Assembly: GCF_016860525.1 (NCBI RefSeq)
Contig: NZ_BNEA01000001.1
Coordinates: 558,001 to 622,000, forward strand
Source of the DNA: Streptomyces rubradiris
GTDB lineage: Bacteria > Actinomycetota > Actinomycetes > Streptomycetales > Streptomycetaceae
DNA: 64,000 bases
Direction of reading: 5' to 3'
Shown: positions 1 to 64,000 of the stretch, piece by piece
Layout of the letters: every line of letters begins with the position of its first letter
Position numbering within the stretch: position 1 is the stretch's first letter
Translations under genes and position numbers: made by a program
Notes under the pieces: model-generated
Database searches by the model: none
Told to the model about the DNA's origin: nothing
What the model saw: only the letters and a program-made list of their open reading frames with translations

Positions 1-3000
1 GGTGTGGCTGTCGGTGGTGAGAAGAGCGGCCAGGGTGCTGTGCCAGGTGCGCAGTGCCGCGTCACGCGCCTCATCGCTCTCGGGCAAGCACATGGAATGG
101 TCTTCGATCGCTGGCGAGCCTGCCAGGACCTTGTCCGCCGCCTCGGGTACGAGTCCGAGACAGGTGGAGAGCTCTATGGCGAGGTGCTCCATGCATGTAC
201 GCAGTTCCGCGGACCAGCGGGGATCGACTGCATTGAGCTCGATGGGCTGTCGGCCTGCCCTGAGCGCTGCTCGTGCTGCCTGGGCAACGCGATGGGCCAA
301 CGACTCAGGTGCGTGTCGGGCTGCCAGGCGCAGTAGGTCCACCCGCACGGGTTCCGTGTAGCTCGTGGCCATGCCCAGATACTCGGTGAGTATCGCGGCG
401 GTCCAGGAACTCCATGTCCGCGCGGGGAGTTCGGGCAGGCGGCCTGCCCGGTGCAGCTCGGTGAGCAGGGCGTATCCGGCCCACGAGCGTTTGTTGCCGC
501 TGGCGTGCGGGAGCCAGGAATCGGCGTGGTCGTGCTCGGCGGTGAGGTAGCGGAGAGCGAGCTCGGGCGCGTCGGGCAGATCGTCGCCGAGAGCTACAGC
601 GGCGGGCCAGGTGGCGATGGCGCCCCGCACATCCTGCGCGAAGCTCCCCGTCTGTGGGTCCACGCCCAGGCCCCACAGGAATTGCCACAGAGCGTCGTTG
701 TCGCCCGCCCTGGCTTCGGCGAGGAGCCGCGCCAGATCGGCCATGAACTCTGCTGCTTCCGGCCAGTGCCTCTTGCCGGCGCTGTGGCTGCGGCGCAACC
801 TCCGGGCAAGCGGACTGTCGATGGGGATGGCCTCGTAGAAGGAGCGCAGATACGGCCAGGCCGGGTGCGCATCGTCGTAGGCCAGTTCGAGTGCGTGGGG
901 GTCGTCCGGGGGAAACGTACAGGAAGCCAGCTCGCCGTACACCTGGACGGCCGCGTCGTCGCCGGTCGCCGCCGCCTCGGCGGCCTGCTCCAGGACCCAC
1001 GGGAAGTCCTCGCGGTCGATGAGCTGGTCACGGGTCGGAGGCTCGGGCACCGTGGATGTGCCGAGCCGCATCGGTGAGCGCCGTTCCCAGTCGTACGCGA
1101 TCTGACAGGCCGCCAAGCGCGGGGCGGCCCCTGTTCGCAGAGCCTCCGTGACCAGGGCTTGTGCCAGAAGCCTCCGTAGTGACCGTGTCCCGGGCGCCTC
1201 GTGTCCGCGCTCATCCGGTTGCAGGCAGTCCGGCACCCGGACCTTGCGGTGGTCGTGCAGGAAGCTAAAAATGATCTTCGCCAAGGTGCCCGCGTGCCGA
1301 GCCGCGTCCGGAGCCTTGAGAGCGCGGTCGATCACCCCGTTGATCAGCGAGATCTCGAAGCGGTCGGACGAGAAGACGAAGCCGCTGTCCGGCCGGGACA
1401 CTGCTTCGGATACCCAAGCCAGAAGACGCGGCAGGTCCTCGTCCCCGCACTCCGCCGGCATGGTCCTCAAGAAGTGGGCGTAGTTGCCGTACAGATCAGG
1501 GGACGGAGGGCGAAGGGCACCGAGCATCGTCGCCGCGTCCAGATGGTGCGGCCACAGCAGGTTCAGTAGCGTGCCTCGTAGCTCATGGTCGGGATCCACC
1601 CGCTCGGCGCGGGACGGATCGGACAGCGAGTCGAGCACCTCCACGAGGACGGGCACGGCACGGCCTGGGTCGCAGGCGAACGCGGCGCGCGCCGCCAATC
1701 GACGTTCCGTTTGGTGCCACGCGTCGTTGCTCACCAACCTCAGCAGCGCGTTGGCCAGCCTGGAATGAGCGGTGCCGGCCTCTTGGGCCAGCTGGATCGC
1801 CAGACGGACTCGCGCCGTGGACTGCCACTCGGCCCCGCCTTCGGCGGAACTGGACTCCACGACGTCGGCGAGCTGGTCAGCGAGCGCGGGATGGCTCAGG
1901 TCCCAGCGGGAGAGCTGCCATCTCGTGTCTCCCAGTTCGACCTGTGCCGCGCGTTCCAGCAGTCTGCTCACGGTGAGCCGGCGGACCTCGTCGGAACGCA
2001 CGAGTGCGCTGTGCACCGCCAGGCTCTCGGGATCGGCGCCGGCCAGCCAGCCGCTGGCCGAGGGATCCATGGCCACCAGCCAGGCCGCGGTCTCCCGCAG
2101 CGGTGCTGGAATGGTCGCCGTCTCCCCGTCCGGTGCGCCGATCAGGAACAGATTTTCCAGTTGCCTCGGCGTGGTCTTCCGGTCGGTCAGGTACCGGGCC
2201 GCGAGGTAGGCCGCCACGGAAGAGTGGCGGAATGCCGCCCTGCCGTCGTCCGGCGCTGTGAACAGCGCGGTCGCCAGGCATTCTTCGACCACTTGGGGCG
2301 TGACCTGGAACGCACCGGCGGCGGTCCGCTCCGTTCCCCCCACCAGTGCGTCGCCCGGCAGATCGTAGGCGCCGGCCTCGAAGGTACCGCCGTGCCAAAC
2401 GGTCCGGTGACCGGACAGCAACATCCACGCGGCAATGCGTCCCGCCACCATCAGGCGCTGAGGGGCCGTGGTGATCAACGCCTTCTTGAGACGGTGCGGG
2501 TCGGGGTCTTCAGCAAGGCGCGCCACTCCGCAGGCGAACAACTCCTCCGGCCGCCCGTGCAGTCGGCCATCAGCCCGATAGGTCAACACCAACAATTCCA
2601 AGGTCAGCGGTACGCCGGCCAGCACAGCGGCGCCGGCCGCCTCAGCCGCCTCCACCAGCTCTTCTCCCGGCACACCGGCGCTGTCGGCCAAAGACACGGC
2701 CTCCGTGCGACTCAACGGAGCCAGATCGACGCATCGGCACGCGCCGAAAGCCTCGGCCAGCACAGAGGTCAGCGCCGCCGGATAGTCGGCCGTGCGGCAG
2801 GCCATGAGAAACCGGACCCGACTGGTGTCCCGGCCGCTCAGCGACCTTCTCAGCCATCTCGACAGACGCGGCAGCAGCGGACTCTCGTCGGCCTGGTCCA
2901 GGACCACCGTCAGCACTCCGACGGTCCCCGCAGCGTCTCCTTGTGAAGGCAAGGAGACGAGATGGCAGCCGAGCTCCTCCTGATAGGAGTACTCGGTGAG

Positions 3001-3321
3001 ATCCCCGCCCGTCACCCACAGGCACGCGTCGGAGTCTCCGCTCCAGGTGTCGTAGACACGGGGCAACTCTGTGGTGAGCTGCTTCAGCACGGAAGTCTTA
3101 CCGGCGCCCGGCTCTCCCAGCACGACCATGGCTCCTGCCGCCGCGACCACGGCGGGAAGCGCCAGGACTCCTTGGCGAAGCCGCCCCGCGTCCACGACCA
3201 CGTCGTCATCGTCCGGTCGGAACGCTTCGGCGGCCTGCACGATCAGATCTTCGGCGGCGACTCGCTCACCCCGTACCCTGCACACCCGAGGGACATGAAA
3301 GCCGAACACATAACCTGCCAT
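1..3321 (-). CDS. Large NACHT/STAND-like P-loop ATPase, 3' end outside window
   Basis: The reading frame is open without a stop from an ATG at 3321 to the window edge, giving at least 1107 residues; an in-frame TGA lies four codons upstream of that ATG, so the start is well fixed. Walker A is GEPGAGKTSVL at about residues 69-79, Walker B is LTVVLDQADE at about 137-146, and a sensor-like strand FLMACRTADYP follows near 173. After the roughly 300-residue NTPase core the protein is a long Leu/Ala-rich, probably helical-repeat region. Only about 60 residues precede the P-loop, so no N-terminal effector domain is visible. STAND/NACHT ATPases act as ligand-triggered switches in regulation or antiphage defence; which applies here is inference. 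The C-terminus is not seen. Family assignment is reasonably sure, function is not. Confidence 0.8.
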   Translation of the reverse strand, partial: MAGYVFGFHVPRVCRVRGERVAAEDLIVQAAEAFRPDDDDVVVDAGRLRQGVLALPAVVAAAGAMVVLGEPGAGKTSVLKQLTTELPRVYDTWSGDSDACLWVTGGDLTEYSYQEELGCHLVSLPSQGDAAGTVGVLTVVLDQADESPLLPRLSRWLRRSLSGRDTSRVRFLMACRTADYPAALTSVLAEAFGACRCVDLAPLSRTEAVSLADSAGVPGEELVEAAEAAGAAVLAGVPLTLELLVLTYRADGRLHGRPEELFACGVARLAEDPDPHRLKKALITTAPQRLMVAGRIAAWMLLSGHRTVWHGGTFEAGAYDLPGDALVGGTERTAAGAFQVTPQVVEECLATALFTAPDDGRAAFRHSSVAAYLAARYLTDRKTTPRQLENLFLIGAPDGETATIPAPLRETAAWLVAMDPSASGWLAGADPESLAVHSALVRSDEVRRLTVSRLLERAAQVELGDTRWQLSRWDLSHPALADQLADVVESSSAEGGAEWQSTARVRLAIQLAQEAGTAHSRLANALLRLVSNDAWHQTERRLAARAAFACDPGRAVPVLVEVLDSLSDPSRAERVDPDHELRGTLLNLLWPHHLDAATMLGALRPPSPDLYGNYAHFLRTMPAECGDEDLPRLLAWVSEAVSRPDSGFVFSSDRFEISLINGVIDRALKAPDAARHAGTLAKIIFSFLHDHRKVRVPDCLQPDERGHEAPGTRSLRRLLAQALVTEALRTGAAPRLAACQIAYDWERRSPMRLGTSTVPEPPTRDQLIDREDFPWVLEQAAEAAATGDDAAVQVYGELASCTFPPDDPHALELAYDDAHPAWPYLRSFYEAIPIDSPLARRLRRSHSAGKRHWPEAAEFMADLARLLAEARAGDNDALWQFLWGLGVDPQTGSFAQDVRGAIATWPAAVALGDDLPDAPELALRYLTAEHDHADSWLPHASGNKRSWAGYALLTELHRAGRLPELPARTWSSWTAAILTEYLGMATSYTEPVRVDLLRLAARHAPESLAHRVAQAARAALRAGRQPIELNAVDPRWSAELRTCMEHLAIELSTCLGLVPEAADKVLAGSPAIEDHSMCLPESDEARDAALRTWHSTLAALLTTDSHT

Positions 3322-3823
3322 GCCCGCATTGTGTCAACTCCCACTGACAGTCGCCCCGGTCTCCCTCTGCCGACCAAGCGCACGAACGCGCGACCAAGCT
3401 GAGCGGTGACGACGGAGGCAGCGCACAGGATCACGGTTGGGCCGTGGCTCCCGGACCGATGCACCGTCTCCCTCAGGCTGCCGACGGGCGACTGGAGGGT
3501 CGACACCGATCCAACGCACCGTAGTCAGCACCAAGTCAGCACGGGAGGGGTGAAGACGGGTGATGAGGTGGGCTTTCAGTCAGCACCGAATCAGCACGGG
3601 AGTCAGCACCGCACGGCCAGATCACCCCCAACTACGCGCACCGGACAGCACCGGTCTCGACCACTCCCAAGCCCCCGGACCGCCCCTCCCCCACCCCGGC
3701 ATGGTGGCCGCACGCATACCCGCCCCCCGAACTATGGTGCCCCACCACATGTGCCCCTGACCTGCACCTTCCTACCGTGTGCCGACACGAACCGTCCCCA
3801 CCGCACACGAGGAAGTGGCGCAC
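3322..3823. other. Gene-poor divergent intergenic region
   Basis: This roughly 500-base stretch separates the minus-strand ATPase from the plus-strand MFS gene. Short open frames exist on both strands, but none has a convincing ribosome site or recognisable product. The notable content is a cluster of five TCAGCAC direct repeats, annotated separately. It should hold the promoters of both flanking genes. Confidence 0.6.
3525..3609. repeat. Five phased TCAGCAC direct repeats
   Basis: The heptamer TCAGCAC occurs at 3525, 3536, 3580, 3591 and 3603, always on the same strand and usually preceded by A or G and followed by C or GGGAG. Start-to-start distances are 11, 44, 11 and 12, close to multiples of one helical turn. 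Such phasing suits cooperative binding of a regulator or an iteron-like element; decayed recombination-site repeats are another option. No recombinase is encoded nearby. Confidence 0.55.
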
Positions 3824-5200
3824 ATGGCATCCGGAAACACCGCTCCCCCGCCCCCCGCGAGCCTCCCGAGGATCGTCGCCGCCAGCCTCATCGGGACCAC
3901 CATCGAGTGGTACGACTTCTTCCTCTACGGCTCCGCCGCCGCGCTGGTGTTCAACGAGCTGTTCTTCCCCGACTCCGACCCGCTCGTCGGGACGTTGTTG
4001 TCGTTCCTGACGTACGCCGTCGGGTTCGCCGCACGCCCGCTGGGGGCGCTGGTGTTCGGGCACTACGGTGACCGGCTCGGGCGCAAGAAGCTGCTGGTGC
4101 TGAGCCTGCTGCTGATGGGCGGGGCGACGTTCGCCATCGGGCTGCTGCCCACCCACGCCACCGTCGGTTCCGCCGCGCCGCTGCTGCTCACCGCGCTGCG
4201 GCTGGTGCAGGGGTTCGCGCTCGGCGGCGAGTGGGGCGGCGCCGTGCTGCTGGTGTCGGAGCACGGCGACGCGCGGCGGCGCGGCTTCTGGGCCTCGTGG
4301 CCGCAGACCGGCGCCCCCGCCGGGCAGTTGCTCGCGACCGGTGTGCTGTCGCTGCTCACCGCCGTACTCTCCGACGACGCCTTCGGCACCTGGGGCTGGC
4401 GGATCCCGTTCCTGCTCTCCGGGGTGCTCGTGCTGGTCGGCCTGTGGATCCGGCTGTCCGTCGACGAATCGCCCGTCTTCAAGGAGGCGTTGGAGCGGTC
4501 CCGGACACGGCGGGCCCAGGCGGACGAGCAGCCTCCGCTGGTCTCCGTGCTGCGCCACCACTGGCGGGACGTGCTGGTGGCGATGGGCGCCCGGATGGCG
4601 GAGAACATCAGCTACTACGTCATCACCGCGTTCATCCTCGTCTACGCCACCACCTCGGCCGGCGTCTCCAAGCAGACCGCGCTCAACGCCGTACTCATCG
4701 GCTCCGCCGTGCACTTCGCGGTCATCCCGGCCTGGGGCGCGCTGTCCGACCGGCTCGGACGGCGACCGGTGTACCTGCTGGGCGCGGCCGGTGTCGGGCT
4801 GTGGATGTTCCCGTTCTTCGCGCTCGTGGACACCGGGTCGTTCGGGTACCTGATCCTGGCCGTGACCGTCGGGCTGGTGCTGCACGGCGCCATGTACGCA
4901 CCGCAGGCCGCGTTCTTCGCCGAGATGTTCGCGACCCGGATGCGGTACTCGGGCGCCTCGATCGGTGCCCAGTTCGCCTCCGTGGCGGCCGGCGCGCCCG
5001 CCCCGCTCATCGCCACCGCGCTGCTCTCCGACTACGACAGCTCCACCCCGATCGCGCTGTACGTGATCGCCGCCGCCGTGCTGACCCTGGTGGCCGTGGC
5101 GTTCGCGCGCGAGACACGGCACCGGGACCTCGGCCGGATCGCGGACGAGGACGGCGAGCCGTCGGGCGCCGGTCCGGCCGCCGAGGCCCGGGCGCGCTGA
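3824..5200 (+). CDS. MFS transporter, metabolite:H+ symporter (MHS) family
   Basis: A 458-residue, 12-helix transporter. The N-terminal signature IGTTIEWYDFFLYG and the loop HYGDRLGRKKLLVLSLL are typical of the MHS family (ProP, ShiA, KgtP and benzoate/alpha-ketoglutarate relatives), proton symporters for organic acids or betaines in the cytoplasmic membrane. I chose ATG 3824 because GAGGAA at 3809-3814 lies 9 bases upstream; a GTG at 3779 in the same frame lacks one. It converges on a PucR regulator and a 3-hydroxybutyrate dehydrogenase, suggesting uptake of a carboxylic acid such as hydroxybutyrate. That substrate is inferred from neighbours only. Confidence 0.92.
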   Translation: MASGNTAPPPPASLPRIVAASLIGTTIEWYDFFLYGSAAALVFNELFFPDSDPLVGTLLSFLTYAVGFAARPLGALVFGHYGDRLGRKKLLVLSLLLMGGATFAIGLLPTHATVGSAAPLLLTALRLVQGFALGGEWGGAVLLVSEHGDARRRGFWASWPQTGAPAGQLLATGVLSLLTAVLSDDAFGTWGWRIPFLLSGVLVLVGLWIRLSVDESPVFKEALERSRTRRAQADEQPPLVSVLRHHWRDVLVAMGARMAENISYYVITAFILVYATTSAGVSKQTALNAVLIGSAVHFAVIPAWGALSDRLGRRPVYLLGAAGVGLWMFPFFALVDTGSFGYLILAVTVGLVLHGAMYAPQAAFFAEMFATRMRYSGASIGAQFASVAAGAPAPLIATALLSDYDSSTPIALYVIAAAVLTLVAVAFARETRHRDLGRIADEDGEPSGAGPAAEARAR

Positions 5201-5254
5201 CCGGCGCCGGGGCCCGCGCACGCACCGTCCGGGCTTCGCGCGGGGGCCGGTCAG
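5197..5254. terminator. Bidirectional terminator hairpin
   Basis: CTGACCGG at 5197-5204 pairs with CCGGTCAG at 5247-5254, extended by further G/C pairing inside. The arms contain the TGA stop of the MFS gene on one strand and the TGA stop of the convergent regulator on the other, so a single hairpin probably ends both transcripts. There is no T-run, as is usual in Streptomyces. Confidence 0.55.
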
Positions 5255-7170
5255 TGCCGGGGCGGTGTCGCCAACCGGTGCAGTCTGAGGGCAAGTTGGA
5301 TCTCCAGGGCGCGGGCGGGGGTCTGCCAGTCCGGGCCCAGCAGGCGGCCCACGCGCTCCAGCCGCTGGGCCACCGTGTTCACATGGACGTGCAGCGCGTC
5401 CTTCGTACGTGCCGGGCTCATCCCGCCCTCGAAGTAGGCGTCGAGGGTGCGCACCAGTTCCGTGCCGCGCCGCTCGTCGTACGACACCACCGGGCCGATG
5501 GTCCGCTCGACGAAGCCGGCGATGTCCCGGTCGCCCGCGAGGAGCAGGCCGAGGAAGCCGAAGTCCTCGGCCGCCGCGCCGTCCCCGGCCCGGCCCAGCA
5601 GGCGCAGCGCGTCCAGGCAGCGGCGGCCCTCGGCATAGGCGGCGGCCACGGTCTCGGGGTGCCGGGCGAGGCCGGTGACGGGTGCGGAGGCACCGACCGT
5701 GACCGGCTGGCGGACGGCGGTGCCCAGGTGGCGGGCGGTGCGGCGGGCCACTTCGGTGGCGGTGTCGCCGGCGCCGAGCGGCAGCAGCAGGACGGTGCCG
5801 CCGTCGCGGGCCGCGGCCAGCCCCCGCCGGGTCGCGGCGAGGTGGGAGGCGGCGGACCACAGCCGGCGGCGGGCCGTCGCCTCCTCGTCGGCGTCGGCCG
5901 CCGGGCCGTCGAGGCGGGCGGCGAGGACGACATGGGTGGTGTCCAGGTCCGCCTGGAGGCGCCCGGCGCGCTCGCGCAGCAGCCGCGGGTCCCGGTCGCG
6001 CGCGTCGAGCAGGTCGTCCAGCAGCTCGCCGCGCACCCGCTGTTCGGCCTCGGCGGCGGAGCGGCGGGCGAGCAGCAGCAGGGACGTGACCATCGCCGCG
6101 CGCTCCAGGGTGCGCTGGTCGACCGGGTCCAGGCCGGGGTGGCCGCGCAGGACCAGGGCGCCGAGGAGTTCGCCGCCCGCGGCCACGGCGGCGATCCAGT
6201 CCTTGCCGTGCCGCACGGCGTGTCCCTCGGCACGGGACGCCTCCAGCGCCTCGGCCGGTGCCGCGTCGGCCTCGGTGAACGTCACGGTGCCGTCGAGGAC
6301 CTGGGAGACGGCGGCGGCCACGTCGTGCACCCCGCCGCCGCGCAGGACGAGTTCGGCGAGCCGGTCGTGGACCTCCGACGCCCGCTCGATGACGGCGCTG
6401 CGGTCCCGGATGATCTCGTTGGCGCGCTCCAGGCCGGCCAGGGCGGAGCGGGTCTCGGTGAGCAGGTTGGCGGTGTCGATGGCCGCCGCCGCGAGCGCGG
6501 CGAAGGAGCCGAGCAGGGCGATCTGCTCGCGTTCGAAGACCCTCGCCCGCCGGTCCGCGGCGAACAGGACGCCGATCACGTGCGGGCCGAGCATCAGGGG
6601 CACGCCGAGGATGGCGACCAGGCCCTCGTCGCGGACGCCGGCGTCGATGGCGTGGGTGTGCCGGAAGCGGGCGTCCTCGAAGTAGTCGTCGGTGACGTAC
6701 GGCCGCGCGGTCTGGGCGACGAGGCCGCCGAGCCCCTCCCCCATGCCGAGGCGCAGTTGCTGGAAGCGGGCGGAGACGGAGCCCTCGGTGACCCTCATGT
6801 AGGTGTCGCCGCGCGGCGGGTCGTTGAGGCTGAGGTAGGCGACGTCCGTGCCGAGCAGGGAGCGGGCGCGTTGCACGATCGCCTGGAGGACGGCGTCCAC
6901 GTCGCGCAGTCCGGCGAGGTCGTGGGCGGTCTCGAAGAGCGCCGAGAGCTCCGCCTCGCGCCGCCTGCGGCCCTCCAGTTCGGCGCGCACGCGCAGGGCG
7001 AGCAGCCGGGCCTCTTCCAGTGCGGCGATCCGGCAGGCCGGCTCGGCGGCGGCGCGGGCGCGCAGGACGGGCTGCTCGAAGGCCTCCACGGAGGCGTCGC
7101 GGGCGAGCAGGTCGAGGTACGGCGCCTCGGCGCTGCCGGTGGGTGCCGGCTGGAGGTGATCGCGGGACAT
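5251..7170 (-). CDS. GAF-domain PucR/CdaR-type transcriptional regulator
   Basis: About 640 residues. The N-terminal third holds a GAF-like sensory domain (around residues 75-230, with LGVPLMLGPHVIGVLFAADRRA). A long middle region follows, and the C-terminus carries the PucR/CdaR helix-turn-helix signature TKDALHVHVNTVAQRLERV. PucR proteins usually activate purine, carboxylic acid or polyhydroxybutyrate-type catabolism in response to metabolites. It lies downstream of, and on the same strand as, the 3-hydroxybutyrate dehydrogenase (69-base gap) and converges with an MHS transporter, so these three probably form one functional unit. GTG 7176 is an alternative start two codons upstream. Confidence 0.88.
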   Translation of the reverse strand: MSRDHLQPAPTGSAEAPYLDLLARDASVEAFEQPVLRARAAAEPACRIAALEEARLLALRVRAELEGRRRREAELSALFETAHDLAGLRDVDAVLQAIVQRARSLLGTDVAYLSLNDPPRGDTYMRVTEGSVSARFQQLRLGMGEGLGGLVAQTARPYVTDDYFEDARFRHTHAIDAGVRDEGLVAILGVPLMLGPHVIGVLFAADRRARVFEREQIALLGSFAALAAAAIDTANLLTETRSALAGLERANEIIRDRSAVIERASEVHDRLAELVLRGGGVHDVAAAVSQVLDGTVTFTEADAAPAEALEASRAEGHAVRHGKDWIAAVAAGGELLGALVLRGHPGLDPVDQRTLERAAMVTSLLLLARRSAAEAEQRVRGELLDDLLDARDRDPRLLRERAGRLQADLDTTHVVLAARLDGPAADADEEATARRRLWSAASHLAATRRGLAAARDGGTVLLLPLGAGDTATEVARRTARHLGTAVRQPVTVGASAPVTGLARHPETVAAAYAEGRRCLDALRLLGRAGDGAAAEDFGFLGLLLAGDRDIAGFVERTIGPVVSYDERRGTELVRTLDAYFEGGMSPARTKDALHVHVNTVAQRLERVGRLLGPDWQTPARALEIQLALRLHRLATPPRH

Positions 7171-7245
7171 GGTCACAGGATTCCGTATCCGCCACCGGTC
7201 CGGCAGGCCTGTGGAAAACTCCCGGAGCCGGTGGTGCCGGGCGGG

Positions 7246-8067
7246 TCAGTGGGCCGTCCACCCGCCGTCCAGGACGAGCGAGGTGCCGGTGACGAAGGAC
7301 GCCTGCGGGCTGCACAGGTAGGCCACGGCCTCGGCTACCTCCTCCGGCTCGATGAGCCGCCGCAGGACGCTGTCCTTCAGCAGCACCTCGGACACCACCC
7401 GGTCCTCGGGGATGCCGTGCGCCCGTGCCTGGTCGGCGATCTGCTTCTCGACCAGTGGGGTGCGCACATAGGCGGGATTCACACAGTTCGAGGTCACACC
7501 ATGGGCGGCGCCCTCCAGCGCGGCCGTCTTGGACAGTCCTTCGAGACCATGTTTGGCGGCCACATAGGCGGCCTTGAAGGCAGAGGCGCGCAGACCATGG
7601 ACGGAGGACACGTTCACGATCCGGCCCCAGCCTTGCGCGTACATGTGCGGGAGGGCGCCGCGGATGAGGCGGAAGGGTGCCTCCAGCATCACGGTCAGCA
7701 CCGTGTGGAACACGTCGGGCGGGAACTCCTCGATGGGCCGTACCAGTTGCAGCCCGGCGTTGTTGACCAGCACGTCGGTGCCGGCGGCGGCGCGTTCGGC
7801 GGCGTCCAGGTCGGTGAGGTCCACGACGTGCGGTACGACGGTGCCCGCGAGGCCGCCGGCCCGCTCCGCCTCCCGGGCCAGCCCGTCCAGACCGGCCGCG
7901 TCCCGGTCGACGGCGCGCACCTCGGCCCCGGCGGCGGCCAGCCGCAGCGCGCAGGCGCGGCCGATGCCGCCGGCGGCACCGGTGACGAGCGCGGTGCGGC
8001 CGCCGAGGTCGAGGGCGAGGTCATGGGGTCGGGGTTCGGGCCCGGGCAGCGGGGTGGGCGAGGTCAT
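7246..8067 (-). CDS. 3-hydroxybutyrate dehydrogenase (SDR family)
   Basis: A 273-residue short-chain dehydrogenase with the Rossmann motif TGAAGGIGRA, the structural motif NNAG, and the active-site set Ser in VNVSSVHG with YVAAKHGLEGLSK (Tyr/Lys). The segments NAGLQLVRPIEEFP and VNPAYVRTPLVEKQI are characteristic of D-3-hydroxybutyrate dehydrogenase, which interconverts 3-hydroxybutyrate and acetoacetate with NAD. A TAGGCT hexamer about six bases before the ATG suggests a leaderless transcript. A perfect 16-bp palindrome lies 28-43 bases upstream, a likely operator. The adjacent PucR regulator and MHS transporter suit hydroxybutyrate or ketone-body use. Confidence 0.9.
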   Translation of the reverse strand: MTSPTPLPGPEPRPHDLALDLGGRTALVTGAAGGIGRACALRLAAAGAEVRAVDRDAAGLDGLAREAERAGGLAGTVVPHVVDLTDLDAAERAAAGTDVLVNNAGLQLVRPIEEFPPDVFHTVLTVMLEAPFRLIRGALPHMYAQGWGRIVNVSSVHGLRASAFKAAYVAAKHGLEGLSKTAALEGAAHGVTSNCVNPAYVRTPLVEKQIADQARAHGIPEDRVVSEVLLKDSVLRRLIEPEEVAEAVAYLCSPQASFVTGTSLVLDGGWTAH

Positions 8068-8094
8068 GGGCCGAGCCTAAGCGGAGCCCGGTGG

Positions 8095-8110
8095 TCACCA
8101 CATGTGGTGA
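8095..8110. promoter_or_regulatory. Perfect 16-bp palindrome, candidate operator
   Basis: TCACCACATGTGGTGA is a perfect inverted repeat located 28-43 bases upstream of the hydroxybutyrate dehydrogenase start, overlapping the expected -35 region. It sits between the Nudix gene and the dehydrogenase, both on the minus strand, so it most likely controls the dehydrogenase/PucR transcript, perhaps by autoregulation. Confidence 0.55.
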
Positions 8111-8121
8111 TGACCCATACT

Positions 8122-8601
8122 TCAGCCGGCGGTCATAGGGTCAAACCATGTGGGTGCCTCGGACATGGCCTGCTTGATCCGGAAGAGTGCGAACTCGTCC
8201 AGTCCGGGCAGCGCGTCCACCGCGAACCAGCCGACTTCCAGCGACTCGTCGTCGTTGACCCGGGCCTCGCCGCCCACGGCCCGGCAGCGGATGGTGATGT
8301 CCATGTACTGGCAGATGTCACCGTTGGGGTAGGTCACCGGCTCCACGGCCTGGACCAGGACGATCCGCTCGGCGACGCAGTGCACCGCCGTCTCCTCGTA
8401 GACCTCCCGCACGGCGCAGGCCGCGGGCTGCTCGCCCGGGTCCGGGATGCCGCCGATCACCGACCACTTGCGCGTGTCGGTCCGTCTGCCGAGCAGCACC
8501 CTGCCCTCGTCGTCGAAGACGATCGCGGTGACACCGGGGAGCCACAGCAGCTGCCGGCCGGCGGAGGCCCTGAGCGTACGGAGGAATTCGGGAATAGCCA
8601 T
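8122..8601 (-). CDS. Nudix hydrolase
   Basis: A 159-residue protein with a complete Nudix box, GGIPDPGEQPAACAVREVYEE followed by TAV, which matches the GX5EX7REUXEEXGU pattern except that the Gly after EE is changed. The N-terminal LPGVTAIVFDDEGRVLLGRR is the usual first strand of Nudix domains. Such enzymes hydrolyse nucleoside diphosphates linked to another group in a Mg-dependent reaction; the substrate cannot be told from sequence. It lies between lnt and the hydroxybutyrate genes on the same strand. Confidence 0.9.
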   Translation of the reverse strand: MAIPEFLRTLRASAGRQLLWLPGVTAIVFDDEGRVLLGRRTDTRKWSVIGGIPDPGEQPAACAVREVYEETAVHCVAERIVLVQAVEPVTYPNGDICQYMDITIRCRAVGGEARVNDDESLEVGWFAVDALPGLDEFALFRIKQAMSEAPTWFDPMTAG

Positions 8602-8693
8602 GCCGTGACCCTAGCGGGCCGGAGCGCCTCGCCCCGGCCCGTCGAGGGATCGTACAGCGCTCGTACGGGGGGGCCGTACAGCCAGTCGTACGG

Positions 8694-10313
8694 CTACGCG
8701 TCACCGGCGCGCCGGGCGCGCAGTCCGGAACCCACCGCCCAGCCGATCCCGCCCGCGGCGACCAGCACCAGGGCGATCTCCGGGAGGACGCCCAGTTCGG
8801 TGGCGGGAGTGGTGGACGTGCGCAGCGGCACCTTCTGGACGAGGTGGGCGGGCACGAACATGCCGGTCCGCTGGGTGATCCGGCCGTCGGGCAGGATGAT
8901 CGCGCTGACCCCGCTGGTCACCGGCACGGTCACGGTACGGCTGTGCTCGACGGCACGGATCCGGGACATGGCGAGCTGCTGGTAGGTCATCTCGCTGCGG
9001 TCGAAGGTGGCGTTGTTGCTCGGCACGGAGATCATCTCCGCGCCGTGCGTCACCGTGTCCCGCACGGCCCGGTCGAACGCGGCCTCGTAGCAGGTGGCCA
9101 GGCCCACCTTCGTACCGGCGATGTCGAACACGCCCGGCTCGGTGCCCCGGCTGAAGTCCTGGCGGGCCATCTCGGTCCAGCTCTTGTTGATGGCGCCGAC
9201 CAGTGAGCGCAGCGGCAGGAACTCGCCGAAGGGCTGGATCTGCCGCTTGTCGTAGGTCTGCGTCGGTCCCTTGACCGGGTCCCACAGGATCTGCTCGTTG
9301 AGCAGCTTGCCGTCCCGCTCCACCACACCGCCGACGGAGACGGGCACGCCGATGTCCTTGGCCGCCTGCTCGATGACGGCGGCGGCGTCGGGGTACTCGA
9401 AGGGGTCGATGTCGGAGGAGTTCTCCGGCCACAGGACGAAGTCGGGCTTGGCCGCCTTGCCCGCGCGGACGTCGGCGGCGAGCCTGTGCGTCTCGCGCGC
9501 GTGGTAGTCGAGCACGGCCCGCCGCTGGGCGTTGAACTCCAGCCCGGCGCGCGGCACATTGCCCTGGATCACCGCCACGGTGGCGGTGCCGTTCTCCGCC
9601 TCGTCGCTCACCAGCGCGCGGGCCGCGACCGCGCCCGCCACCGGTACGGCCACGCTCAGCAGCGCGGCGGTCGCGGCGGCCCGCCGTACGGTCCGGGTCC
9701 GCCGCCGCTCGGCGAGCAGCCGCCCGGCCTCGTACAGACCGAAACCGCACAGGACGACCGCGAAGCCGAGCACGGGGGTGCCGCCCACCGCGGCGAGCGG
9801 CAGGAAGACACCGTCCGCCTGGCCGAAGGCGATCTTGCCCCACGGAAAGCCGCCGAAGGGCACGCGCGCGCGGGCCGCCTCGCCCGCCGTCCACAGGGCG
9901 GCGGCCCACACCGGCCAGGCGGGCAGCCTGGAGACGGCGGCGATGCCGGCGCCGGCCAGGGCGACGAAGACCGCCTCGGCGGCGACCAGGGCCAGCCAGG
10001 GCAGGGGGCCGACCTCCACGCTGGTCCACACCAGCAGCGGCAGCAGGAAGCCCAGCCCGAAGAGGTAGCCGAGGCCGAGCGCGGCCTTCCAGCCCCGGCC
10101 GCGCAGCACCCAGGCGAAACCGGCGAACGCGGGCAGGGCCAGCCACCACAGGGTCCGCGGCGGGAAGCTGACGTAGAGCAGCACTCCGCAGAGCACGGAG
10201 GCGGCGGCCGGGACCAGGCGCAGCAATCGGCCACGGCGCGCGGCGGACGCCGGGCGCGGCTCCAGCTGGTCCGGCTGGTCCGGCTGGTCCACGGAGGTTG
10301 CGGTGACGGTCAC
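8694..10313 (-). CDS. lnt: Apolipoprotein N-acyltransferase
   Basis: A 539-residue integral membrane enzyme with about six N-terminal transmembrane helices followed by a carbon-nitrogen hydrolase domain. The catalytic triad is visible: Glu in LWPENSSDIDP, Lys in the TYDKRQIQPFGEF region and Cys in VGLATCYEAAFD. Lnt transfers a third acyl chain to the N-terminal cysteine of lipoproteins at the outer face of the membrane. The start is GTG at 10313; TACACT on the minus strand at 10321-10326 lies about seven bases upstream, which suggests a leaderless mRNA. The N-terminus has a small QPDQPDQ repeat. Confidence 0.95.
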   Translation of the reverse strand: MTVTATSVDQPDQPDQLEPRPASAARRGRLLRLVPAAASVLCGVLLYVSFPPRTLWWLALPAFAGFAWVLRGRGWKAALGLGYLFGLGFLLPLLVWTSVEVGPLPWLALVAAEAVFVALAGAGIAAVSRLPAWPVWAAALWTAGEAARARVPFGGFPWGKIAFGQADGVFLPLAAVGGTPVLGFAVVLCGFGLYEAGRLLAERRRTRTVRRAAATAALLSVAVPVAGAVAARALVSDEAENGTATVAVIQGNVPRAGLEFNAQRRAVLDYHARETHRLAADVRAGKAAKPDFVLWPENSSDIDPFEYPDAAAVIEQAAKDIGVPVSVGGVVERDGKLLNEQILWDPVKGPTQTYDKRQIQPFGEFLPLRSLVGAINKSWTEMARQDFSRGTEPGVFDIAGTKVGLATCYEAAFDRAVRDTVTHGAEMISVPSNNATFDRSEMTYQQLAMSRIRAVEHSRTVTVPVTSGVSAIILPDGRITQRTGMFVPAHLVQKVPLRTSTTPATELGVLPEIALVLVAAGGIGWAVGSGLRARRAGDA

Positions 10314-10320
10314 CCGGGTG

Positions 10321-10326
10321 AGTGTA
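10321..10326 (-). promoter_or_regulatory. Putative -10 box of lnt (leaderless)
   Basis: TACACT read on the minus strand fits the actinobacterial TANNNT -10 consensus and ends seven bases before the GTG start of lnt. This spacing would place the transcription start at or next to the start codon. No clear -35 box was seen. Confidence 0.35.
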
Positions 10327-10687
10327 CGGCGGTCGCCGCCACCGCCGACAGCGCGGTCCGGCGCCGGTTCACCGGAGATCGGCGCTGGTGACGGGGCGTT
10401 CGCGGGGGTCGGCGCCCGGCCGCCGGTCTCCGCGTGGGCGCGGCCGGGCGCACACCTGCCGGGCCGTGCCGGACGGGCGCCGGACCGGCGGAATCATGCC
10501 GTTCCTCCGCGTACCGTCCCCAAAGCGGTCCGCAGCCGTTACGGTGTGCCCAGCCTCGGCGGCCCGGCCGGACACCGGCCCGCGGCCGGGGCCTGCCAAG
10601 GCCGGGGGAGCGGGTACGAGGGGCGACGGGGTGGGGTCGACGGGGACGCGGTCCGCGACCGGTACGTGCGGCGCGGATGCCTGCGGC

Positions 10688-11695
10688 ATGCGAAGAAACG
10701 TTTCCGACGGGACGGGCATGCTCCTGTTGGGGGCCTGTGCGGCGTGGTCGCTGATCAGCGCGGCGGCCCGGGGCGGGCGGCCGGAGGGCATGCTGCTCGC
10801 GGTGCTCGCCCTGGCCGCCGGGTATGCCGCGGGCCGGATCTCCGGCGCGGTGCTGCCGGTGGCCGCGCCGTGCGTCGGCGCGGCGGCGGGGCTGGGGCTG
10901 ACGGTGGCACTGCCCGACCTCTCCCCCGGTCCCTGGTACGCCGGCCCGCTCGGGCCCGCCGGCGCTACGGCCGCGCTGCTGGCACTGGCCGCCGGGGCCG
11001 CGTGCTGTGCAGCCTGGGCCGCGCGCGTACCGGCGCTCCGGATCGGGCTCGCGGCGCTGGCCTGTGCCACCGTGCCGGCCGGGCTGGCGCTGGGGTCGGC
11101 GGCCGGGTGCGTGGCCGGCGGGGCCGTCCTGCTGTGCGCGCCGGCCGCGGGCTCGGCGCACGGCCGGGGCAGGTGGCTGGCGGGGCTGGCCGTGGCGGCG
11201 GGCCTGGTGACGGCGGCGCTCTGGGCGGTCGCGGCGGGCGCGCTGCCCGACGGGCTCGCCGGGGCGCTGGGCGGCTGGTTCCCCGCCCAGCGGGTGCCGC
11301 AGTGGCAGGACGCCCTGCGGCTGGCGGACGACCACCCCGGGCTGGGCGTCGGACCCGGCCGGTTCGGTGAGCTGGGCGACATCGGCGGGACGCTGCCGGC
11401 CGACGGCAGACCGCACTCGGCGCCGTTGCAGCAGGCGGCCGAACAGGGCCTGGTCGGGGTGTCGCTGCTGGCCGCCGTGTTCTGCTGGATGCTGTACGCG
11501 CTGTGGCGCAGCGCGCGCCCCACGCCGGTCGCCCTGACCGCGGGCGCGGCGCTGACCGCGCTGGCCGCCCTCGCCTCGGTGAGCAACGCGCTGAGCTTCA
11601 CCCCGGTGACGGCGGGCGCCGGCCTCCTGGCGGGCTGGGCCACGGCCCGGCCGTGGTCGGCGCCTGGTCACACCGGGACCACCGGAAGCGGCTGA
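10688..11695 (+). CDS. O-antigen ligase/Wzy_C-like membrane protein
   Basis: About 335 residues, almost entirely Ala/Leu/Gly-rich hydrophobic segments (roughly nine helices). One extracytoplasmic loop contains [20 protein letters not shown] followed by PGRFGE, the pattern seen in the Wzy_C domain of O-antigen ligases and polymerases. These enzymes act on polyprenyl-linked glycans at the outer face of the membrane. The start is uncertain: ATG 10688 is used because the upstream open frame is Arg/Pro-rich and unlike protein, but ATG 10496 in the same frame is possible. It is divergent from lnt. Confidence 0.75.
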   Translation: MRRNVSDGTGMLLLGACAAWSLISAAARGGRPEGMLLAVLALAAGYAAGRISGAVLPVAAPCVGAAAGLGLTVALPDLSPGPWYAGPLGPAGATAALLALAAGAACCAAWAARVPALRIGLAALACATVPAGLALGSAAGCVAGGAVLLCAPAAGSAHGRGRWLAGLAVAAGLVTAALWAVAAGALPDGLAGALGGWFPAQRVPQWQDALRLADDHPGLGVGPGRFGELGDIGGTLPADGRPHSAPLQQAAEQGLVGVSLLAAVFCWMLYALWRSARPTPVALTAGAALTALAALASVSNALSFTPVTAGAGLLAGWATARPWSAPGHTGTTGSG

Positions 11696-11932
11696 ACTCT
11701 CGACCCCGTCGTCGGGGCTCCCGGCCGCCACGCGACGCCATGCGCGCTCCCCCGAGCTCTCCGGGCAAGGGTGCCGCCACTCGTCGCCGCACCGGGCCCA
11801 GACCCGAGTACGCCCAGTACGAGGGTCAGTACCGCACGCCCCCGGCCTCCTCCGGCCAAAGGGCCCCGAGAGCACGCACCGACGCCGCGCGGCCCGCCTC
11901 CGGGCGGACGGCGGGAGTCCTGACGACAGGAC

Positions 11933-12475
11933 CTAACCGGCCGTTCCCGGCCTGATCGTGCCCAGACGGTCGCGGATGAGCCGGACCGCGGATTCCGCGT
12001 TGTCCACGGTGATCGTGAACGTGTGGCCGTCCCACAGGCGCAGCACGATGCCCTCGCCACGGCGGACGACGACGGCGGTGCCCTTCTCGGGGCGCCAGCG
12101 GTAGCCCCAGCCGCCCCACTGCCGGGGGGTGACATGGGCGGTGAAGTCGGCGCCGGCCACGTGGGAGAGCGGGATGCGGCGGCGCGGCAGCCCCATGTGT
12201 CCGCAGCGCACTTCCAGGCACTCGCGGTCGAGCTTGAGGTCGACGTGTACGAAGGCGAGCGTGCCGAAGAGCACGAGCAGGCCGGCGGCGATGCAGCCGA
12301 CGACGGACATCACCAGCGCGGCGATGCCGGACGTCCAGGCCGAGTCCACGGCCAGCGCGATGCCGAGCGCCAGGCAGGCGGCGCCGACGAGCGCGAACAG
12401 CCACTGCACCCGGTTGGTGGCGCGTCCCTTCCAGACCGGGGGAAGCTTTCCGTCGGCGTCGGGGTGGTCCCTCAT
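11933..12475 (-). CDS. Membrane protein with PH-like C-terminal domain
   Basis: A 180-residue protein with two predicted transmembrane helices (about residues 24-45 and 50-75), then a soluble domain with alternating strands (ECLEVRCGHMGLPRRRIPLS, GTAVVVRRGEGIVLRLWDG) and a C-terminal helix ESAVRLIRDRLGTI. This layout resembles bacterial PH-like (bPH) membrane proteins common in actinomycetes. The ligand and role are unknown. It is convergent with the Wzy-like gene; the 237 bases between them contain no gene. Confidence 0.75.
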   Translation of the reverse strand: MRDHPDADGKLPPVWKGRATNRVQWLFALVGAACLALGIALAVDSAWTSGIAALVMSVVGCIAAGLLVLFGTLAFVHVDLKLDRECLEVRCGHMGLPRRRIPLSHVAGADFTAHVTPRQWGGWGYRWRPEKGTAVVVRRGEGIVLRLWDGHTFTITVDNAESAVRLIRDRLGTIRPGTAG

Positions 12476-12537
12476 GTCTACGAGGTTACCCGGATTTCGC
12501 CGCCCGGAGAGGGCGTAGCGCGCGGCGGGCGGCCGGC

Positions 12538-12583
12538 CGGTGCCCGGACGTGCCGGTCACCGGTGCCCGGACGTGCCGGTCAG
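12538..12583. repeat. Two tandem 23-bp repeats
   Basis: The unit beginning CGGTGCCCGGACGTGCCGG occurs at 12538-12560 and again at 12561-12583 with one difference near its end. The second copy runs into the stop codon of the racemase-like gene, so part of the C-terminus and its downstream region come from a local duplication. Confidence 0.6.
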
Positions 12584-13365
12584 CGGACCGGACTGACGGC
12601 GCGCAGGAAGCGGCCTTCGTCGTAGGACAGTGCCGTGTCCGGAAGGGACGCCTCCCGGCCGCTCAGCAGCACGGTGAGGGTGGCCTCGGCGGCGGCCCGC
12701 GGCGCCGGTTCCACTCCGATCCGGCGCAGCGCCTGGGCGGCCACCGCCCCGGCGGTGCCGTGCAGCACCAGCGGCGGGCGGCCGGGCCGCTGGACGGCCG
12801 CGCGGATCCGCTCCGCGACCAGCTCGTAGTTGGTGCAGCCCAGGACGAGCGTGGTCACGTCGTCCGGAGTGCGGGCGGCGGCCGAGGCGATCGCGGCGTC
12901 GATCGCCTCGTCGTCGGCGTGGTGCACGGCGTCGGCGAGGCCGGGGCACGCCACCTCGGTGACGGCCACGCCGTCGGCGAACCGCTCGATCAGGCCGCGC
13001 TGGTAGGCGCTGCCCGTGGTGGCCGGGGTCGCCCAGATCGCGACGGGCCCGCCGCCCGCGGCGGCCGGCTTGATCGCCGGTACGGTGCCGATGATCGGCA
13101 GCCGCGGCTCGAAGCGCGCCCGCATCGCCGGCAGGGAGTGCACGGAGGCGGTGTTGCACGCGACGATCAGGACGTCGGGCTCGTGCGCGGCGGCGGCCTC
13201 GGCCACGGCGATGGCCCGCTCGGTGATGTCTTCGGGGGTGCGCGGTCCCCAGGGCATGCCGTCCGGGTCCCAGGACAGCACCAGATCCGCGTCGGGCCGC
13301 AGCCGGCGTACCGCGGCGGCGGCGGGGAGCAGGCCGATTCCGGAGTCCATGAGCGCGATCTTCAC
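12580..13365 (-). CDS. Glutamate/aspartate racemase family protein
   Basis: A 261-residue protein of the Asp/Glu racemase fold. MDSGIGLLPA, MPWGPRTPEDI, the first catalytic cysteine in VACNTAS and the second in VLGCTNYEL follow the glutamate racemase layout and length. In glutamate racemases the second motif is GCTHYPL and its His takes part in catalysis; here it is Asn. This may be a paralogue of the cell-wall enzyme with altered substrate or activity rather than the main MurI. It is divergent from the HpnB-like gene, with start codons only about 60 bases apart. Confidence 0.8.
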   Translation of the reverse strand: MKIALMDSGIGLLPAAAAVRRLRPDADLVLSWDPDGMPWGPRTPEDITERAIAVAEAAAAHEPDVLIVACNTASVHSLPAMRARFEPRLPIIGTVPAIKPAAAGGGPVAIWATPATTGSAYQRGLIERFADGVAVTEVACPGLADAVHHADDEAIDAAIASAAARTPDDVTTLVLGCTNYELVAERIRAAVQRPGRPPLVLHGTAGAVAAQALRRIGVEPAPRAAAEATLTVLLSGREASLPDTALSYDEGRFLRAVSPVR

Positions 13366-13423
13366 CCGGCCACGATAGACGATGCCCCCTCACGGTCCCC
13401 GCCGGGTGGGGCAGACTGCCGCC

Positions 13424-14599
13424 GTGGACGCGTACTTGTGGATCACCGTCGTATCACTGGCCGCCTGGGCCTGGCTGCTGCTCGGCCAGGGCTTCTTCTG
13501 GCGCACGGACGTCCGGCTGCCGCCGCGCCGGGAACCGGACGCGTGGCCGTCGGTCTGCGTGGTCGTACCGGCCCGGGACGAGGCCGCCGTGCTGCCGGAC
13601 AGCCTGCCATCACTGCTGGCGCAGGACTATCCGGGGCGGGCCGAGGTCTTCCTGGTGGACGACGGCAGCACGGACGGCACCGGGGAGCTGGCCCGCGAGC
13701 TGTCCCGGCGGCTCGGCGGGCTGCCGCTGACGGTGGACTCGCCCGGTGAACCGCCGGCGGGCTGGACGGGCAAGCTGTGGGCGGTGCGGTACGGCATCGG
13801 GCTGGCACGCGCGCGTGACCCCGAGTATCTGCTGCTGACGGACGCGGACATCGCGCACGCGCCGGACAGCCTGCGCGAGCTGGTGGCGGCGGCCGAGGCG
13901 GGCGGCTTCGACGTCGTGTCGCAGATGGCGCGGCTGCGGGTGGCGAGCCTGTGGGAGCGGCTGGTGGTGCCGGCCTTCGTGTACTTCTTCGCGCAGCTGT
14001 ATCCCTTCCGGTGGATCGGCCGGACGGGTTCGCGTACGGCCGCGGCGGCGGGTGGCTGCGTGCTGCTGCGCGCGGGGACGGCGGAGAAGGCGCGCGTCCC
14101 GGACGCCATCCGGCACGCCGTGATCGACGACGTGGCGCTGGCGCGCGCGGTGAAGGGCGCGGGCGGCCGTGTCTGGCTGGGACTGGCCGACCGGGTGGAC
14201 AGCGTGCGGCCCTATCCGAACCTGGGCGACCTGTGGCGGATGGTCTCGCGCAGCGCGTACGCCCAGCTGCGGCACAATCCCCTGCTGCTCGTCGGTACGG
14301 TCGCCGGGCTGGCGCTGGTGTACCTGGTGCCGCCGGCCTCCGTGGTCGTGGGCGCGGCCGGCGGCGACGCGGCGACCGCGCTCGCCGGGGCGGCGGCGTG
14401 GGCGGTGATGGCGGGCACGTATCTGCCGATGCTGCGCTACTACGGGCAGCCGCTGTGGCTCGCGCCACTGCTGCCGTTCACCGCGTTCCTGTACCTGCTG
14501 ATGACGGTCGACTCCGCCGTGCAGCACTACCGCGGGCGCGGGGCCGCCTGGAAGGGCCGTACCTACTCCCGCCCGGACGCCGTGCCCGACGAGGGCTGA
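13424..14599 (+). CDS. hpnB: HpnB-type hopene-associated glycosyltransferase (GT2)
   Basis: About 391 residues. An N-terminal membrane helix is followed by a GT-A domain: VCVVVPARDEAAVL, the nucleotide-binding VDDGSTDGT, GWTGKLWAV, LLLTDADIAH and IDDVALARAVK. Three hydrophobic segments close the protein. The segment FVYFFAQLYPFRWI and the C-terminal AWKGRTYSR are typical of HpnB, thought to act in modification of hopanoids or related lipids at the membrane. GTG 13424 is chosen because it starts right before the hydrophobic helix; ATG 13382 in the same frame would leave only 16 bases to the divergent gene. No other hopanoid gene is in this window. Confidence 0.85.
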   Translation: MDAYLWITVVSLAAWAWLLLGQGFFWRTDVRLPPRREPDAWPSVCVVVPARDEAAVLPDSLPSLLAQDYPGRAEVFLVDDGSTDGTGELARELSRRLGGLPLTVDSPGEPPAGWTGKLWAVRYGIGLARARDPEYLLLTDADIAHAPDSLRELVAAAEAGGFDVVSQMARLRVASLWERLVVPAFVYFFAQLYPFRWIGRTGSRTAAAAGGCVLLRAGTAEKARVPDAIRHAVIDDVALARAVKGAGGRVWLGLADRVDSVRPYPNLGDLWRMVSRSAYAQLRHNPLLLVGTVAGLALVYLVPPASVVVGAAGGDAATALAGAAAWAVMAGTYLPMLRYYGQPLWLAPLLPFTAFLYLLMTVDSAVQHYRGRGAAWKGRTYSRPDAVPDEG

Positions 14600-14666
14600 G
14601 CCCGGCCGGCGCGTGGCCGGGTGCGCCCGGTTCACCGGGGGCACGCCGGCTCGCGGCCCGGCCGGG

Positions 14667-15947
14667 TCACTTGCGGCCGGGTGTCCAGTTCATGCCCCAG
14701 CCGTAGGCGTGGTCCACGGTGCGCTGCGGGCTCGTTCCGCGCTCCGGCACCAGGTACCGCACCTCGCGCTGGACGATCAGGTCGTCGCCGGTGTTGGTGA
14801 TCAGGGCGAGTGCGCACACCGGGGAGGCGACGGTGCACTCGTCCAGCGAGAACTCGACAGGGGCGCCGTGCTGCGGCTGGAGGGTGACGGTGGCGTGCAG
14901 GTCGGCGAACGAACGGGCGCCCTCGTAGATGGTGACGAAGACGAGGATGCGCCGGAAGTCGCGGGTGTGGTCGAGGTTGATGGTGAGGTTCTCGCCGCGG
15001 GTCACGGCTCCGGTGCGGTCGTCGCCGTCGAGGTGGATGTACGGCGGCTGGTGGAGCGCGCCGAAGGCGTTGCCGAGGGCCTGGACGACTCCCTTGCTGC
15101 CGTCGGCGAGTTCGTACAGCGCGCACAGGTCGAGGTCGATGCCGCCCTGGCCGCTCAGCCGGGCGAGCCAGCCCGTGGACTGCTTGAGCAGGTTCCAGTT
15201 GAGGTTCACCCGCATCGCGCCGGAGGTGCCGCCCTGTTTGGCGAGCGAGACGGACGGGGCCGCCTTGGTGAGCGTGACTTTGGAGAGTCGGACCGGCTGG
15301 GCCGCGGGCGGCGCTGCGGGGGCCGCGGCGGGAGGGGGCGGCGGAGCCGGCGCCGCCGTGGGAGGCGTGGCGGGGGGCTGCGGGGCGACCGGGGCCGGCG
15401 TCGCGGGTGGTGCCGCGTGCTGGGGTTCGTCCACGGTGATGCCGAAGTCCGTCGCCAGTCCTTCGAGTCCGCTGTCGTAGCCCTGGCCGACGGCCCGGAA
15501 CTTCCAGCCGCCCTGGCGGCGGTAGAACTCGCCGAGCACGAAGGCCGTCTCCACCGTCGCGCCGGGGTTGTCGAAGCGGGCGACGACCTGTCCGGAGGCG
15601 GCGTCGGTCACCTCGATGTAGAGGTCCGGGACCTGCCCGAACGTGCCGCCGTCGGCGGAGGCGGCGAGGACGATCCGCTCGATGTCGCCCTCCACGCGCG
15701 CGAGGTCGGCCAGCAGGGTGTCGGTGACCCGGCCGCCGGCCGTCCGCTTGCCCTCGTGGCGTACGGCGCCGGAGGCGTGGGCGGGCTGGTTGTAGAAGAC
15801 GAAGTCGGCGTCGGAGCGGACTTTTCCGGAGACGAGCAGCAGGGCCGAGGCGTCGGCGTCGGGCACGCCGTGGCCGGAGCGCCAGCCCAGTTCGACGCGG
15901 AGCGCCGTCGTGGGCACCTGTGTGTTCGATCCTTTCGGCATTGTCAT
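14667..15947 (-). CDS. Double TerD-domain protein
   Basis: About 426 residues. The N-terminal half is a TerD domain (PKGSNTQV, then [11 protein letters not shown] and [20 protein letters not shown]). A Pro/Ala-rich linker of about 60 residues follows, and then a second TerD-like domain with the acidic stretch [13 protein letters not shown]. TerD proteins bind calcium through such Asp-rich loops and occur in stress and tellurite-resistance systems, often in many copies in Streptomyces. ATG 15947 is preferred, with GGGGGCGG just upstream; ATG 15941 and 15959 are in frame. Confidence 0.88.
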
Positions 15948-16254
15948 GTCCGCCCCCATCGTGTGTTCGGCTCGGCGGGTTTCGCCCGTCGGCTCCGGAT
16001 CTTCTCGGACCGTGTGATCCCTACGCCCACAACCTATTCCGCGCTCCGGCGCACGCCCAGGAACGGCACAGGAAGATCGCCGGTCAACCGCCGGTAACAC
16101 CGAAGGAACTCGGCCTTTACACGATCCAAACGTCGATTGGCGCCCCTTTTTGCCATGTTCGCTCGGATTGGGGATGTCAGACTCCCGACGACACGGAAAA
16201 CAACCCTCTTATCGGTCTCCCCAACCAGCACATCGTGGGCTTAACTTATGTGCC
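15948..16254. other. Divergent promoter region between TerD and DUF6643 genes
   Basis: These 307 bases are lower in GC than their surroundings and contain no convincing gene. TAACTT at 16242-16247, seven bases before the ATG at 16255, fits a -10 box for a leaderless transcript on the plus strand. A 65-codon minus-strand frame (16034-16231) exists but has no family resemblance or ribosome site. Confidence 0.5.
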
Positions 16255-16698
16255 ATGACCTCCCCCCGCTCCACTTATGGTGGCGGCTACTACTCCGCCT
16301 CCTTCAAGGAGACCCCGATCTACGACTCGCTCGTCGCCGAGCGTGGCACTCCGCAGATCGCCCCGATCAGGGTCCCCGCCGCCTACGACACGGGCAGCAG
16401 CCTGCCCGCCCTGCCGTCGGCCCTGCCCGCCCTCCCGGCGGCCCCGTCCGCGCAGCAGCCCCCGGCCTACGGCTATCCGCAGACGCCGCAGCCCGCGCCG
16501 CTCCAGCAGGCACCCACGGCGTACATCCCGCAGCAGGCGAGCGCCCCGCGCGGCTATCCCGGCCCGCAGGCCCCGCAGCAGCAGCGGCCGATGGCGGGAG
16601 GCAACGGGTACGAGGCGATGCGCCCCGCCGCGCCGCGCCCCGCGCCCGCTCCCTACCAGGATCCGTACAACAACCAGCAGCAGTACCGCGGTTACTGA
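16255..16698 (+). CDS. Pro/Gln-rich conserved Streptomyces protein (DUF6643-like)
   Basis: A 147-residue protein. The first 45 residues (MTSPRSTYGGGYYSASF, YDSLVAERGTPQIAPIRVPA) are well formed and resemble a conserved Streptomyces family I recall as DUF6643. The rest is low-complexity Pro/Ala/Gln ending in Tyr/Asn/Gln-rich sequence, likely disordered. There is no signal peptide or membrane segment. Function is unknown. Possible leaderless expression from TAACTT seven bases upstream. Confidence 0.7.
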   Translation: MTSPRSTYGGGYYSASFKETPIYDSLVAERGTPQIAPIRVPAAYDTGSSLPALPSALPALPAAPSAQQPPAYGYPQTPQPAPLQQAPTAYIPQQASAPRGYPGPQAPQQQRPMAGGNGYEAMRPAAPRPAPAPYQDPYNNQQQYRGY

Positions 16699-16739
16699 CG
16701 GCAGCCCGGCTGTCAGTGCCGCCTGGCACGATGGACGGC

Positions 16740-17600
16740 ATGGGAAACGCCGTAGTGCAGTCGATCCACGTCCATCCGGTCAAGGCGCTCCGGGGCGTAT
16801 CGCCCCGGACGGCCGTGGTGGAGCCCTGGGGCCTGGCCGGTGACCGGCGCTGGACGTTGATCGACGACGGGGGAACGGTCGTCACGCAGCGCGAGTCGCC
16901 GCGCCTGGCGCTGGCCGCCGCCGAGCCTCTGGCCGGCGGCGGCATTCGTCTGTCCGCGCCCGGCCGGCAGCCGCTGACGGTCGAGGTGCCGGAGCCTTCC
17001 GGGACCGTCCTGGTGGACGTGTTCCGCACGAAGGTGGAGGCGGTCCCGGCCGCCGCCGCGGCGCACGACTGGTTCAGCGCCTATCTGGGGACCGGGGTCC
17101 GCCTGGTCCACATGGACGATCCGGCCGTCCGCCGCCCGGTCGCCCCGAAGTACGCCCGGCCCGGCGAGACGGTGAGCTTCGCCGACGGCTTCCCCCTGCT
17201 GGTCACCACGGCGGCCTCGCTGGAGGCGCTGAACTCCCTGCTGGCCGAGGGGCCGCACGCCCACGAGGGCCCGCTGCCGATGAACCGGTTCCGGCCCAAC
17301 CTCGTCGTCGCCGGCACCGAGCCCTGGGCGGAGGACGACTGGGCCCGGATCTCCGTCGGCGACGTGGTCTTCCGGGCCGCCAAGCCGAGCGCGCGGTGCG
17401 TGGTGACCACCACCGACCAGGACACCGCCGCACGCGGCCGGGAGCCCCTGTACACGCTGGCCCGCCACCGCAGGAGGGGCGGGAAGGTGCTGTTCGGGCT
17501 GAACCTCGTGCCCGTCACGCCCGGCACCGTCGGCGTCGGCGACCCGGTGCGGGTGCTGGAGCGCGCCTCGGACGGGGCCCGGGCGGGGGAGGGACGATGA
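16740..17600 (+). CDS. MOSC domain protein (mARC/YiiM-like)
   Basis: About 286 residues with an N-terminal MOSC beta-barrel (VQSIHVHPVKALRGV, AGDRRWTLID) and the C-terminal MOSC domain (MNRFRPNLVVAG, then KPSARCVVTTTDQDT with the conserved Cys). MOSC proteins bind the molybdenum cofactor and reduce N-hydroxylated compounds or carry sulfur. ATG 16740 is taken as start because CACGAT lies seven bases upstream (leaderless pattern); ATG 16731 is three codons earlier. Confidence 0.88.
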   Translation: MGNAVVQSIHVHPVKALRGVSPRTAVVEPWGLAGDRRWTLIDDGGTVVTQRESPRLALAAAEPLAGGGIRLSAPGRQPLTVEVPEPSGTVLVDVFRTKVEAVPAAAAAHDWFSAYLGTGVRLVHMDDPAVRRPVAPKYARPGETVSFADGFPLLVTTAASLEALNSLLAEGPHAHEGPLPMNRFRPNLVVAGTEPWAEDDWARISVGDVVFRAAKPSARCVVTTTDQDTAARGREPLYTLARHRRRGGKVLFGLNLVPVTPGTVGVGDPVRVLERASDGARAGEGR

Positions 17601-17761
17601 TCCGCGGGCGCGGGAACCGGGGCCGTGCGCCGGTCGTTGAGGGGGCGTGAGAAATTCCTGAGAGACCGCGTACATCGGAGGTCACGGCGCTGGTGATGCC
17701 GCCCGGTCCGGTTCCGGGCGGGCACCGCCGCCGGGGGTGGTGACAGACCGGAAGGGGGGAC

Positions 17762-18367
17762 ATGCGGGCACTCGGTGGGCTGTGGCGCTGGCGGCACAAT
17801 CCGCTGTGCCGCGCGACCGATCTGGCCGAGGCGTGGCTGGCTCTGGTCGCACTGCTGCTGATCGCCGTGGCCGCGCCCGTGACGGGCTGGCTGACCGGAA
17901 GGGCCGCCCAGGACTCGCTCCAGCGGTCGGCGCGGCAGCAACAGCACACGCGCCATCTCGTGACGGCCACCGTGGTGAGGGAGTTGGGCGGCACCCTGCC
18001 GGAGGCCGACCCGGAGTCGTCCTCCGCGCGCGAGAGCCACAGCCGGGTCCTGGCGTACTGGCGGGCGCCGGACGGCACCCGGCGGCACGGTCCGGTCCTC
18101 GCGGACCTGAAGTCCCCGCACCGGGGCGACCACTTCAGGCTGTGGACCGACTCGCGGGGCCGGATGACGACCCGCCCGCTGGATGCCGCCACGGCGACGA
18201 CGCACGCCGCGCTCGCGGGGCTCGGCGCGGCCCTGCTGACCGCGGCCCTGGTCGAGACCGGCCGGCGGGTGACCGTATGGCGCCTGGTCCAGCGGCGGTA
18301 CGCGCGCTGGGACCAGGCGTGGGAGCGGGCCGGCCCGGACTGGGGCAAGGCGGACACCAGCAGCTGA
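17762..18367 (+). CDS. Rv1733c-type two-helix membrane protein
   Basis: A 201-residue protein. It starts with RWRHNPLCRATDLAEAWLAL leading into a first transmembrane helix at about residues 25-45, has a roughly 100-residue external domain, and a second helix at about 140-165 before a basic C-terminal tail. This layout and the N-terminal motif match the Rv1733c-like family of actinobacterial membrane proteins, whose function is unknown. GGAAGGGGGGAC directly precedes the ATG. A G/C hairpin lies about 50 bases upstream. Confidence 0.8.
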   Translation: MRALGGLWRWRHNPLCRATDLAEAWLALVALLLIAVAAPVTGWLTGRAAQDSLQRSARQQQHTRHLVTATVVRELGGTLPEADPESSSARESHSRVLAYWRAPDGTRRHGPVLADLKSPHRGDHFRLWTDSRGRMTTRPLDAATATTHAALAGLGAALLTAALVETGRRVTVWRLVQRRYARWDQAWERAGPDWGKADTSS

Positions 18368-18588
18368 CGGCCTTGAGGCTCCGGTCAACCGGGCGTATCC
18401 GCACGCGCTACGGTGGACCGGCCGAAGCGCTGCCGGCGACGCCCCTGGGTGCGTGACCCCCGGGGCGGGGGGCCCGGTCGCGCGCACGCGCTCACGCCCG
18501 CGGGCCGGGCACGATCGCGGTCCGGCAGCGGCGGCGCCCCGACGGGCGGCGGGCCATCAGGACGACGAGGTGGGGGCACAGCAACGCC

Positions 18589-21027
18589 ATGGCACAGGGC
18601 ACGGTCCAGGTGACGCACACCGGTACATCGCGGTGGCGGCGCCGCACGGGTGAGTACGCGTCGCTGGCCGCCGCCCTGGAGGCCGCCGCCGACGGCGACG
18701 TCCTCACCATCGCCCCCGGCACCTACCGGGAGAACCTCGTCGTGCACCGGGCGGTGACGCTGCGCGGGTCCGAGGGCTCGGCCGGTTCGGTGCGGATCGC
18801 GCCCGCGGACGGGGTGCCGCTGACCGTGCGGGCCTCGGCGGTGGTGCGGGACGTGCATGTGGAGGGCCAGGACGCGGCGGTGCCCGCGCTGCTGGTCGAG
18901 GAGGGCACCCCCGAGCTGGCGGACGTGCGGATCGTCACCCGGTCCGCCGTCGGCATCGAGGTGCGCGGCGGCGCCCGCCCGACCGTGCGCCGGTGCACCG
19001 TCGACAACCCGGCCGGCGTCGGCATCGCCGTACTCGACGCGGGCGGCGGGGTGTTCGAGGACTGCGAGGTCGTCGCGGCCGGACAGGCGGGCGTGGCCGT
19101 GCGCGGCGGGGCCCGGCCGCGGCTGGAGCGCTGCCGGGTGCACCACGCCTCCGGTACCGGCCTCACCGTGACCGGGGAGAACACCGCGCTGGAGGCGGTG
19201 GGCTGCGAGATGTACGAGGTGCGCGGGGCGGGCGTGCAGGTCACCCAGCGGGCCACCGCGCATCTGACCGACTGCGAGGTGCACCGCACCACCGCCGACG
19301 GCATCACCCTGGACACCGACGCGGTGCTCACGCTCGCCGACTGCCGGCTGCACGACATCCCGGAGAACGCCGTCGACCTGCGCTCCCGCTCGGTCCTCAC
19401 GCTGACCCGGACGACGGTGCGCCGGTTCGGGCGCAACGGCCTGTCGGTGTGGGACCCGGGCACGCGGGTGGACGCCAACCAGTGCGAGATCTCCGACAGC
19501 ACCGGCGACTATCCGGCGGTGTGGGTGAGCGACGGCGCCACCGCGGTGCTCGACTCCTGCCGGGTGCACGACGTGCCGGACGCGCTGTTCGTCCTGGACC
19601 GCGGCTCCCGCGCGGACGTCGTCGACAGCGACCTGTCCCAGGTGCGCAACACGGCCGTGTCGGTGAGCGACGGGGCGACCGCGCAGCTGGACGACTGCCG
19701 GATCCGGGAGGCGGCCACCGGCGCCTGGTTCCGCGACCACGGCAGCGGCGGCACGCTGAACAACTGCACCGTGGACGACACCCAGACCGGGGTGATCGTC
19801 ACCAAGGGCGCCGACCCGGTCATCGAGCGCTGCACGGTCGGCTCCCCCGCCGAGGCGGGTTTCTACGTCTCCGCGGGCGGCCGGGGCAGCTTCCTGAACT
19901 GCCGGGTCACCGGCAGCGGGGGCTACGGCTTCCATGTGATCGACGGCAGCCGTACGACACTGCGCAAGTGCCGTACCGAACGCTGCGCGCGCGGCGGTTA
20001 CGAGTTCGCCGACGGCGGGCCGGACGCGGCCCTGGGGACGGGGCCGGTCGTGGAGGACTGCGCCAGCGACGAGAGCGCCGCCGCCCGGACTCCCGCGGTG
20101 CGGGAGCCGGCCGTGCAGACGGTGACGCAGACCCCGGGCCTGCTGGGCTCCCTGCCCGGGCAGCGGGCGGCGGAGCAGGAGCCGGCCGGCCCCGCCGTGG
20201 AGCCGGCCGGGCCGCGGCGGACGTCGCAGGACGTGCTCGGCGAACTCGACGCGCTGGTGGGGCTGGAGAGCGTCAAGCGCGAGGTGCGGGCGCTGACCGA
20301 CATGATCGAGGTGGGCCGGCGCCGGCAGCGGGCGGGGCTGAAGGCGGCCTCGGTCAAGCGGCACCTGGTCTTCACCGGCTCCCCCGGCACCGGCAAGACG
20401 ACGGTCGCCCGGCTGTACGGCGAGATCCTCGCCGCGCTGGGCGTGCTGGAGAAGGGCCACCTGGTGGAGGTGTCCCGGGTCGACCTGGTCGGCGAGCACA
20501 TCGGCTCCACGGCGATCCGCACCCAGGAGGCCTTCGAACGGGCGCGTGGCGGTGTGCTGTTCATCGACGAGGCGTACGCGCTGTCCCCGGAGGACGCCGG
20601 GCGGGACTTCGGCAAGGAGGCCATCGACACCCTGGTGAAGCTGATGGAGGACCACCGGGAGGAGGTGGTGGTGATCGTCGCCGGGTACACCGCGGAGATG
20701 GAGCGCTTCCTCACCGTCAACCCGGGCGTCGCCTCCCGCTTCTCCCGGACCATCACCTTCGGCGACTACGGCCCCGAGGAACTGCTGCGGATCGTGCGGC
20801 AGCAGGCGGACGAGCACGAGTACCGGCTGGCGCCGGGCGCGTCCGAGGCGCTGCTGACGTACTTCGCGGCGATCCCGAAGGGCCCGGCGTTCGGCAACGG
20901 CCGTACCGCCCGGCAGACGTTCGAGGCGATGGTGGAGCGGCACGCGAGCCGGGTGGCCCAGCTCCCCGACCCGACCACCGACGACCTGACCCTGCTGTAC
21001 GCGGAGGATCTGCCCGACCTGCCGTGA
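18589..21027 (+). CDS. Right-handed beta-helix repeat plus CbbX/SpoVK-type AAA ATPase fusion
   Basis: An 812-residue protein. Residues 1-480 form many parallel beta-helix rungs of about 22-24 residues (repeated patterns such as [13 protein letters not shown] and [11 protein letters not shown]). A Pro/Ala linker follows. The C-terminal 270 residues are an AAA ATPase: [19 protein letters not shown], Walker [18 protein letters not shown] at about 597, Walker [12 protein letters not shown] at about 655 and sensor [11 protein letters not shown]. The AAA part resembles CbbX, SpoVK and ESX EccA. It may remodel a protein target recognised by the beta-helix; that is inference. Predicted cytoplasmic. 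Confidence 0.9.
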
Positions 21028-21053
21028 GCGGCCGTACCGGTCGCCCCCGCGGG

Positions 21054-21482
21054 CTACAGGTTGTCTCCCCAGCCGGACTGGATCATGGTCTGGAAGGCCC
21101 ACCTCCCGTCCCGCTTGAGCAGGATGTCGGCGTACCTCAGGCGCTGGGTGCGGCCGTCGGCGGTCATGGTCGAGTCCGTGAAGACGACGGCCATCGAGGA
21201 GGACAGGAACACCGGCGTCCGGGTGGACTCGAAGGTGATGTCCTGGTCTCCGTCGCCCATCACCTGGGTCATGGTGGCGACGAACCGGTCCCGGTCCCAC
21301 TGGGCCGAGCGGCCGTCGCCCTTGGAGTCGTCGCTGACGAGGTTGAGCGGGAACACCGCCATGTCCGCCATGCGCCCGACGTCGCGCCGGCCGCTCGCGG
21401 CGTCGTACTCGGCGAACCAGGCGTCCAGGCTCGCGCGGTCCTCGGCGGTCGGGGTGTATCCGGTGTCAGGCAGGAAGGTCAT
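21054..21482 (-). CDS. NTF2/SnoaL-like protein
   Basis: A 142-residue protein predicted to fold as the NTF2-like cone: a start helix (TAEDRASLDAWFAEYDAASG), then strands ending in RLRYADILLKRDGRWAFQTM and a final QSGWGD. Members are small enzymes or binding proteins, with no function assignable here. ATG 21482 is chosen because GAAGGAG lies six bases upstream; an in-frame ATG 13 codons earlier overlaps the operator. Two near-palindromic boxes lie just upstream, so it is probably controlled by a MarR- or TetR-type repressor encoded elsewhere. Confidence 0.8.
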   Translation of the reverse strand: MTFLPDTGYTPTAEDRASLDAWFAEYDAASGRRDVGRMADMAVFPLNLVSDDSKGDGRSAQWDRDRFVATMTQVMGDGDQDITFESTRTPVFLSSSMAVVFTDSTMTADGRTQRLRYADILLKRDGRWAFQTMIQSGWGDNL

Positions 21483-21513
21483 GCGGGCTCCTTCGACGGT
21501 GACGGAACGCCAG

Positions 21514-21583
21514 CTAATCAAGTTTGACTAGCCGAGACGCACGGAGAGTACACCTCTCCACGCCGGTGATCAAACTTGATTAG
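21514..21583. promoter_or_regulatory. Paired operator boxes in 14-bp perfect inverted repeat
   Basis: CTAATCAAGTTTGA at 21514-21527 is the exact reverse complement of TCAAACTTGATTAG at 21570-21583. Each box is also an imperfect palindrome by itself (TCAA, two bases, TTGA). The AT-rich boxes stand out in GC-rich DNA and flank the expected promoter of the NTF2-like gene, as expected for two bound repressor dimers. Confidence 0.6.
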
Positions 21584-21592
21584 TGAGGTCGG

Positions 21593-24118
21593 TCAGGAAG
21601 GGTCCGGGCGGACCGGGTCCGGGCGGACCGGGTCCGGGCGCTGGGCCGGGAGGCCGGGCAGGAGGCGGGTCAGCAGGCGCGCCCGTTCGCGGGTGAAGGC
21701 GGGGTCCGACGGGTAGCCGGAGTGGCCGAGGATCGGGGCCGGGAGCGGGTGGTCGAGGGTGCGGCCGTAGGCGCGGGGGTCCGGCAGCGGCTCGTGGTCG
21801 ACTTCCGGGGCGGTGCCGGAGGTGCCGGCGGGAACGCGGACCGGGCCGCCGATGGGGTCGGTACGGCGGTAGAGGTTGCGCCAGCAGGCGATGTCGCGGT
21901 GCAGCGCGGCGAGGGCCGGCGGGCCGAAGTGGGCCGGGAACCAGCGGCCGTAGAGGCGCTCCAGCGGGGAGCCGTAGGTGAGCAGGGCGACCCGGGTGCG
22001 GACCGAGGGCGGGAGCTGCCAGGCCGCCGCGGCGGCGAGGACGCTGCCCTGGGAGTGCCCGGACAGCACCAGCCGGCCGCCGGTGCGCCGGGTCCAGGTG
22101 ACCATGCGCCAGGTCAGGTCGGGCACGGCGCGCTCGGCGTAGCAGGGCGGGGCGAAGGGGTGGGCGGCGCGCGGCCAGAACGTGCCGACGTCCCACAGGA
22201 TGCCGATGGTGCGCCGGGCCGAGGCGTCCTTGTAGGCGCGCCTGCCCCAGGTCACGAAGAGCACGAAGCCGAGGCCGACCAGCCAGGAGCCCAGCGCCTG
22301 GGAGGTCTCGGCGACGGCCTGGAGGAGGTGCGGGGTGCGCTGGGCCGCCCCGTCGGGTGTCTTCCCGGTGGCCGCGGCGCCGGCCAGTGCCACCGCGCCC
22401 AGCAGCAGGGTGGCGGCGGTGAGGACGGCGACGACGAGCGGGACGCTGTCGGTCAGGGTGGCCATGGCACGGGCGTGCGCGATGGCACGGGTGCGGGGCG
22501 GGTCCTCGGGTTCGCCGGGATACTCGCCGGGCACGCGGGCGCGTTCGGCGCGGGCGAGCCTCGCGGTGCGCACCGCGAGGGCGGCGGCCAGGAGCAGCAG
22601 CACCGCGAGGAGCGGCGGGATGACGGAGGCCTGCCAGGTCAGCAGTGCCGGCGGACCGGCGAGCAGGGAACGGGTGCCGTCCAGCCAGTCGGCGACGCGC
22701 TGGGCGACCCCGCCGGAGATCACTCCGCCCAGTGCGCAGGCGAGCAGGGCGACGGCGGGCCCGCCGAGGCCCCGCATCCCGGTGCGCGGGTCGGGCCGGC
22801 GCCGGTACAGGACCCGGGCCACGACCGCGAGGGCGACGATGACCAGGCCCTGGGCCAGCATGAGGACGCCGAAGGCCCAGGCTCCCGGCAGCCGCCCGGT
22901 GGACTGCCAGCCGGGCCGGGACCAGCCGGCGTACAGCAGGGCGAGCAACAGCAGGGCGAGCGCGCCGAGCGGCAGGCAGCGGTCCAGATGCCGGTCGAGA
23001 CGCCGGTCGAGACGGCGCTCGCTGCGGCCCCGGCGGCAGACCACCACGGCCACCGTGACCGCCCCCGCGGCCAGGGCGGCGATCAGGGTCCAGCCGAGGA
23101 TGTCCAGGACCCCGGGGCCGCCGGGCCGGCGGTCGAAGCGGGCGGCCGGGACGGTGACGGCCGCGGTCACCGTGAGCAGACCGGCCGCGGTGTGCGCCGC
23201 GCGCAGCCGGGCGACCAGCCGGCGCCCGTACCAGAAGCCGGGCCGGGCCAGCGCGCTGCCCCGCGGGTCCGGCTCGGTGACGTCGGCTTGCGGCGCTGCG
23301 GCGTCGGCGTCCGGCTCGTCGTCCGGGGACAACGGCCGGTGGGACTCGTAGGCGCTCCAGGTGCGGTGGGAGAGGTACCACAGCAGGCCGGTCAGCGCGG
23401 CCGGCACCGCGGCGGCCAGGGCCAGCCTGCGGCCGGGCGCGCTCCACCATCCGCCGGCCCCGGCGGGCGCCCCGGGGGCCGCGGGAGCCAGGAAGCCGAG
23501 CCAGGAGTGGCGGCGTACACACGCGGGGGCGCTGGCGCACTGCCAGGCCACCAGGTCCAGGGCGACCTCGCAGACGGCGGCGACCAGGAGCACCGTCAGG
23601 GTGAGGGCGGTCAGCCGGACCAGGAGGCCGTAGAGCCGCACGGTGCGTTGCCGGCCGGTCGCGGCCGGGCGCATCCAGTGGGCGAGGTTGACGACCATGA
23701 ACGGCAGCAGCAACAGCCACAGGGCGCGGCTGCCGTCGCCGGAGGTGAGGTTGCACCAGACGTACGCCTCCCGGACCGGCTCGCCGCGCGGGTCCCGGCC
23801 GGCCGGGGCGGAACCCGCCTCCCCTCTGTCCTCGACGTCCTCGGCGCGCCGGAAGACGGCGGCCGTGTCGTCGCCGGAGACCCGGACCGTGCGCGGATCG
23901 CCGAGCATCTGCTCGGGCGTGGTCCCGCCGACCCCGTGCACCAGCAGCTCCAGGTCGGTCTCCGGCTCCGCCGGCCGTCGCGCCGCGCGGTCCTCGTAGT
24001 CCCCTGAGGGAGGTCCCCCTGGGGTCCGGTCGTCGTACCGATCCGGTGCCGGGCCCTCGTACCGCTCATCCGTCTGCTCCGCGGACCGGTCCTGCGCGCG
24101 TTCCATCGTCTCGCACAT
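21593..24118 (-). CDS. Large membrane protein with C-terminal alpha/beta-hydrolase (lipase-like) domain
   Basis: About 841 residues. The acidic N-terminus contains LELLVHGVGGTTPEQML, a hydrolase-like HGVGG oxyanion motif also seen in related actinobacterial proteins. The middle has about eight to ten hydrophobic segments. The C-terminus has GRLVLSGHSQGSVLAAAAAW at about residue 680, the nucleophile-elbow Ser of lipases, and TYGSPLERLYGRWFP. The last residues come from three tandem 15-bp units (VRPDP repeats). Substrate unknown. ATG 24118 is used; ATG 24106 is the alternative. Divergent from a DeoR regulator. Confidence 0.8.
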   Translation of the reverse strand: MCETMERAQDRSAEQTDERYEGPAPDRYDDRTPGGPPSGDYEDRAARRPAEPETDLELLVHGVGGTTPEQMLGDPRTVRVSGDDTAAVFRRAEDVEDRGEAGSAPAGRDPRGEPVREAYVWCNLTSGDGSRALWLLLLPFMVVNLAHWMRPAATGRQRTVRLYGLLVRLTALTLTVLLVAAVCEVALDLVAWQCASAPACVRRHSWLGFLAPAAPGAPAGAGGWWSAPGRRLALAAAVPAALTGLLWYLSHRTWSAYESHRPLSPDDEPDADAAAPQADVTEPDPRGSALARPGFWYGRRLVARLRAAHTAAGLLTVTAAVTVPAARFDRRPGGPGVLDILGWTLIAALAAGAVTVAVVVCRRGRSERRLDRRLDRHLDRCLPLGALALLLLALLYAGWSRPGWQSTGRLPGAWAFGVLMLAQGLVIVALAVVARVLYRRRPDPRTGMRGLGGPAVALLACALGGVISGGVAQRVADWLDGTRSLLAGPPALLTWQASVIPPLLAVLLLLAAALAVRTARLARAERARVPGEYPGEPEDPPRTRAIAHARAMATLTDSVPLVVAVLTAATLLLGAVALAGAAATGKTPDGAAQRTPHLLQAVAETSQALGSWLVGLGFVLFVTWGRRAYKDASARRTIGILWDVGTFWPRAAHPFAPPCYAERAVPDLTWRMVTWTRRTGGRLVLSGHSQGSVLAAAAAWQLPPSVRTRVALLTYGSPLERLYGRWFPAHFGPPALAALHRDIACWRNLYRRTDPIGGPVRVPAGTSGTAPEVDHEPLPDPRAYGRTLDHPLPAPILGHSGYPSDPAFTRERARLLTRLLPGLPAQRPDPVRPDPVRPDPS

Positions 24119-24364
24119 CCCCCGTGACGCCCTGACGTCTGTGTCGTGCGCGCTCCAGGATGGCCGGTCCGGCCGCCGTACACACCTCTCGTCACCGAAT
24201 CTCCCCGAACCGGGGCGCGCGGACGCCCCGGAGGTGGTGGCGCGGCCGGAGCCGCCCCGTGAAAAGATGGGACGCCCGCGCACTGCCCGAAGGGACGGAA
24301 GTCCAGGTCGCAGCCGGTGCGCCGGGCGTGTCGGACGGTTGGCGGCGAAAGGACCGGAGCGTAC

Positions 24365-25195
24365 GTGAGCGAGAATCAGAACCTCCTCGCGGAGCAGCGC
24401 CGCGCCCTGATCCTGGACGAGGTCCGGCGTCGCGGCGGGGTACGGGTCAACGAGCTGACCCGCAAGCTCGGCGTCTCGGACATGACCGTGCGCCGCGACC
24501 TGGACGCGCTCGCCCGCCAGGGGATGCTGGAGAAGGTGCACGGCGGCGCGGTGCCGGTGGTCGAGGCCAGCACGCACGAGCCGGGGTTCGAGGCGAAGTC
24601 GGGGCTGGAGCCGACCGCCAAGGAGGACATCGCGCGGGCTGCGGCCCGGCTGGTGGGCCCGGGGGCGGCGATCGCCCTGTCCGGCGGTACGACGACCTAC
24701 GCGCTCGCCCGGCAGCTGCTGGAGGTGCCCGACCTGACCGTGGTGACGAACTCGGTGCGGGTCGCGGACGTCTTCCACGTCGCGCAGCGCACCTCGGGGC
24801 AGCGGCAGGGGGCGGCCACGGTGGTGCTGACCGGCGGGGTGCGCACCCCGTCGGACTCGCTGGTGGGACCGGTGGCCGACCAGGCGATCGCCGCGCTCCA
24901 CTTCGATCTGCTGTTCCTCGGTGTGCACGGCATATCGCTGGAAGCGGGGCTGTCCACGCCGAATCTCGCGGAGGCCGAGACCAACCGGCGTCTGGTGCAC
25001 TCCGCGCGCCGGGTCGTGGTGGTCGCCGACCACACCAAGTGGGGCACGGTGGGCCTGAGTTCCTTCGCCACGCTGGACCAGGTGGACACGCTGGTGACCG
25101 ACGCGGGCCTGCCCGCCGAGGCGCGCGCGGAGATCTCCGAGCACCTGCGGGTGATCGTGGCGGGCGAGCCGGAGGAAGAGGCCGTGGAGGCCTGA
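24365..25195 (+). CDS. DeoR/GlpR family transcriptional regulator
   Basis: A 276-residue repressor-type regulator. The winged helix-turn-helix RRGGVRVNELTRKLGVSDMTVRRDLDAL at the N-terminus is followed by GMLEKVHGGAVP, the DeoR linker. The sugar-phosphate-binding domain has ALSGGTTTYALARQL, VTNSVRVAD and VVVADHTKWG. Such proteins usually repress sugar catabolic genes and respond to a phosphorylated sugar. Start GTG 24365 follows GGAG by about five bases. The target is unclear because neighbours are not sugar genes. Confidence 0.9.
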   Translation: MSENQNLLAEQRRALILDEVRRRGGVRVNELTRKLGVSDMTVRRDLDALARQGMLEKVHGGAVPVVEASTHEPGFEAKSGLEPTAKEDIARAAARLVGPGAAIALSGGTTTYALARQLLEVPDLTVVTNSVRVADVFHVAQRTSGQRQGAATVVLTGGVRTPSDSLVGPVADQAIAALHFDLLFLGVHGISLEAGLSTPNLAEAETNRRLVHSARRVVVVADHTKWGTVGLSSFATLDQVDTLVTDAGLPAEARAEISEHLRVIVAGEPEEEAVEA

Positions 25196-25368
25196 CATCC
25201 CCTGCCCTACGGGTTCTCCCTCACGGGGTCCTGCCTCAGGGGTCTCCCCGTACTGGTTCCGCCTTACGGGTCCTGCCCGACGGTCCCCATCCGGGGGGCC
25301 TTCGGCTATCGTGTGCTGGCCTTGGCCGGTCGACCGCCGCACGGGGCGGCACAAGGGGGTTCGTGCCC

Positions 25369-25842
25369 ATGGCTCGTCGTCTGCGTCCGGTGGGTGTCGA
25401 CTTCGTCGGGACCGCGCCCGTACGGCTGGTCTTCGACCGGGAGATGTCCGCCGCCCCGGAACAGGTCTTCCACGCGCTCGCCGCGGACGTCTCCGGCTGG
25501 CCGCGGTGGTTCTCGGCGGTGACGTCCGCCCGGGCCACCGACGGCGGCGCCGGACGGCAGATCCGGCTCAGGGGCGGGACGCGGTTCGAGGAGACGGTGC
25601 TCGTGGCGCGGGAACCGGAGGTGTACGCCTACCGCGTCGATGTCACCAACGCGCCGGGCGCCCGGGCCCTGGTCGAGGAATGGCGGCTGGCTCCCCATGG
25701 CACCGGCACCCGTGTGCGGTGGACCTTCGCCGCCGACGGACCCGCGCCGTTCCGGCTCCTCCTCGGGCTCGCCCGGCCGGGCCTGGGGCGGTCCTTCCGG
25801 GACGCGGTGCGGGCCTTGGACCGGCGGCTGGCGACGCGCTGA
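25369..25842 (+). CDS. SRPBCC (START-like) family protein
   Basis: A 157-residue protein with the SRPBCC pattern: FDREMSAAPEQVFHALAADVSGWPRWFSAV at the N-terminus, the central GTRFEETVLVAREPEVYAYRV and RALVEEWRLAPHGTGTRVRW, and a C-terminal helix RDAVRALDRRLA. These proteins bind hydrophobic ligands in a helix-grip cavity, in polyketide cyclases and lipid transfer proteins among others. Ligand unknown. AAGGGGG lies nine bases before the ATG. The region 25196-25368 upstream holds only degenerate ACGGGTCC repeats and a possible hairpin. Confidence 0.85.
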   Translation: MARRLRPVGVDFVGTAPVRLVFDREMSAAPEQVFHALAADVSGWPRWFSAVTSARATDGGAGRQIRLRGGTRFEETVLVAREPEVYAYRVDVTNAPGARALVEEWRLAPHGTGTRVRWTFAADGPAPFRLLLGLARPGLGRSFRDAVRALDRRLATR

Positions 25843-25869
25843 CCCTCACCGGACGGCGGAGGCGCGCCG

Positions 25870-26994
25870 TCAGTCCGGCCACACCCCCGTCGCCAGGAAC
25901 GAGCCGATCGCCGCCGTGTACGGCGCGATGTCCAGGCCCTGGGCCGCGAGCCACGCGTCCGAGTAGTACTTGTCGAGGTACCGGTCCCCCGGGTCGCACA
26001 GCAGGGTGACGACACTGCCGGTACGGCCCTCGGCCACCATCTCCGCGACGATCTTCAGCGCGCTCCACAGCCCGGTGCCCGTGGAGCCGCCCGCCTTGCG
26101 GCCGATGGCACCCTCCAGCGCCCGTACCGCGGCGACGCTCGCCGCGTCCGGGACCTTCATCATCCGGTCGATCGCGCCGGGCACGAAGCTGGGCTCCACT
26201 CGGGGCCTGCCGATGCCCTCGATCCGGGAGCCGCAGTCGCAGGTGACGTCCGGGTCGCCGGTGGTCCAGCCCTCGAAGAAGCAGGAGTTGTCCGGGTCGG
26301 CGACACAGATCCGGGTGTCGTACTGCATGTAGTGGACGTAGCGGGCCAGGGTCGCGGAGGTGCCGCCGGTGCCCGCCGTGGCCACGATCCAGGCCGGCTC
26401 CGGGAACCGCTCCAGGCGCAGCTGGCGGAAGATGGACTCGGCGATGTTGTTGTTGCCGCGCCAGTCGGTGGCCCGCTCGGCGTAGGTGAACTGGTCCATG
26501 TAGTGGCCGCCGGTCTCCGCCGCCAGGCGGGCTGACTCCTCGTACATCTTCCGGGAGTCGTCCACGAAGTGGCACCGCCCGCCGTGGAACTCGATGAGCC
26601 GGCACTTCTCGGCACTGGTCGTGCGCGGCATGACGGCGATGAAGGGCACGCCGATCAGCTTCGCGAAGTAGGCCTCCGAGACCGCCGTGGAACCGCTGGA
26701 CGCCTCGATCACCGGGCGGCCCGGGCGGATCCAGCCGTTGCACAGGCCGTAGAGGAACAGCGAGCGGGCCAGCCGGTGCTTGAGGCTGCCGGTGGGGTGG
26801 GTGGACTCGTCCTTCAGGTACAGGTCGATCCCCCACCGCTCGGGCAGCGGGAAGCGCAGCAGGTGCGTGTCCGCCGAGCGGTTGGCGTCGGCCTGGACCT
26901 TGCGGACGGCTTCCTTGAGCCAGTCACGGTAGGCCGGGTCCGTGCGGTCGACGTCGAGGGTGGCGCCGGTGGTGGTCTGGGGCGGGATGCTCAC
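25870..26994 (-). CDS. PLP-dependent cysteine synthase family protein (Cds1-like)
   Basis: A 374-residue fold-type II PLP enzyme. The PLP lysine is in [14 protein letters not shown], the substrate loop is [17 protein letters not shown], and the phosphate-binding glycines are in [16 protein letters not shown]. Compared with CysK/CysM the protein is longer and has the Cys-rich insertion [20 protein letters not shown], as in the actinobacterial Cds1-type cysteine desulfhydrase/synthase branch, which links cysteine and hydrogen sulfide. Start GTG 26994 is supported by AAGGAG eight bases upstream. Confidence 0.88.
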
Positions 26995-27321
26995 GGCGGG
27001 GCTCCTTGCACTCGTCGCCGACGGCGCCTGGCGCGGGCCGGCAGATCGAGCATAGGCGCCTTTCAACACCGTCCCCACCTGCATAAACGCATCTTTGGGC
27101 CGCTCCAAGGCAGGCTGGGGCACAGGCGTGCGACCCGGCCGGGGCGCATGGGCGGGCGTGCTCCGGGTGACTCGTTCACGCGCCCCCGCGCGCACTGGTG
27201 CTCCTCGCCCGGCCGGGGCAGACTGCACGCGACGGGACGGTCCGTCCTGGACGGGGGCGCACGAGAAACGAGACGAACCCAGGGATTCACGCACCCAGGA
27301 AAGAGCGCGAGGGGGGCCGAC

Positions 27322-27645
27322 ATGACCGAGCCGGAATTCAGGGCCACAGGCGTGCGCATCGGCAAGGGCCTGCGTTCGCTCACCCGGGCCGGGCAGGTCC
27401 GGATCAGCGACGGCAGGCTCCAGTTGCTCACCAGCTACGGCAGCGAGATAGACAGCGCGCCGGTGCAGGCGGTGCGCGCCTCCAAGCCGTGGTTCGTTCC
27501 GGACGACCGGGCGCTGGCCGACCTGAACGGCACGCGGTACCTGCTGACGCTGGGCGAGCGCGACCCGGCGCCGGGCCGGCCGGGACCGCCCGCCGCCCGG
27601 CGGTTCATCGAGGCGGTCCGCCGGGCCGCGGGGCGCGGCGGCTGA
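27322..27645 (+). CDS. Small conserved hypothetical protein
   Basis: A 107-residue basic protein beginning [20 protein letters not shown] with the patch [20 protein letters not shown], which looks like a short beta-rich domain, and ending in a helix [15 protein letters not shown]. No signal peptide or membrane segment and no recognised family. GAGGGGGG before the ATG supports translation. It stands alone between the cysteine-synthase-like gene (divergent) and the HATPase gene. Confidence 0.7.
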
Positions 27646-27896
27646 GCGGAGCGGGACGCGGCGGCCGGGCGGGCCGGGCCGCGCGCCGGGCACGGCGCGC
27701 GGTCGCGGCGAGTTGCGGGAGTGCGTGCGCTGCGTCACGCTGGTCTCACGTCACTCTGGGTTTACCGGCGATAACGCTGCGAACCAGCCCGCCGGCCACG
27801 ACAGCAGGCGGACGTTTGGACGCAAGCACCCTGCTGGATCCGTTGTTCTCCGTGTTCTTCCGGTTCCTCCGGACCTCACATCGGGGAGTCGCAGTC

Positions 27897-28565
27897 GTGA
27901 CCAGTCATCCAAGCAGGCACTGCACGGTGGAGCTCCAAGCCCTGCCGTCGCGGATCGGCCAGGTCCGCAGAATCGTATCTGCGCAGTTGCGCTACTGGCA
28001 TCTCGACCCGTTGATCGACCGGGCCGCGCTCGGTGTGACAGAGCTGCTGAGCAACGTCCACCGGCACGCCAGGCCCGACAAGTCGTGCACCGTGGAGCTG
28101 GAGTTGCTGCCTGACCGGCTCACGGTCTCGGTGCGCGACCACGACCCGCGTCTTCCGGTGCCGGCCGACGCCACGGACCCGGCGGACGCCATCCCGCTGG
28201 CCACCTGCGGGCGGGGGCTGGCGATGGTGGCCGCGGTGAGCGAGAGCTGGGGCGCGCGGCCGGACGGGGAGAACGGCAAGGTCGTGTGGTTCACGCTGCC
28301 GGCCACGGCGGCGGCCCACGGCCATCCCGCGCGACCGCCCCAGGAAACGTCCCGGCCGGCCCCTGCACCCGCCACGGCGGCGGTCGCGGGCGGGATCTCT
28401 GCTCCGCCGGGGGTCGGGACTGCGGCGGGAGGCGGTCCCGCCGTCCCGATGGAGGTGGCGGCGGCCGCGGCCCCCGTGGCCACCCCCGTGGCTGCCGCGG
28501 TGGCGAGCGCGGGGGCCGACGGTGGCGCGGCGCCGGGCGGAGCGGCCGGCTACGGCGGACGGTGA
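27897..28565 (+). CDS. Anti-sigma-type HATPase (ATP-binding) protein
   Basis: A 222-residue protein. Residues 1-130 form a GHKL ATP-binding domain: ALGVTELLSNVHRHARPD (N-box), VRDHDPRLPVPAD (G1) and CGRGLAMVAAVSESWGARP (G2). This matches the RsbW/SpoIIAB-like proteins abundant in Streptomyces that bind sigma factors or anti-anti-sigma factors. The last 90 residues are an Ala/Pro/Gly-rich tail of low complexity. GTG 27897 follows GGGGAG at ten bases. The frame is open far upstream but without protein-like sequence. The 250 bases upstream hold no gene. Confidence 0.85.
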   Translation: MTSHPSRHCTVELQALPSRIGQVRRIVSAQLRYWHLDPLIDRAALGVTELLSNVHRHARPDKSCTVELELLPDRLTVSVRDHDPRLPVPADATDPADAIPLATCGRGLAMVAAVSESWGARPDGENGKVVWFTLPATAAAHGHPARPPQETSRPAPAPATAAVAGGISAPPGVGTAAGGGPAVPMEVAAAAAPVATPVAAAVASAGADGGAAPGGAAGYGGR

Positions 28566-28713
28566 TGCGGCGGGAGCGCCCCGGACTCCTTGGGCCCGGG
28601 CGCTCCCGCCGCGTCCGCCGGGCACCTGAGGGAACGGACTGACGGACGGGGAACGGATCGGCGGACCGGGAACGGACTGGCGAACTGTAACTACTAGTAT
28701 GTAAAGTGCTCGC

Positions 28714-29286
28714 ATGAGCACCTCGGAACGACTGATCGAGTCCACCCGTGAGCTGCTGTGGGAGCGCGGGTACGTGGGCACGAGCCCCAAGGCGATCCTG
28801 GAGCGCTCGGGAGCGGGCCAGGGCAGCATGTACCACCACTTCAAGGGCAAGCCGGATCTCGCCCTGGCAGCGATCCGGCGTACCGCCGCCGAACTGCGGG
28901 CCACCGCCGAGGCCCTGCTCGGCGGGCCGGGCACGCCGTACGAGCGGATCGAGGCGTACCTGCTGCGCGAGCGCGATGTGCTGCGGGGCTGCCCGGTCGG
29001 CCGGCTGACCATGGATCCGGACGTGATCGCGAGCGACGAACTGCGCGCGCCGGTGGACGAGACGATCGCCGCGATCCGGGACCGGATCGCCGAACTCGTC
29101 GAAGAGGGCAAGCGGCAGGGGCAGTTCGCGCCCGAGCTGGACGGCGCGGAGATCGGCGCGGCCGTGCTCGCGACCGTGCAGGGCGGCTATGTGCTCGCCC
29201 GCGCCTCCGGCTCCCCCGCCGCCTTCGACGCCGGCGTGCGCGGCCTGCTCGCACTGCTCGCGCCCCGGACTCACGGCAACCACTGA
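28714..29286 (+). CDS. TetR family transcriptional regulator
   Basis: A 190-residue regulator with the N-terminal helix-turn-helix ERGYVGTSPKAILERSGAGQGSMYHHFKGK and a C-terminal ligand domain with CPVGRLTMDPDVIASDELRA, as in the AcrR/YxaF-like branch. It is the first gene of a same-strand group with a cupin, a DUF4865 protein and a phosphotriesterase-like protein. The AT-rich ACTACTAGTATGTAA upstream (28690-28704) is likely its own promoter or operator. It probably represses the group in response to a small molecule. Confidence 0.9.
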   Translation: MSTSERLIESTRELLWERGYVGTSPKAILERSGAGQGSMYHHFKGKPDLALAAIRRTAAELRATAEALLGGPGTPYERIEAYLLRERDVLRGCPVGRLTMDPDVIASDELRAPVDETIAAIRDRIAELVEEGKRQGQFAPELDGAEIGAAVLATVQGGYVLARASGSPAAFDAGVRGLLALLAPRTHGNH

Positions 29287-29435
29287 AACTCCCGGGCCCG
29301 CCGGACTCCCCGAACCCCCGGGCCCGCCGAACCCCCCGAATCCCCGAGCCCGCCCGGCTTCCCGAAGCCACCGGACTCTCCGGGCTCACCGGACTTCCCG
29401 CCTTCCCGAACACCCCGACAGGAGAACCGAGTCAC

Positions 29436-29825
29436 GTGCACATCACCAGGCGCCGGCCCGACACCCGGCAGGGCCCGGCGGACAACTTCACCGGCGCGGT
29501 CTGGCTGGACGAGATAGCCGCCCCCGCCGCCCCGTCCCGGCTGCGCATGTTCAACGTCCACTTCGCACCGGGCGCGCACACGGCCTGGCACACACATCCG
29601 CACGGGCAGGTGCTGCACGTCCTGGAGGGCGAGGGCCTGGTGGGACGTACGGGCGGCGAGGTGGAGGAGATCCGCGCGGGCGACACCGTGTGGATCGAGC
29701 CGGGCGAGCGGCACTGGCACGGCGCCGGGCCCCGCACCTTCATGACCCATCTCGCGGTCGTGGAGGCCGCCGAGGACGGCACCACGGCCGAGTGGCACGC
29801 GCACGTGTCCGGCTACCCCGCCTGA
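29436..29825 (+). CDS. Cupin domain protein
   Basis: A 129-residue single-cupin protein. The first cupin motif is GAHTAWHTHPHGQVLHVLEGEG with His ligands; the second is GDTVWIEPGERHWHGAGP. It resembles the small cupins that occur with carboxymuconolactone or DUF4865 proteins. It may be a metal-dependent isomerase, dioxygenase or lactone-handling enzyme; substrate not known. Start GTG 29436 with GGAG 11 bases upstream. The upstream gap 29287-29435 is a run of near-identical CCCGAAC/CCCGCC units with no gene. Confidence 0.85.
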   Translation: MHITRRRPDTRQGPADNFTGAVWLDEIAAPAAPSRLRMFNVHFAPGAHTAWHTHPHGQVLHVLEGEGLVGRTGGEVEEIRAGDTVWIEPGERHWHGAGPRTFMTHLAVVEAAEDGTTAEWHAHVSGYPA

Positions 29826-29840
29826 GAAGGGAAGCACGAA

Positions 29841-30425
29841 GTGCACGCGATGCAGTACGAGTTCACCCTGCCCGCCGACTACGACACGGGGCTCGTCCGC
29901 TCCCGGGTCGCCCGCGTCGGACATGTGCTGGACGACTGGGACGGCCTGGGCATCAAGACGTATGTGATGCGCGAGCGCGGGGTGAACGGCTCGCCGGTGA
30001 ACCAGTACGGGCCGTTCTACCTGTGGAACACCATGGAGGGCATGAACAGGTTCCTGTGGGGCGGGGCCTTCCAGGGGCCGGTCGACGACTTCGGCCGGCC
30101 GGCGATCCGGCAGTGGACCGGCCTGGCCTTCGAGGAGGGCACCGCGACCGCCTCCGCGCCGGCGTACGCCGTGCGGCGGCGCCAACCGGTGCCCGAAGGC
30201 GTGGAGTTGGCGTCGTACATGGCGGACGCGGTGGCCGAGACGGGGAGGCTGGCGGCCGAGGACGGCGCGGTGCTCGCGGCGGCGGCCGTGGACACGCGCG
30301 CCTGGGAGGTCGTGCACTTCTCCCTCTGGGAGCACGACGGCCCCAAGGCGGACGGGGACCTCTTCGAGGTGCTGCACCTGTCCGCGCCCGGACGGGACCG
30401 GCTCCCGCGCGGACGGCAGTGGTGA
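29841..30425 (+). CDS. DUF4865 family protein
   Basis: A 194-residue protein beginning MQYEFTLPADYDTGLVRSRV with the conserved GIKTYVMRERG and QYGPFYLWNTMEGMNRFLWG, which match DUF4865. The fold looks like a duplicated ferredoxin-like stress-responsive barrel. Its role is unknown, but it is frequently next to TetR and cupin genes. It starts 15 bases after the cupin gene with AAGGGAAG upstream (GTG 29841; ATG 29850 also possible) and overlaps the next gene by four bases, so it belongs to one operon. Confidence 0.85.
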   Translation: MHAMQYEFTLPADYDTGLVRSRVARVGHVLDDWDGLGIKTYVMRERGVNGSPVNQYGPFYLWNTMEGMNRFLWGGAFQGPVDDFGRPAIRQWTGLAFEEGTATASAPAYAVRRRQPVPEGVELASYMADAVAETGRLAAEDGAVLAAAAVDTRAWEVVHFSLWEHDGPKADGDLFEVLHLSAPGRDRLPRGRQW

Positions 30426-31333
30426 CCGCCGTCCGTACGGTCCTCGGCGACCTCCGCCCCGACGAGCTGGGCGTGTGCGACGCGCACGACCATCTCTTCC
30501 TGCGCAGCCCGCGGTTGTCCGGGCAGGAACTGGACGACGTCCCGGCCGCGCGGGCCGAGCTGGCGGCCTTCCGCGCGGCGGGCGGCGCGGCCGTCGCGCA
30601 GTGGACGCCGTACGGCATGGGCCGGCGGGCGGCGGACCTGCCGGCGCTGTCCCGGGCGACCGGGGTGCGGATCATCTGCGCCACCGGACTGCACCAGGCG
30701 GCGCACTACGCCCCGGAGGTACTCAAGGAGCTGAGCGGAGGCCGGCTCGCCGAACTGTTCGTGACCGAGCTGACCGAGGGCATCGGCACGACCGGCGTGC
30801 GGGCCGGGCTGATCAAGGTGGCCGGCGGCTTCCACGGGCTCGACGCGCACGCCCGCCGGACCATGACGGCGGCGGCCGAGGCGCACCACGCCACCGGCGC
30901 GCCCATCGCCGTGCACCTGGAGCTGGGCACCGGCGCGCTGGACGTACTGGACCTGCTGTGCGGGAAGTTGGGGGTGCCCGGGGAGCGGGTGATCCTGGGG
31001 CATCTGAACCGCTCCCCCGACCCGGTGGTGCACCGGCAGGCGGCCGCGTCGGGCTGCTGGCTGGCCTTCGACGGGCCGTCGCGCGCCCACCACGCCACCG
31101 ACTGGCGGATGCCGGAGGCGGTACGGTCCTTGGCGGAGGCGGGGTTCGGGGACCGGCTGCTGCTCGGCGGGGACACGGTGACGGCCGGGGCCCGCTCGGT
31201 CGACGGCGGGCCCGGGATGCCGTATCTGCTGCGCCGGGTGCGACGGCGGCTGGCGGCGGAGGTGGGTGCGGGGCTGGTGGAGCGGATGCTCGGGGAGCAT
31301 CCGGGTCAGGCGTTCGGGGCCGAGTGGAAATGA
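30422..31333 (+). CDS. Phosphotriesterase-family metal-dependent hydrolase
   Basis: A 303-residue TIM-barrel hydrolase. The metal site of the phosphotriesterase/lactonase family is complete: HxH in CDAHDHLFL, the carboxylated Lys in AGLIKVAGGF, His in IAVHLELG, His in VILGHLNRSPDPV and Asp in LLLGGDTV. Many such enzymes are lactonases. GTG 30422 overlaps the DUF4865 stop (GTGA), so translation is coupled. With the cupin and DUF4865 proteins it probably degrades a lactone or ester whose derivative is sensed by the TetR protein; substrate inferred only. Confidence 0.88.
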   Translation: MTAVRTVLGDLRPDELGVCDAHDHLFLRSPRLSGQELDDVPAARAELAAFRAAGGAAVAQWTPYGMGRRAADLPALSRATGVRIICATGLHQAAHYAPEVLKELSGGRLAELFVTELTEGIGTTGVRAGLIKVAGGFHGLDAHARRTMTAAAEAHHATGAPIAVHLELGTGALDVLDLLCGKLGVPGERVILGHLNRSPDPVVHRQAAASGCWLAFDGPSRAHHATDWRMPEAVRSLAEAGFGDRLLLGGDTVTAGARSVDGGPGMPYLLRRVRRRLAAEVGAGLVERMLGEHPGQAFGAEWK

Positions 31334-31394
31334 GCGTGTTCCCGGCGGGCAAAACCGGGTGATCAAGGCCCGGCGGGTCCCTAACCTGGCCGGC

Positions 31395-32441
31395 ATGATC
31401 ACACCCGTGTATCCGCCCAAGCCCGTGCCCGGCGACCGGATAGCGATCCTCTCGCCCGGCGCCGGTCTGCCGGGCATCCTGCCGCTTCCGTACGAGCTGG
31501 GGCTGAAACGGCTGCGGGAGGACTTCGGCCTGGAACCGGTGGAGTACCCCACCACTCGCACCATGGGCGCTTCCCCGCGGGAGCGCGCCGCCGACATCCA
31601 CGCCGCGTTCGCCGATCCGACGGTCAAGGCGGTGATGGCCGCCATCGGCGGGGACGACCAGATCACCGTGCTGCCCCACCTGGACCGTGAGCTGATCCGC
31701 GCCCACCCCAAGCCGTTCTTCGGCTTCAGCGACAACACCAATCTGCTGCTGTTTCTGCGCAACCTGGGCATCGTCGGCTACCACGGCGCCTGTGTGATGA
31801 CCGAGCTGGGCCGCCCGTGCGCGCCGCACCCGATGACGGCCGACTCGCTGCGCGCGGCCCTGTTCACCTCGGGCCCGTACGAACTGCGCCCGGCCGGGCG
31901 CTACCGCGACACCGACCGCGACTGGGCCGATCCGGCCACGTTCGACGCCGAACCGGACTCCCAGCCGGCCGGCGGCTGGATCTGGCACCGGCCCGAGCGG
32001 CTCGTGGAGGGGCGCGCCTGGGGCGGCAACCTGGAGATCCTGTCGTGGCTGCTGATGGCCGACCGCGAGATCGAACGCGACCCGGCGGCCTACGACGGCG
32101 GCGTGCTGTTCCTGGAGACCTCGGAGGAATTGCCGAGCGCCACCGAAGTCTTCCGCATCCTGCGCAACATGGGGGAACGCGGCCTGCTGGAACGCTTCCC
32201 CGCGCTGCTGATGGCCCGCGCCAAGGCGTGGTCCTTCGAACGGCCGAACGACGCGGACGCCAGGCGGCGTTACGCCACCGAGCAGCGTGAGGCGGTGCTC
32301 CGCGCCCTGGACGTATATGCCCCGCACACCATGGCCGTCTTCGATGTGGACTTCGGGCACACCGATCCGCAACTGGTGATCCCCTGCGGCGGACACGTCC
32401 GTGTGGACGGCCCGGCGCGCCGGATCACGGTGACGTACTGA
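31395..32441 (+). CDS. S66 family peptidase (LD-carboxypeptidase/MccF-like)
   Basis: A 348-residue serine peptidase. The catalytic Ser is in FFGFSDNTNLLLF, the Glu in AWGGNLEILSWLL, and the His in VDFGHTDPQLVIPCGG. The length fits S66 enzymes, which either cleave the LD bond of murein tetrapeptides or, as in MccF, inactivate microcin C-type nucleotide-peptide antibiotics. The internal GGDDQITVLPHLD is closer to the MccF/VC-type branch. TAACCT seven bases before the ATG indicates a leaderless transcript. Confidence 0.88.
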   Translation: MITPVYPPKPVPGDRIAILSPGAGLPGILPLPYELGLKRLREDFGLEPVEYPTTRTMGASPRERAADIHAAFADPTVKAVMAAIGGDDQITVLPHLDRELIRAHPKPFFGFSDNTNLLLFLRNLGIVGYHGACVMTELGRPCAPHPMTADSLRAALFTSGPYELRPAGRYRDTDRDWADPATFDAEPDSQPAGGWIWHRPERLVEGRAWGGNLEILSWLLMADREIERDPAAYDGGVLFLETSEELPSATEVFRILRNMGERGLLERFPALLMARAKAWSFERPNDADARRRYATEQREAVLRALDVYAPHTMAVFDVDFGHTDPQLVIPCGGHVRVDGPARRITVTY

Positions 32442-32487
32442 CGGTGTGACCTGCTGACGGTCCGGCGTGACCTACTGACGGTCCGGT
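32430..32487. repeat. Tandem 21-bp repeats
   Basis: GTGACCTGCTGACGGTCCGG (32446 on) is followed directly by a second copy with one change (32467-32487), and a partial first copy (32430-32445) covers the stop codon of the S66 peptidase. The end of that gene has probably been duplicated. Confidence 0.6.
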
Positions 32488-32497
32488 TCGCCCGGGG

Positions 32498-33748
32498 TCA
32501 GCCCGTGGTCCCGGCCAGTGCCGTCAACGGGTCGTCCAGGACCGGCTGCCAGGCCAGTTCCGCGGCGCCGACCAGGCTGCTGTGGTCCAGGGTGCACGGC
32601 AGGATGGGCACGCCGCCGCTCTGGCCCCACAGGCTGCGGTCCGCGACCACCGCGCGCAGCCGGTCCGGATCGGCCGCCAGCAGGGTGCGGTGCAGACCGC
32701 CGAGGACGATGCGGTCCGGGTTGAGGATGTTGACCAGGCCGGCCAGGCCGAGGCCGAGGCGGTCGATGAGGGCTTCGGCCGCCCTGCGGACGGCCGGGTC
32801 GTCGTACCGGGTGCGCAGCAGGTCGTCGGCCTGCCGCAGCAGCGACAGCTCGGGGCCGGGTGCGCGGCCGGCCTCCACCAGCAGGGCCAGCGGGTCGGCC
32901 TCCACGTCCAGGCAGCCGCGGCCGCCGCAGTGGCAGGGGCGGCCCTCCGGGTTGACCGTGAGATGGCCGACCTCCAGCGCGAGGCCCGAGCTGCCGGTGT
33001 GCAGCCGGCCGTCCAGCACGAGCGCGCCGCCGACCCCGCGGTGCCCGGTCGCCACGCACAGCAGGTCCCGCGCGCCCCGCCCGGCGCCGTGCCGGTGCTC
33101 GGCGAGCGCGACCAGGTTGACGTCGTTGCCCGTGAAGGCGGGCCCGTCGAGGCCGGCGGCGCGCACGCACTCCGCGAAGATCCGCCGGACGGGCGCGCCG
33201 ACGGGCCAGGCCAGGTGCAGCGGGTTGAGGGCCAGGCCGTCGGGTTCGGCGACGGCGGACGGCACGGCGAGTCCGGCGCCGACACAGCGCCGGCCGGTCC
33301 GGTGCAGCAGTTCGGCGCCCGCCTCCACGACGCTGGCGAGCACCTTGGCCGGGTCGGCGTCGACGGTCTCGCAGCCGGGCGCGGTCGCCACGATCCGTCC
33401 GCCGAGTCCGACCAGCGCGGCCCGGAAGCCGTCGGCGTGGATCTGTGCCGCGAGGGCCACCGGCCCGTCCTCGGCGACCTCCAGCCGGTGCGAGGGCCGG
33501 CCCTGCGAGCCGGCCGCGGAGCCGGGCCGGGCGTCCACCCGGATCAGGCCGAGCGCCTCCAGTTCGGCGGCCACCGCGCCGGCCGTCGCCCGGGTGACGC
33601 CGAGTTCGGCGGTGAGCACGGCCCGGGTCGGCGCCCGTCCGGTGTGCACCAGCTCCAGCGCGGGTCCGAGGGCGCCGCGCCCCCGGTCCAGCCGCGCCCT
33701 CGAGGTGGTCCTCTCCCCCGCTGTCCGGGGATCCGCCTTGCCGTTCAT
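32498..33748 (-). CDS. ROK family transcriptional regulator
   Basis: A 416-residue protein. The N-terminal winged helix (APTRAVLTAELGVTRATAGAVAAEL) is followed by a ROK kinase-fold domain with GNDVNLVALAEH, ALVLDGRLHTGSSGLALEVG and the Cys-rich zinc motif HLTVNPEGRPCHCGGRGCLD. NagC/XylR-type ROK regulators respond to sugars or sugar phosphates. It faces away from the sugar genes about 2 kb downstream, so a link to them is possible but unproven. Confidence 0.92.
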   Translation of the reverse strand: MNGKADPRTAGERTTSRARLDRGRGALGPALELVHTGRAPTRAVLTAELGVTRATAGAVAAELEALGLIRVDARPGSAAGSQGRPSHRLEVAEDGPVALAAQIHADGFRAALVGLGGRIVATAPGCETVDADPAKVLASVVEAGAELLHRTGRRCVGAGLAVPSAVAEPDGLALNPLHLAWPVGAPVRRIFAECVRAAGLDGPAFTGNDVNLVALAEHRHGAGRGARDLLCVATGHRGVGGALVLDGRLHTGSSGLALEVGHLTVNPEGRPCHCGGRGCLDVEADPLALLVEAGRAPGPELSLLRQADDLLRTRYDDPAVRRAAEALIDRLGLGLAGLVNILNPDRIVLGGLHRTLLAADPDRLRAVVADRSLWGQSGGVPILPCTLDHSSLVGAAELAWQPVLDDPLTALAGTTG

Positions 33749-33796
33749 GAGGGCGAGTCTCCCATGATCCGCGGCCGGGGTGACCGGTGCCGTCGG

Positions 33797-34447
33797 CTAC
33801 CGGCCGCTCACCCGCAAGGTGATGTTCAGCCGGCCGGAGAGGCCCAGCCAGTCCGGGGCCGTGCCCGGGTGGACGCGCGGCACTCCGTGGTAGGCGAGCC
33901 GGGAGGGGCCGCCGAAGACGAACAGGTCGCCGCCGCGCAGCTCCACGTCGGTGTACGGCCGGCCGCGCGTGGCGGTGTTGCCGAAGCGGAACACGCAGGT
34001 GTCGCCGAGGCTGAGGGAGACCACCGGCGCGTCCGCCCGCTCGTCGGCGTCGCGGTGCATGCCCATGCGGGCGTCGGCGTCGTAGAAGTTGATCAGCGCG
34101 ATGTCGTACGGCGCGGCCGGTACGGCGTCCGGGCCGAGCGCGTCGGTCACCGCGCGGCGGCCCAGCTCGCCGAGCCAGTCCGGGAACGGCTTGACGGGGG
34201 CGCCGTCGCCGTCCACGGCGGTGCGGGCGTAGGCGTACGGGTACCAGTGCCAGCCCAGGCAGACCTGGCGGGCGGTCATCGTGCCGCCGCCCGGGGTGCG
34301 GACCGTGCGCAGCCCGGCGGGGGGCCGGGCCCAGTCCCGGCAGGCGGCGAGCAGGGCGCGCTGCCGTGCGGGTGCCAGCCAGTCCGGGACGTGCACGGCG
34401 CCCGGCGCGACCCGTGCGCGCTCCCTCGGGAAGAGCTCGTCCTCCAT
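33797..34447 (-). CDS. alkB: Alkylated DNA repair dioxygenase AlkB
   Basis: A 216-residue Fe(II)/2-oxoglutarate dioxygenase. The iron ligands are HxD in GMHRDADE and the distal His in FVFGGPSRLAYHGVPRV; the 2-oxoglutarate Arg is in RLNITLRVSGR. The nucleotide-recognition part has LGWHWYPYAYAR and NFYDADARMG. AlkB removes methyl groups from N1-methyladenine and N3-methylcytosine. ATG 34447 is used; ATG 34465 is also in frame. It is divergent from the rRNA methyltransferase gene, about 55 bases apart. Confidence 0.92.
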   Translation of the reverse strand: MEDELFPRERARVAPGAVHVPDWLAPARQRALLAACRDWARPPAGLRTVRTPGGGTMTARQVCLGWHWYPYAYARTAVDGDGAPVKPFPDWLGELGRRAVTDALGPDAVPAAPYDIALINFYDADARMGMHRDADERADAPVVSLSLGDTCVFRFGNTATRGRPYTDVELRGGDLFVFGGPSRLAYHGVPRVHPGTAPDWLGLSGRLNITLRVSGR

Positions 34448-34502
34448 GCCCCCATCCTGCCCCACGGGCCCTGAGCTGCGGCTCGGCTAGCCTGGACGCA
34501 CG

Positions 34503-35648
34503 ATGAGCGACCGTATGACGACACCGTGGGGCGAGGTCGAGCTGACCCGCTTCCCCGAGGATCCGCGCGACCGGCTGCGTGCCTGGGACGCCTCCGACGC
34601 GTACCTGCTGCGCCATCTCGCCGAGGAGGAGGTGCCGCTCACCGGCACGGTCGTGGTGGTCGGGGACCGCTGGGGCGCGCTGGTCACCGCGCTGGCCGGG
34701 CACCGGCCGACGCAGATCACCGACTCCTTCCTCGGTCAGGAGGCGACCCGGGCGAATCTGGCGCGGGCCGGTGTGGAGCCGGGCGCCGTGGCGCTGCTCA
34801 CCACGCAGGACCCGCCTCCGGAGCGGGTGGACGTGCTGCTGGTGCGGGTGCCCAAGAGCCTGGCGCTGCTGGAGGACCAGTTGCTGCGGCTGGCGCCGGC
34901 CGTGCACGCGGACACGGTGGTGATCGGCACCGGCATGGTGAAGGAGATCCACACCTCGACGCTCCGGCTGTTCGAGCGGATCCTCGGGCCGACCCGGACC
35001 TCGCTGGCCCGGCAGAAGGCCCGGCTGATCTTCTGCACCCCCGATCCCGCGCTGGAGCGGCCCGCGAACCCGTGGCCGTACGCCTACGCCCTGCCGGACG
35101 GTGTCGGTGCGGTGTCCGGGCGCCCGGTGGTCAACCACGCGGGTGTCTTCTGTGCCGACCGGCTGGACATCGGCACCCGCTTCTTCCTGCGGCACCTGCC
35201 CGGTCCCGGCGCGGGACGGGTGGTGGACCTCGGCTGCGGCAACGGCGTGGTGGGTACGGCGGTGGCGCTGGCCGATCCGACGGCCGAGGTGCTGTTCGTG
35301 GACGAGTCCTTCCAGGCGGTGGCCTCGGCGGAGGCCACGTACAAGGCGAACGGGGTGCCGGGGCACGCCGAGTTCCGGGTCGGGGACGGGCTGGCCGGGG
35401 TCGCCTCGGGCAGTGTGGACCTGGTGCTGAACAACCCGCCGTTCCACTCCCATCAGGCGACCACGGACGCGACGGCCTGGCGGATGTTCACCGGGGCGAA
35501 GCGCGCCCTGCGGCCGGGCGGTGAGCTGTGGGTGATCGGCAACCGGCACCTCGGCTACCACCTGAAGCTGAAGCGGTTGTTCGGCAACAGCGAGACGGTG
35601 GCGTCGGACCCGAAGTTCGTGGTGCTGCGGGCGGTCAAGAAGGGTTAG
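34503..35648 (+). CDS. rlmG: RlmG-type 23S rRNA (guanine-N2) methyltransferase
   Basis: A 381-residue protein of the RsmC/RlmG type with a degenerate N-terminal and an active C-terminal Rossmann domain. SAM motif I is VVDLGCGNGVVG, and the base-binding motif IV is LVLNNPPFHSHQATTDATAW. The stretches FVDESFQAVASAEAT, VIGNRHLGYHLKLKRLFGN and FVVLRAVKKG match RlmG, which methylates G1835 of 23S rRNA; length agrees (about 378). TAGCCT ten bases before the ATG suggests an almost leaderless mRNA. Confidence 0.85.
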   Translation: MSDRMTTPWGEVELTRFPEDPRDRLRAWDASDAYLLRHLAEEEVPLTGTVVVVGDRWGALVTALAGHRPTQITDSFLGQEATRANLARAGVEPGAVALLTTQDPPPERVDVLLVRVPKSLALLEDQLLRLAPAVHADTVVIGTGMVKEIHTSTLRLFERILGPTRTSLARQKARLIFCTPDPALERPANPWPYAYALPDGVGAVSGRPVVNHAGVFCADRLDIGTRFFLRHLPGPGAGRVVDLGCGNGVVGTAVALADPTAEVLFVDESFQAVASAEATYKANGVPGHAEFRVGDGLAGVASGSVDLVLNNPPFHSHQATTDATAWRMFTGAKRALRPGGELWVIGNRHLGYHLKLKRLFGNSETVASDPKFVVLRAVKKG

Positions 35649-35711
35649 GCGGTCCGGCCGGGGACCACGCCGCCCGGCCCGGCCGGTGGCGCGGTTCCCG
35701 GCCGGTGCCGG

Positions 35712-36575
35712 TCAGTGGCCGTCGGTCCGGGACAGGACCCCGATGATGCGGCGCACTTCGCGGGCCATCGCCTCCCGGCCCACGCCGAGGTAGGCGCGGG
35801 AGTCGACGGCCTCGGGGCGGGCGGCGAGGAAGTCCCTGATCGCGCCGGTCATGGCCACGTTGAGCGCGGTGCCGACGTTGACCTTGGCGATGCCTTCGCC
35901 GACCGCCGCGACCAGTTGCCCGTCCGGCACGCCGCTGGAGCCGTGCAGGACGAGCGGCACGTCCAGCGCGGCGGACAGCCGGGTGAGCAGGGCGTGGTCG
36001 AGGACGGCGGTGCGGCTGGTCATGGCGTGCGCGCTGCCGATGGCGACGGCCAGGGCGTCGACGCCGGTGCCGGCGACGAAGTCCCGCGCCCGGTCCGGGT
36101 CGGTGCGCGCGCCGGGCGCGTGGGCGTCCAGCGGGGGCCGGCCGTCCTTTCCGCCGATCTCCCCCAACTCGGCCTCGATCCACAGCCCTTGGGCGTGCGC
36201 CCAGTCGGCGGCGGCCCGGGTCGCGGCGAGGTTGTCGGCGTAGGACAGGCGGGCCGCGTCGTACATGACCGAGCCGAACCCGGCGTCCGCTGCCTGGCGG
36301 AGCAGGTCGTCGCTCTGTACGTGGTCCAGGTGCAACCCGACGGGTACGGCGGCCCGTTCGGCGGCGGTGACGGCGGCGCGGGCCAGCGGCAGGAGCCGTC
36401 CGTAGCGGAACTTCACGGCGTTCTCGCTGACTTGGAGGACGACGGGTGAACCGGCCGCCTCGGCGCCGGTGATGACGGCCTCGATGTGTTCCAGGGTGAT
36501 GACGTTGAACGCGGCGACGGCGGCGCGGGCCGCTGCGGCCCGGGTGACCAGCTCGCCGGTGGGCACGAGGGGCAC
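35712..36575 (-). CDS. Class II ketose-bisphosphate aldolase (KbaY/GatY-like)
   Basis: A 287-residue zinc aldolase. AFNVITLEHIEAV is the family N-terminus. Zinc and phosphate sites are in LHLDHV (HxDH), IEAELGEIGG, IGSAHAM, LHGSSGVP and KVNVGTALNVAMT. These enzymes split tagatose or fructose 1,6-bisphosphate to triose phosphates. It lies directly downstream of a SIS isomerase gene on the same strand, with a DeoR regulator divergent from that gene, which resembles aga/kba-type N-acetylgalactosamine pathways; the exact sugar is inferred. Confidence 0.88.
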   Translation of the reverse strand: MPLVPTGELVTRAAAARAAVAAFNVITLEHIEAVITGAEAAGSPVVLQVSENAVKFRYGRLLPLARAAVTAAERAAVPVGLHLDHVQSDDLLRQAADAGFGSVMYDAARLSYADNLAATRAAADWAHAQGLWIEAELGEIGGKDGRPPLDAHAPGARTDPDRARDFVAGTGVDALAVAIGSAHAMTSRTAVLDHALLTRLSAALDVPLVLHGSSGVPDGQLVAAVGEGIAKVNVGTALNVAMTGAIRDFLAARPEAVDSRAYLGVGREAMAREVRRIIGVLSRTDGH

Positions 36576-36608
36576 AGAGGTGTGTCCTTCCTGGGCGGGG
36601 CCGGCGGG

Positions 36609-37490
36609 TCAGGGCGCGAGGATGACCGAGCGGGTGAGGTGGCGCGGCCGGTCGGGGTCGAGTCCCCGGGCGGCGGCGACCGCGACCGCGAGCCGCTGGA
36701 CGCGGACGAGTTCGGCGAGCGGGTCCAGCTCGCCCTCGATCCACATCCCACCGGTGGCGCGGACCTGCGCGGCGAGCCCGGCGGGTGCCGTGCCGAGCAT
36801 CCAGGTGGCGGTGCCCTCGCCGGTCACGCTGATCGGGCCGTGCCGGTACTCCATCGCCGGATACGCCTCGGTCCAGGACAGCGACGCCTCACGCATCTTC
36901 AGCCCGGCCTCGCTGGCGAGTCCGACCGTCCAGCCGCGCCCGAGGAAGGTGAACTGGCGGCACTCCACGAGTCCTTCGGGCAGGGGGGCGTCGAGGGCGG
37001 TGCGCGCGTCGGCCACGACGGCGTCGGTGTGCAGGCCGAGGTGGGCGCGCAGCAGGGTGAGAGCGGTGGTGGCGAACCGGGTCTGGACGACGGAGCGTTC
37101 GTCGGCGAAGTCCAGGACCACGAGGTCGTCCGCGGCGTCCACGACCGGGGTGTCCGGGTCGGCGGTGACCGCGGTGGTACGGGTCCGCCCGGCCAACTCG
37201 CCCAGCAGTTCCAGTACTTCGGTGGTGGTGCCGGACCGGGTGAGGGCGACGACCCGGTCGTAGGACCGCCCGTGCGGGAACTCCGAGGCGGCGAACGCGT
37301 CGGTCTCGCCCTGCCCCGCCCCCTCGCGCAGCGCGGCCACCGCCTGGGCCATGAAGTACGAGGTCCCGCACCCGACGACGGCGACCCGCTCCCCCGCCCG
37401 CGGCAGCGCCTCGCGGTGTCCCGGCGCCTGTTCGGCGGCCCGTATCCAGCACTCCGGCTGGCTGTTCAGCTCGTTCTCGACATGGGTCAT
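36609..37490 (-). CDS. SIS-domain sugar isomerase/deaminase (AgaS-like)
   Basis: A 293-residue protein with two SIS domains: AVVGCGTSYFMAQAVAALRE and ALTRSGTTTEVLELL in the first, and FLGRGWTVGLASEAGLKMRE with EAYPAMEYRHGPIS in the second. The last motif resembles the GlmS isomerase domain. It probably isomerises or deaminates an amino-sugar phosphate for the aldolase gene 33 bases downstream. AGGGGAGGG precedes the ATG at 37490. It is expressed divergently from a DeoR regulator with an inverted-repeat operator between them. Confidence 0.88.
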   Translation of the reverse strand: MTHVENELNSQPECWIRAAEQAPGHREALPRAGERVAVVGCGTSYFMAQAVAALREGAGQGETDAFAASEFPHGRSYDRVVALTRSGTTTEVLELLGELAGRTRTTAVTADPDTPVVDAADDLVVLDFADERSVVQTRFATTALTLLRAHLGLHTDAVVADARTALDAPLPEGLVECRQFTFLGRGWTVGLASEAGLKMREASLSWTEAYPAMEYRHGPISVTGEGTATWMLGTAPAGLAAQVRATGGMWIEGELDPLAELVRVQRLAVAVAAARGLDPDRPRHLTRSVILAP

Positions 37491-37510
37491 GGCCCACACC
37501 CTCCCCTTGC

Positions 37511-37552
37511 TGATTGTTCTTGCAAGGTATAGCGATCTTTCGAGCACAATCA
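37511..37552. promoter_or_regulatory. Inverted-repeat operator between agaS-like and DeoR genes
   Basis: TGATTGT at 37511-37517 is repeated inverted as ACAATCA at 37546-37552, with looser matching on both sides (11 of 16 positions). The boxes are AT-rich and lie in the 135-base divergent promoter region, where the DeoR product encoded at 37626 is expected to bind. Confidence 0.5.
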
Positions 37553-37625
37553 AGCATTCGGTGGGGAAGCCGGGTGCGCTAGGGTCGCCGGGAGATCGTC
37601 CGGAGGAAGAAGACGGAGGCCGCGG

Positions 37626-38405
37626 ATGTCCCGGGACGCCCGCTGGAAGGCGCTGCTGGAACTGCTCGTCGAGCGCGGCCGGCTGGAGGTCGAGGAGGCG
37701 GCGGCGGAGCTGGCGGTGTCGGCCGCGACGATCCGCCGGGACTTCGACCAGCTCGCCGAGCAGCAGATGCTGGTGCGCACCCGGGGCGGCGCGGTGGTGC
37801 ACGGGGTGTCGTACGAACTCCCGTTGCGCTACAAGACGGCCCGGCGCGCCTCGGAGAAGCAGCGGATCGCCAAGGCGGTGGCCGAACTCGTCGCGCCGGG
37901 TGAGGCGGTGGGGCTGACCGGGGGCACGACCACCACGGAGGTGGCCCGCGCGCTGGCCGTGCGCGGCGATCTGGCCACCGGCTCGCCCGCGCTGACCGTC
38001 GTCACCAACGCGCTCAACATCGCCAACGAGCTCGCCGTGCGCCCCCAGTTCAAGATCGTGGTGACGGGCGGGGTGGCGCGCGCGCAGTCGTACGAGCTCA
38101 TCGGTCCGCTCGCGGACGGGGTGCTGGGTCAGATCACCCTGGACGTGGCCGTGCTCGGCGTCGTCGGATTCGACATCGCGCACGGGGCGGCAGCGCACGA
38201 CGAGGCGGAGGCCGCCATCAACCGCCTGCTGTGCGAGCGCGCCGAGCGGGTGGTGGTCGCCGCCGACTCCAGCAAACTGGGCCGCCGCGCGTTCGCCCGG
38301 ATCTGCGGAACCGAGCTGGTGGACACGCTCGTCACGGACACCGCGGTGGAGCGGGAGACGGTACGGCGGTTCGAGGAGGCGGGCGTGCGGGTGCTGGCGG
38401 TGTGA
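37626..38405 (+). CDS. DeoR/AgaR-type transcriptional regulator
   Basis: A 259-residue regulator. The N-terminal helix-turn-helix ERGRLEVEEAAAELAVSAATIRRDFDQL is followed by RTRGGAVV and an effector domain with GLTGGTTTTEVARAL, VTNALNIANELA, VTGGVARAQSYELIGPLA and VVVAADSSKLGRRAFARI. It is divergent from the SIS isomerase and aldolase genes and very likely represses them, using an intermediate sugar phosphate as inducer. Confidence 0.9.
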   Translation: MSRDARWKALLELLVERGRLEVEEAAAELAVSAATIRRDFDQLAEQQMLVRTRGGAVVHGVSYELPLRYKTARRASEKQRIAKAVAELVAPGEAVGLTGGTTTTEVARALAVRGDLATGSPALTVVTNALNIANELAVRPQFKIVVTGGVARAQSYELIGPLADGVLGQITLDVAVLGVVGFDIAHGAAAHDEAEAAINRLLCERAERVVVAADSSKLGRRAFARICGTELVDTLVTDTAVERETVRRFEEAGVRVLAV

Positions 38406-38471
38406 GGCGGGGGGTGCCTGGTGCCACGCGGGCCGACGGAGCCGGCCCGGCTCGGGCACCGCGACCACTGG

Positions 38472-38669
38472 AGCGCCGTTCACCCCGCGGGCGGCAGCGA
38501 CTGGAGTGCCGCTCACTTCGGACGCCCCACCCATGCGAGCGCCGTTCACCTCCGACACCGCGCCGATCCGGGCGCCGTTCGCCTCCGATACCCCACCAAT
38601 CCGGGCACCGTTCGCCTCCGACACCGCATCAGCCGGGGCACCGTTCGCCTCGGATGCCGTACCGGCTGC
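38472..38669. repeat. Six-copy 33-bp tandem repeat (minisatellite)
   Basis: Six head-to-tail 33-bp units start at 38472, 38505, 38538, 38571, 38604 and 38637. Units share the core GGCRCCGTTCGCCTCCGAYA; the middle copies are most alike and the outer ones more diverged. As 33 is a multiple of three, several frames stay open and read as 11-residue repeats, but none connects to a recognisable gene. The array fills the space between the DeoR gene and the luciferase-like gene. Confidence 0.75.
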
Positions 38670-38690
38670 CGCGCCGTGTGTGCGCCCGCC

Positions 38691-39086
38691 TCACATGCCG
38701 CGGAGGTCGGCCTTCACGAATCCCGCGCCCCGCTGGTCGTTGCAGGCCGCCGGCGGCCGGTCGGCCGGGTCCGGCCATGTCTGCGGGGCCTGGAGCGCCA
38801 CGCTCACCAGCGTCAGCAGCAGGTCGACGTCGCTCGCGGCGTCCAGGCGCAGCGTCACCCACGGCGAGCCGCGCACGATTCTGATCGCGCCCGAGTCCTT
38901 GAGGTCCTTGGCGAACCGCCGGACGGCCCGGTCGGTGAGCAGCAGGTCGACATCCCGCTCGGAGTGGAAGTGGACGATCTCACCCTGGGCGGAACTCACC
39001 GCCTGCCCCAGGCCGCAGCTCGGCACGGTCTCTGTCAGATCCGGCCAGGTCGCCAGTTGCGCGAGCGCGCGCGAGGCCAACGTCAT
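38691..39086 (-). CDS. Luciferase-domain (DUF5519) family protein
   Basis: A 131-residue protein. The patterns SSAQGEIVHFHSERDVDLLL, RFAKDLKDSGAIRIVRGSPWVTLRLD and SDVDLLLTLVSVAL match the small actinobacterial proteins annotated as luciferase family/DUF5519. Despite the name no light-producing activity is implied; the function is unknown. The C-terminus reaches the edge of the 33-bp tandem repeat. Soluble, no signal peptide. Confidence 0.75.
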   Translation of the reverse strand: MTLASRALAQLATWPDLTETVPSCGLGQAVSSAQGEIVHFHSERDVDLLLTDRAVRRFAKDLKDSGAIRIVRGSPWVTLRLDAASDVDLLLTLVSVALQAPQTWPDPADRPPAACNDQRGAGFVKADLRGM

Positions 39087-39483
39087 GGGCCCATCATGGC
39101 GCGCTCACCCGCCCGCAACCAGCTCGTGAGTGAGCATTAACCGACCCGTATCCGCCACGTGTTCAGCTACTCGTACACCTGCCCAGTCGCCGAACCGGCC
39201 CGCATGCGCACGGCGTTGCCTCGCCCCACACCGCCCAGTGCGGGGAATCCGCAGGTGGGCCCGTACGACAGGACTGCCGGTCCGGTCCCGCGTCCCGGGC
39301 ACGCGCGCGCTCCGGGGCCGTGGAGCGAGCGAGACCGTCCGGGGCCGGGGTTCCCGAAAGGGCGAAGCATCGGATGCCGGTTCGTCACCGCCACGCCCGG
39401 GGACACACCGGTTGACGGCGGGCCGCGCGGGACGGGCCCGTAACCGTCTTGCCCCCGCCCGGCGCCGCCCGTACGCTGAGTTT
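39087..39483. other. Non-coding divergent region
   Basis: About 400 bases between the luciferase-like gene and the MFS gene. Short frames on both strands lack ribosome sites and protein-like composition. TACGCT at 39472-39477 just before the GTG of the MFS gene is a possible -10 box. Nothing else was recognised. Confidence 0.5.
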
Positions 39484-40704
39484 GTGCCGATAGTAAACAA
39501 AACCCGAGTGCACAGCGACGTGCCGGGCCGGAGCCGCACGGCACTGCGCGCCGCGATCACCGCCTTCTTCGCCCTGGACGGTTTCATCTTCGCGGGGTGG
39601 GTCGTCCGCATCCCCGACATCAAGCACCAGACGCACGCCTCCACCGGCGCCCTCGGGCTCGCCCTGCTCGGCGTGTCCGCCGGTGCCGTGCTCACCATGA
39701 CGTTCACCGGGCGGCTGTGCCGTCGCTACGGCAGCCATCCGGTGACCGTGGTCTGCATGGTGGTGCTCGCGCTGAGCGTGGCGCTGCCCCCGCTCACCCA
39801 CTCGGCGCCGGCGCTGGGGGCCGTACTGCTGCTGTTCGGCGCGGCCTACGGCGGGGTGAACGTGGCCTTCAACAGCGCCGCCGTCGATCTGGTCGCCGCG
39901 TCGCGCAGGCCGATCATGCCGAGTTTCCACGCGGCCTTCAGCCTGGGCGGGATGGCCGGCGCGGGCCTCGGCGGGCTGGTCGCCGAGGCCCTCTCCCCCA
40001 CCCGTCATCTGCTGGGCCTCACCGTGGTCGGGTTGCTCGTCACGGCCGTCGCCGGACGCACCCTGCTGCGCTGCGAGCCGCCGGAGCCGCCGGAGCGCAC
40101 ACCGGCGCAGGCGGCGCGACCGGGCGGGCGGAACCGGCGCGGGGTCGTGGTCGTCTTCGGGCTCGTCGCGATGTGCACGGCGTACGGGGAGGGGGCGATG
40201 GCCGACTGGGGCGCGCTCCACCTCCAGCAGGACCTCAAGGCCTCCGCCGGCGTCGCCGCGGCCGGGTACGCGTGTTTCGCGCTCGCCATGACCGTCGGCC
40301 GGCTGTCCGGGACGGCGCTGCTGGCCCGGTTCGGGCGGGCCCGGACCGTGGTCGCCGGAGGTACCGTCGCGGCGGCCGGCATGCTGCTCGGTGCCCTGGC
40401 GCCCTCGGTGTGGGCCGCGTTGGCCGGTTTCGCGGTGACCGGGCTCGGGCTCGCCAACCTCTTCCCGGTCGCCGTGGACCAGGCGGGTGCGCTGGCCGGC
40501 GCGTCCGGCGTCGCCCTGGCCTCCACCCTGGGTTACGGCGGCATGCTCCTCGGCCCGCCGGCGATCGGGTTCATGGCCGACTGGTCCTCCCTGTCCACCG
40601 CGCTCACCAGCGTGGCCGCGCTGGCCGCGGTCGCCACCGCCCTCGGCCTGGCGACGCGGCGCGCCTTCACAGACACCGTTTCGCCCGGCCGACGAAGCCG
40701 GTGA
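39484..40704 (+). CDS. MFS transporter
   Basis: A 406-residue, 12-helix permease. The N-terminus FALDGFIFAGWVVRIPDIK and the segments FNSAAVDLVAASRRPIMPSF and HAAFSLGGMAGAGLGG are typical of the MFS branch containing YbjJ-like and FucP-like sugar permeases. Substrate and direction unknown. GTG 39484 is used (likely leaderless); GTG 39508 is an alternative. The last 38 bases overlap tail to tail with the next gene on the other strand. Confidence 0.88.
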   Translation: MPIVNKTRVHSDVPGRSRTALRAAITAFFALDGFIFAGWVVRIPDIKHQTHASTGALGLALLGVSAGAVLTMTFTGRLCRRYGSHPVTVVCMVVLALSVALPPLTHSAPALGAVLLLFGAAYGGVNVAFNSAAVDLVAASRRPIMPSFHAAFSLGGMAGAGLGGLVAEALSPTRHLLGLTVVGLLVTAVAGRTLLRCEPPEPPERTPAQAARPGGRNRRGVVVVFGLVAMCTAYGEGAMADWGALHLQQDLKASAGVAAAGYACFALAMTVGRLSGTALLARFGRARTVVAGGTVAAAGMLLGALAPSVWAALAGFAVTGLGLANLFPVAVDQAGALAGASGVALASTLGYGGMLLGPPAIGFMADWSSLSTALTSVAALAAVATALGLATRRAFTDTVSPGRRSR

Positions 40705-41131
40705 CGAGGTCCCGGGTACGCACCCGCAACTCGTCCGACTCGGCCCTGCTGTTCGCCTTGGACAGCTTCGTGATCTCCACGAGCACGTCTTCCGCGGCCC
40801 GGCCGAACTCCTCGTCGTCCGTCGGCAGCTGCGCCCGGAACAGGGCCTCTTGGACCCGGGAGCGCAGGTCGTAGGCACGGACGCGGACCGTGCCGGGGTC
40901 CTCGGGCGGTGGCTGTTCGTGCTCGCAGAACCACAAGTGGACCAGGCAGCGGCGGTGGTTGACCAACGCCCCCGCATAGGCCGAGTACGCCTCCGGCCGC
41001 TCCTGCCGGAGGCTCTCGCGCCGGGTGAACCGGTGGCTTCTGTCCGTGGTGCGCCGCTGGAACGCGAGGGTGAGTGCCGACCCGAGCAGGGTGCCGAGGA
41101 CGGCTACGGCGCTGGCGATGACGGATTCCAT
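40667..41131 (-). CDS. Small membrane-anchored hypothetical protein
   Basis: A 154-residue protein with one N-terminal transmembrane segment (VIASAVAVLGTLLGSALTLA, residues 4-23). A basic, helical, Arg/Glu-rich cytoplasmic part follows (RQERPEAYSAYAGALVNHRR, then DDEEFGRAAEDVLVEITKLS) that may form a coiled coil. No family recognised with certainty. Its 3' end overlaps the MFS gene by 38 bases. Upstream it is divergent from a secreted SH3-like protein. Confidence 0.7.
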   Translation of the reverse strand: MESVIASAVAVLGTLLGSALTLAFQRRTTDRSHRFTRRESLRQERPEAYSAYAGALVNHRRCLVHLWFCEHEQPPPEDPGTVRVRAYDLRSRVQEALFRAQLPTDDEEFGRAAEDVLVEITKLSKANSRAESDELRVRTRDLVTGFVGRAKRCL

Positions 41132-41285
41132 GACCGGCACCGGCGGTGCCGCACCTGTCGGCGGTCCGCTGCCGGTCCGTGCGTAGGCGTCGTCGCCCGG
41201 CGGGACACCGGCCGCCCGTCCCACGTTCGGGTGTTCCGGCGCCGTCACCGGGATGAGACGGCGCGGCCATGTGCATCGTCGCCTC

Positions 41286-41678
41286 ATGACCAAGCGAAAG
41301 ACACCCGCTCTGAAACTGGCCGCGGTACTGGGGACGGCCCTGCTCGCGAGCGCCTTCGCGAGTCCCTCGGCGAGCGCGAGCGCCGCCTCCGCCGCCGCCC
41401 TCTCTTCCGCCTCCGCCGCCGTACCCCCGGCCGTCGCGGTTCGCGCCTGTGAGACCGGCGGGCCGCACACCGACTTCAAGGGCACGAACATCAACATGCG
41501 CAGTACCCCGGGCGGCAACTACGTCGGCACCGCGAACCAGGGGGACTGCGCGTACTGGTACCAGACCGACTCCGGCCCCCGCGTCCGGTGCCCGGGCGGC
41601 TCCAGCACGACCGCCTGGCAACTCGTACAGAACAAACGCACGGGGGTGGTCGGTTATGTCTCCGCCTGCTATCTCTGA
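41286..41678 (+). CDS. Secreted SH3-like small protein
   Basis: A 130-residue protein with a Sec signal peptide (basic MTKRKTPALK, hydrophobic AAVLGTALLASAF, Ala/Ser-rich cleavage region ending around residue 32). The mature part has four cysteines and a bacterial SH3-like pattern (TNINMRSTPGGNYVGTANQGDCAYWY, with WQLVQNKRTGVVGYVSACYL at the end), suggesting cell-wall binding or a small extracellular ligand. Its last 23 bases overlap the proposed ATG of the next, frameshifted gene. Confidence 0.8.
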   Translation: MTKRKTPALKLAAVLGTALLASAFASPSASASAASAAALSSASAAVPPAVAVRACETGGPHTDFKGTNINMRSTPGGNYVGTANQGDCAYWYQTDSGPRVRCPGGSSTTAWQLVQNKRTGVVGYVSACYL

Positions 41679-42430
41679 CGACCGGCCGGCCCGGTTGCGG
41701 GTCGCCGACTTCCTCGAAGTCCTGGACCGGGAGGGCCGGTTGCCGGCGGCGGCCGCTGCCGCGGGGCCCGGCGCGGACGTGCCCCCGTGCCCGGGGTGGC
41801 ACGTGCGCGATCTGCAGGCACCTCGGCGCCGTGCACCGCTGGGCCGCCGCCCTCGTCGCCGACCGGGCCACCGCGCGCCCGCCGTTCGGCGACCCGCCGG
41901 AGCCCGCCGACGACGAACTGGTGAGCTGGTACCGGGACAGTCACCGCCTGGTGGTGGACACCCTGGCCGCCGCCCCCGCCGATCTGGAGTGCTGGACCTT
42001 CCACCCCGCGCCCAACCCGTCGCCGCCGGCGTTCTGGGCCCGCAGGCAGGCGCACGAGACGGCCGTGCACCGTCATGACGCCGAAAGCGCGCGCGGCCGG
42101 GAACCGTCCCCGGTCGCCCGGGACTTCGCGGTGGACGGCATCGACGAACTGCTGCGCGGCTTCCACGCCCGCGACCACAGCCGACTGCGCAGCGAGCGGC
42201 CGCGCGTGCTGCGGGTGCGCGCGGTGGACGCGGGACCGGACGCCGTGTGGACCGTACGGCTCACGGCCGGGCCCGCCATGACCGTGCGCGCGGCCGAGGG
42301 CGAGGCGGAGGCCGAACTGTCGGGGCCGGCGGGCCAGTTGTACCTGGCGCTGTGGAACCGGACGGCCATCCCGCGGGTGACCGGCGACGCGGAGCTCGCG
42401 TCCCTGTGGCGGGAGCGGTCCGGGATCTGA
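41656..42430 (+). pseudogene. Maleylpyruvate isomerase-type mycothiol-dependent protein, frameshifted
   Basis: The product is readable only in two frames. From ATG 41656 one frame gives RVADFLEVLDREGRL and PPCPGWHVRDL. Near 41815 the expected continuation HLGAVHRWAAALVADRA lies in the next frame, which then runs to 42430 with WYRDSHRLVVDTL, ARRQAHETAVHRHDAE and VDGIDELLRGF. These are hallmarks of the DinB-like mycothiol-dependent maleylpyruvate isomerase family. The shift (one extra or two missing bases around CTGCAGGCACC) inactivates the gene unless it is a sequencing error. Confidence 0.8.
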
Positions 42431-42466
42431 GGGCCGGCCGGTCGGCGTCCGGGACCCGAGGTCCGG

Positions 42467-42865
42467 TCAGTCGGTCTGGGCCAGCATCCGGGACAGCACC
42501 TCGCGCTGCACGGGCCGTACCTCACCGTGCAGCGCGGATCCCCGCTCCGTGAGGGAGACCCGCACCGCGCGCCGGTCCTCCGCGCACATGCCCCGCTCCA
42601 CGAGGCCGTCCTTCTCCAGCCGGGCGATCAGCCGGGACAGCGCGCTCTGACTGAGGTGGACCCGCTCGGCGATCTCCTGCACGCGGTAGGCACAGCCGCC
42701 GTCCGCGGCCGCGCCCTCGGCCAGTACGTCCAGCACCTCGAAGTCGCTCGCGCACAGCCCGTGCCCGTGCAGCGCCCGGTCCAGTTCGCACTGGGTGCGG
42801 GCGTGCAACGACAGGAGCTCCCGCCACTGCTCGACAAGCCCTCGCTCGGCATTCTTCGCCGCCAT
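42467..42865 (-). CDS. MarR family transcriptional regulator
   Basis: A 132-residue winged-helix regulator: ASDFEVLDVLAEGA, recognition region VQEIAERVHLSQSALSRLIARLEKDGLVER, and the wing CAEDRRAVRVSLTERG. It is divergent from a DHA2 efflux gene, with a perfect palindrome between them that overlaps the efflux promoter, the usual set-up for autoregulated drug-responsive repression. ATG 42865 is used; ATG 42889 is in frame. The residues AYRVQEIAERV fit the strand-helix start of the DNA-binding domain. Confidence 0.9.
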   Translation of the reverse strand: MAAKNAERGLVEQWRELLSLHARTQCELDRALHGHGLCASDFEVLDVLAEGAAADGGCAYRVQEIAERVHLSQSALSRLIARLEKDGLVERGMCAEDRRAVRVSLTERGSALHGEVRPVQREVLSRMLAQTD

Positions 42866-42917
42866 GCCCGCACGGTAGCAGAAAACCATGTTTGTTGCAC
42901 TGTAATTAAATGAGCTT

Positions 42918-42928
42918 GCATTGAATGC
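42918..42928. promoter_or_regulatory. MarR operator palindrome
   Basis: GCATTGAATGC is a perfect palindrome with a central G at 42918-42928, followed by related half-sites (GTGCATGTAA to 42940) and preceded by TTGCACTGTAA at about 42896. It lies between the MarR start at 42865 and the efflux ATG at 42951, in AT-rich promoter DNA, and is the likely binding site of the MarR product. Confidence 0.6.
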
Positions 42929-42950
42929 GCGTGCATGTAATCTCGTCGCC

Positions 42951-44441
42951 ATGACTTCTCCGCTCACCACCTCCGCGGCCCCGTCCCCGGCCGTGCGCTG
43001 GACTCCCCGGCTGTGGGGCACCCTCCTGGTGCTGTGCGCCGCGATGTTCCTGGACGCGCTGGACGTGTCGATGGTCGGCGTCGCACTGCCGTCCATAGGC
43101 TCGGAACTCCACCTGTCCACGTCGACCCTGCAATGGGTCGTCAGCGGCTACATCCTGGGCTACGGCGGCCTGCTCCTCCTCGGCGGCCGGACCGCCGACC
43201 TGCTCGGCCGGCGCCAGGTGTTCCTGACGGCGCTCGCCGTCTTCGCCCTGGCCTCGCTGCTCGGCGGGCTGGTGGACTCCGGCCCGCTGCTGATCGCGAG
43301 CCGCTTCGTCAAGGGCCTCAGCGCGGCCTTCACGGCACCGGCCGGCCTGTCGATCATCACCACCACGTTCCCGGAGGGACCGCTGCGCAACCGGGCCCTG
43401 TCGATCTACACCACCTGCGCCGCCACCGGCTACTCCCTGGGCCTCGTCTTCTCCGGCCTGCTCACCGAGGCCAGCTGGCGGTTCACCATGCTGCTCCCGG
43501 CGCCGGTCGCGCTGATCGCCCTGTTCGTGGGCATGAGGCTGCTGCCGCGCAGCGAGCGGGAACGCGGCCACGGCGGCTACGACGTCCCGGGCGCCGTGCT
43601 CGGCACCGCCTCGATGCTGCTGCTGGTCTTCACCGTCGTCCAGGCGCCCGAGTCCGGGTGGGCGTCGGCCCGCACGATCCTGTCCTTCGCCGCCGTGGCC
43701 GTCATGCTGATCGTGTTCGTCCTCGTCGAGCGGCGCAGCCCCAGCCCGCTGATCCGGCTCGGGGTGCTGCGCTCCGGCTCCCAGGTCCGGGCCCAGCTCG
43801 GCGCGCTGACCTTCGTCGGCAGCTACACGGGCTTCCAGTTCCTGGTCACGCTGTACATGCAGCAGGTGCTGGGCTGGTCCGCCCTGCACACGGCGCTGGC
43901 GTTCCTGCCGGCGGGTGCGCTGGTGGCGCTCTCGGCGACCAAGGTCGGCACCGTCATCGACCGGTTCGGCACGGGGCGGCTGATCGTGCTGGGCTTCGTC
44001 ATGATGACGGCCGGGTACGCGCTGTTCCTGCGCATCGACCTCAACCCGGTCTACGCGTCCGTGATCCTGCCGACCATGCTGCTGGTCGGCGCGGGCTTCG
44101 CCCTGTCCTACCCGTCCCTCAACGTCCAGGCCACCAACGGGGTGGACGAGGACGAGCAGGGCATGGTCTCCGGTCTGCTGAACACCTCGGTGCAGGTGGG
44201 CGGCGCGATCTTCCTGGCCGTGGTGACGGCGGTGGTCACCGCGCACGCCCCCGAGAACGCCACCCCGCAGGCCGTCCTGGACAGCTACCGGCCCGGTCTC
44301 ATCGTCGTCACGATCGTCGCCGTCGTGGGTCTGCTGCTGTCGCTCAGCGGACTGCGCCGGTCCCGGCCGGCCCACTCCGTCGTGGTCGCCAGGTCCACCG
44401 TGAGGGAGGCGGACGCCGACCGGGTACCGGTCCGCGACTAA
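42951..44441 (+). CDS. DHA2 (EmrB/QacA) family MFS efflux transporter
   Basis: A 496-residue, 14-helix multidrug exporter. Signatures are FLDALDVSMVGVALPSI with the acidic DALD in helix 1, GGRTADLLGRRQVFL in loop 2-3, and FVKGLSAAFTAPAGLSIITTTFPEG with TCAATGYSLGLVFSGLLTE (motif C-like) in helix 5. Proton-driven export of drugs or toxic metabolites is expected. Regulated by the divergent MarR gene. A strong hairpin follows the stop codon. Confidence 0.92.
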   Translation: MTSPLTTSAAPSPAVRWTPRLWGTLLVLCAAMFLDALDVSMVGVALPSIGSELHLSTSTLQWVVSGYILGYGGLLLLGGRTADLLGRRQVFLTALAVFALASLLGGLVDSGPLLIASRFVKGLSAAFTAPAGLSIITTTFPEGPLRNRALSIYTTCAATGYSLGLVFSGLLTEASWRFTMLLPAPVALIALFVGMRLLPRSERERGHGGYDVPGAVLGTASMLLLVFTVVQAPESGWASARTILSFAAVAVMLIVFVLVERRSPSPLIRLGVLRSGSQVRAQLGALTFVGSYTGFQFLVTLYMQQVLGWSALHTALAFLPAGALVALSATKVGTVIDRFGTGRLIVLGFVMMTAGYALFLRIDLNPVYASVILPTMLLVGAGFALSYPSLNVQATNGVDEDEQGMVSGLLNTSVQVGGAIFLAVVTAVVTAHAPENATPQAVLDSYRPGLIVVTIVAVVGLLLSLSGLRRSRPAHSVVVARSTVREADADRVPVRD

Positions 44442-44456
44442 GGGGGACCGCCTCAA

Positions 44457-44495
44457 GGTGCGCCCGGCGGGGGCTCGTTGCCCGCCGGGCGCACC
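44457..44495 (+). terminator. Strong hairpin terminator after efflux gene
   Basis: GGTGCGCCCGGCGGG (44457-44471) pairs perfectly over 15 bases with CCCGCCGGGCGCACC (44481-44495), leaving a nine-base loop. It begins 16 bases after the efflux stop codon and ends 19 bases before the next ATG. There is no T-run. Confidence 0.7.
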
Positions 44496-44513
44496 TCTGC
44501 GAAGCTGACCGGC

Positions 44514-44789
44514 ATGGACGTGCACGGGGGCCGCCGCAGCCAGGCGGAGCGGGACGCGATGACGGTCGAGATCGGGTACGCGCTGGTCAGCGCCGCGTTC
44601 GCGGCGGCGGTGCTGTTCGGGGCCGTGGCCGGGCCCGCGCTCCTCTTCGACCTGCCCGGCCCGCTGTCCACGGTGCTGCTCCGGCTGGGCCTGGTGGTCG
44701 CGCCGCTCGTGTTCACGGCCCGGGTGGTCAGCGTCCTGCTGCGTTTCCACCGGTCGGCCCAGCCCGGCCGGCCCGGCCCGGACTCGTAG
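44514..44789 (+). CDS. Small two-helix membrane protein (DUF6332-like)
   Basis: A 91-residue protein with the N-terminus GGRRSQAERDAMTVEIGYAL and two transmembrane helices (about residues 20-45 and 52-75). This matches small Streptomyces membrane proteins that I recall as DUF6332. Function unknown. It follows the terminator of the efflux gene, so it probably has its own promoter. The 257 bases after it (44790-45046) contain no gene. Confidence 0.7.
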   Translation: MDVHGGRRSQAERDAMTVEIGYALVSAAFAAAVLFGAVAGPALLFDLPGPLSTVLLRLGLVVAPLVFTARVVSVLLRFHRSAQPGRPGPDS

Positions 44790-45046
44790 GCCCGCTCGAC
44801 GAGTCGGGCCCGGCCCGGCCGCCCGGCTGCGACCGCACGCGCACCCGGACGGCATCCCCGGCCGGACCGCGCATTCAGCCGACCGCGCGGCCGGAGCCCG
44901 ATGACGGCGTGCCCGCCCGGACGGCACACTCGTGCGCACCGCACGCTCAGCCAGGCGCCCCCGGCCGGGCCGCGCGCTCGGCGTACCGTACGGCACGCCC
45001 GGCACCGCGGTCGGCCTCCGCGCCCCTGCTCTCTGCCCCCGCCCCG

Positions 45047-46300
45047 TCAGGAACCGACCGGCTCCTTTGCGGCGGGCTCCGCCGGAGGTGCCGGGCGGCG
45101 GTCGAGCGCGGTCAGGGCGCGCTGGGCGATCGGGCGGGAGCGGACGATCTCGGCGAGGGAGGTGGCGCCCGTGGTGATGTCCCGGAACGCCCGCCATGCC
45201 GGACGGAAGCCGGTGAGCGCCGCGTGGAACAGGCCCGGACGCCGCTCGAACACGGACAGCAGGCGCTTGCCGACGCTCATCTCGACACCGAGCCCTGCCT
45301 TGATCGCGAACGCGTAGTTCAGGGCCTGGCGCCGGGTGTCCACCGCGTCGTGCGCCTCGGCGATGCGCACCGCCCACTCCCCCGCCAGCCGGCCCGAGCG
45401 CAGCGCGAAGGAGATGCCCTCGCGGGTCCAGGGCTCCAGCAGGCCCGCCGCGTCGCCGCAGACCAGGACCCGGCCCCGGGACAGCGGCGAGTCGTCGGCG
45501 CGGCAGCGGGTCAGATGCCCGGAGGAGAGGGACGGCTCGAACCCGGCGAGACCCAGCCGGGCGATGAAATCCTCCAGGTACCGCTTGGTGGCGGCTCCTT
45601 CACCGCGTGCGGAGATCACGCCGACGGTCAGCGTGTCGCCCTTCGGGAACACCCAGCCGTAACTGCCCGGCAGCGGCCCCCAGTCGATGAGGACCCGTCC
45701 CTTCCAGTCCTCGGCGACGGTCTCCGGCACCGGGATCTCCGCCTCCAGGCCGAGGTCGACCTGTTCGAGCTTCACACCGACGTGGGCTCCTATCCGGCTG
45801 GCGCTGCCGTCGGCGCCGACGACCGCGCGGGCCAGCACCGTCTCCCCGCCCTGGAGGACGACGGCGACCGTGCGCCGGTCCGGCACCGCCGAGCCGTGCT
45901 GCTCGACCCGCTGGACCGTGACGCCCGTACGCAGCTCGGCGCCCGCCTTCTGGGCGTGCTCGACCAGCTGCTGGTCGAACTCCGGCCGGTTGATCAGGCC
46001 GAACAGCATCTGCTTGGAGCGGCGGGTCCGGGTGAAGCGGCCGTTGTGGGAGAACGTGACGGCGTGCACCCGGTCCCGGAAGGGCAGTTCGAAGCCGGGC
46101 GGCAGCGCGTCGCGCGAGGGGCCGATGATGCCGCCGCCGCACGTCTTGTACCGCGGCAGCTCGGCCTTCTCCAGCAACAGCACACGCCGTCCCGCGACCG
46201 CCGCCGCGTAGGCGGCCGAGGCGCCCGCCGGGCCCGCGCCCACCACGACGACGTCCCACACGCGCCGCACGTCGTCCGCTGAAGAGTTCTCGCCGCTCAC
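45047..46300 (-). CDS. Geranylgeranyl reductase family FAD-dependent oxidoreductase
   Basis: A 417-residue flavoprotein. The FAD-binding motif VVVVGAGPAGASAAYAAA, then PRYKTCGGGI (the family PxxKxCGG signature), VVGADGSASRIG and CGDAAGLLEPWTREGISFAL. Members reduce prenyl chains of menaquinone, isoprenoid lipids or related substrates; in Streptomyces they often accompany quinone or membrane metabolism. No signal peptide. It is divergent from an M20 dipeptidase gene. Confidence 0.9.
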   Translation of the reverse strand: MSGENSSADDVRRVWDVVVVGAGPAGASAAYAAAVAGRRVLLLEKAELPRYKTCGGGIIGPSRDALPPGFELPFRDRVHAVTFSHNGRFTRTRRSKQMLFGLINRPEFDQQLVEHAQKAGAELRTGVTVQRVEQHGSAVPDRRTVAVVLQGGETVLARAVVGADGSASRIGAHVGVKLEQVDLGLEAEIPVPETVAEDWKGRVLIDWGPLPGSYGWVFPKGDTLTVGVISARGEGAATKRYLEDFIARLGLAGFEPSLSSGHLTRCRADDSPLSRGRVLVCGDAAGLLEPWTREGISFALRSGRLAGEWAVRIAEAHDAVDTRRQALNYAFAIKAGLGVEMSVGKRLLSVFERRPGLFHAALTGFRPAWRAFRDITTGATSLAEIVRSRPIAQRALTALDRRPAPPAEPAAKEPVGS

Positions 46301-46431
46301 GATGGTCTACCGCTCCGCTCAAGCCGCTGCCAAGTGTCTGTCGCATCCTACGGCGGCCGTCCACGCGATCCGCTGTGGGAGGATCGTTGTACCCACCCCC
46401 GTACCACGTCGCACCCACGAGGAGCGTGCCC

Positions 46432-47787
46432 ATGCCGTTGAATCCGCTCGCCGAGACCGTCGCCTCGCTGCTGCCCCGGGCGAAGGCGGAGCTGGCCGAA
46501 CTGGTCGCCTTCAGGTCGGTGGCGGACTTCTCACAGTTCCCGAGGAGCGAGAGCGAGGCCGCCGCCGGCTGGATCGCCGACGCGCTGCGGGCCGAGGGAT
46601 TCACGGACGTGGCCCTGCTGGACACCCCCGACGGCACCCAGTCGGTGTACGGCTACCTGCCGGGACCGGAGGGCGCCAAGACGGTCCTGCTCTACGCGCA
46701 CTACGACGTGCAGCCCCCGCTGGACGAGGCCGGCTGGGCCACTCCGCCGTTCGAGCTGACCGAGCGCGACGGCCGCTGGTACGGCCGCGGGACCGCCGAC
46801 TGCAAGGGCGGGTTCATCATGCACCTGCTCGCCCTGCGCGCCCTGAAGGCGAACGGCGGCGTCCCGGTGCACGTGAAGGTGATCGTGGAGGGCTCGGAGG
46901 AGCAGGGCACGGGCGGCCTGGAGCGGTACGCCGAGCAGCACCCGGAACTCCTCGCGGCGGACACGATCGTCATCGGTGACGCGGGCAACTTCCGGGCCGG
47001 CCTGCCGACCGTGACCAGCACCCTGCGCGGCACGATCCTGGTCCGGGTGCGCGTCGACACCCTGGCCGGCAATCTGCACTCGGGCCAGTTCGGGGGCGCC
47101 GCCCCGGACGCGCTGGGCGCGCTGATCCGGGCGCTGGACTCGCTGCGCGGCGAGGACGGCTCCACCACCATCGACGGCCTGGACGCCACGGCGCGGTGGG
47201 ACGGCCTGGAGTACACCGAGGAGCAGTTCCGCGCGGACGCCAAGGTGCTGGACGGCGTCGGGCTGATCGGTGACGGCTCGGTCGCCGACCGCCTCTGGGC
47301 CCGCCCGGCGGTCACCGTGCTCGGCATCGACTGCCCGCCGGTGGTCGGCGCCACCCCGTCGGTGCAGGCCGGCGCCGGTGCCCTGGTCAACCTGCGGGTG
47401 CCGCCGGGCACGGACACGGCGGAGGCCACCAAGCTGCTCCAGGCGCACATAGAGGCGCACACCCCGTGGGGCGCCCGGGTCACCACCGAGCCGATCGGCC
47501 AGGGGCAGCCGTTCCGCGCCGACACCGCCAGCCCCGCCTACCGGGCGATGGCCGAGGCGATGGCGGTGGCCTACCCCGGCGAGACCATGCAGTACGCGGG
47601 TCAGGGCGGCACCATCCCGCTGTGCAACACCCTCGCCGCGTTGTACCCGCGGGCGGAGATCCTGCTCATCGGGCTGAGCGAGCCGGAGGCGCAGATCCAC
47701 GCGGTCAACGAGAGCGTGTGCCCCGAGGAGCTGGAGCGGCTGTCCGTGGCCGAGGCGCAGTTCCTGCGCAATTACGCGGCGGGCTGA
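46432..47787 (+). CDS. M20 family dipeptidase/peptidase
   Basis: A 451-residue zinc peptidase. Metal ligands: His in VLLYAHYDVQPPLDE, Asp in GRGTADCKGGFI, Glu-Glu in IVEGSEEQGTGG, Asp in VIGDAGNF and the C-terminal His in EAQIHAVNE. The central lid domain with NLHSGQFGGAAPDALGALIR follows the peptidase family M20A/CPG2-like layout. It likely cleaves dipeptides or N-acyl amino acids in the cytoplasm. GAGGAG lies eight bases before ATG 46432. A terminator-like hairpin follows. Confidence 0.92.
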   Translation: MPLNPLAETVASLLPRAKAELAELVAFRSVADFSQFPRSESEAAAGWIADALRAEGFTDVALLDTPDGTQSVYGYLPGPEGAKTVLLYAHYDVQPPLDEAGWATPPFELTERDGRWYGRGTADCKGGFIMHLLALRALKANGGVPVHVKVIVEGSEEQGTGGLERYAEQHPELLAADTIVIGDAGNFRAGLPTVTSTLRGTILVRVRVDTLAGNLHSGQFGGAAPDALGALIRALDSLRGEDGSTTIDGLDATARWDGLEYTEEQFRADAKVLDGVGLIGDGSVADRLWARPAVTVLGIDCPPVVGATPSVQAGAGALVNLRVPPGTDTAEATKLLQAHIEAHTPWGARVTTEPIGQGQPFRADTASPAYRAMAEAMAVAYPGETMQYAGQGGTIPLCNTLAALYPRAEILLIGLSEPEAQIHAVNESVCPEELERLSVAEAQFLRNYAAG

Positions 47788-47804
47788 TCTCTTCTGCCCA
47801 CGGC

Positions 47805-47836
47805 AGAGGGCCCTCGCCCGCGGGCGGGGGCCTCTT
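47805..47836 (+). terminator. Terminator hairpin after M20 gene
   Basis: AGAGGGCCCTCGCCCG at 47805-47820 pairs with CGGGCGGGGGCCTCTT at 47821-47836 with few mismatches and is followed by TTTAC. It starts 17 bases after the M20 stop and also abuts the TACGGT box of the next gene. Confidence 0.55.
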
Positions 47837-47848
47837 TACGGTCGGCGC

Positions 47849-48544
47849 ATGGACGTCATCCGACTGCTGCCCCGGCTGCACCTGTTGCGCTTTCCCGTCG
47901 GCCAGGCCTATCTCTGGTGCGACGACGAGGAGTTGACCCTGATCGACGCGGGCCCGGCCGGCGCCGGCCGGCCGATCGCCGACGCGGTCACCGCGCTGGG
48001 GCACGACCCCGGGGATGTACGACGCGTCGTGCTCACCCACTTCCACGAGGATCACGTCGGCGGAGCGGGCGAGTTCGCCGCGCTGAGCGGGGCCCAGGTA
48101 CTGGCGCACCACCTGGACGCCCCGTTCGTCCGCGGGGAACGGCCGGGCCCGCCGCCGCGGATGGAGGAGTGGGAGCGGCCCCTGCACGCGGCGGCCCTCG
48201 CGCGGATGCCCCCGGGCCCTCTGGTGCCGCCGGCCTCGCTCACCGAGCTGTCCGACGGCGATGTGCTGGACTTCGGCGGTGGCGCCCGGGTGGTGCACGT
48301 CCCCGGGCACACGGACGGCAGCATCGCGGTGTTCCTGCCCGCGCACGGTGTGCTGTTCACCGGGGACACGGTGGCGGCGGCGCCGGACGACGGGACGCCG
48401 ATCCCCGGGGTGTTCAACCTGGACCGGGCGCAGCTCCTGGCGTCCATACGCCGGTTGGCGGACCTGGGCGCACAGGTCGCGTGCTTCGGGCACGGCGACC
48501 CGGTGCTGTCCGGCGCCGCCGCCGTGCTCCGCTCGCTCGGCTAG
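47849..48544 (+). CDS. Metallo-beta-lactamase-fold hydrolase
   Basis: A 231-residue MBL-fold enzyme with the zinc motif VLTHFHEDHVGGAGEF (HxHxDH), the second His in VVHVPGHTDGSIAVF, Asp in FTGDTVAAAP and the last His in CFGHGDPVLSG. It resembles small thioesterase- or glyoxalase-II-like hydrolases. Substrate unknown. TACGGT six bases before the ATG suggests leaderless transcription. Convergent with the P-loop/Nudix gene. Confidence 0.92.
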   Translation: MDVIRLLPRLHLLRFPVGQAYLWCDDEELTLIDAGPAGAGRPIADAVTALGHDPGDVRRVVLTHFHEDHVGGAGEFAALSGAQVLAHHLDAPFVRGERPGPPPRMEEWERPLHAAALARMPPGPLVPPASLTELSDGDVLDFGGGARVVHVPGHTDGSIAVFLPAHGVLFTGDTVAAAPDDGTPIPGVFNLDRAQLLASIRRLADLGAQVACFGHGDPVLSGAAAVLRSLG

Positions 48545-48557
48545 CCGCACCGCGGGG

Positions 48558-49601
48558 TCAGCCGACCGGCACCCCCGCCTCCAGGTAGAGCGCGCTGCCC
48601 CGTTCCCGGGCGCGCAGCGCCCAGCGCAGCCGCTCGTAGCGGACCGGGGGCAGCATCGCGGCGGCCTCCTGCTCGGTGGCGAACCGCCAGGCACGCAGCT
48701 CGGGTCCGGGCAGCAGCACCCGGGACACCTCACCGGGTCCCAGCCGGCCGCCGTCGAAGAGCAGCCGCAGCCCGCCGTAGCCGGGCGGGGCGGGGCGTTC
48801 CCAGTCCACGACCAGCAGCCGGGGCACCTCGCGCAGCTGTATCCCGGTCTCCTCGGCGACCTCGCGCATCCCGGCGCGGGCCGGCGCCTCGCCGCGTTCC
48901 ACCACGCCGCCGGGGAACTCCCAGCCGGGCTTGTAGGTGGGGTCGACGAGCAGCACCCGGTCGTGCTCGTCGAAGAGCAGCACCCCGGCGGCGAGCGTCT
49001 CGGCGGTCGGCTCCGGGGTCTGCACGATGTCGCAGGCGGGTACGGCGCCGTTGCCGACGGCCTCGGCGATGCGGACGGCGGTCTCGTACGGGGTGAGGGC
49101 GCTGGTGTCGAGCGGGTGGGCGTCGGCGGTGAGCCAGGAGGCGAGGGCGGCGCGGTAGGGCTCGAGGTGGTCGTAGGACCACTGCCGGACGCGTATCTCG
49201 CCGTCGGGTGTCTCGGGCGGGATCTCCCGGCCGGCTATCCGCTCCCGCAGGATCGTTTCGGTGGGGGCGAGGAGCAGATGGTGCACCGGAATGCGGCGGG
49301 CGGCGAGCCCGCCGAAGATCTCGTCGCGGTACTCCTGGCGGAGCAGGGTCATCGGCACCACGAGGGTGCCGCCCAGCTCGGCTAGCATGGCGGCGGCCGT
49401 GTCGACCACGAGCCGGCGCCAGATCGGCAGGTCCTGGAAGTCGCCTGCCTCGGCGAGACGCTTGGGCGGCAGCAGGTGCGTCAGTGCCCCGCCGATGATC
49501 TCGGGGTCGAAGAGCGCGCTGTTCGGGATCAGTTCGATCAGTTCCCGTGCGGCCGTGGTCTTCCCCGCACCGAACGCGCCGTTGATCCAGACGACGGTCA
49601 C
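48558..49601 (-). CDS. P-loop kinase-like domain fused to Nudix hydrolase
   Basis: A 347-residue two-domain protein. Residues 1-190 are a P-loop NTPase (VVWINGAFGAGKTTAARELI, then GGTLVVPMTLLRQEYRDEIF) resembling TmrB/AAA kinase-like proteins of actinomycetes. Residues 215-347 are a Nudix domain with box GGVVERGEAPARAGMREVAEETG after WEFP. The combination suggests phosphorylation and clean-up of a nucleotide-like compound, possibly self-protection, but no partner genes prove it. GTG 49601 is used (GAGGGGGAG five bases upstream). The frame is open to 49697 without a ribosome site. Confidence 0.85.
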   Translation of the reverse strand: MTVVWINGAFGAGKTTAARELIELIPNSALFDPEIIGGALTHLLPPKRLAEAGDFQDLPIWRRLVVDTAAAMLAELGGTLVVPMTLLRQEYRDEIFGGLAARRIPVHHLLLAPTETILRERIAGREIPPETPDGEIRVRQWSYDHLEPYRAALASWLTADAHPLDTSALTPYETAVRIAEAVGNGAVPACDIVQTPEPTAETLAAGVLLFDEHDRVLLVDPTYKPGWEFPGGVVERGEAPARAGMREVAEETGIQLREVPRLLVVDWERPAPPGYGGLRLLFDGGRLGPGEVSRVLLPGPELRAWRFATEQEAAAMLPPVRYERLRWALRARERGSALYLEAGVPVG

Positions 49602-49754
49602 GGACTCCCCCTCTTCTGTTGGCCCCCTGAGGATTGCCCGCTCCACCCTGCCATGGAAACCCCCCGCCGTTGAGGGCGCCTGCCCTCGCGTACACACGGA
49701 CGTGCCGGTGTCCCCTGTGACGGGGGCACCGGCACGGGCGCCGTGGGCCGTGGG

Positions 49755-49937
49755 TCAGTCGTGGTCGAGGACGGAGTCGCCGAGGTCCAGGCTGTCGTGG
49801 CTGACGAGGTCACCGACCTCGTCCACCGTGTCCGTCACGTCGAGCGGCCGGTCGACCGCCGCGTGGGAGGGGGTGACGGCGGCCACGACGAATCCGGCGG
49901 CGAGGGTGGCGATGGCGAGCATGCTGCGCTTCTTCAT
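49755..49937 (-). CDS. Small secreted protein
   Basis: A 60-residue protein with a typical Sec signal (MKKRSMLAIATLAAGFVVAA, cleavage probably after SHA at about residue 26). The mature part is short and Asp/Val-rich (DVTDTVDEVGDLVSHDSLDL). No domain recognised; small secreted peptides of this kind occur in Streptomyces. It is separated from the divergent galactosidase gene by about 220 bases. The ribosome site is weak, so moderate confidence. Confidence 0.65.
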   Translation of the reverse strand: MKKRSMLAIATLAAGFVVAAVTPSHAAVDRPLDVTDTVDEVGDLVSHDSLDLGDSVLDHD

Positions 49938-50156
49938 GCGCTGATCAACGGCGTGGAGCGGCCGGGGGTCACGCCGGCCGCGAAAGCTTCCCCTCGGCCC
50001 CCTCGGACCGCCGTTTCCTGATCGAACACATCCGAACAACGCCACGCCCGGCCTGAACGACCCTTCCGACACAGTCCGACACGTCCTACCGTGAGCGCGC
50101 ATTCATGACGCGCACATGCCGTCATCCGCGTTTCGCGAGTGGGAGGAACGTCGACG

Positions 50157-52190
50157 ATGCGTCACCCTCACAGCCGAACGACCCGTTTCAGAGTGGCCGG
50201 AGCGCTCAGCGCAGGAGTGCTGTGCGCGACGGGCCTCGCCGCCCCCGCCCTGGCGGCCCCCGCCACGGCCCCGGCGGCGCCGACCGCGTCCGCGTCCCTG
50301 GACGACGGCCTCGCCCTCACCCCGCCGATGGGCTTCAACAACTGGAACTCCACCTACTGCCGGGCGGAGTTCAACGAAGGCATGGTCAAGGGCATCGCGG
50401 ACCTCTTCGTGGAGAAGGGCCTGAAGAAGGCCGGCTACCAGTACGTCAACCTGGACGACTGCTGGGCCCTGCCCCAGCGCGACGCGAACGGCCGGCTGGT
50501 GCCCGACCCGGTGCGCTTCCCGAACGGCATCAAGGCGGTCGCGGACTACGTCCACGCCAGGGGCCTCAAACTCGGCATCTACACCAGCGCCGGCACCAAG
50601 ACCTGTGACAGCGTGGGCCTTCCGGGCGCCCTGGGCCACGAGTACGAGGACGCACGGCAGTTCGCCGACTGGGGCGTGGACTACCTGAAGTACGACAATT
50701 GCAACAACCAGGGCCTGGACGCCAAGCAGCGCTACCGGACCATGCGCGACGCGCTCAAGGCGACCGGCCGGCCCATCGTCTACAGCATCTGCGAATGGGG
50801 CGAGAACAAGCCCTGGGAGTGGGCCGCGGACCTCGGCCACCTGTGGCGGACCACCGGCGACATCAAGGACAACTGGCCCTCGGTGCTGTCGATCCTGAAG
50901 CAGAACCTCCCCCTCGCCCGGTACGCCGGTCCCGGCCACTGGAACGACCCCGACATGCTGGAGGTCGGCAACGGCGGCATGACGGACACCGAGTACCGCT
51001 CGCACTTCTCCCTCTGGTCGATCATGGCCGCGCCGCTGCTCATCGGCACCGACCTGCGCAAGGCCTCCCAGGCGACCTACGACATCCTGGGCAACACCGA
51101 GGTCATCGCCGTCGACCAGGACCCGCTCGGCAAACAGGGCACGGTCGTCTCCTCCGCGGGCGGGCGCTGGGTCGTCGCCAAGCAGATGGCGGACGGCAGC
51201 CGCGCGGTGGCCCTCTTCAACGAGTCCGGCACCGCCCAGCGGATCGCCACCAGCGCCGACGCGGTCGGCCTGCCCCGCGCCGACGGCTACGCCGTACGCG
51301 ACCTGTGGCAGCACCGCACCTACAACACCGCCGGCACCCTCGCCGCCACCGTTCCCGCCCACGGCACGGTCCTGCTGCGCGTCACGGCCGACCGGCACTG
51401 GGCCGCGTATCCGCCCGCCGTCGAAGTGGGCCTGGACAGCGACCTGTTGCTGACGGCCGGCACCCCGGTCACCCTCACCAGCACCGTCACCGACCTGGGG
51501 CGCACGCCCGCGCGCCGCGTGTCCGTGGCGCTGACCGGCCCGGCCGGCTGGGACATACGGGCCACCTCCGCGACCTCGGCCGCCGCCCTCCGCACCGGTC
51601 GGACGCTGCGCACCGGCTGGCGGCTGACCGTCCCCGCCGGCACCCCGACCGGCTCTTACGGCCTCACCCTGCGCGCGAGTTACCGGTCGCCGTCCGGCAC
51701 GCCGGTCACCAGCACGGTGCCGCTGACCGCGTCCGTGGTCGTACCGCCGCCGTCCGGGACGTCGTACCTCAGCGACCTGCCGTGGATGTCGGCCGCCAAC
51801 GGCTTCGGGCCCGTGGAGCGCGACACCAGCAACGGCGAGAGCGCGGCGGGTGACGGCCGCCCGCTCACCATCGGCGGCACGGTGTACGCCAAGGGGCTCG
51901 GCGTGCACGCGCGCGGCGACATCGCCTTCTACACCGGCGGGGCCTGCGAGAAGGTCACCGCGTCGGTCGGCGTGGACGACGAGAAGGGCACCAAGGGCAG
52001 CGTCACCTTCGAGATCCTGGCGGACAACACCCGGGCCGCCGCCTCCGGCGTCCTCACCAACGCGATGCCCGCCCAGTCGCTCACCGCCGACATCACCGGC
52101 GCGCAGGTGATCCGGCTCGTCGTCACCGACGGCGGCGACAACACCGACTCCGACCACGCGGACTGGGCGGACGCCCGCCTGAGCTGCTGA
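50157..52190 (+). CDS. Secreted GH27 alpha-galactosidase with NPCBM domain
   Basis: A 677-residue enzyme. A signal peptide (about residues 1-35, ending in AAPALAAPA) precedes the GH27 barrel: GLALTPPMGFNNWNSTYC, YQYVNLDDCWA, the nucleophile Asp in DYLKYDNCNNQG (about 180) and the acid/base Asp in GHWNDPDMLEVGN (about 263). A GH27 beta domain follows, then an Ig-like segment, and a C-terminal NPCBM carbohydrate-binding domain (AKGLGVHARGDIAFYTGG). It releases terminal alpha-linked galactose (or the related sugar) outside the cell. GGAGGA nine bases before the ATG. Confidence 0.93.
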   Translation: MRHPHSRTTRFRVAGALSAGVLCATGLAAPALAAPATAPAAPTASASLDDGLALTPPMGFNNWNSTYCRAEFNEGMVKGIADLFVEKGLKKAGYQYVNLDDCWALPQRDANGRLVPDPVRFPNGIKAVADYVHARGLKLGIYTSAGTKTCDSVGLPGALGHEYEDARQFADWGVDYLKYDNCNNQGLDAKQRYRTMRDALKATGRPIVYSICEWGENKPWEWAADLGHLWRTTGDIKDNWPSVLSILKQNLPLARYAGPGHWNDPDMLEVGNGGMTDTEYRSHFSLWSIMAAPLLIGTDLRKASQATYDILGNTEVIAVDQDPLGKQGTVVSSAGGRWVVAKQMADGSRAVALFNESGTAQRIATSADAVGLPRADGYAVRDLWQHRTYNTAGTLAATVPAHGTVLLRVTADRHWAAYPPAVEVGLDSDLLLTAGTPVTLTSTVTDLGRTPARRVSVALTGPAGWDIRATSATSAAALRTGRTLRTGWRLTVPAGTPTGSYGLTLRASYRSPSGTPVTSTVPLTASVVVPPPSGTSYLSDLPWMSAANGFGPVERDTSNGESAAGDGRPLTIGGTVYAKGLGVHARGDIAFYTGGACEKVTASVGVDDEKGTKGSVTFEILADNTRAAASGVLTNAMPAQSLTADITGAQVIRLVVTDGGDNTDSDHADWADARLSC

Positions 52191-52278
52191 ACGCCCGGCG
52201 GGGCCGGAGCCGAGCCGTTCGGTGATGTGTTCGTCCCGCGGGGGTCCGACCGCCGTCGCCGGACGGGGGAGAACAACC

Positions 52279-52720
52279 GATGACGACCGCTGAGGTCCGG
52301 TCCGGGGCCGGGAGCGGCCCGCCGCCGGACGGTGACACGGTCATCGACGTGCGGGAGCTGCGGATGCGCTACCGCGGCAGGACGTGCTGAAAGGAGTGGA
52401 CTTCACCGCCCGGCGGGGCGAAGTCGTCGTGCTGCTCGGCCCGAAGGGCACCGGCAAGACGACCACCATCGAGATCCTGGAAGGCTTCCGTATGCGCTCG
52501 GCCGGTGACGTGACCGTCCTCGGCACCGATCCGGCCCGCGGGACGAACGATGGCGTGCGCGCCTCGGCATCGTCCCGCAGTCCTGGCGCGACCACGGCAA
52601 GTGGCGGGTGCGGGAACTGCTGGCCCATCTCGGCTCGTACTACGCGCCGTACTCCCCCCTGGTACGACGGCCGTGGGACGTCGGCGAACTCCTCGCCGCC
52701 CGGTGCGCCTACTGGTGGGG
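52279..52720 (+). pseudogene. ABC transporter ATPase, multiply frameshifted remnant
   Basis: Starts as MTTAEVRSGAGSGP and VIDVRELRMRYRG, then stops early (TGA near 52388) because one base is missing. The next frame reads LKGVDFTARRGEVVVLLGPKGTGKTTTIEILEGFR, a Walker A with changed residues (canonical GPNGAGKTTT). A second shift near 52555 moves to a frame giving LGIVPQSWRDHGKWRVRELLAHL and SYYAPYS (Q-loop region). After about 52650 the match fades and signature and Walker B are absent. It is a decayed LolD/MDR-type ATPase. Confidence 0.85.
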
Positions 52721-52799
52721 CAAGCGACGACTCCGGCCGCGCGGCGCCTGCGGCGCGTGTACGACGCCCTTCCCGGATCCGGTGTGGGCTGGGACAGCC

Positions 52800-53817
52800 A
52801 CGGCGTCAGCGGGCCTTCCTCAGTTACGCCGGCCTGCGCGAGGGCGTTGAGCACGTACTGACACCCCTGGAGATGTGGCGCCGCACCTCACCGGAGGAGC
52901 GGCACGTGAGACAGGGCGGCCGACGTCTCCAGCCGCTCACCTGGGCACGGCAGCCCCGGCGGGGCCACCTGCTCACGCTCGGCCTGTACGACCACCAGAT
53001 CGCCCGCAGCTCCCTCGGCCCCCACCTGGTGGCGCCGTTGCGGATCCACTACCTCATCCCCCTGCCGGCCACCGCGGAGGAGTTCCTCGCACGGTTCGGC
53101 AAGAAGGACCGCGAGAACATCCGGCGGGGCATCCGCAAACACGACTGGAACTTGTAACTGGCCGAGCGGGCACACGACTTCGGCTTTTTGTACGACCGGA
53201 TGCACGTCCCCACCATGGCCGCCCGGCACGGCGGCTGGGTGCGCAGCGAGCGGCGTGACGTGGCGGAACACGCGCTGTTTCGCCGCGGGATGCCGTTCTT
53301 CCTCCGCAGGGCGGACGAGCGAATCGCCGGTGTGCTGTGCCGTCTCGAAGGGGACGTGCTCGTGATACGGCTCGCCGGCGTCCTCGAAGGCGATCCGGGG
53401 CATTACCGGGACGGGGCACAGCTCGTCCTCTACCACCTGGTCATGCGGTGGGCGACCGAGGAGGGCATCGCCCACGCAGAACTGTCGGGGTCACGGCCGT
53501 TCATCAGCGAGGGCCTGTACGCCTTCAAGCGCAAGTTCCGCCCGCGGATAGTCGTGCCGCGCACCCACTTCGCCCGCAAGCATCCGGTGCTGATCCCACG
53601 TCAGGACACTTTGGAGGTGCGCAACTTCCTGTATGACCATCCCGCCATCACCATCGATCCGGCGGGGGAACTGCACGTCACCTACCTCTACGACCGTGAT
53701 AGGCCACCCCGTATGGACCTGCCGTGGGACTGCTCCGGCATCACGGGGGCACACGAGTTGCACTTGGACGACCTGCTCGCGGGTCTGCCCAGGCCCGACG
53801 CACATGACGGGAGGTGA
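52800..53817 (+). pseudogene. CelD/FemAB-like acetyltransferase, broken by in-frame TAA
   Basis: One frame reads FLSYAGLREGVEHVLTPLEM and onward through LVAPLRIHYLIPLPATAEEF, FGKKDRENIRRGIRKHDWNL, then TAA at 53155-53157, then continues in the same frame with LAERAHDFGFLYDRMHVPTM to 53817 (HYRDGAQLVLYHLVMRWATE, ELSGSRPFISEGLYAFKRKF). This looks like a GNAT/FemAB-type acyltransferase of the CelD group interrupted by a nonsense codon. No credible start codon was found upstream, only remnant DNA. The second half could restart at TTG 53188 or ATG 53200. Confidence 0.75.
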
Positions 53818-53833
53818 ACGGGAGATATCCCGG

Positions 53834-55123
53834 ATGCGCACACGACCGACGGCGACGCCGAACCGCCGTGGAGGCTCGACGTCGCCGCTGCGTGTCCTGG
53901 CGGCCGGTCAGGCGATCACCTCGGCCGGTGACGGCGCCTGGCTCACGGTGTGGACGATCTACCTCACCCGGTTCGGTGGGCTGAGCGCCTCCGAGTTCGC
54001 CGTCGGCGCGACCGCTGGGGGCGCCCTGGCACTTCTCATCGGCGTCCCCCTGGGACGTCTGGCGGACCGGCTCGGGCCCCGGCGCATCCTGGTCGCTCTC
54101 ACCCTCGTCAGCGGTATCGCCCTGGCCGCCTTCCTCGGCGTCAGGAACTTCTGGACGTTCCTGCCCGTGGCCCTGGTGGCCAACGCCTGCGACAAGGCCC
54201 GTGTGGGTGTCTTCCAGGTCTACGTCATGGGACTGGCCGGCCGCCGTGAACGTGTCGCGGCACTCGGCAAGCAGCAGGCGGCACGCTCCGTCGGCTTCAC
54301 CCTCGGCGGTGCCCTGGGCGGTGTCGTCCTCGCCTTGGGCTCGCTGCCCGCCTTCGTCGTCCTCATCCTGGCGAACTTCACCACCAACATCCTCTACGCC
54401 GTCATACTGCTGCGCCTGCCCCCGACCGTGCCCCCGGCCCGTGACAGCGCGCACCGGAGCACACGTGTCCTGAGGGACGTGCCCTTCGTCAGCATCGCCG
54501 TGGCCGGCGGTGTGCTGACCCTGGGCTGGTCGCTGCTGTCCACCGGAGTGCCCCTGTGGATGACGCATCACACCGATGTGCCGCCGTGGACGGCCGGCGC
54601 CCTCGTCGTACTGAACGGTGTCCTGGTCGCCCTCCTACAGGCCAGGGCGGCACGCGCGGACAACTCCCGCCGGACCGCCACGCGCAAGGTCCTCTCGTCC
54701 GCCGTCGTCCTCGGCGTCGCCTGCGTCCTGTTCGCGCTCACCGGCGTCGTCCACGGCCGCGTGGCCGTGCTGGTCGCACTGGTCGCCGGCTGCGTCCACG
54801 CGGGGGAGGAGGTGATCTTTGTGGCGGCCTTCTGGGGTCTGTCGGTCGCCCTGATGCCCGAGGACGCCGCAGGCGAGTACCAGTCGGTGGCAAGCGTCGG
54901 CACGGCCGCCGCCAGTGTCCTGGCGCCCCTGGTCGTCGTGCCGCTCGTGGTCGGCGTCGGAGCGACCGGGTGGGTGCTGCTGGCCGGAGTGTTCGTGCTG
55001 GCCGGAGCCGCGACCGTGCCTCTGTCCGCATGGGCCGCCGGTAGACCGTCGCACCAGGAGACCGCCCACACTGCGGTGGAGAACCCCGACGGCCCGCCAC
55101 GTCCATCGGCGGGGGCCTGCTGA
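53834..55123 (+). CDS. MFS transporter
   Basis: A 429-residue, 12-helix permease with N-terminal LRVLAAGQAITSAGDGAWLTVWTIYLTRFG and loop GVPLGRLADRLGPRRILVAL, as in MFS relatives of the enterobactin/macrolide exporters. It is the only intact gene between the two decayed stretches and follows the broken acyltransferase by 16 bases, so both probably belonged to one operon. It may export the product once made by that lost pathway. ATG 53834 is used; ATG 53807 is also in frame. Confidence 0.85.
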   Translation: MRTRPTATPNRRGGSTSPLRVLAAGQAITSAGDGAWLTVWTIYLTRFGGLSASEFAVGATAGGALALLIGVPLGRLADRLGPRRILVALTLVSGIALAAFLGVRNFWTFLPVALVANACDKARVGVFQVYVMGLAGRRERVAALGKQQAARSVGFTLGGALGGVVLALGSLPAFVVLILANFTTNILYAVILLRLPPTVPPARDSAHRSTRVLRDVPFVSIAVAGGVLTLGWSLLSTGVPLWMTHHTDVPPWTAGALVVLNGVLVALLQARAARADNSRRTATRKVLSSAVVLGVACVLFALTGVVHGRVAVLVALVAGCVHAGEEVIFVAAFWGLSVALMPEDAAGEYQSVASVGTAAASVLAPLVVVPLVVGVGATGWVLLAGVFVLAGAATVPLSAWAAGRPSHQETAHTAVENPDGPPRPSAGAC

Positions 55124-55331
55124 CAGGCCGGGCGACCGGCCGCGGGGAACGCCTCGTCTCCGCCATGGGGCTCGCCCGCCGCAGCGGTGCCGGCGAGGGT
55201 CGCGCCCGGCCACGCCCCTGCGATCGCGCCACGTGGGGCGAGAACTTGCTTCGGGGGCGGGCGGTCGATCGCGTCTCGGCGCCTGGCGCGGGCACTTCGT
55301 CGTCCGTCCCGCCGTGCGGGCGGCATGGCGT

Positions 55332-55847
55332 TCACGGCCGGCAGCCTTGGCCTTGGCAGGGGTCGGGCTGCTGGCGGTGCTGGTCGACCGGACCGGCCCG
55401 GTCGGTGGCTGGGGCTTTTGGGTCCTCCATGGCGCGGCGGCGGGTGTCGGCGGTGCGGGTGAAGGCGGCGAGCCGGTCCAGGTTCTCGGGTGTGCGCAGC
55501 CACGTCGCCGGGTCGGTCGTGCGGCCCTCCAGGTACTCCTCGGGCATCGCGGCCTGCTGGTGGGCCTGGACGGCGGCGGCCCGCTGCGCCGGGGTCAGGG
55601 CGGCGCCCCGGCCCGGGTGGTCGACGGTGTGGGGAGCGGACGTCGTCCCGCCCTCGACGTCGCGGTGATCGGCGGGTGCGGAGACGGCCGAGGTCGTCGC
55701 CCCGTTGGCGGTGGCGGTGTCGGATCGGATGCGGGCGTCGCGGATCGCGTTCTGCACGGCAAGGCTGGCGAGACGGGCTCGCTCGTAGCGGCTGGACTCC
55801 CGCGGCGGCGTGCCTGCGGCGGGAGCGATCCACCACCGGTGCGGCAC
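55332..55847 (-). CDS. Hypothetical protein, possible mobile-element origin
   Basis: A 171-residue frame with GC-rich third positions, so probably or formerly coding. Contents: basic N-terminus MPHRWWIAPAAGTPPRESSR, helix YERARLASLAVQNAIRDARIR, then TPAQRAAAVQAHQQAAMPEE and DPATWLRTPENLDRLAAFTR, and a Pro/Gln-rich tail. No known domain. It sits in a decayed region beside a Ku remnant, which suggests foreign or relic DNA. May be a fragment. Confidence 0.45.
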   Translation of the reverse strand: MPHRWWIAPAAGTPPRESSRYERARLASLAVQNAIRDARIRSDTATANGATTSAVSAPADHRDVEGGTTSAPHTVDHPGRGAALTPAQRAAAVQAHQQAAMPEEYLEGRTTDPATWLRTPENLDRLAAFTRTADTRRRAMEDPKAPATDRAGPVDQHRQQPDPCQGQGCRP

Positions 55848-55876
55848 CGACCGTCACCGTCGACCGCGTCGTCGGG

Positions 55877-56330
55877 TCAGGCGCTGCGCGGTCGGCGGCC
55901 CGCCGTCTTCTTCGCCCCGATCTGCTTGGCCGGCTGCTTCCTCGCGGCCGTCTTCTTCTTCGGCTACGGCAGCTCGTGCACGTCGGCCGGCCCGGCGTCG
56001 CCGCGGGAGGCCTTCACCTTGGACACCGACTCCTGCAAGGCGGCCATCAGGTCCAGCACCGGGGCCGGCTGCTCCGGCTCCTCCACCGCAGGCAGGGGCT
56101 TGTCCTCCCGTCTCGCCTCGATGATCTCGACGAGTGCCTCGGTGTAGCGGTCGGTGAACTCCGGGCCCTCCAGCCGGTCCACGGTCATGGTGTCCATCAG
56201 GGCGAGCGCGCCGGCGATCTCGTCCTCGGAGACCTCGGTGGGCGGGGGCAGGAGCTCGGTGGGGTCGCGGATCTCGTCGGGCCAGCGCATGGCGTGCAGG
56301 ACCAGGACGTCGTCGCTCGTACGTTCATGG
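55877..56330 (-). pseudogene. C-terminal remnant of Ku (non-homologous end joining)
   Basis: Reads SDDVLVLHAMRWPDEIRDP, TVDRLEGPEFTDRYTEALVE and DLMAALQESVSKVKASRG, the C-terminal third of bacterial Ku. After HELP a TAG codon interrupts, and the same frame continues as PKKKTAARKQPAKQ and KKTAGRRPRSA to a TGA at 55877, which is the expected Lys-rich tail. The N-terminal two thirds are missing and the frame is closed by TAG just upstream, at the 24-bp palindrome. Two lesions make this a clear pseudogene. Confidence 0.8.
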
Positions 56331-56349
56331 TAGGGCTAGCCCTACCATG
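56326..56349. promoter_or_regulatory. Perfect 24-bp palindrome, operator of ABC operon
   Basis: CATGGTAGGGCT at 56326-56337 is followed directly by its exact reverse complement to 56349. It lies 56 bases before the ABC ATPase start and contains TAGGGCT/AGCCCTA boxes that could also serve as -10 elements. It marks the point where the Ku remnant ends and the intact operon begins. A regulator dimer (TetR or PadR type, or the LuxR response regulator of the operon) is a likely ligand. Confidence 0.65.
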
Positions 56350-56404
56350 AAGTTGCGTGTCGGCCGTGTGGGCGCGCGGGCCGGCTGTCGCGAGGCTTGA
56401 GGGT

Positions 56405-57151
56405 ATGCACCTTGCGAGTGGTCCGGCCGTTGCCGCGGCGGAGCTGGAAGACGTATCGAAGACCTACCCGGGCGGTGGGGGAACGCCTGCGTTGCGGGGA
56501 GTGAGCGCGCGTTTCGCGGCGGGTTCGTTCTCTGCGGTGATGGGCCCGTCAGGGTCGGGGAAGTCGACGTTGCTGAACTGTGCGGCCGGTCTGGAGCGGC
56601 CCAGTGCGGGTCGGGTACGGCTGGCGGGTGAGGACATCGGCGCGCTGCGGGAGCCTGCGCTGACCCGTGCCCGGCGGCGCCGGGCGGGTTTTGTGTTCCA
56701 GTCGTTCAACCTGGTTCCGGCATTGTCGGTGTGGCAGAACGTGCTGTTGCCGCAGCGGCTGGCCGGGATGCGGCCGGACCGGGCCTGGGCGGGCGAGGTC
56801 CTGGAGCGGGTGGGGCTGGCAGGACATCGGCACGCACGTCCGGATCAGCTGTCGGGCGGTCAGCAGCAGCGAGTGGCGGTGGCCAGGGCGCTTGCGGGGC
56901 GACCGGAGGTGGTTTTTGCCGACGAGCCGACCGGGGCTCTGGATCTGTCCGCAGGGCACGAGGTGCTCACCTTGTTGAGGGAGGCCGTGGACCAGTTGGG
57001 GCAGACCGTGGTGATGGTCACGCACGACCCGGCGGCCGCCGCGTGGGCGGACCGGGTGCTCTTCCTCGCCGACGGCGTGGTCCACTCGCATCTGGAGCGT
57101 GCCTCGGCCGCCGAGGTCGCCGCCGTCATGACTGAGCTGAGCGCCCGATGA
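56405..57151 (+). CDS. ABC transporter ATP-binding protein (LolD/MacB type)
   Basis: A 248-residue ATPase. Walker A VMGPSGSGKSTLLNC, Q-loop FVFQSFNLVPAL, signature LSGGQQQRVAVARALAGRP, Walker B VVFADEPTGALD and switch His in VMVTHDPAAAAWAD. This type pairs with FtsX-like permeases that extrude peptides or lipoproteins. The ATG of the permease overlaps its stop codon (ATGA), so the two are coupled. A 24-bp palindrome upstream probably controls the operon. Confidence 0.95.
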   Translation: MHLASGPAVAAAELEDVSKTYPGGGGTPALRGVSARFAAGSFSAVMGPSGSGKSTLLNCAAGLERPSAGRVRLAGEDIGALREPALTRARRRRAGFVFQSFNLVPALSVWQNVLLPQRLAGMRPDRAWAGEVLERVGLAGHRHARPDQLSGGQQQRVAVARALAGRPEVVFADEPTGALDLSAGHEVLTLLREAVDQLGQTVVMVTHDPAAAAWADRVLFLADGVVHSHLERASAAEVAAVMTELSAR

Positions 57152-59664
57152 TCCGTCTCGCCCTGGTTACCGTGCGTCACCGCTGGTGGGCTTTCGCGGG
57201 TACGTTCGCCGGAACGGCGCTCGCCGTGGCATTGGTCGCGGCCTGTGGCACGCTGCTTTTCTCCGCTCTTTCCGCCCCCGCCGGAGCGGACCGCTACGCC
57301 TCCGCCGACGCGGTGGTCAGTGCCCAACGGCAGGTGACCGTGCGCGACGGGGACAAGAGCAAGACCCGCCCGCTGCCCGGAGCCCCAGCTCTTCCCGATG
57401 GTCTGGAGGGCCGGTTGGCGTCCGTGCCGGGGGTGGCTCAGGTGACGAAGGACGTGTCCTTCTACGCCCAGCCTCTGTCGGCCGACGGAGATCCGGTCGG
57501 CGGGGAGGGCGGCGCTCCGGTGATGGGGCACGCATGGTCCTCGGCGGCGCTGACTCCTTTCCGGCTCACCGCCGGCCACGCGCCCGGCACGGGTGACGTG
57601 GTCCTTGATGAGGGTCTCGCCCGGCAGGCTTCCGTGCGCCCCGGTGACCAGGTGCGCCTTGCCCTGAGCGAGAAGGTGACCGCCTTCCAGGTCGCCGGGA
57701 TCGCCACCGCCCAGGACGGGCCGCAGCTGGCCTCGCAGGGTGCGGTGTTCTTCTCTCACCGCGATGCGGCACGGCTCGCCCGGCCGGGCGATTCCGCCGC
57801 GCTGGCCCTGCGCTTCACGCCCGGTGCCGACAGCGGCCGGGTGCTTGGCGCGGTGCGCTCCGCCGCGGGGCCGCGCCTGCGGGTCCTCACCGGAGATGAG
57901 CGGGTACAGGCCGACGCTCCGGCGGTGCTGGTCAGCTACACGGGCGCGGTGGGGGTGTTCGGCTCCATGGCGGGCATCACCGTTTTCGCCGCGTTGTTCG
58001 TCATCGCGGGGACCATCGCTTTCGCTGCCCGCCAGCGGCTGCGCGAGCTGGCTCTGCTGCGGACGCTGGGAGCCACCCCGCGCCAGGTGCGCAGGCTGCT
58101 GGGTCTGGAGGCATGGGCGGTCGGGCTGGCCGCTGCGGTGGCCGGTGCCCCTCTTGGGCTGTGGTCGGCCGGATGGCTGGGTAAGGGGTTCGTGGACACG
58201 GGTGCGGTGCCCGCCTCGCTGGAGGTACGTGGCGGTGTGCTGCCGTTGCTGATCGCGGCTGGCGCAGGTCTGGTCGTGGCACGGCTGGCGGCGTTCTTCG
58301 CCGGGCGGCGGGCGGCACGGATCGCTCCGGCGGAGGCGATGCGCGAGTCGGCCGCGGCACCTGCCGGGGGCGGCCTGGTACGCCTGGTGCTGGGGGCGAT
58401 TCTGGTGGCGGGCGCGGTGGCCGTGCTGGTGTTCACTCCGATGCGCGGCGGGATCGGTGTGGGCATGGGCTTCATCGCCTGTGCGCTGCTGATCTGCGGC
58501 GCCGCTGCCGTGGGCCCCTGGGTGGTACGCGTGGTGTGCACGGTGCTGGCAGGGCTGCTGCCGGGCACGGCCGGTCGGCTGGCGGCCGCCAACGCCCGCC
58601 GCTTCCCCCTGCGGGCTGCCGGAGCCGCGCTGCCGCTGGCGCTGATGTTCGCGCTGAACGCGACGATGCTGCTCAACTCCACCCTGCTCGCCGACCTCAC
58701 CAGTCGGGCGCACACCGACCGGGTTGCCCCCGCGCGCCAGACCCTGACCGCCCCGGGCAGTCCAGGCCTGCCGCTGGACGCCTACCGGGCCGCAGCCCGC
58801 ATGCCGGGAATCACGGACGTGGACGCCACCTTGCCGATGGAGGTGATGGTCCGCAAGGGCGGCAAACCGCAGCACTACCCCGCCCAGGGCCTGTACCGCG
58901 CCGGCCGAGGAGTGCTGGACCTTGAGGTAACGCAGGGTTCGTTGAGCAAACTCGGCGAAGGCGTGGCGGTCAGCACCGATCTGGCTGCCGGGCAGCACTG
59001 GCAGGTGGGCGACACCGCGTCCCTGTGGCTGCCGGACGGCACCCGTGTCGCGAAGCCGGTGGTGGCGCTCTATGCCCGCTCGGCCGGCTTCGGCGAGATA
59101 CTGCTGCCCGGCCGGGTGGCGGCCGTGCACACCGCACGTCCCGTGCTGTCAGCCGTTCACCTCGGCCAGACGCCCAGCAAGGCTTCCCTGTCGGCGGCGC
59201 GGGCGCAGTTCCCGCAACTGGCCTGGGGCTCCGGCGGGGCGACCGAACGCGAGGACGCGGAAGCCGCCTCCCAGGAAGCCGCGCTACAGCTGCTGACCGG
59301 GATCTCCGTCGCGTTCACGGCCGTCGCCGTGCTCAACACCTTCGCCATGGCGGCCCTGAGCCGGCGCGGCGAGTACGCGGGACTGCGGCTGCTGGGGGCC
59401 ACCGCCCGTCAGGTGCGGGCGATCGCGGCGCGGGAAGCCATGCTGACCGTGGGTGCCGGTCTGTTCATCGGCGTCGCGATCGCCGCCGCGGTCGTGGGCA
59501 CGTTCAGCGCCGCCCAGGACGGACAGTGGCGCGTGATCGTCAGCCCCGGCTGGTACGCGGGCATGCTGACCGGCACGGTCCTGCTCGGCCTGGCCGCCGC
59601 CGCCCTGCCCACCCGGCTGGTCCTGCGCACCGCGGATACTCCCCAGGCTGGAAGGAAGGAATGA
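57148..59664 (+). CDS. FtsX-like ABC transporter permease
   Basis: An 838-residue permease of the MacB/FtsX duplicate type: one N-terminal helix, a large extracytoplasmic domain, three helices around residues 265-400 with RQRLRELALLRTLGATPRQV, another central block of helices, a second external domain, and a final three-helix FtsX block with LSRRGEYAGLRLLGATARQV. Each RxLGAT motif contacts an ATPase subunit. Likely exports an antimicrobial peptide or senses cell-envelope stress together with the kinase downstream. Confidence 0.93.
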   Translation: MIRLALVTVRHRWWAFAGTFAGTALAVALVAACGTLLFSALSAPAGADRYASADAVVSAQRQVTVRDGDKSKTRPLPGAPALPDGLEGRLASVPGVAQVTKDVSFYAQPLSADGDPVGGEGGAPVMGHAWSSAALTPFRLTAGHAPGTGDVVLDEGLARQASVRPGDQVRLALSEKVTAFQVAGIATAQDGPQLASQGAVFFSHRDAARLARPGDSAALALRFTPGADSGRVLGAVRSAAGPRLRVLTGDERVQADAPAVLVSYTGAVGVFGSMAGITVFAALFVIAGTIAFAARQRLRELALLRTLGATPRQVRRLLGLEAWAVGLAAAVAGAPLGLWSAGWLGKGFVDTGAVPASLEVRGGVLPLLIAAGAGLVVARLAAFFAGRRAARIAPAEAMRESAAAPAGGGLVRLVLGAILVAGAVAVLVFTPMRGGIGVGMGFIACALLICGAAAVGPWVVRVVCTVLAGLLPGTAGRLAAANARRFPLRAAGAALPLALMFALNATMLLNSTLLADLTSRAHTDRVAPARQTLTAPGSPGLPLDAYRAAARMPGITDVDATLPMEVMVRKGGKPQHYPAQGLYRAGRGVLDLEVTQGSLSKLGEGVAVSTDLAAGQHWQVGDTASLWLPDGTRVAKPVVALYARSAGFGEILLPGRVAAVHTARPVLSAVHLGQTPSKASLSAARAQFPQLAWGSGGATEREDAEAASQEAALQLLTGISVAFTAVAVLNTFAMAALSRRGEYAGLRLLGATARQVRAIAAREAMLTVGAGLFIGVAIAAAVVGTFSAAQDGQWRVIVSPGWYAGMLTGTVLLGLAAAALPTRLVLRTADTPQAGRKE

Positions 59665-59679
59665 GCGTGACATCTTGCT

Positions 59680-59693
59680 CGCGAGATCTCGCG
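59680..59693. promoter_or_regulatory. Perfect 14-bp palindrome before histidine kinase
   Basis: CGCGAGATCTCGCG lies 41-54 bases before the kinase ATG and 16 bases after the permease stop. TAGGGT at 59721-59726, seven bases before the ATG, is a likely -10 box for a leaderless kinase transcript, so the palindrome sits at the -35 region and may bind the response regulator. Confidence 0.45.
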
Positions 59694-59733
59694 GGCCGCC
59701 GTCATCAGGCGTGCGGCTCGTAGGGTGCCGGAT

Positions 59734-60972
59734 ATGTTCCATCGTACGATCCGGGCGCTGCGCCACCTGCTGCTCGGTGTGCCCGCCGGCATCGGGGCGC
59801 TGGTGACCGTGGTGGCAGGTACCACCGGATGCCTGGTGCTGGCCATCACCCATCTGGGCGTCCCGGCATTCCTGGCCACCACCGCCACCGTCCGCCGGCT
59901 CGCTTCGCTGGAGCGACGCCGCGCCGCGCTGGTGCTTCCCGTTCCCGTCCCAGACCCCTATGGCCCGATCGAGGCTGGCACGGCGGCCGGGCGGGCCCGG
60001 CAGCTCGCCGCGCACCCCGCCACCTGGCGGGATGCGGCCTGGCTGGCCTGTCTCTTCCCTCTGGCGCTGGTCTGTGCCGTGATCGCCGTCGTGGTCCTCG
60101 CGCTGGACCTGGCGGCCTTCACCTCACCGGCCTGGGCCTGGGCCCTGCCCTCGGCACGCCGCAGCGATCCGGGATTCGCCACGCTGACCACCCCCGCCCG
60201 ACAGGCCCTGACCGCCCTGGCCGCACTGATCCTGCTGCCCCCCGTCACCTGGCTCGTACGAGCCCTGTCCACCGGGCAGGCCCGACTGGCCGCCGCACTT
60301 CTGGCCCCTGGACGCACCCAGCGCCTGACCGAGCGCACCGACCGCCTCGCGCTCACCCGCAGCCGCGTCATCGACGCTCAGGCCGCGGAACTGCGCCGCA
60401 TCGAACGCGACCTGCACGACGGCGCCCAGGCCCGCATCGTCGCCCTCGGAATGACACTGGCCCTGGCCGACCGGCGCCTCAAAGCCCTCGGCCCAGCCGC
60501 CGACACCGCCCGCGCCGATCTCGCCGCCGCCCGCGCCGAGGTGAACACCGCGCTGGACGAGCTGCGCCACCTCGTACGCGGCATCCACCCACCCATCCTC
60601 ACCGACCGCGGCTTGGACGGAGCCCTCACCGCGCTCTTCGCCGACCACCCCCTACCCGTCACCGCCGACATCCAACTACCCCGCCGCCTGGCCCCAGCCC
60701 TGGACGCCGCCGCCTACTTCCTCATCGCCGAAGCCCTCACCAACACCGCGAAACACGCCCAGGCCACCAGCGCCACCGTGAAGGTCCGCACCCATCCCGA
60801 CGGCACCGTCACCGTCACCGTCACCGACGACGGACACGGCGGCGCCGACCCCGACGGCACAGGCATCTCCGGCCTGCGCCGCCGCATCGAAGCACTCGAC
60901 GGCACCCTCACCCTCACCAGTCCCCCCGGTGGGCCCACCACCGTGCACGCGGAGTTCCCATGCGCCTTGTAA
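59734..60972 (+). CDS. Sensor histidine kinase (NarL-type, HisKA_3)
   Basis: A 412-residue kinase. Four N-terminal hydrophobic segments, a DUF-like linker, the HisKA_3 motif LRRIERDLHDGAQARIVALG with the phosphorylated His at about residue 227, then the ATPase boxes ALTNTAKHAQATSA and DDGHGGADPDGTGISGLRRR. Little extracytoplasmic sequence, so it may sense through the membrane or through the ABC transporter. Its end overlaps the response regulator start by 13 bases, so they are coupled. Confidence 0.92.
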   Translation: MFHRTIRALRHLLLGVPAGIGALVTVVAGTTGCLVLAITHLGVPAFLATTATVRRLASLERRRAALVLPVPVPDPYGPIEAGTAAGRARQLAAHPATWRDAAWLACLFPLALVCAVIAVVVLALDLAAFTSPAWAWALPSARRSDPGFATLTTPARQALTALAALILLPPVTWLVRALSTGQARLAAALLAPGRTQRLTERTDRLALTRSRVIDAQAAELRRIERDLHDGAQARIVALGMTLALADRRLKALGPAADTARADLAAARAEVNTALDELRHLVRGIHPPILTDRGLDGALTALFADHPLPVTADIQLPRRLAPALDAAAYFLIAEALTNTAKHAQATSATVKVRTHPDGTVTVTVTDDGHGGADPDGTGISGLRRRIEALDGTLTLTSPPGGPTTVHAEFPCAL

Positions 60973-61607
60973 TCGCCGAAGATCTGCTCTTGTTGCGCGA
61001 CGGGCTCATCCGCCTGCTGACCGCCACCGGCCACCAGGTCCTGGCCGCCGTCGACACCGGCCCCGACCTCATCGACGCCGTCACCACTCACCGCCCCGAC
61101 CTCGCCCTGGTCGACGTCCGCCTGCCACCCGGCTTCCGCGACGAAGGACTGCGCGCCGCGATCGAAGTCCGCTCCCGCCATACCCCGGCCACCCCGGTGA
61201 TCATCCTGTCCCAGTACGTGGAACGCACCTACGCCGCGGAACTGCTGGCCGACGGCCGCGGCGGCGTCGGCTACCTCCTCAAAGACCGCGTCACCGACAT
61301 CGACGCCTTCCTCGACGCCCTCGACCGCGTCGCCGCCGGCGGCACCGCCCTGGACCCCGAAGTCGTCGCCCAGATCTTCGCCCGCAACAGCCAGAACACC
61401 GGCCTCGCCCGCCTCACCCCCCGGGAACACGAAGTCCTCGCCCTCATGGCCCAGGGGCTGTCCAACTCCGCCATCGCCGACCGCCTCGTCCTCGCCCCGG
61501 TCTCCGTTGAGAAGCACATCGGCAACCTCCTCGCCAAACTCGACCTCCCCGCCACCGGCAACACCCACCGCCGCGTCCAAGCCGTCCTCACCTACCTCAA
61601 CACCTGA
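60960..61607 (+). CDS. LuxR/NarL-type response regulator
   Basis: A 215-residue regulator. The receiver domain has the acidic pair in VIAEDLLLLRDG, phosphoacceptor Asp in LALVDVRLPPG (about residue 52) and the switch Lys in GYLLKDRVTDI. The DNA-binding domain is LTPREHEVLALMAQGLSNSAIADRLVL with SVEKHIGNLLAKLDL. It is coupled to the kinase gene and probably controls the ABC/FtsX operon. The terminal helix is complete. Confidence 0.93.
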   Translation: MRLVIAEDLLLLRDGLIRLLTATGHQVLAAVDTGPDLIDAVTTHRPDLALVDVRLPPGFRDEGLRAAIEVRSRHTPATPVIILSQYVERTYAAELLADGRGGVGYLLKDRVTDIDAFLDALDRVAAGGTALDPEVVAQIFARNSQNTGLARLTPREHEVLALMAQGLSNSAIADRLVLAPVSVEKHIGNLLAKLDLPATGNTHRRVQAVLTYLNT

Positions 61608-61627
61608 ACACCCCACCAACCGGGTCC

Positions 61628-62197
61628 TCACCGGTCACACAGCAACCAGCCAGCAGGGCACCAGGGACGGCCGCAGTAGCGAGAGCCGACTCCGGGCCGT
61701 GCGGCTTCGGCGCTGCGGAGGTTTCCGGTGTTTGCCACCATCTGCTGCCGGCCCTCGGGGTCGGCGCCGCGGAAGAAGCTGGGGACGTCGGTCCCGGGCA
61801 CACCGGCTACAGCCTTCATCCGGTGGTCGGTCTGGGCGGCGTAGGGGGCATAGGCGCCGGAGCCGCACACGCCCATCACGCCGATGCGGTCTGGGTCGAT
61901 CTCGGGGCGGGTGGTGAGGTAGGTGACCGCCGCGCGGAAGTCCTCGGCGCGCTGGAAGGGGTCCTCCAGGCCGCGGGGCACGCCCTCGGATTCGCCCTGG
62001 AAGGCGGCGTCGAAGGTCAGGACGGCGAAGCCTTCCTTGACCAGGCGTGTCGCGTACGTCGCCGGCGCCTGCTCCTTGACTCCGGTCGTGGGGTGGCCGA
62101 CGACGATGGCGGCGAGCGGGCCGTCGACGCCGTCGGGGAGGTAGAGGTGGCCGGCGAGCTGCGGGCCGTTGGCCGGGAAGCGGACGTCAGTCCTCAT
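61628..62197 (-). pseudogene. Alpha/beta hydrolase, C-terminally truncated
   Basis: The first 150 residues are a normal hydrolase: GHLYLPDGVDGPLAAIVVGHPTTG, VLTFDAAFQGESEGVPRG and the nucleophile region VMGVCGSGAYAPYAAQTDHR. After PSFFRGADPEGRQQMVANTG the sequence changes to an unrelated tail (RSAEAARPGVGSRYCGRP) and stops, so the C-terminal third with Asp and His of the triad is missing. It is probably a remnant of a roughly 300-residue enzyme. GTG 62203 is an alternative start. Confidence 0.7.
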
Positions 62198-62393
62198 TGC
62201 CACAGCTCAGCCCCGTTCGAGCGGCTTCAGCAGCGCGACGCGGGCCCGGCGCCCCTGTCCCCGGGCGGCCGGCCCCGCCCTGGCCGACCTCCTCCTCCCG
62301 CCATCTTCGGCCACCCCGTCGGGATAGCCTGCGGCGGCGAGGTCGGCCCGACAGGCGTCCTCGGTGACCGGGCCGGTGGCCCTGGCATACCTC

Positions 62394-62510
62394 CTACCGG
62401 TTGCGGCGTCGGTTGATCACGATCGGTATGACGACGCAGAGGATGGCCACGATGAACAGGAGGACACCGAGCGTTCCCCCGGGAGTCACCTCTGTACGTG
62501 CGAATTCCAT
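62394..62510 (-). CDS. 38-residue single-helix membrane protein
   Basis: MEFARTEVTPGG, then a hydrophobic helix LGVLLFIVAILCVVIPIVI and a basic end NRRRNR, giving a small single-pass protein with its C-terminus likely inside. ATG 62510 overlaps the stop codon of the 78-residue gene (TGATG) and GGGAGAGG lies upstream, so it is translationally coupled to it. Too short for standard gene finders. With the neighbouring gene it may form an immunity pair for the RHS tip; that is inference. Confidence 0.65.
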   Translation of the reverse strand: MEFARTEVTPGGTLGVLLFIVAILCVVIPIVINRRRNR

Positions 62511-62746
62511 CAGCTGACCTCTCCCTTACCGCCGGGACGCTTGTTGCGGAATGACAGGTAGACCAGCAGGCAGACGGCATCGGCGACGACAACCACGATC
62601 AGCAGCGGATACGCGGCACCGAGCCCTCCTTTCGCCCACAGGAGCACGGACAAGGCGTAGGCGACCAGGGAGGCGAGGGCGACGATCAGGGCGTTTCTGC
62701 GGATTGCCTGCCTGCTGCCGTACAAATTCTCGAAGGTTCGTCCCAC
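62510..62746 (-). CDS. 78-residue two-helix membrane protein, candidate RHS immunity protein
   Basis: Two transmembrane helices: ALIVALASLVAYALSVLLWA (about 19-38) and AAYPLLIVVVVADAVCLLVY (about 44-63), with basic ends (RQAIRRN, RNKRPGGKGE). Start GTG 62746 is fixed by AAGGAG six bases upstream. It lies 49 bases after the RHS stop codon, the usual place of immunity genes of polymorphic toxins. Two-helix proteins often protect against membrane-active tips. No family recognised. Confidence 0.75.
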   Translation of the reverse strand: MGRTFENLYGSRQAIRRNALIVALASLVAYALSVLLWAKGGLGAAYPLLIVVVVADAVCLLVYLSFRNKRPGGKGEVS

Positions 62747-62762
62747 TGTGTCTCCTTGGCGG

Positions 62763-62792
62763 ACGGGCGGCCACCCGGTGGTGGCCGCCCGT
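62763..62792 (-). terminator. Intercistronic hairpin after RHS gene
   Basis: ACGGGCGGCCAC (62763-62774) pairs perfectly with GTGGCCGCCCGT (62781-62792) around a six-base loop. It starts just after the RHS stop codon and ends before the ribosome site of the two-helix gene, so it may be a terminator or an attenuator that sets different levels for the two genes. Confidence 0.55.
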
Positions 62793-62795
62793 CGT

Positions 62796-64000
62796 TCATG
62801 ACTTCAACTCGTTCTCGACTGTGTTCGAGGTCCAGTCGCCCACGGCAGTGCTCGCGTAACCGCACCCTGCTTCGACGGCCACTGCTCCGGCGCCTGCGGT
62901 GGGTGCTCCGGCAACGCCGGCCACGAACTGGCAGGCGGACTCGACCACGATGCCGGCCGCGATACCGGAAACCTGGGCTACCAGAGCGTCCGTGTCGCCC
63001 TGTGCGGCGCTGGAGACGGCGTCGTAGGCCTCCTTGCCGTCGTCGACAGCGTCGGCCAGGCTGTAGAGCCCGTTGGGGTCGATGCGGTTGACGGGGTCGC
63101 CTTCGGCGTAGAGGTAAGGGTTCTTCTCCTGGCCGGAGGGGTCGGGCTGGGTGAAGCGACCGATGTTGGCGTCGTAGTAGCGGGCCTTGAGGTGGTAGAG
63201 GCCGGTGGGGTCCTGGTAGTTGCCGACGAACCGGTAGGGCTGGTCGACCGGCTCGCTGGACTGGGCCAGCAGACGGACGCCGCGGGGGCTGTAGGTGTAG
63301 GTGTCGACCTTGTTGCCGTCTACGTCCACCAGACCGATCACCGAGCCGATCGCGTCGGTGAGGTAGTAGTAGCTCCTGCCCCCGGTCGTCATGGAGTTCA
63401 ATGTGCCCCCGGGCTCGCGGTTGAAGCCCATGTCGACCCCGCCCGTCGACTTCGCCGACAGGCCGAGCGGGCCGTTGTGGAAGTACGTGTCACCGAGCCG
63501 GATGCGTTCGCTCTGGTCGGTGGAACCGTACTGGCCCGCGTAGGTCTTGTCGTTGACGGTAATGGACGACATCCGGGAGTGGTCGGTCCACGTCTCGCCG
63601 GTGCGCAGGTAGTCCGTCGGTGGAGGCGCCGGCGGTCTCGTTGCCGACCGGGTCGTAGGACCAGGTGCCGCTGGTGCCGGACTTCGACGTGAGTTGCTGG
63701 GCGTCGTTGTAGGTGTAGGTGGTGGTGCGGGGGCAGCCTTGGTCAGTGCCCTGGGAGGTGAGGTTGCCGGCGAGGTCGTAGCAGTACTGCCAGGAGTCGA
63801 CGACGCTTCCGGCCTTGACCTCGCCGGCGTAGGAGAAGCGGCCCGCGCCGTCGTAGGTGTAGGTGCGCTTGCGGCCGGTGACGTTGTCCGTCATGGTGCG
63901 GATCTTGCTGCCGTCGGTGGCGTTGTTCGTGCCGTAGCCGTAGGTGTAGTCCAGGTCGACCAGGGTTCCCTGGTCGGAGGTCACCTTGATGTTCTTCGGC
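62796..64000 (-). CDS. RHS-repeat protein with variable C-terminal tip, 5' end outside window, frameshifted
   Basis: The visible 3' part has YD-type repeats (YTYDGAGRFSYAGEV, WQYCYDLAGNLTSQG) and the RHS core (FVGNYQDPTGLYHLKARYYD, GRFTQPDPSGQEKNPYLYAE, DPVNRIDPNGLYS). The tip of about 90 residues after DPNG contains a glycine-rich hydrophobic stretch (VAGVAGAPTAGAGAVAVEAG) and ends WTSNTVENELKS. Near 63615 the frame changes by one base between NETAGASTD and DYLRTGETWTDHSRM, so the gene is split unless this is a sequencing error. RHS proteins carry toxins in their tips. The gene continues beyond the window. Confidence 0.85.

Follow-up and report, generated by a model that had tools for sequence, protein, structure and literature searches.

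A hydrophobic two-cysteine RHS tip followed by two small membrane-protein genes in Streptomyces: a probable membrane-toxin and immunity module, here in a decaying cassette

The end of an RHS gene in Streptomyces rubradiris raises the question of what a short hydrophobic tip, followed at once by two very small membrane-protein genes, might do for its host. The locus lies on the minus strand of the window (the whole stretch of 64,000 nucleotides that we analysed, from a genome of 9.05 Mb). An open frame of 258 aa (62796..63572) covers the C-terminal RHS core, which ends in PVNRIDPNG and gave a 77.6-bit match to TIGR03696 (Rhs_assc_core), and continues into a hydrophobic, Ala/Gly-rich candidate toxin tip of 91 aa, including the leading G (62799..63071; stop codon at 62796-62798). 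The tip is followed by a 14-bp GC-rich hairpin (62762..62793) and by a gene for a 78-aa two-helix membrane protein (62510..62746), candidate immunity protein 1, which has a GTG start with AAGGAG 5 bases before it. Candidate immunity protein 2, a 38-aa one-helix membrane protein with an ATG start, is encoded at 62394..62510, and the stop codon of the 78-aa gene and the start codon of the 38-aa gene overlap by one base in the sequence TGATG. The initial annotation had described a tip of about 90 residues after IDPNG, a hairpin and two overlapping small genes, and this layout was borne out. Downstream of the cassette, a dienelactone-hydrolase-like (alpha/beta-hydrolase) frame at 61628-62203, also on the minus strand, seems shortened and has an unrelated-looking tail; the gene that adjoins the upstream end of the RHS region is presumably of the ROK type.

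The window tip contains 21 Ala and 12 Gly in its 91 residues and no Arg, and its two Cys residues (tip residues 47 and 70) lie in the motif GDTxAL...C...APTxG...C. The glycine-zipper character that had been ascribed to it was rejected by a shuffle test, since the order of its residues showed no excess over composition: the single GxxxG was reached or exceeded in 3947 of 5000 composition shuffles, and the count of small-xxx-small-xxx-small patterns was reached in 1533 of 5000. Structure modelling placed three helices in the tip at low confidence (mean pLDDT 55.4) and two helices in the 78-aa protein (mean pLDDT 63.1). The spacer between the tip and the 78-aa gene was predicted to fold at -35.6 kcal/mol (z -4.9), a value matched by none of 200 shuffles. 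A strong spacer hairpin was present in all five folded loci of the same tip class (z -2.2 to -4.9) and in G116 (z -5.7), and three other folded loci (L053, L047 and L046) had no strong hairpin at this place.

No named toxin family matched the tips at a meaningful score, with three tips compared to Pfam, 15 to NCBIfam and a profile to PDB; the window tip had no Pfam match up to E 1, and the PDB profile search gave two weak, chance-level matches, neither of them named Tse5. For the 78-aa protein, matches to FeoB_associated (Pfam, E 0.44) and ArnF (NCBIfam, E 0.0024, 18 of 99 bits) were below the cut-off, and a weak match of two members of the two-helix alignment to MFS_1 (best E 2.2e-4) was read as generic hydrophobic similarity. 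Neither the tip nor the small proteins have a family name in the libraries searched, in agreement with the initial annotation, which had recognised none of them. In the literature on Streptomyces that we searched, which covered few subscription papers, no title or abstract opening described such tips, and there was little on Streptomyces RHS proteins as weapons.

Comparison with intact relatives revealed that the RHS gene of the window is broken. Its two pieces, which lie in two different frames, align to residues 642-874 (86% identity) and 875-1146 (88%) of P0008, an intact RHS protein of 1146 residues from S. galbus. The later piece is the 258-aa frame that carries the tip; the upstream piece runs from 63616 to the window end at 64000 and on to about 64314 in window numbering, where the homology to P0008 ends. 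Residues 1-641 of P0008 have no counterpart in a 19-kb stretch, barring a weak repeat match (P0008 residues 569-628, 38%) that overlaps the first RHS piece, and the complete N-terminal delivery part, present in G071 and P0008, is missing in the window genome. Because the window RHS gene is 5'-truncated and split between frames, its product would be undeliverable as a full RHS protein; judged by its sequence, the window cassette is a decaying remnant in which the tip and both small genes are intact. The tip-bearing intact relatives comprise six RHS proteins with annotated lengths of 981-1,163 residues, and the RHS frame of G071, with RHS repeats and DUF6531, has 1,140 residues. An N terminus resembling a signal sequence, as judged by eye, was seen in P0008, G071, G231 and G200 and was absent at the annotated starts of P0007, P0009 and P0011.

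The tip and the small genes are inherited together. A single-sequence search with the tip gave matches in 18 of 392 Streptomyces genomes, and the 78-aa gene was found in five of the 392 (G000, which is the window genome, G071, G154, G200 and G325). These five are exactly the genomes with the five best tip matches (E <= 1.1e-10; next 5.3e-6), and in all of them the 78-aa gene lies immediately downstream of the tip, with no example in an unrelated context (5/5 genus matches beside the tip). The S. galbus locus is the sixth of this tip class and the sole locus from a scan of genome contigs with the 78-aa protein. All six loci also have the 38-aa gene, and in none of the six did the tip occur without either small gene, as the predicted co-occurrence of the tip and the 78-aa gene would have it; the tip of G325 carries an internal stop. 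Among 5.8 billion database proteins, a search with the 78-aa protein gave five matches including itself; one of them, P0005, is partial and chimeric-looking, and the relative P0002 shows 97% identity. The tip region of G071 had six matches in the same database, all of them RHS-type proteins. Between loci the sequence switches sharply past DPxG, from a conserved core end to a variable tip. Variation of RHS cores under one tip, a check named in the initial annotation, was found in a single case among six proteins: P0010 bears the tip at 74% identity, and its core shares just 31% identity with the core of P0006; for comparison, core identity between P0008 and P0006 is 67%.

Both small genes are under purifying selection and evolve as proteins, with dN/dS values of 0.07-0.39 across seven computable comparisons. 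The comparison of the window with S. galbus gave 0.17 for the two-helix gene and 0.24 for the one-helix gene; in the same order, the comparison with G071 gave 0.39 and 0.27, and that of G154 with G200 gave 0.14 and 0.07. For G154 and G325, the two-helix gene had a ratio of 0.07, and in another one-helix comparison the synonymous sites were saturated. The values for the window reflect mostly the period before the RHS gene broke. Together with the presence of both genes in all six loci, these ratios place the two tiny genes beyond chance. The dN value in comparison with S. galbus climbs from the core (0.021) through the tip (0.067) to the 78-aa gene (0.193), and that of the 38-aa gene (0.051) lies outside this rise.

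To follow the tip beyond its own class, we used profile A2, an alignment of 15 tips that comprised the usable-frame matches of the tip search, the S. galbus tip and a copy from contig 7 of the window genome; the downstream ORFs of many of these tips were already known before the alignment was made. A2 matched 44 of the 392 Streptomyces genomes. In a phylum-wide draw of 396 genomes, which contained an uncounted number of Streptomyces genomes, matches at E <= 1e-4 came from the genome of the window and from one genome of another genus. By these profile matches, the window tip is one of many in an unnamed superfamily that is almost confined to Streptomyces. Exactly two Cys residues, 16-24 residues apart and mostly flanking a turn like AP(T)xG, were present in all 26 superfamily tips matched over both helices (the 31-residue fragment of the G126 tip is outside this count), and the 14 tips that we measured stop cleanly 84-99 residues beyond the core motif. 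The copy on contig 7 (L053:2456-4378) is a second broken RHS remnant of the window genome; its two-Cys tip, related at 35% identity, precedes a 68-aa two-helix gene.

An ORF of 30-110 residues with a predicted membrane helix and a start within 150 bases of the tip was present behind 29 of 32 examined tips and behind three of 40 comparison RHS genes (Fisher p 1.7e-13). Such an ORF was also present behind 12 of the 14 tips first found via the profile. The three tips without it were those of G376 and G292, in a degraded RHS context, and G247, whose tip frame runs on. In G247 (L045/L069), the tip frame has no stop and enters a sequence like that of a two-helix membrane protein, possibly a toxin-immunity fusion or a product of decay. 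The 32 tips were examined first, from 50 profile rows, and the other 18 rows were inspected afterwards. Seven of these later rows were tips that close an RHS frame or lie close to its end (the second copy of G113, G020, G371, G282, G306, the second G378 row and the broken G178 copy), and all seven were followed by a small membrane ORF, bringing the total to 36 of 39; three others (G311, G144 and G288) lie in unrelated-looking frames and had none. Of the remaining later rows, seven are the internal matches described below, and G078 is a decayed remnant in which the ORF counted is not meaningful.

The comparison set consisted of the first 40 Streptomyces RHS rows whose frame spans 1,000 residues or more, with later rows excluded and shorter ones skipped (G017 C200, G007 996211, G014 C76 and two superfamily loci of G000). 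Its three positives, among them a match to the one-helix profile at G016 C19, have short unusual tips of 62, 95 and 86 residues, two of which are net hydrophobic with two Cys. Another control, G014 C255, has an internal match to A2. Behind a fourth short hydrophobic tip among the controls (L146, G002 contig 151), also with two Cys, comes a membrane protein of 189 residues that has two helices at its N terminus as well as a soluble part, which would be a different immunity layout. The fifth short end in the set (L152, 55 residues, with an incomplete core match) had no small membrane neighbour.

The neighbours behind superfamily tips are two-helix proteins (mostly 66-78 residues) or one-helix proteins (mostly 38-50 residues), the latter often with LA[RK]...P[DEG]G ahead of the helix and a basic end. 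Both kinds are present in the window tip class, in reversed order at G229, and perhaps at one copy in G135, where a one-helix gene is followed by a 90-aa two-helix ORF. A single neighbour was found elsewhere, of the two-helix kind at G116, G126, G340 and G343 and of the one-helix kind at G277, G231 and G205. In Mantel tests, the similarity of the neighbours followed that of the tips, with r 0.86 across 19 two-helix pairs and r 0.83 across 13 one-helix pairs; each test reached the permutation limit (2e-4). These correlations are inflated by pairs of close relatives and include the G126 tip as a 31-residue fragment.

The profile of the one-helix protein matched 59 of the 392 genomes at E <= 0.01; we regard its lower rows as noise because they include stretches inside longer proteins (L108 and L109). 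The check for small genes in unrelated contexts, set out in the initial annotation, was negative for the 78-aa gene (5/5 beside the tip), whereas the one-helix family is less exclusive: its members lie behind other tips, form arrays close to RHS remnants (G213 and G114) and occur in the decayed remnant G078. In G213 (L157), a different short two-Cys tip is followed by one two-helix and several one-helix genes, and more clusters of small membrane ORFs lie near RHS ends in G114 (L158) and G135. The genes behind the RHS ends of G213 and G114 are non-identical one- and two-helix genes and resemble immunity arrays. On contig 66 of G135 (L048), four RHS ends with different short Gly/Ala-rich tips were observed within 20 kb, with many small membrane ORFs among them, like an island of tips and immunity genes. 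In addition, a LLAKGAGQGTPPFW-like one-helix subfamily occurs in six stretches of 11-12 kb (L159-L164, from G171, G383, G127, G177, G270 and G371) that gave no hit to two short RHS motifs; a looser version of the motifs recovers seven of eight known loci, and a hidden RHS remnant nearby is possible. Relatives of the LLAKGAGQGTPPFW-like proteins follow superfamily tips in G178 and G205. The LLAKGAGQGTPPFW-like genes are possible orphan immunity genes, which would explain a one-helix subfamily without detected RHS motifs.

These observations bear on what the hydrophobic tip could be other than a toxin. It might be a translocation or anchoring segment left behind after an enzymatic tip was lost, with the small genes encoding partners in assembly or anchoring. 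Seven rows fit this explanation, in that A2 matched Ala/Gly-rich stretches inside large RHS proteins, mostly in frames of about 2,500 aa, at 319-352 residues before the stop (G068, G225, G083, G290, G038, G014 and G315). Since the profile also matches such internal stretches, part of its signal may come from a general hydrophobic segment of RHS proteins, and a shared origin with translocation segments is possible. The loci of the internal matches are L083, L156, L172-L175 and L177, and the match in L083 is followed by pretoxin-like sequence. However, none of the seven rows has a small membrane ORF behind it, whereas 29 of 32 examined tips and three of 40 comparison RHS genes do, and the clean stops of the 14 measured tips, the six annotated RHS proteins that terminate in the tip and the tracking of tip by neighbour sequence all argue against a leftover segment, which we consider improbable.

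One small gene alone could confer immunity while the other, for example, regulates expression or counters a different tip acquired by the locus; other tip classes seem to get by with a single neighbour of either kind, and in G213 and G114 small membrane genes that differ from one another are strung together, which points the same way. However, the window class has kept both genes in six of six loci, and both kinds recur at G229 and in one G135 copy, so that a single immunity gene is plausible but somewhat less than probable. We judge in much the same way the suggestion that the window locus is a decayed pseudogene cassette with no present function, a real prospect that falls short of being the expected one. 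The loss of the region corresponding to residues 1-641 of the relative, the change of frame and the seemingly shortened hydrolase frame beside the cassette speak for it, whereas both small ORFs are intact, with starts and sequence like a ribosome-binding site and low dN/dS against their relatives, and a close relative of the 78-aa protein exists in P0002.

Taken together, the locus is probably the C-terminal module of a membrane-perturbing toxin of a secreted RHS protein, together with a pair of membrane immunity proteins, and survives in this genome as a remnant in decay. Its architecture, read from sequence comparisons, is that of a swappable hydrophobic tip with two Cys, followed by a hairpin and two small membrane genes bound to the tip class. 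The toxin and immunity module proposed in the initial annotation is supported by co-occurrence, conserved gene order, coupled divergence and the comparison set; it requires amendment in that the RHS gene is broken here and the tip is one of many. In a strain with an intact gene, the full-length RHS protein would be secreted and would present or release the tip, in which the conserved turn, and perhaps a disulfide, would close a pair of helices. The tip would insert into the cytoplasmic membrane of competing cells and dissipate the membrane potential, and the 78-aa and 38-aa proteins in the membrane of the producer would block its insertion or assembly, working jointly or each against another form of the toxin. 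In the window genome, the two intact small genes may persist as immunity despite the broken RHS gene.

If this is true, secreted RHS proteins carry an unnamed superfamily of membrane toxins with paired microprotein immunity, and very small membrane ORFs without a family name in the libraries searched acquire a function. Streptomyces compete densely in soil. We also put forward, as a speculation that we hold to be doubtful, that a dedicated RHS shell of Streptomyces (about 1,100-1,250 residues) carries a large, unrecognised superfamily of membrane hairpins, bacteriocin-like, closed by a disulfide and active from outside the target cell, that the defence is a comparably large stock of tiny membrane immunity proteins with one or two helices (single, paired, arrayed or orphan), and that self/non-self recognition might depend partly on membrane microproteins. 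Because the set has sizes of only about 90, 75 and 40 residues, it lends itself to direct tests of toxicity, of specificity and of whether two immunity proteins are required.

Several known systems resemble the proposed module in part. Class IIa microcins such as microcin V are small peptide toxins of the inner membrane, with disulfides possible and a small membrane immunity gene adjacent (PMC10233263), but they are described there as free peptides with a double-glycine leader and a dedicated exporter, and the window tip, as the end of an RHS frame, does not belong among them. CDI ionophore toxins have membrane-depolarizing tips and highly variable, cognate-specific immunity proteins (PMC11630599); the CdiA carrier, entry domain and five-helix bundle reported for them differ from the RHS carrier and approximately three predicted helices found here, and we did not assign the tip to this group. 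Tox-WTIP, a pore-forming polymorphic toxin tip with two predicted membrane helices, is listed with RHS proteins, and the same source gives Imm17 and Imm-CdiI as immunity proteins with two transmembrane regions (PMC3482391). Membership of the window tip in Tox-WTIP was rejected because the Wx[ST]IP and RxxR motifs given in that source are absent and the tip had no Pfam match.

In Gram-positive bacteria, EsxX of Staphylococcus aureus has a membrane-depolarizing toxin tip, and the polytopic membrane proteins ExiC and ExiD are required jointly against external EsxX (PMC12744356). Two different membrane proteins are likewise tied to the toxin locus in all six loci of the window class, and the stand-alone LLAKGAGQGTPPFW-like genes resemble exiCD, which has also been found as orphans (PMC12744356). 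EsxX, as described in that paper, differs in its LXG/T7SS carrier, in a 196-aa tip with a glycine zipper and in the soluble ExiAB proteins besides, whereas the window class has an RHS carrier, a 91-aa two-Cys tip and no soluble immunity gene that we noticed. Tse5 of Pseudomonas aeruginosa is an RHS effector of the T6SS that causes depolarization through ion-selective pores, and its immunity protein Tsi5 has two predicted transmembrane regions (PMC9637101). An RHS carrier, a membrane-active tip (inferred for Streptomyces) and a two-transmembrane immunity protein (a candidate here) are thus common to both. The differences, so far as the published description of Tse5 goes, are that Tse5 starts with a PAAR-like domain and is delivered through the T6SS while the Streptomyces RHS proteins look Sec-secreted, and that Tse5 is paired with one immunity protein and the window class with two candidates; no sequence match between the systems was seen, and a distant structural relation is conceivable. 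The general kind of system is therefore known, and what appears to be new here, as far as sequence can tell, is a superfamily of tips on a Sec-like RHS carrier, accompanied by membrane immunity candidates that pair a one-helix with a two-helix protein.
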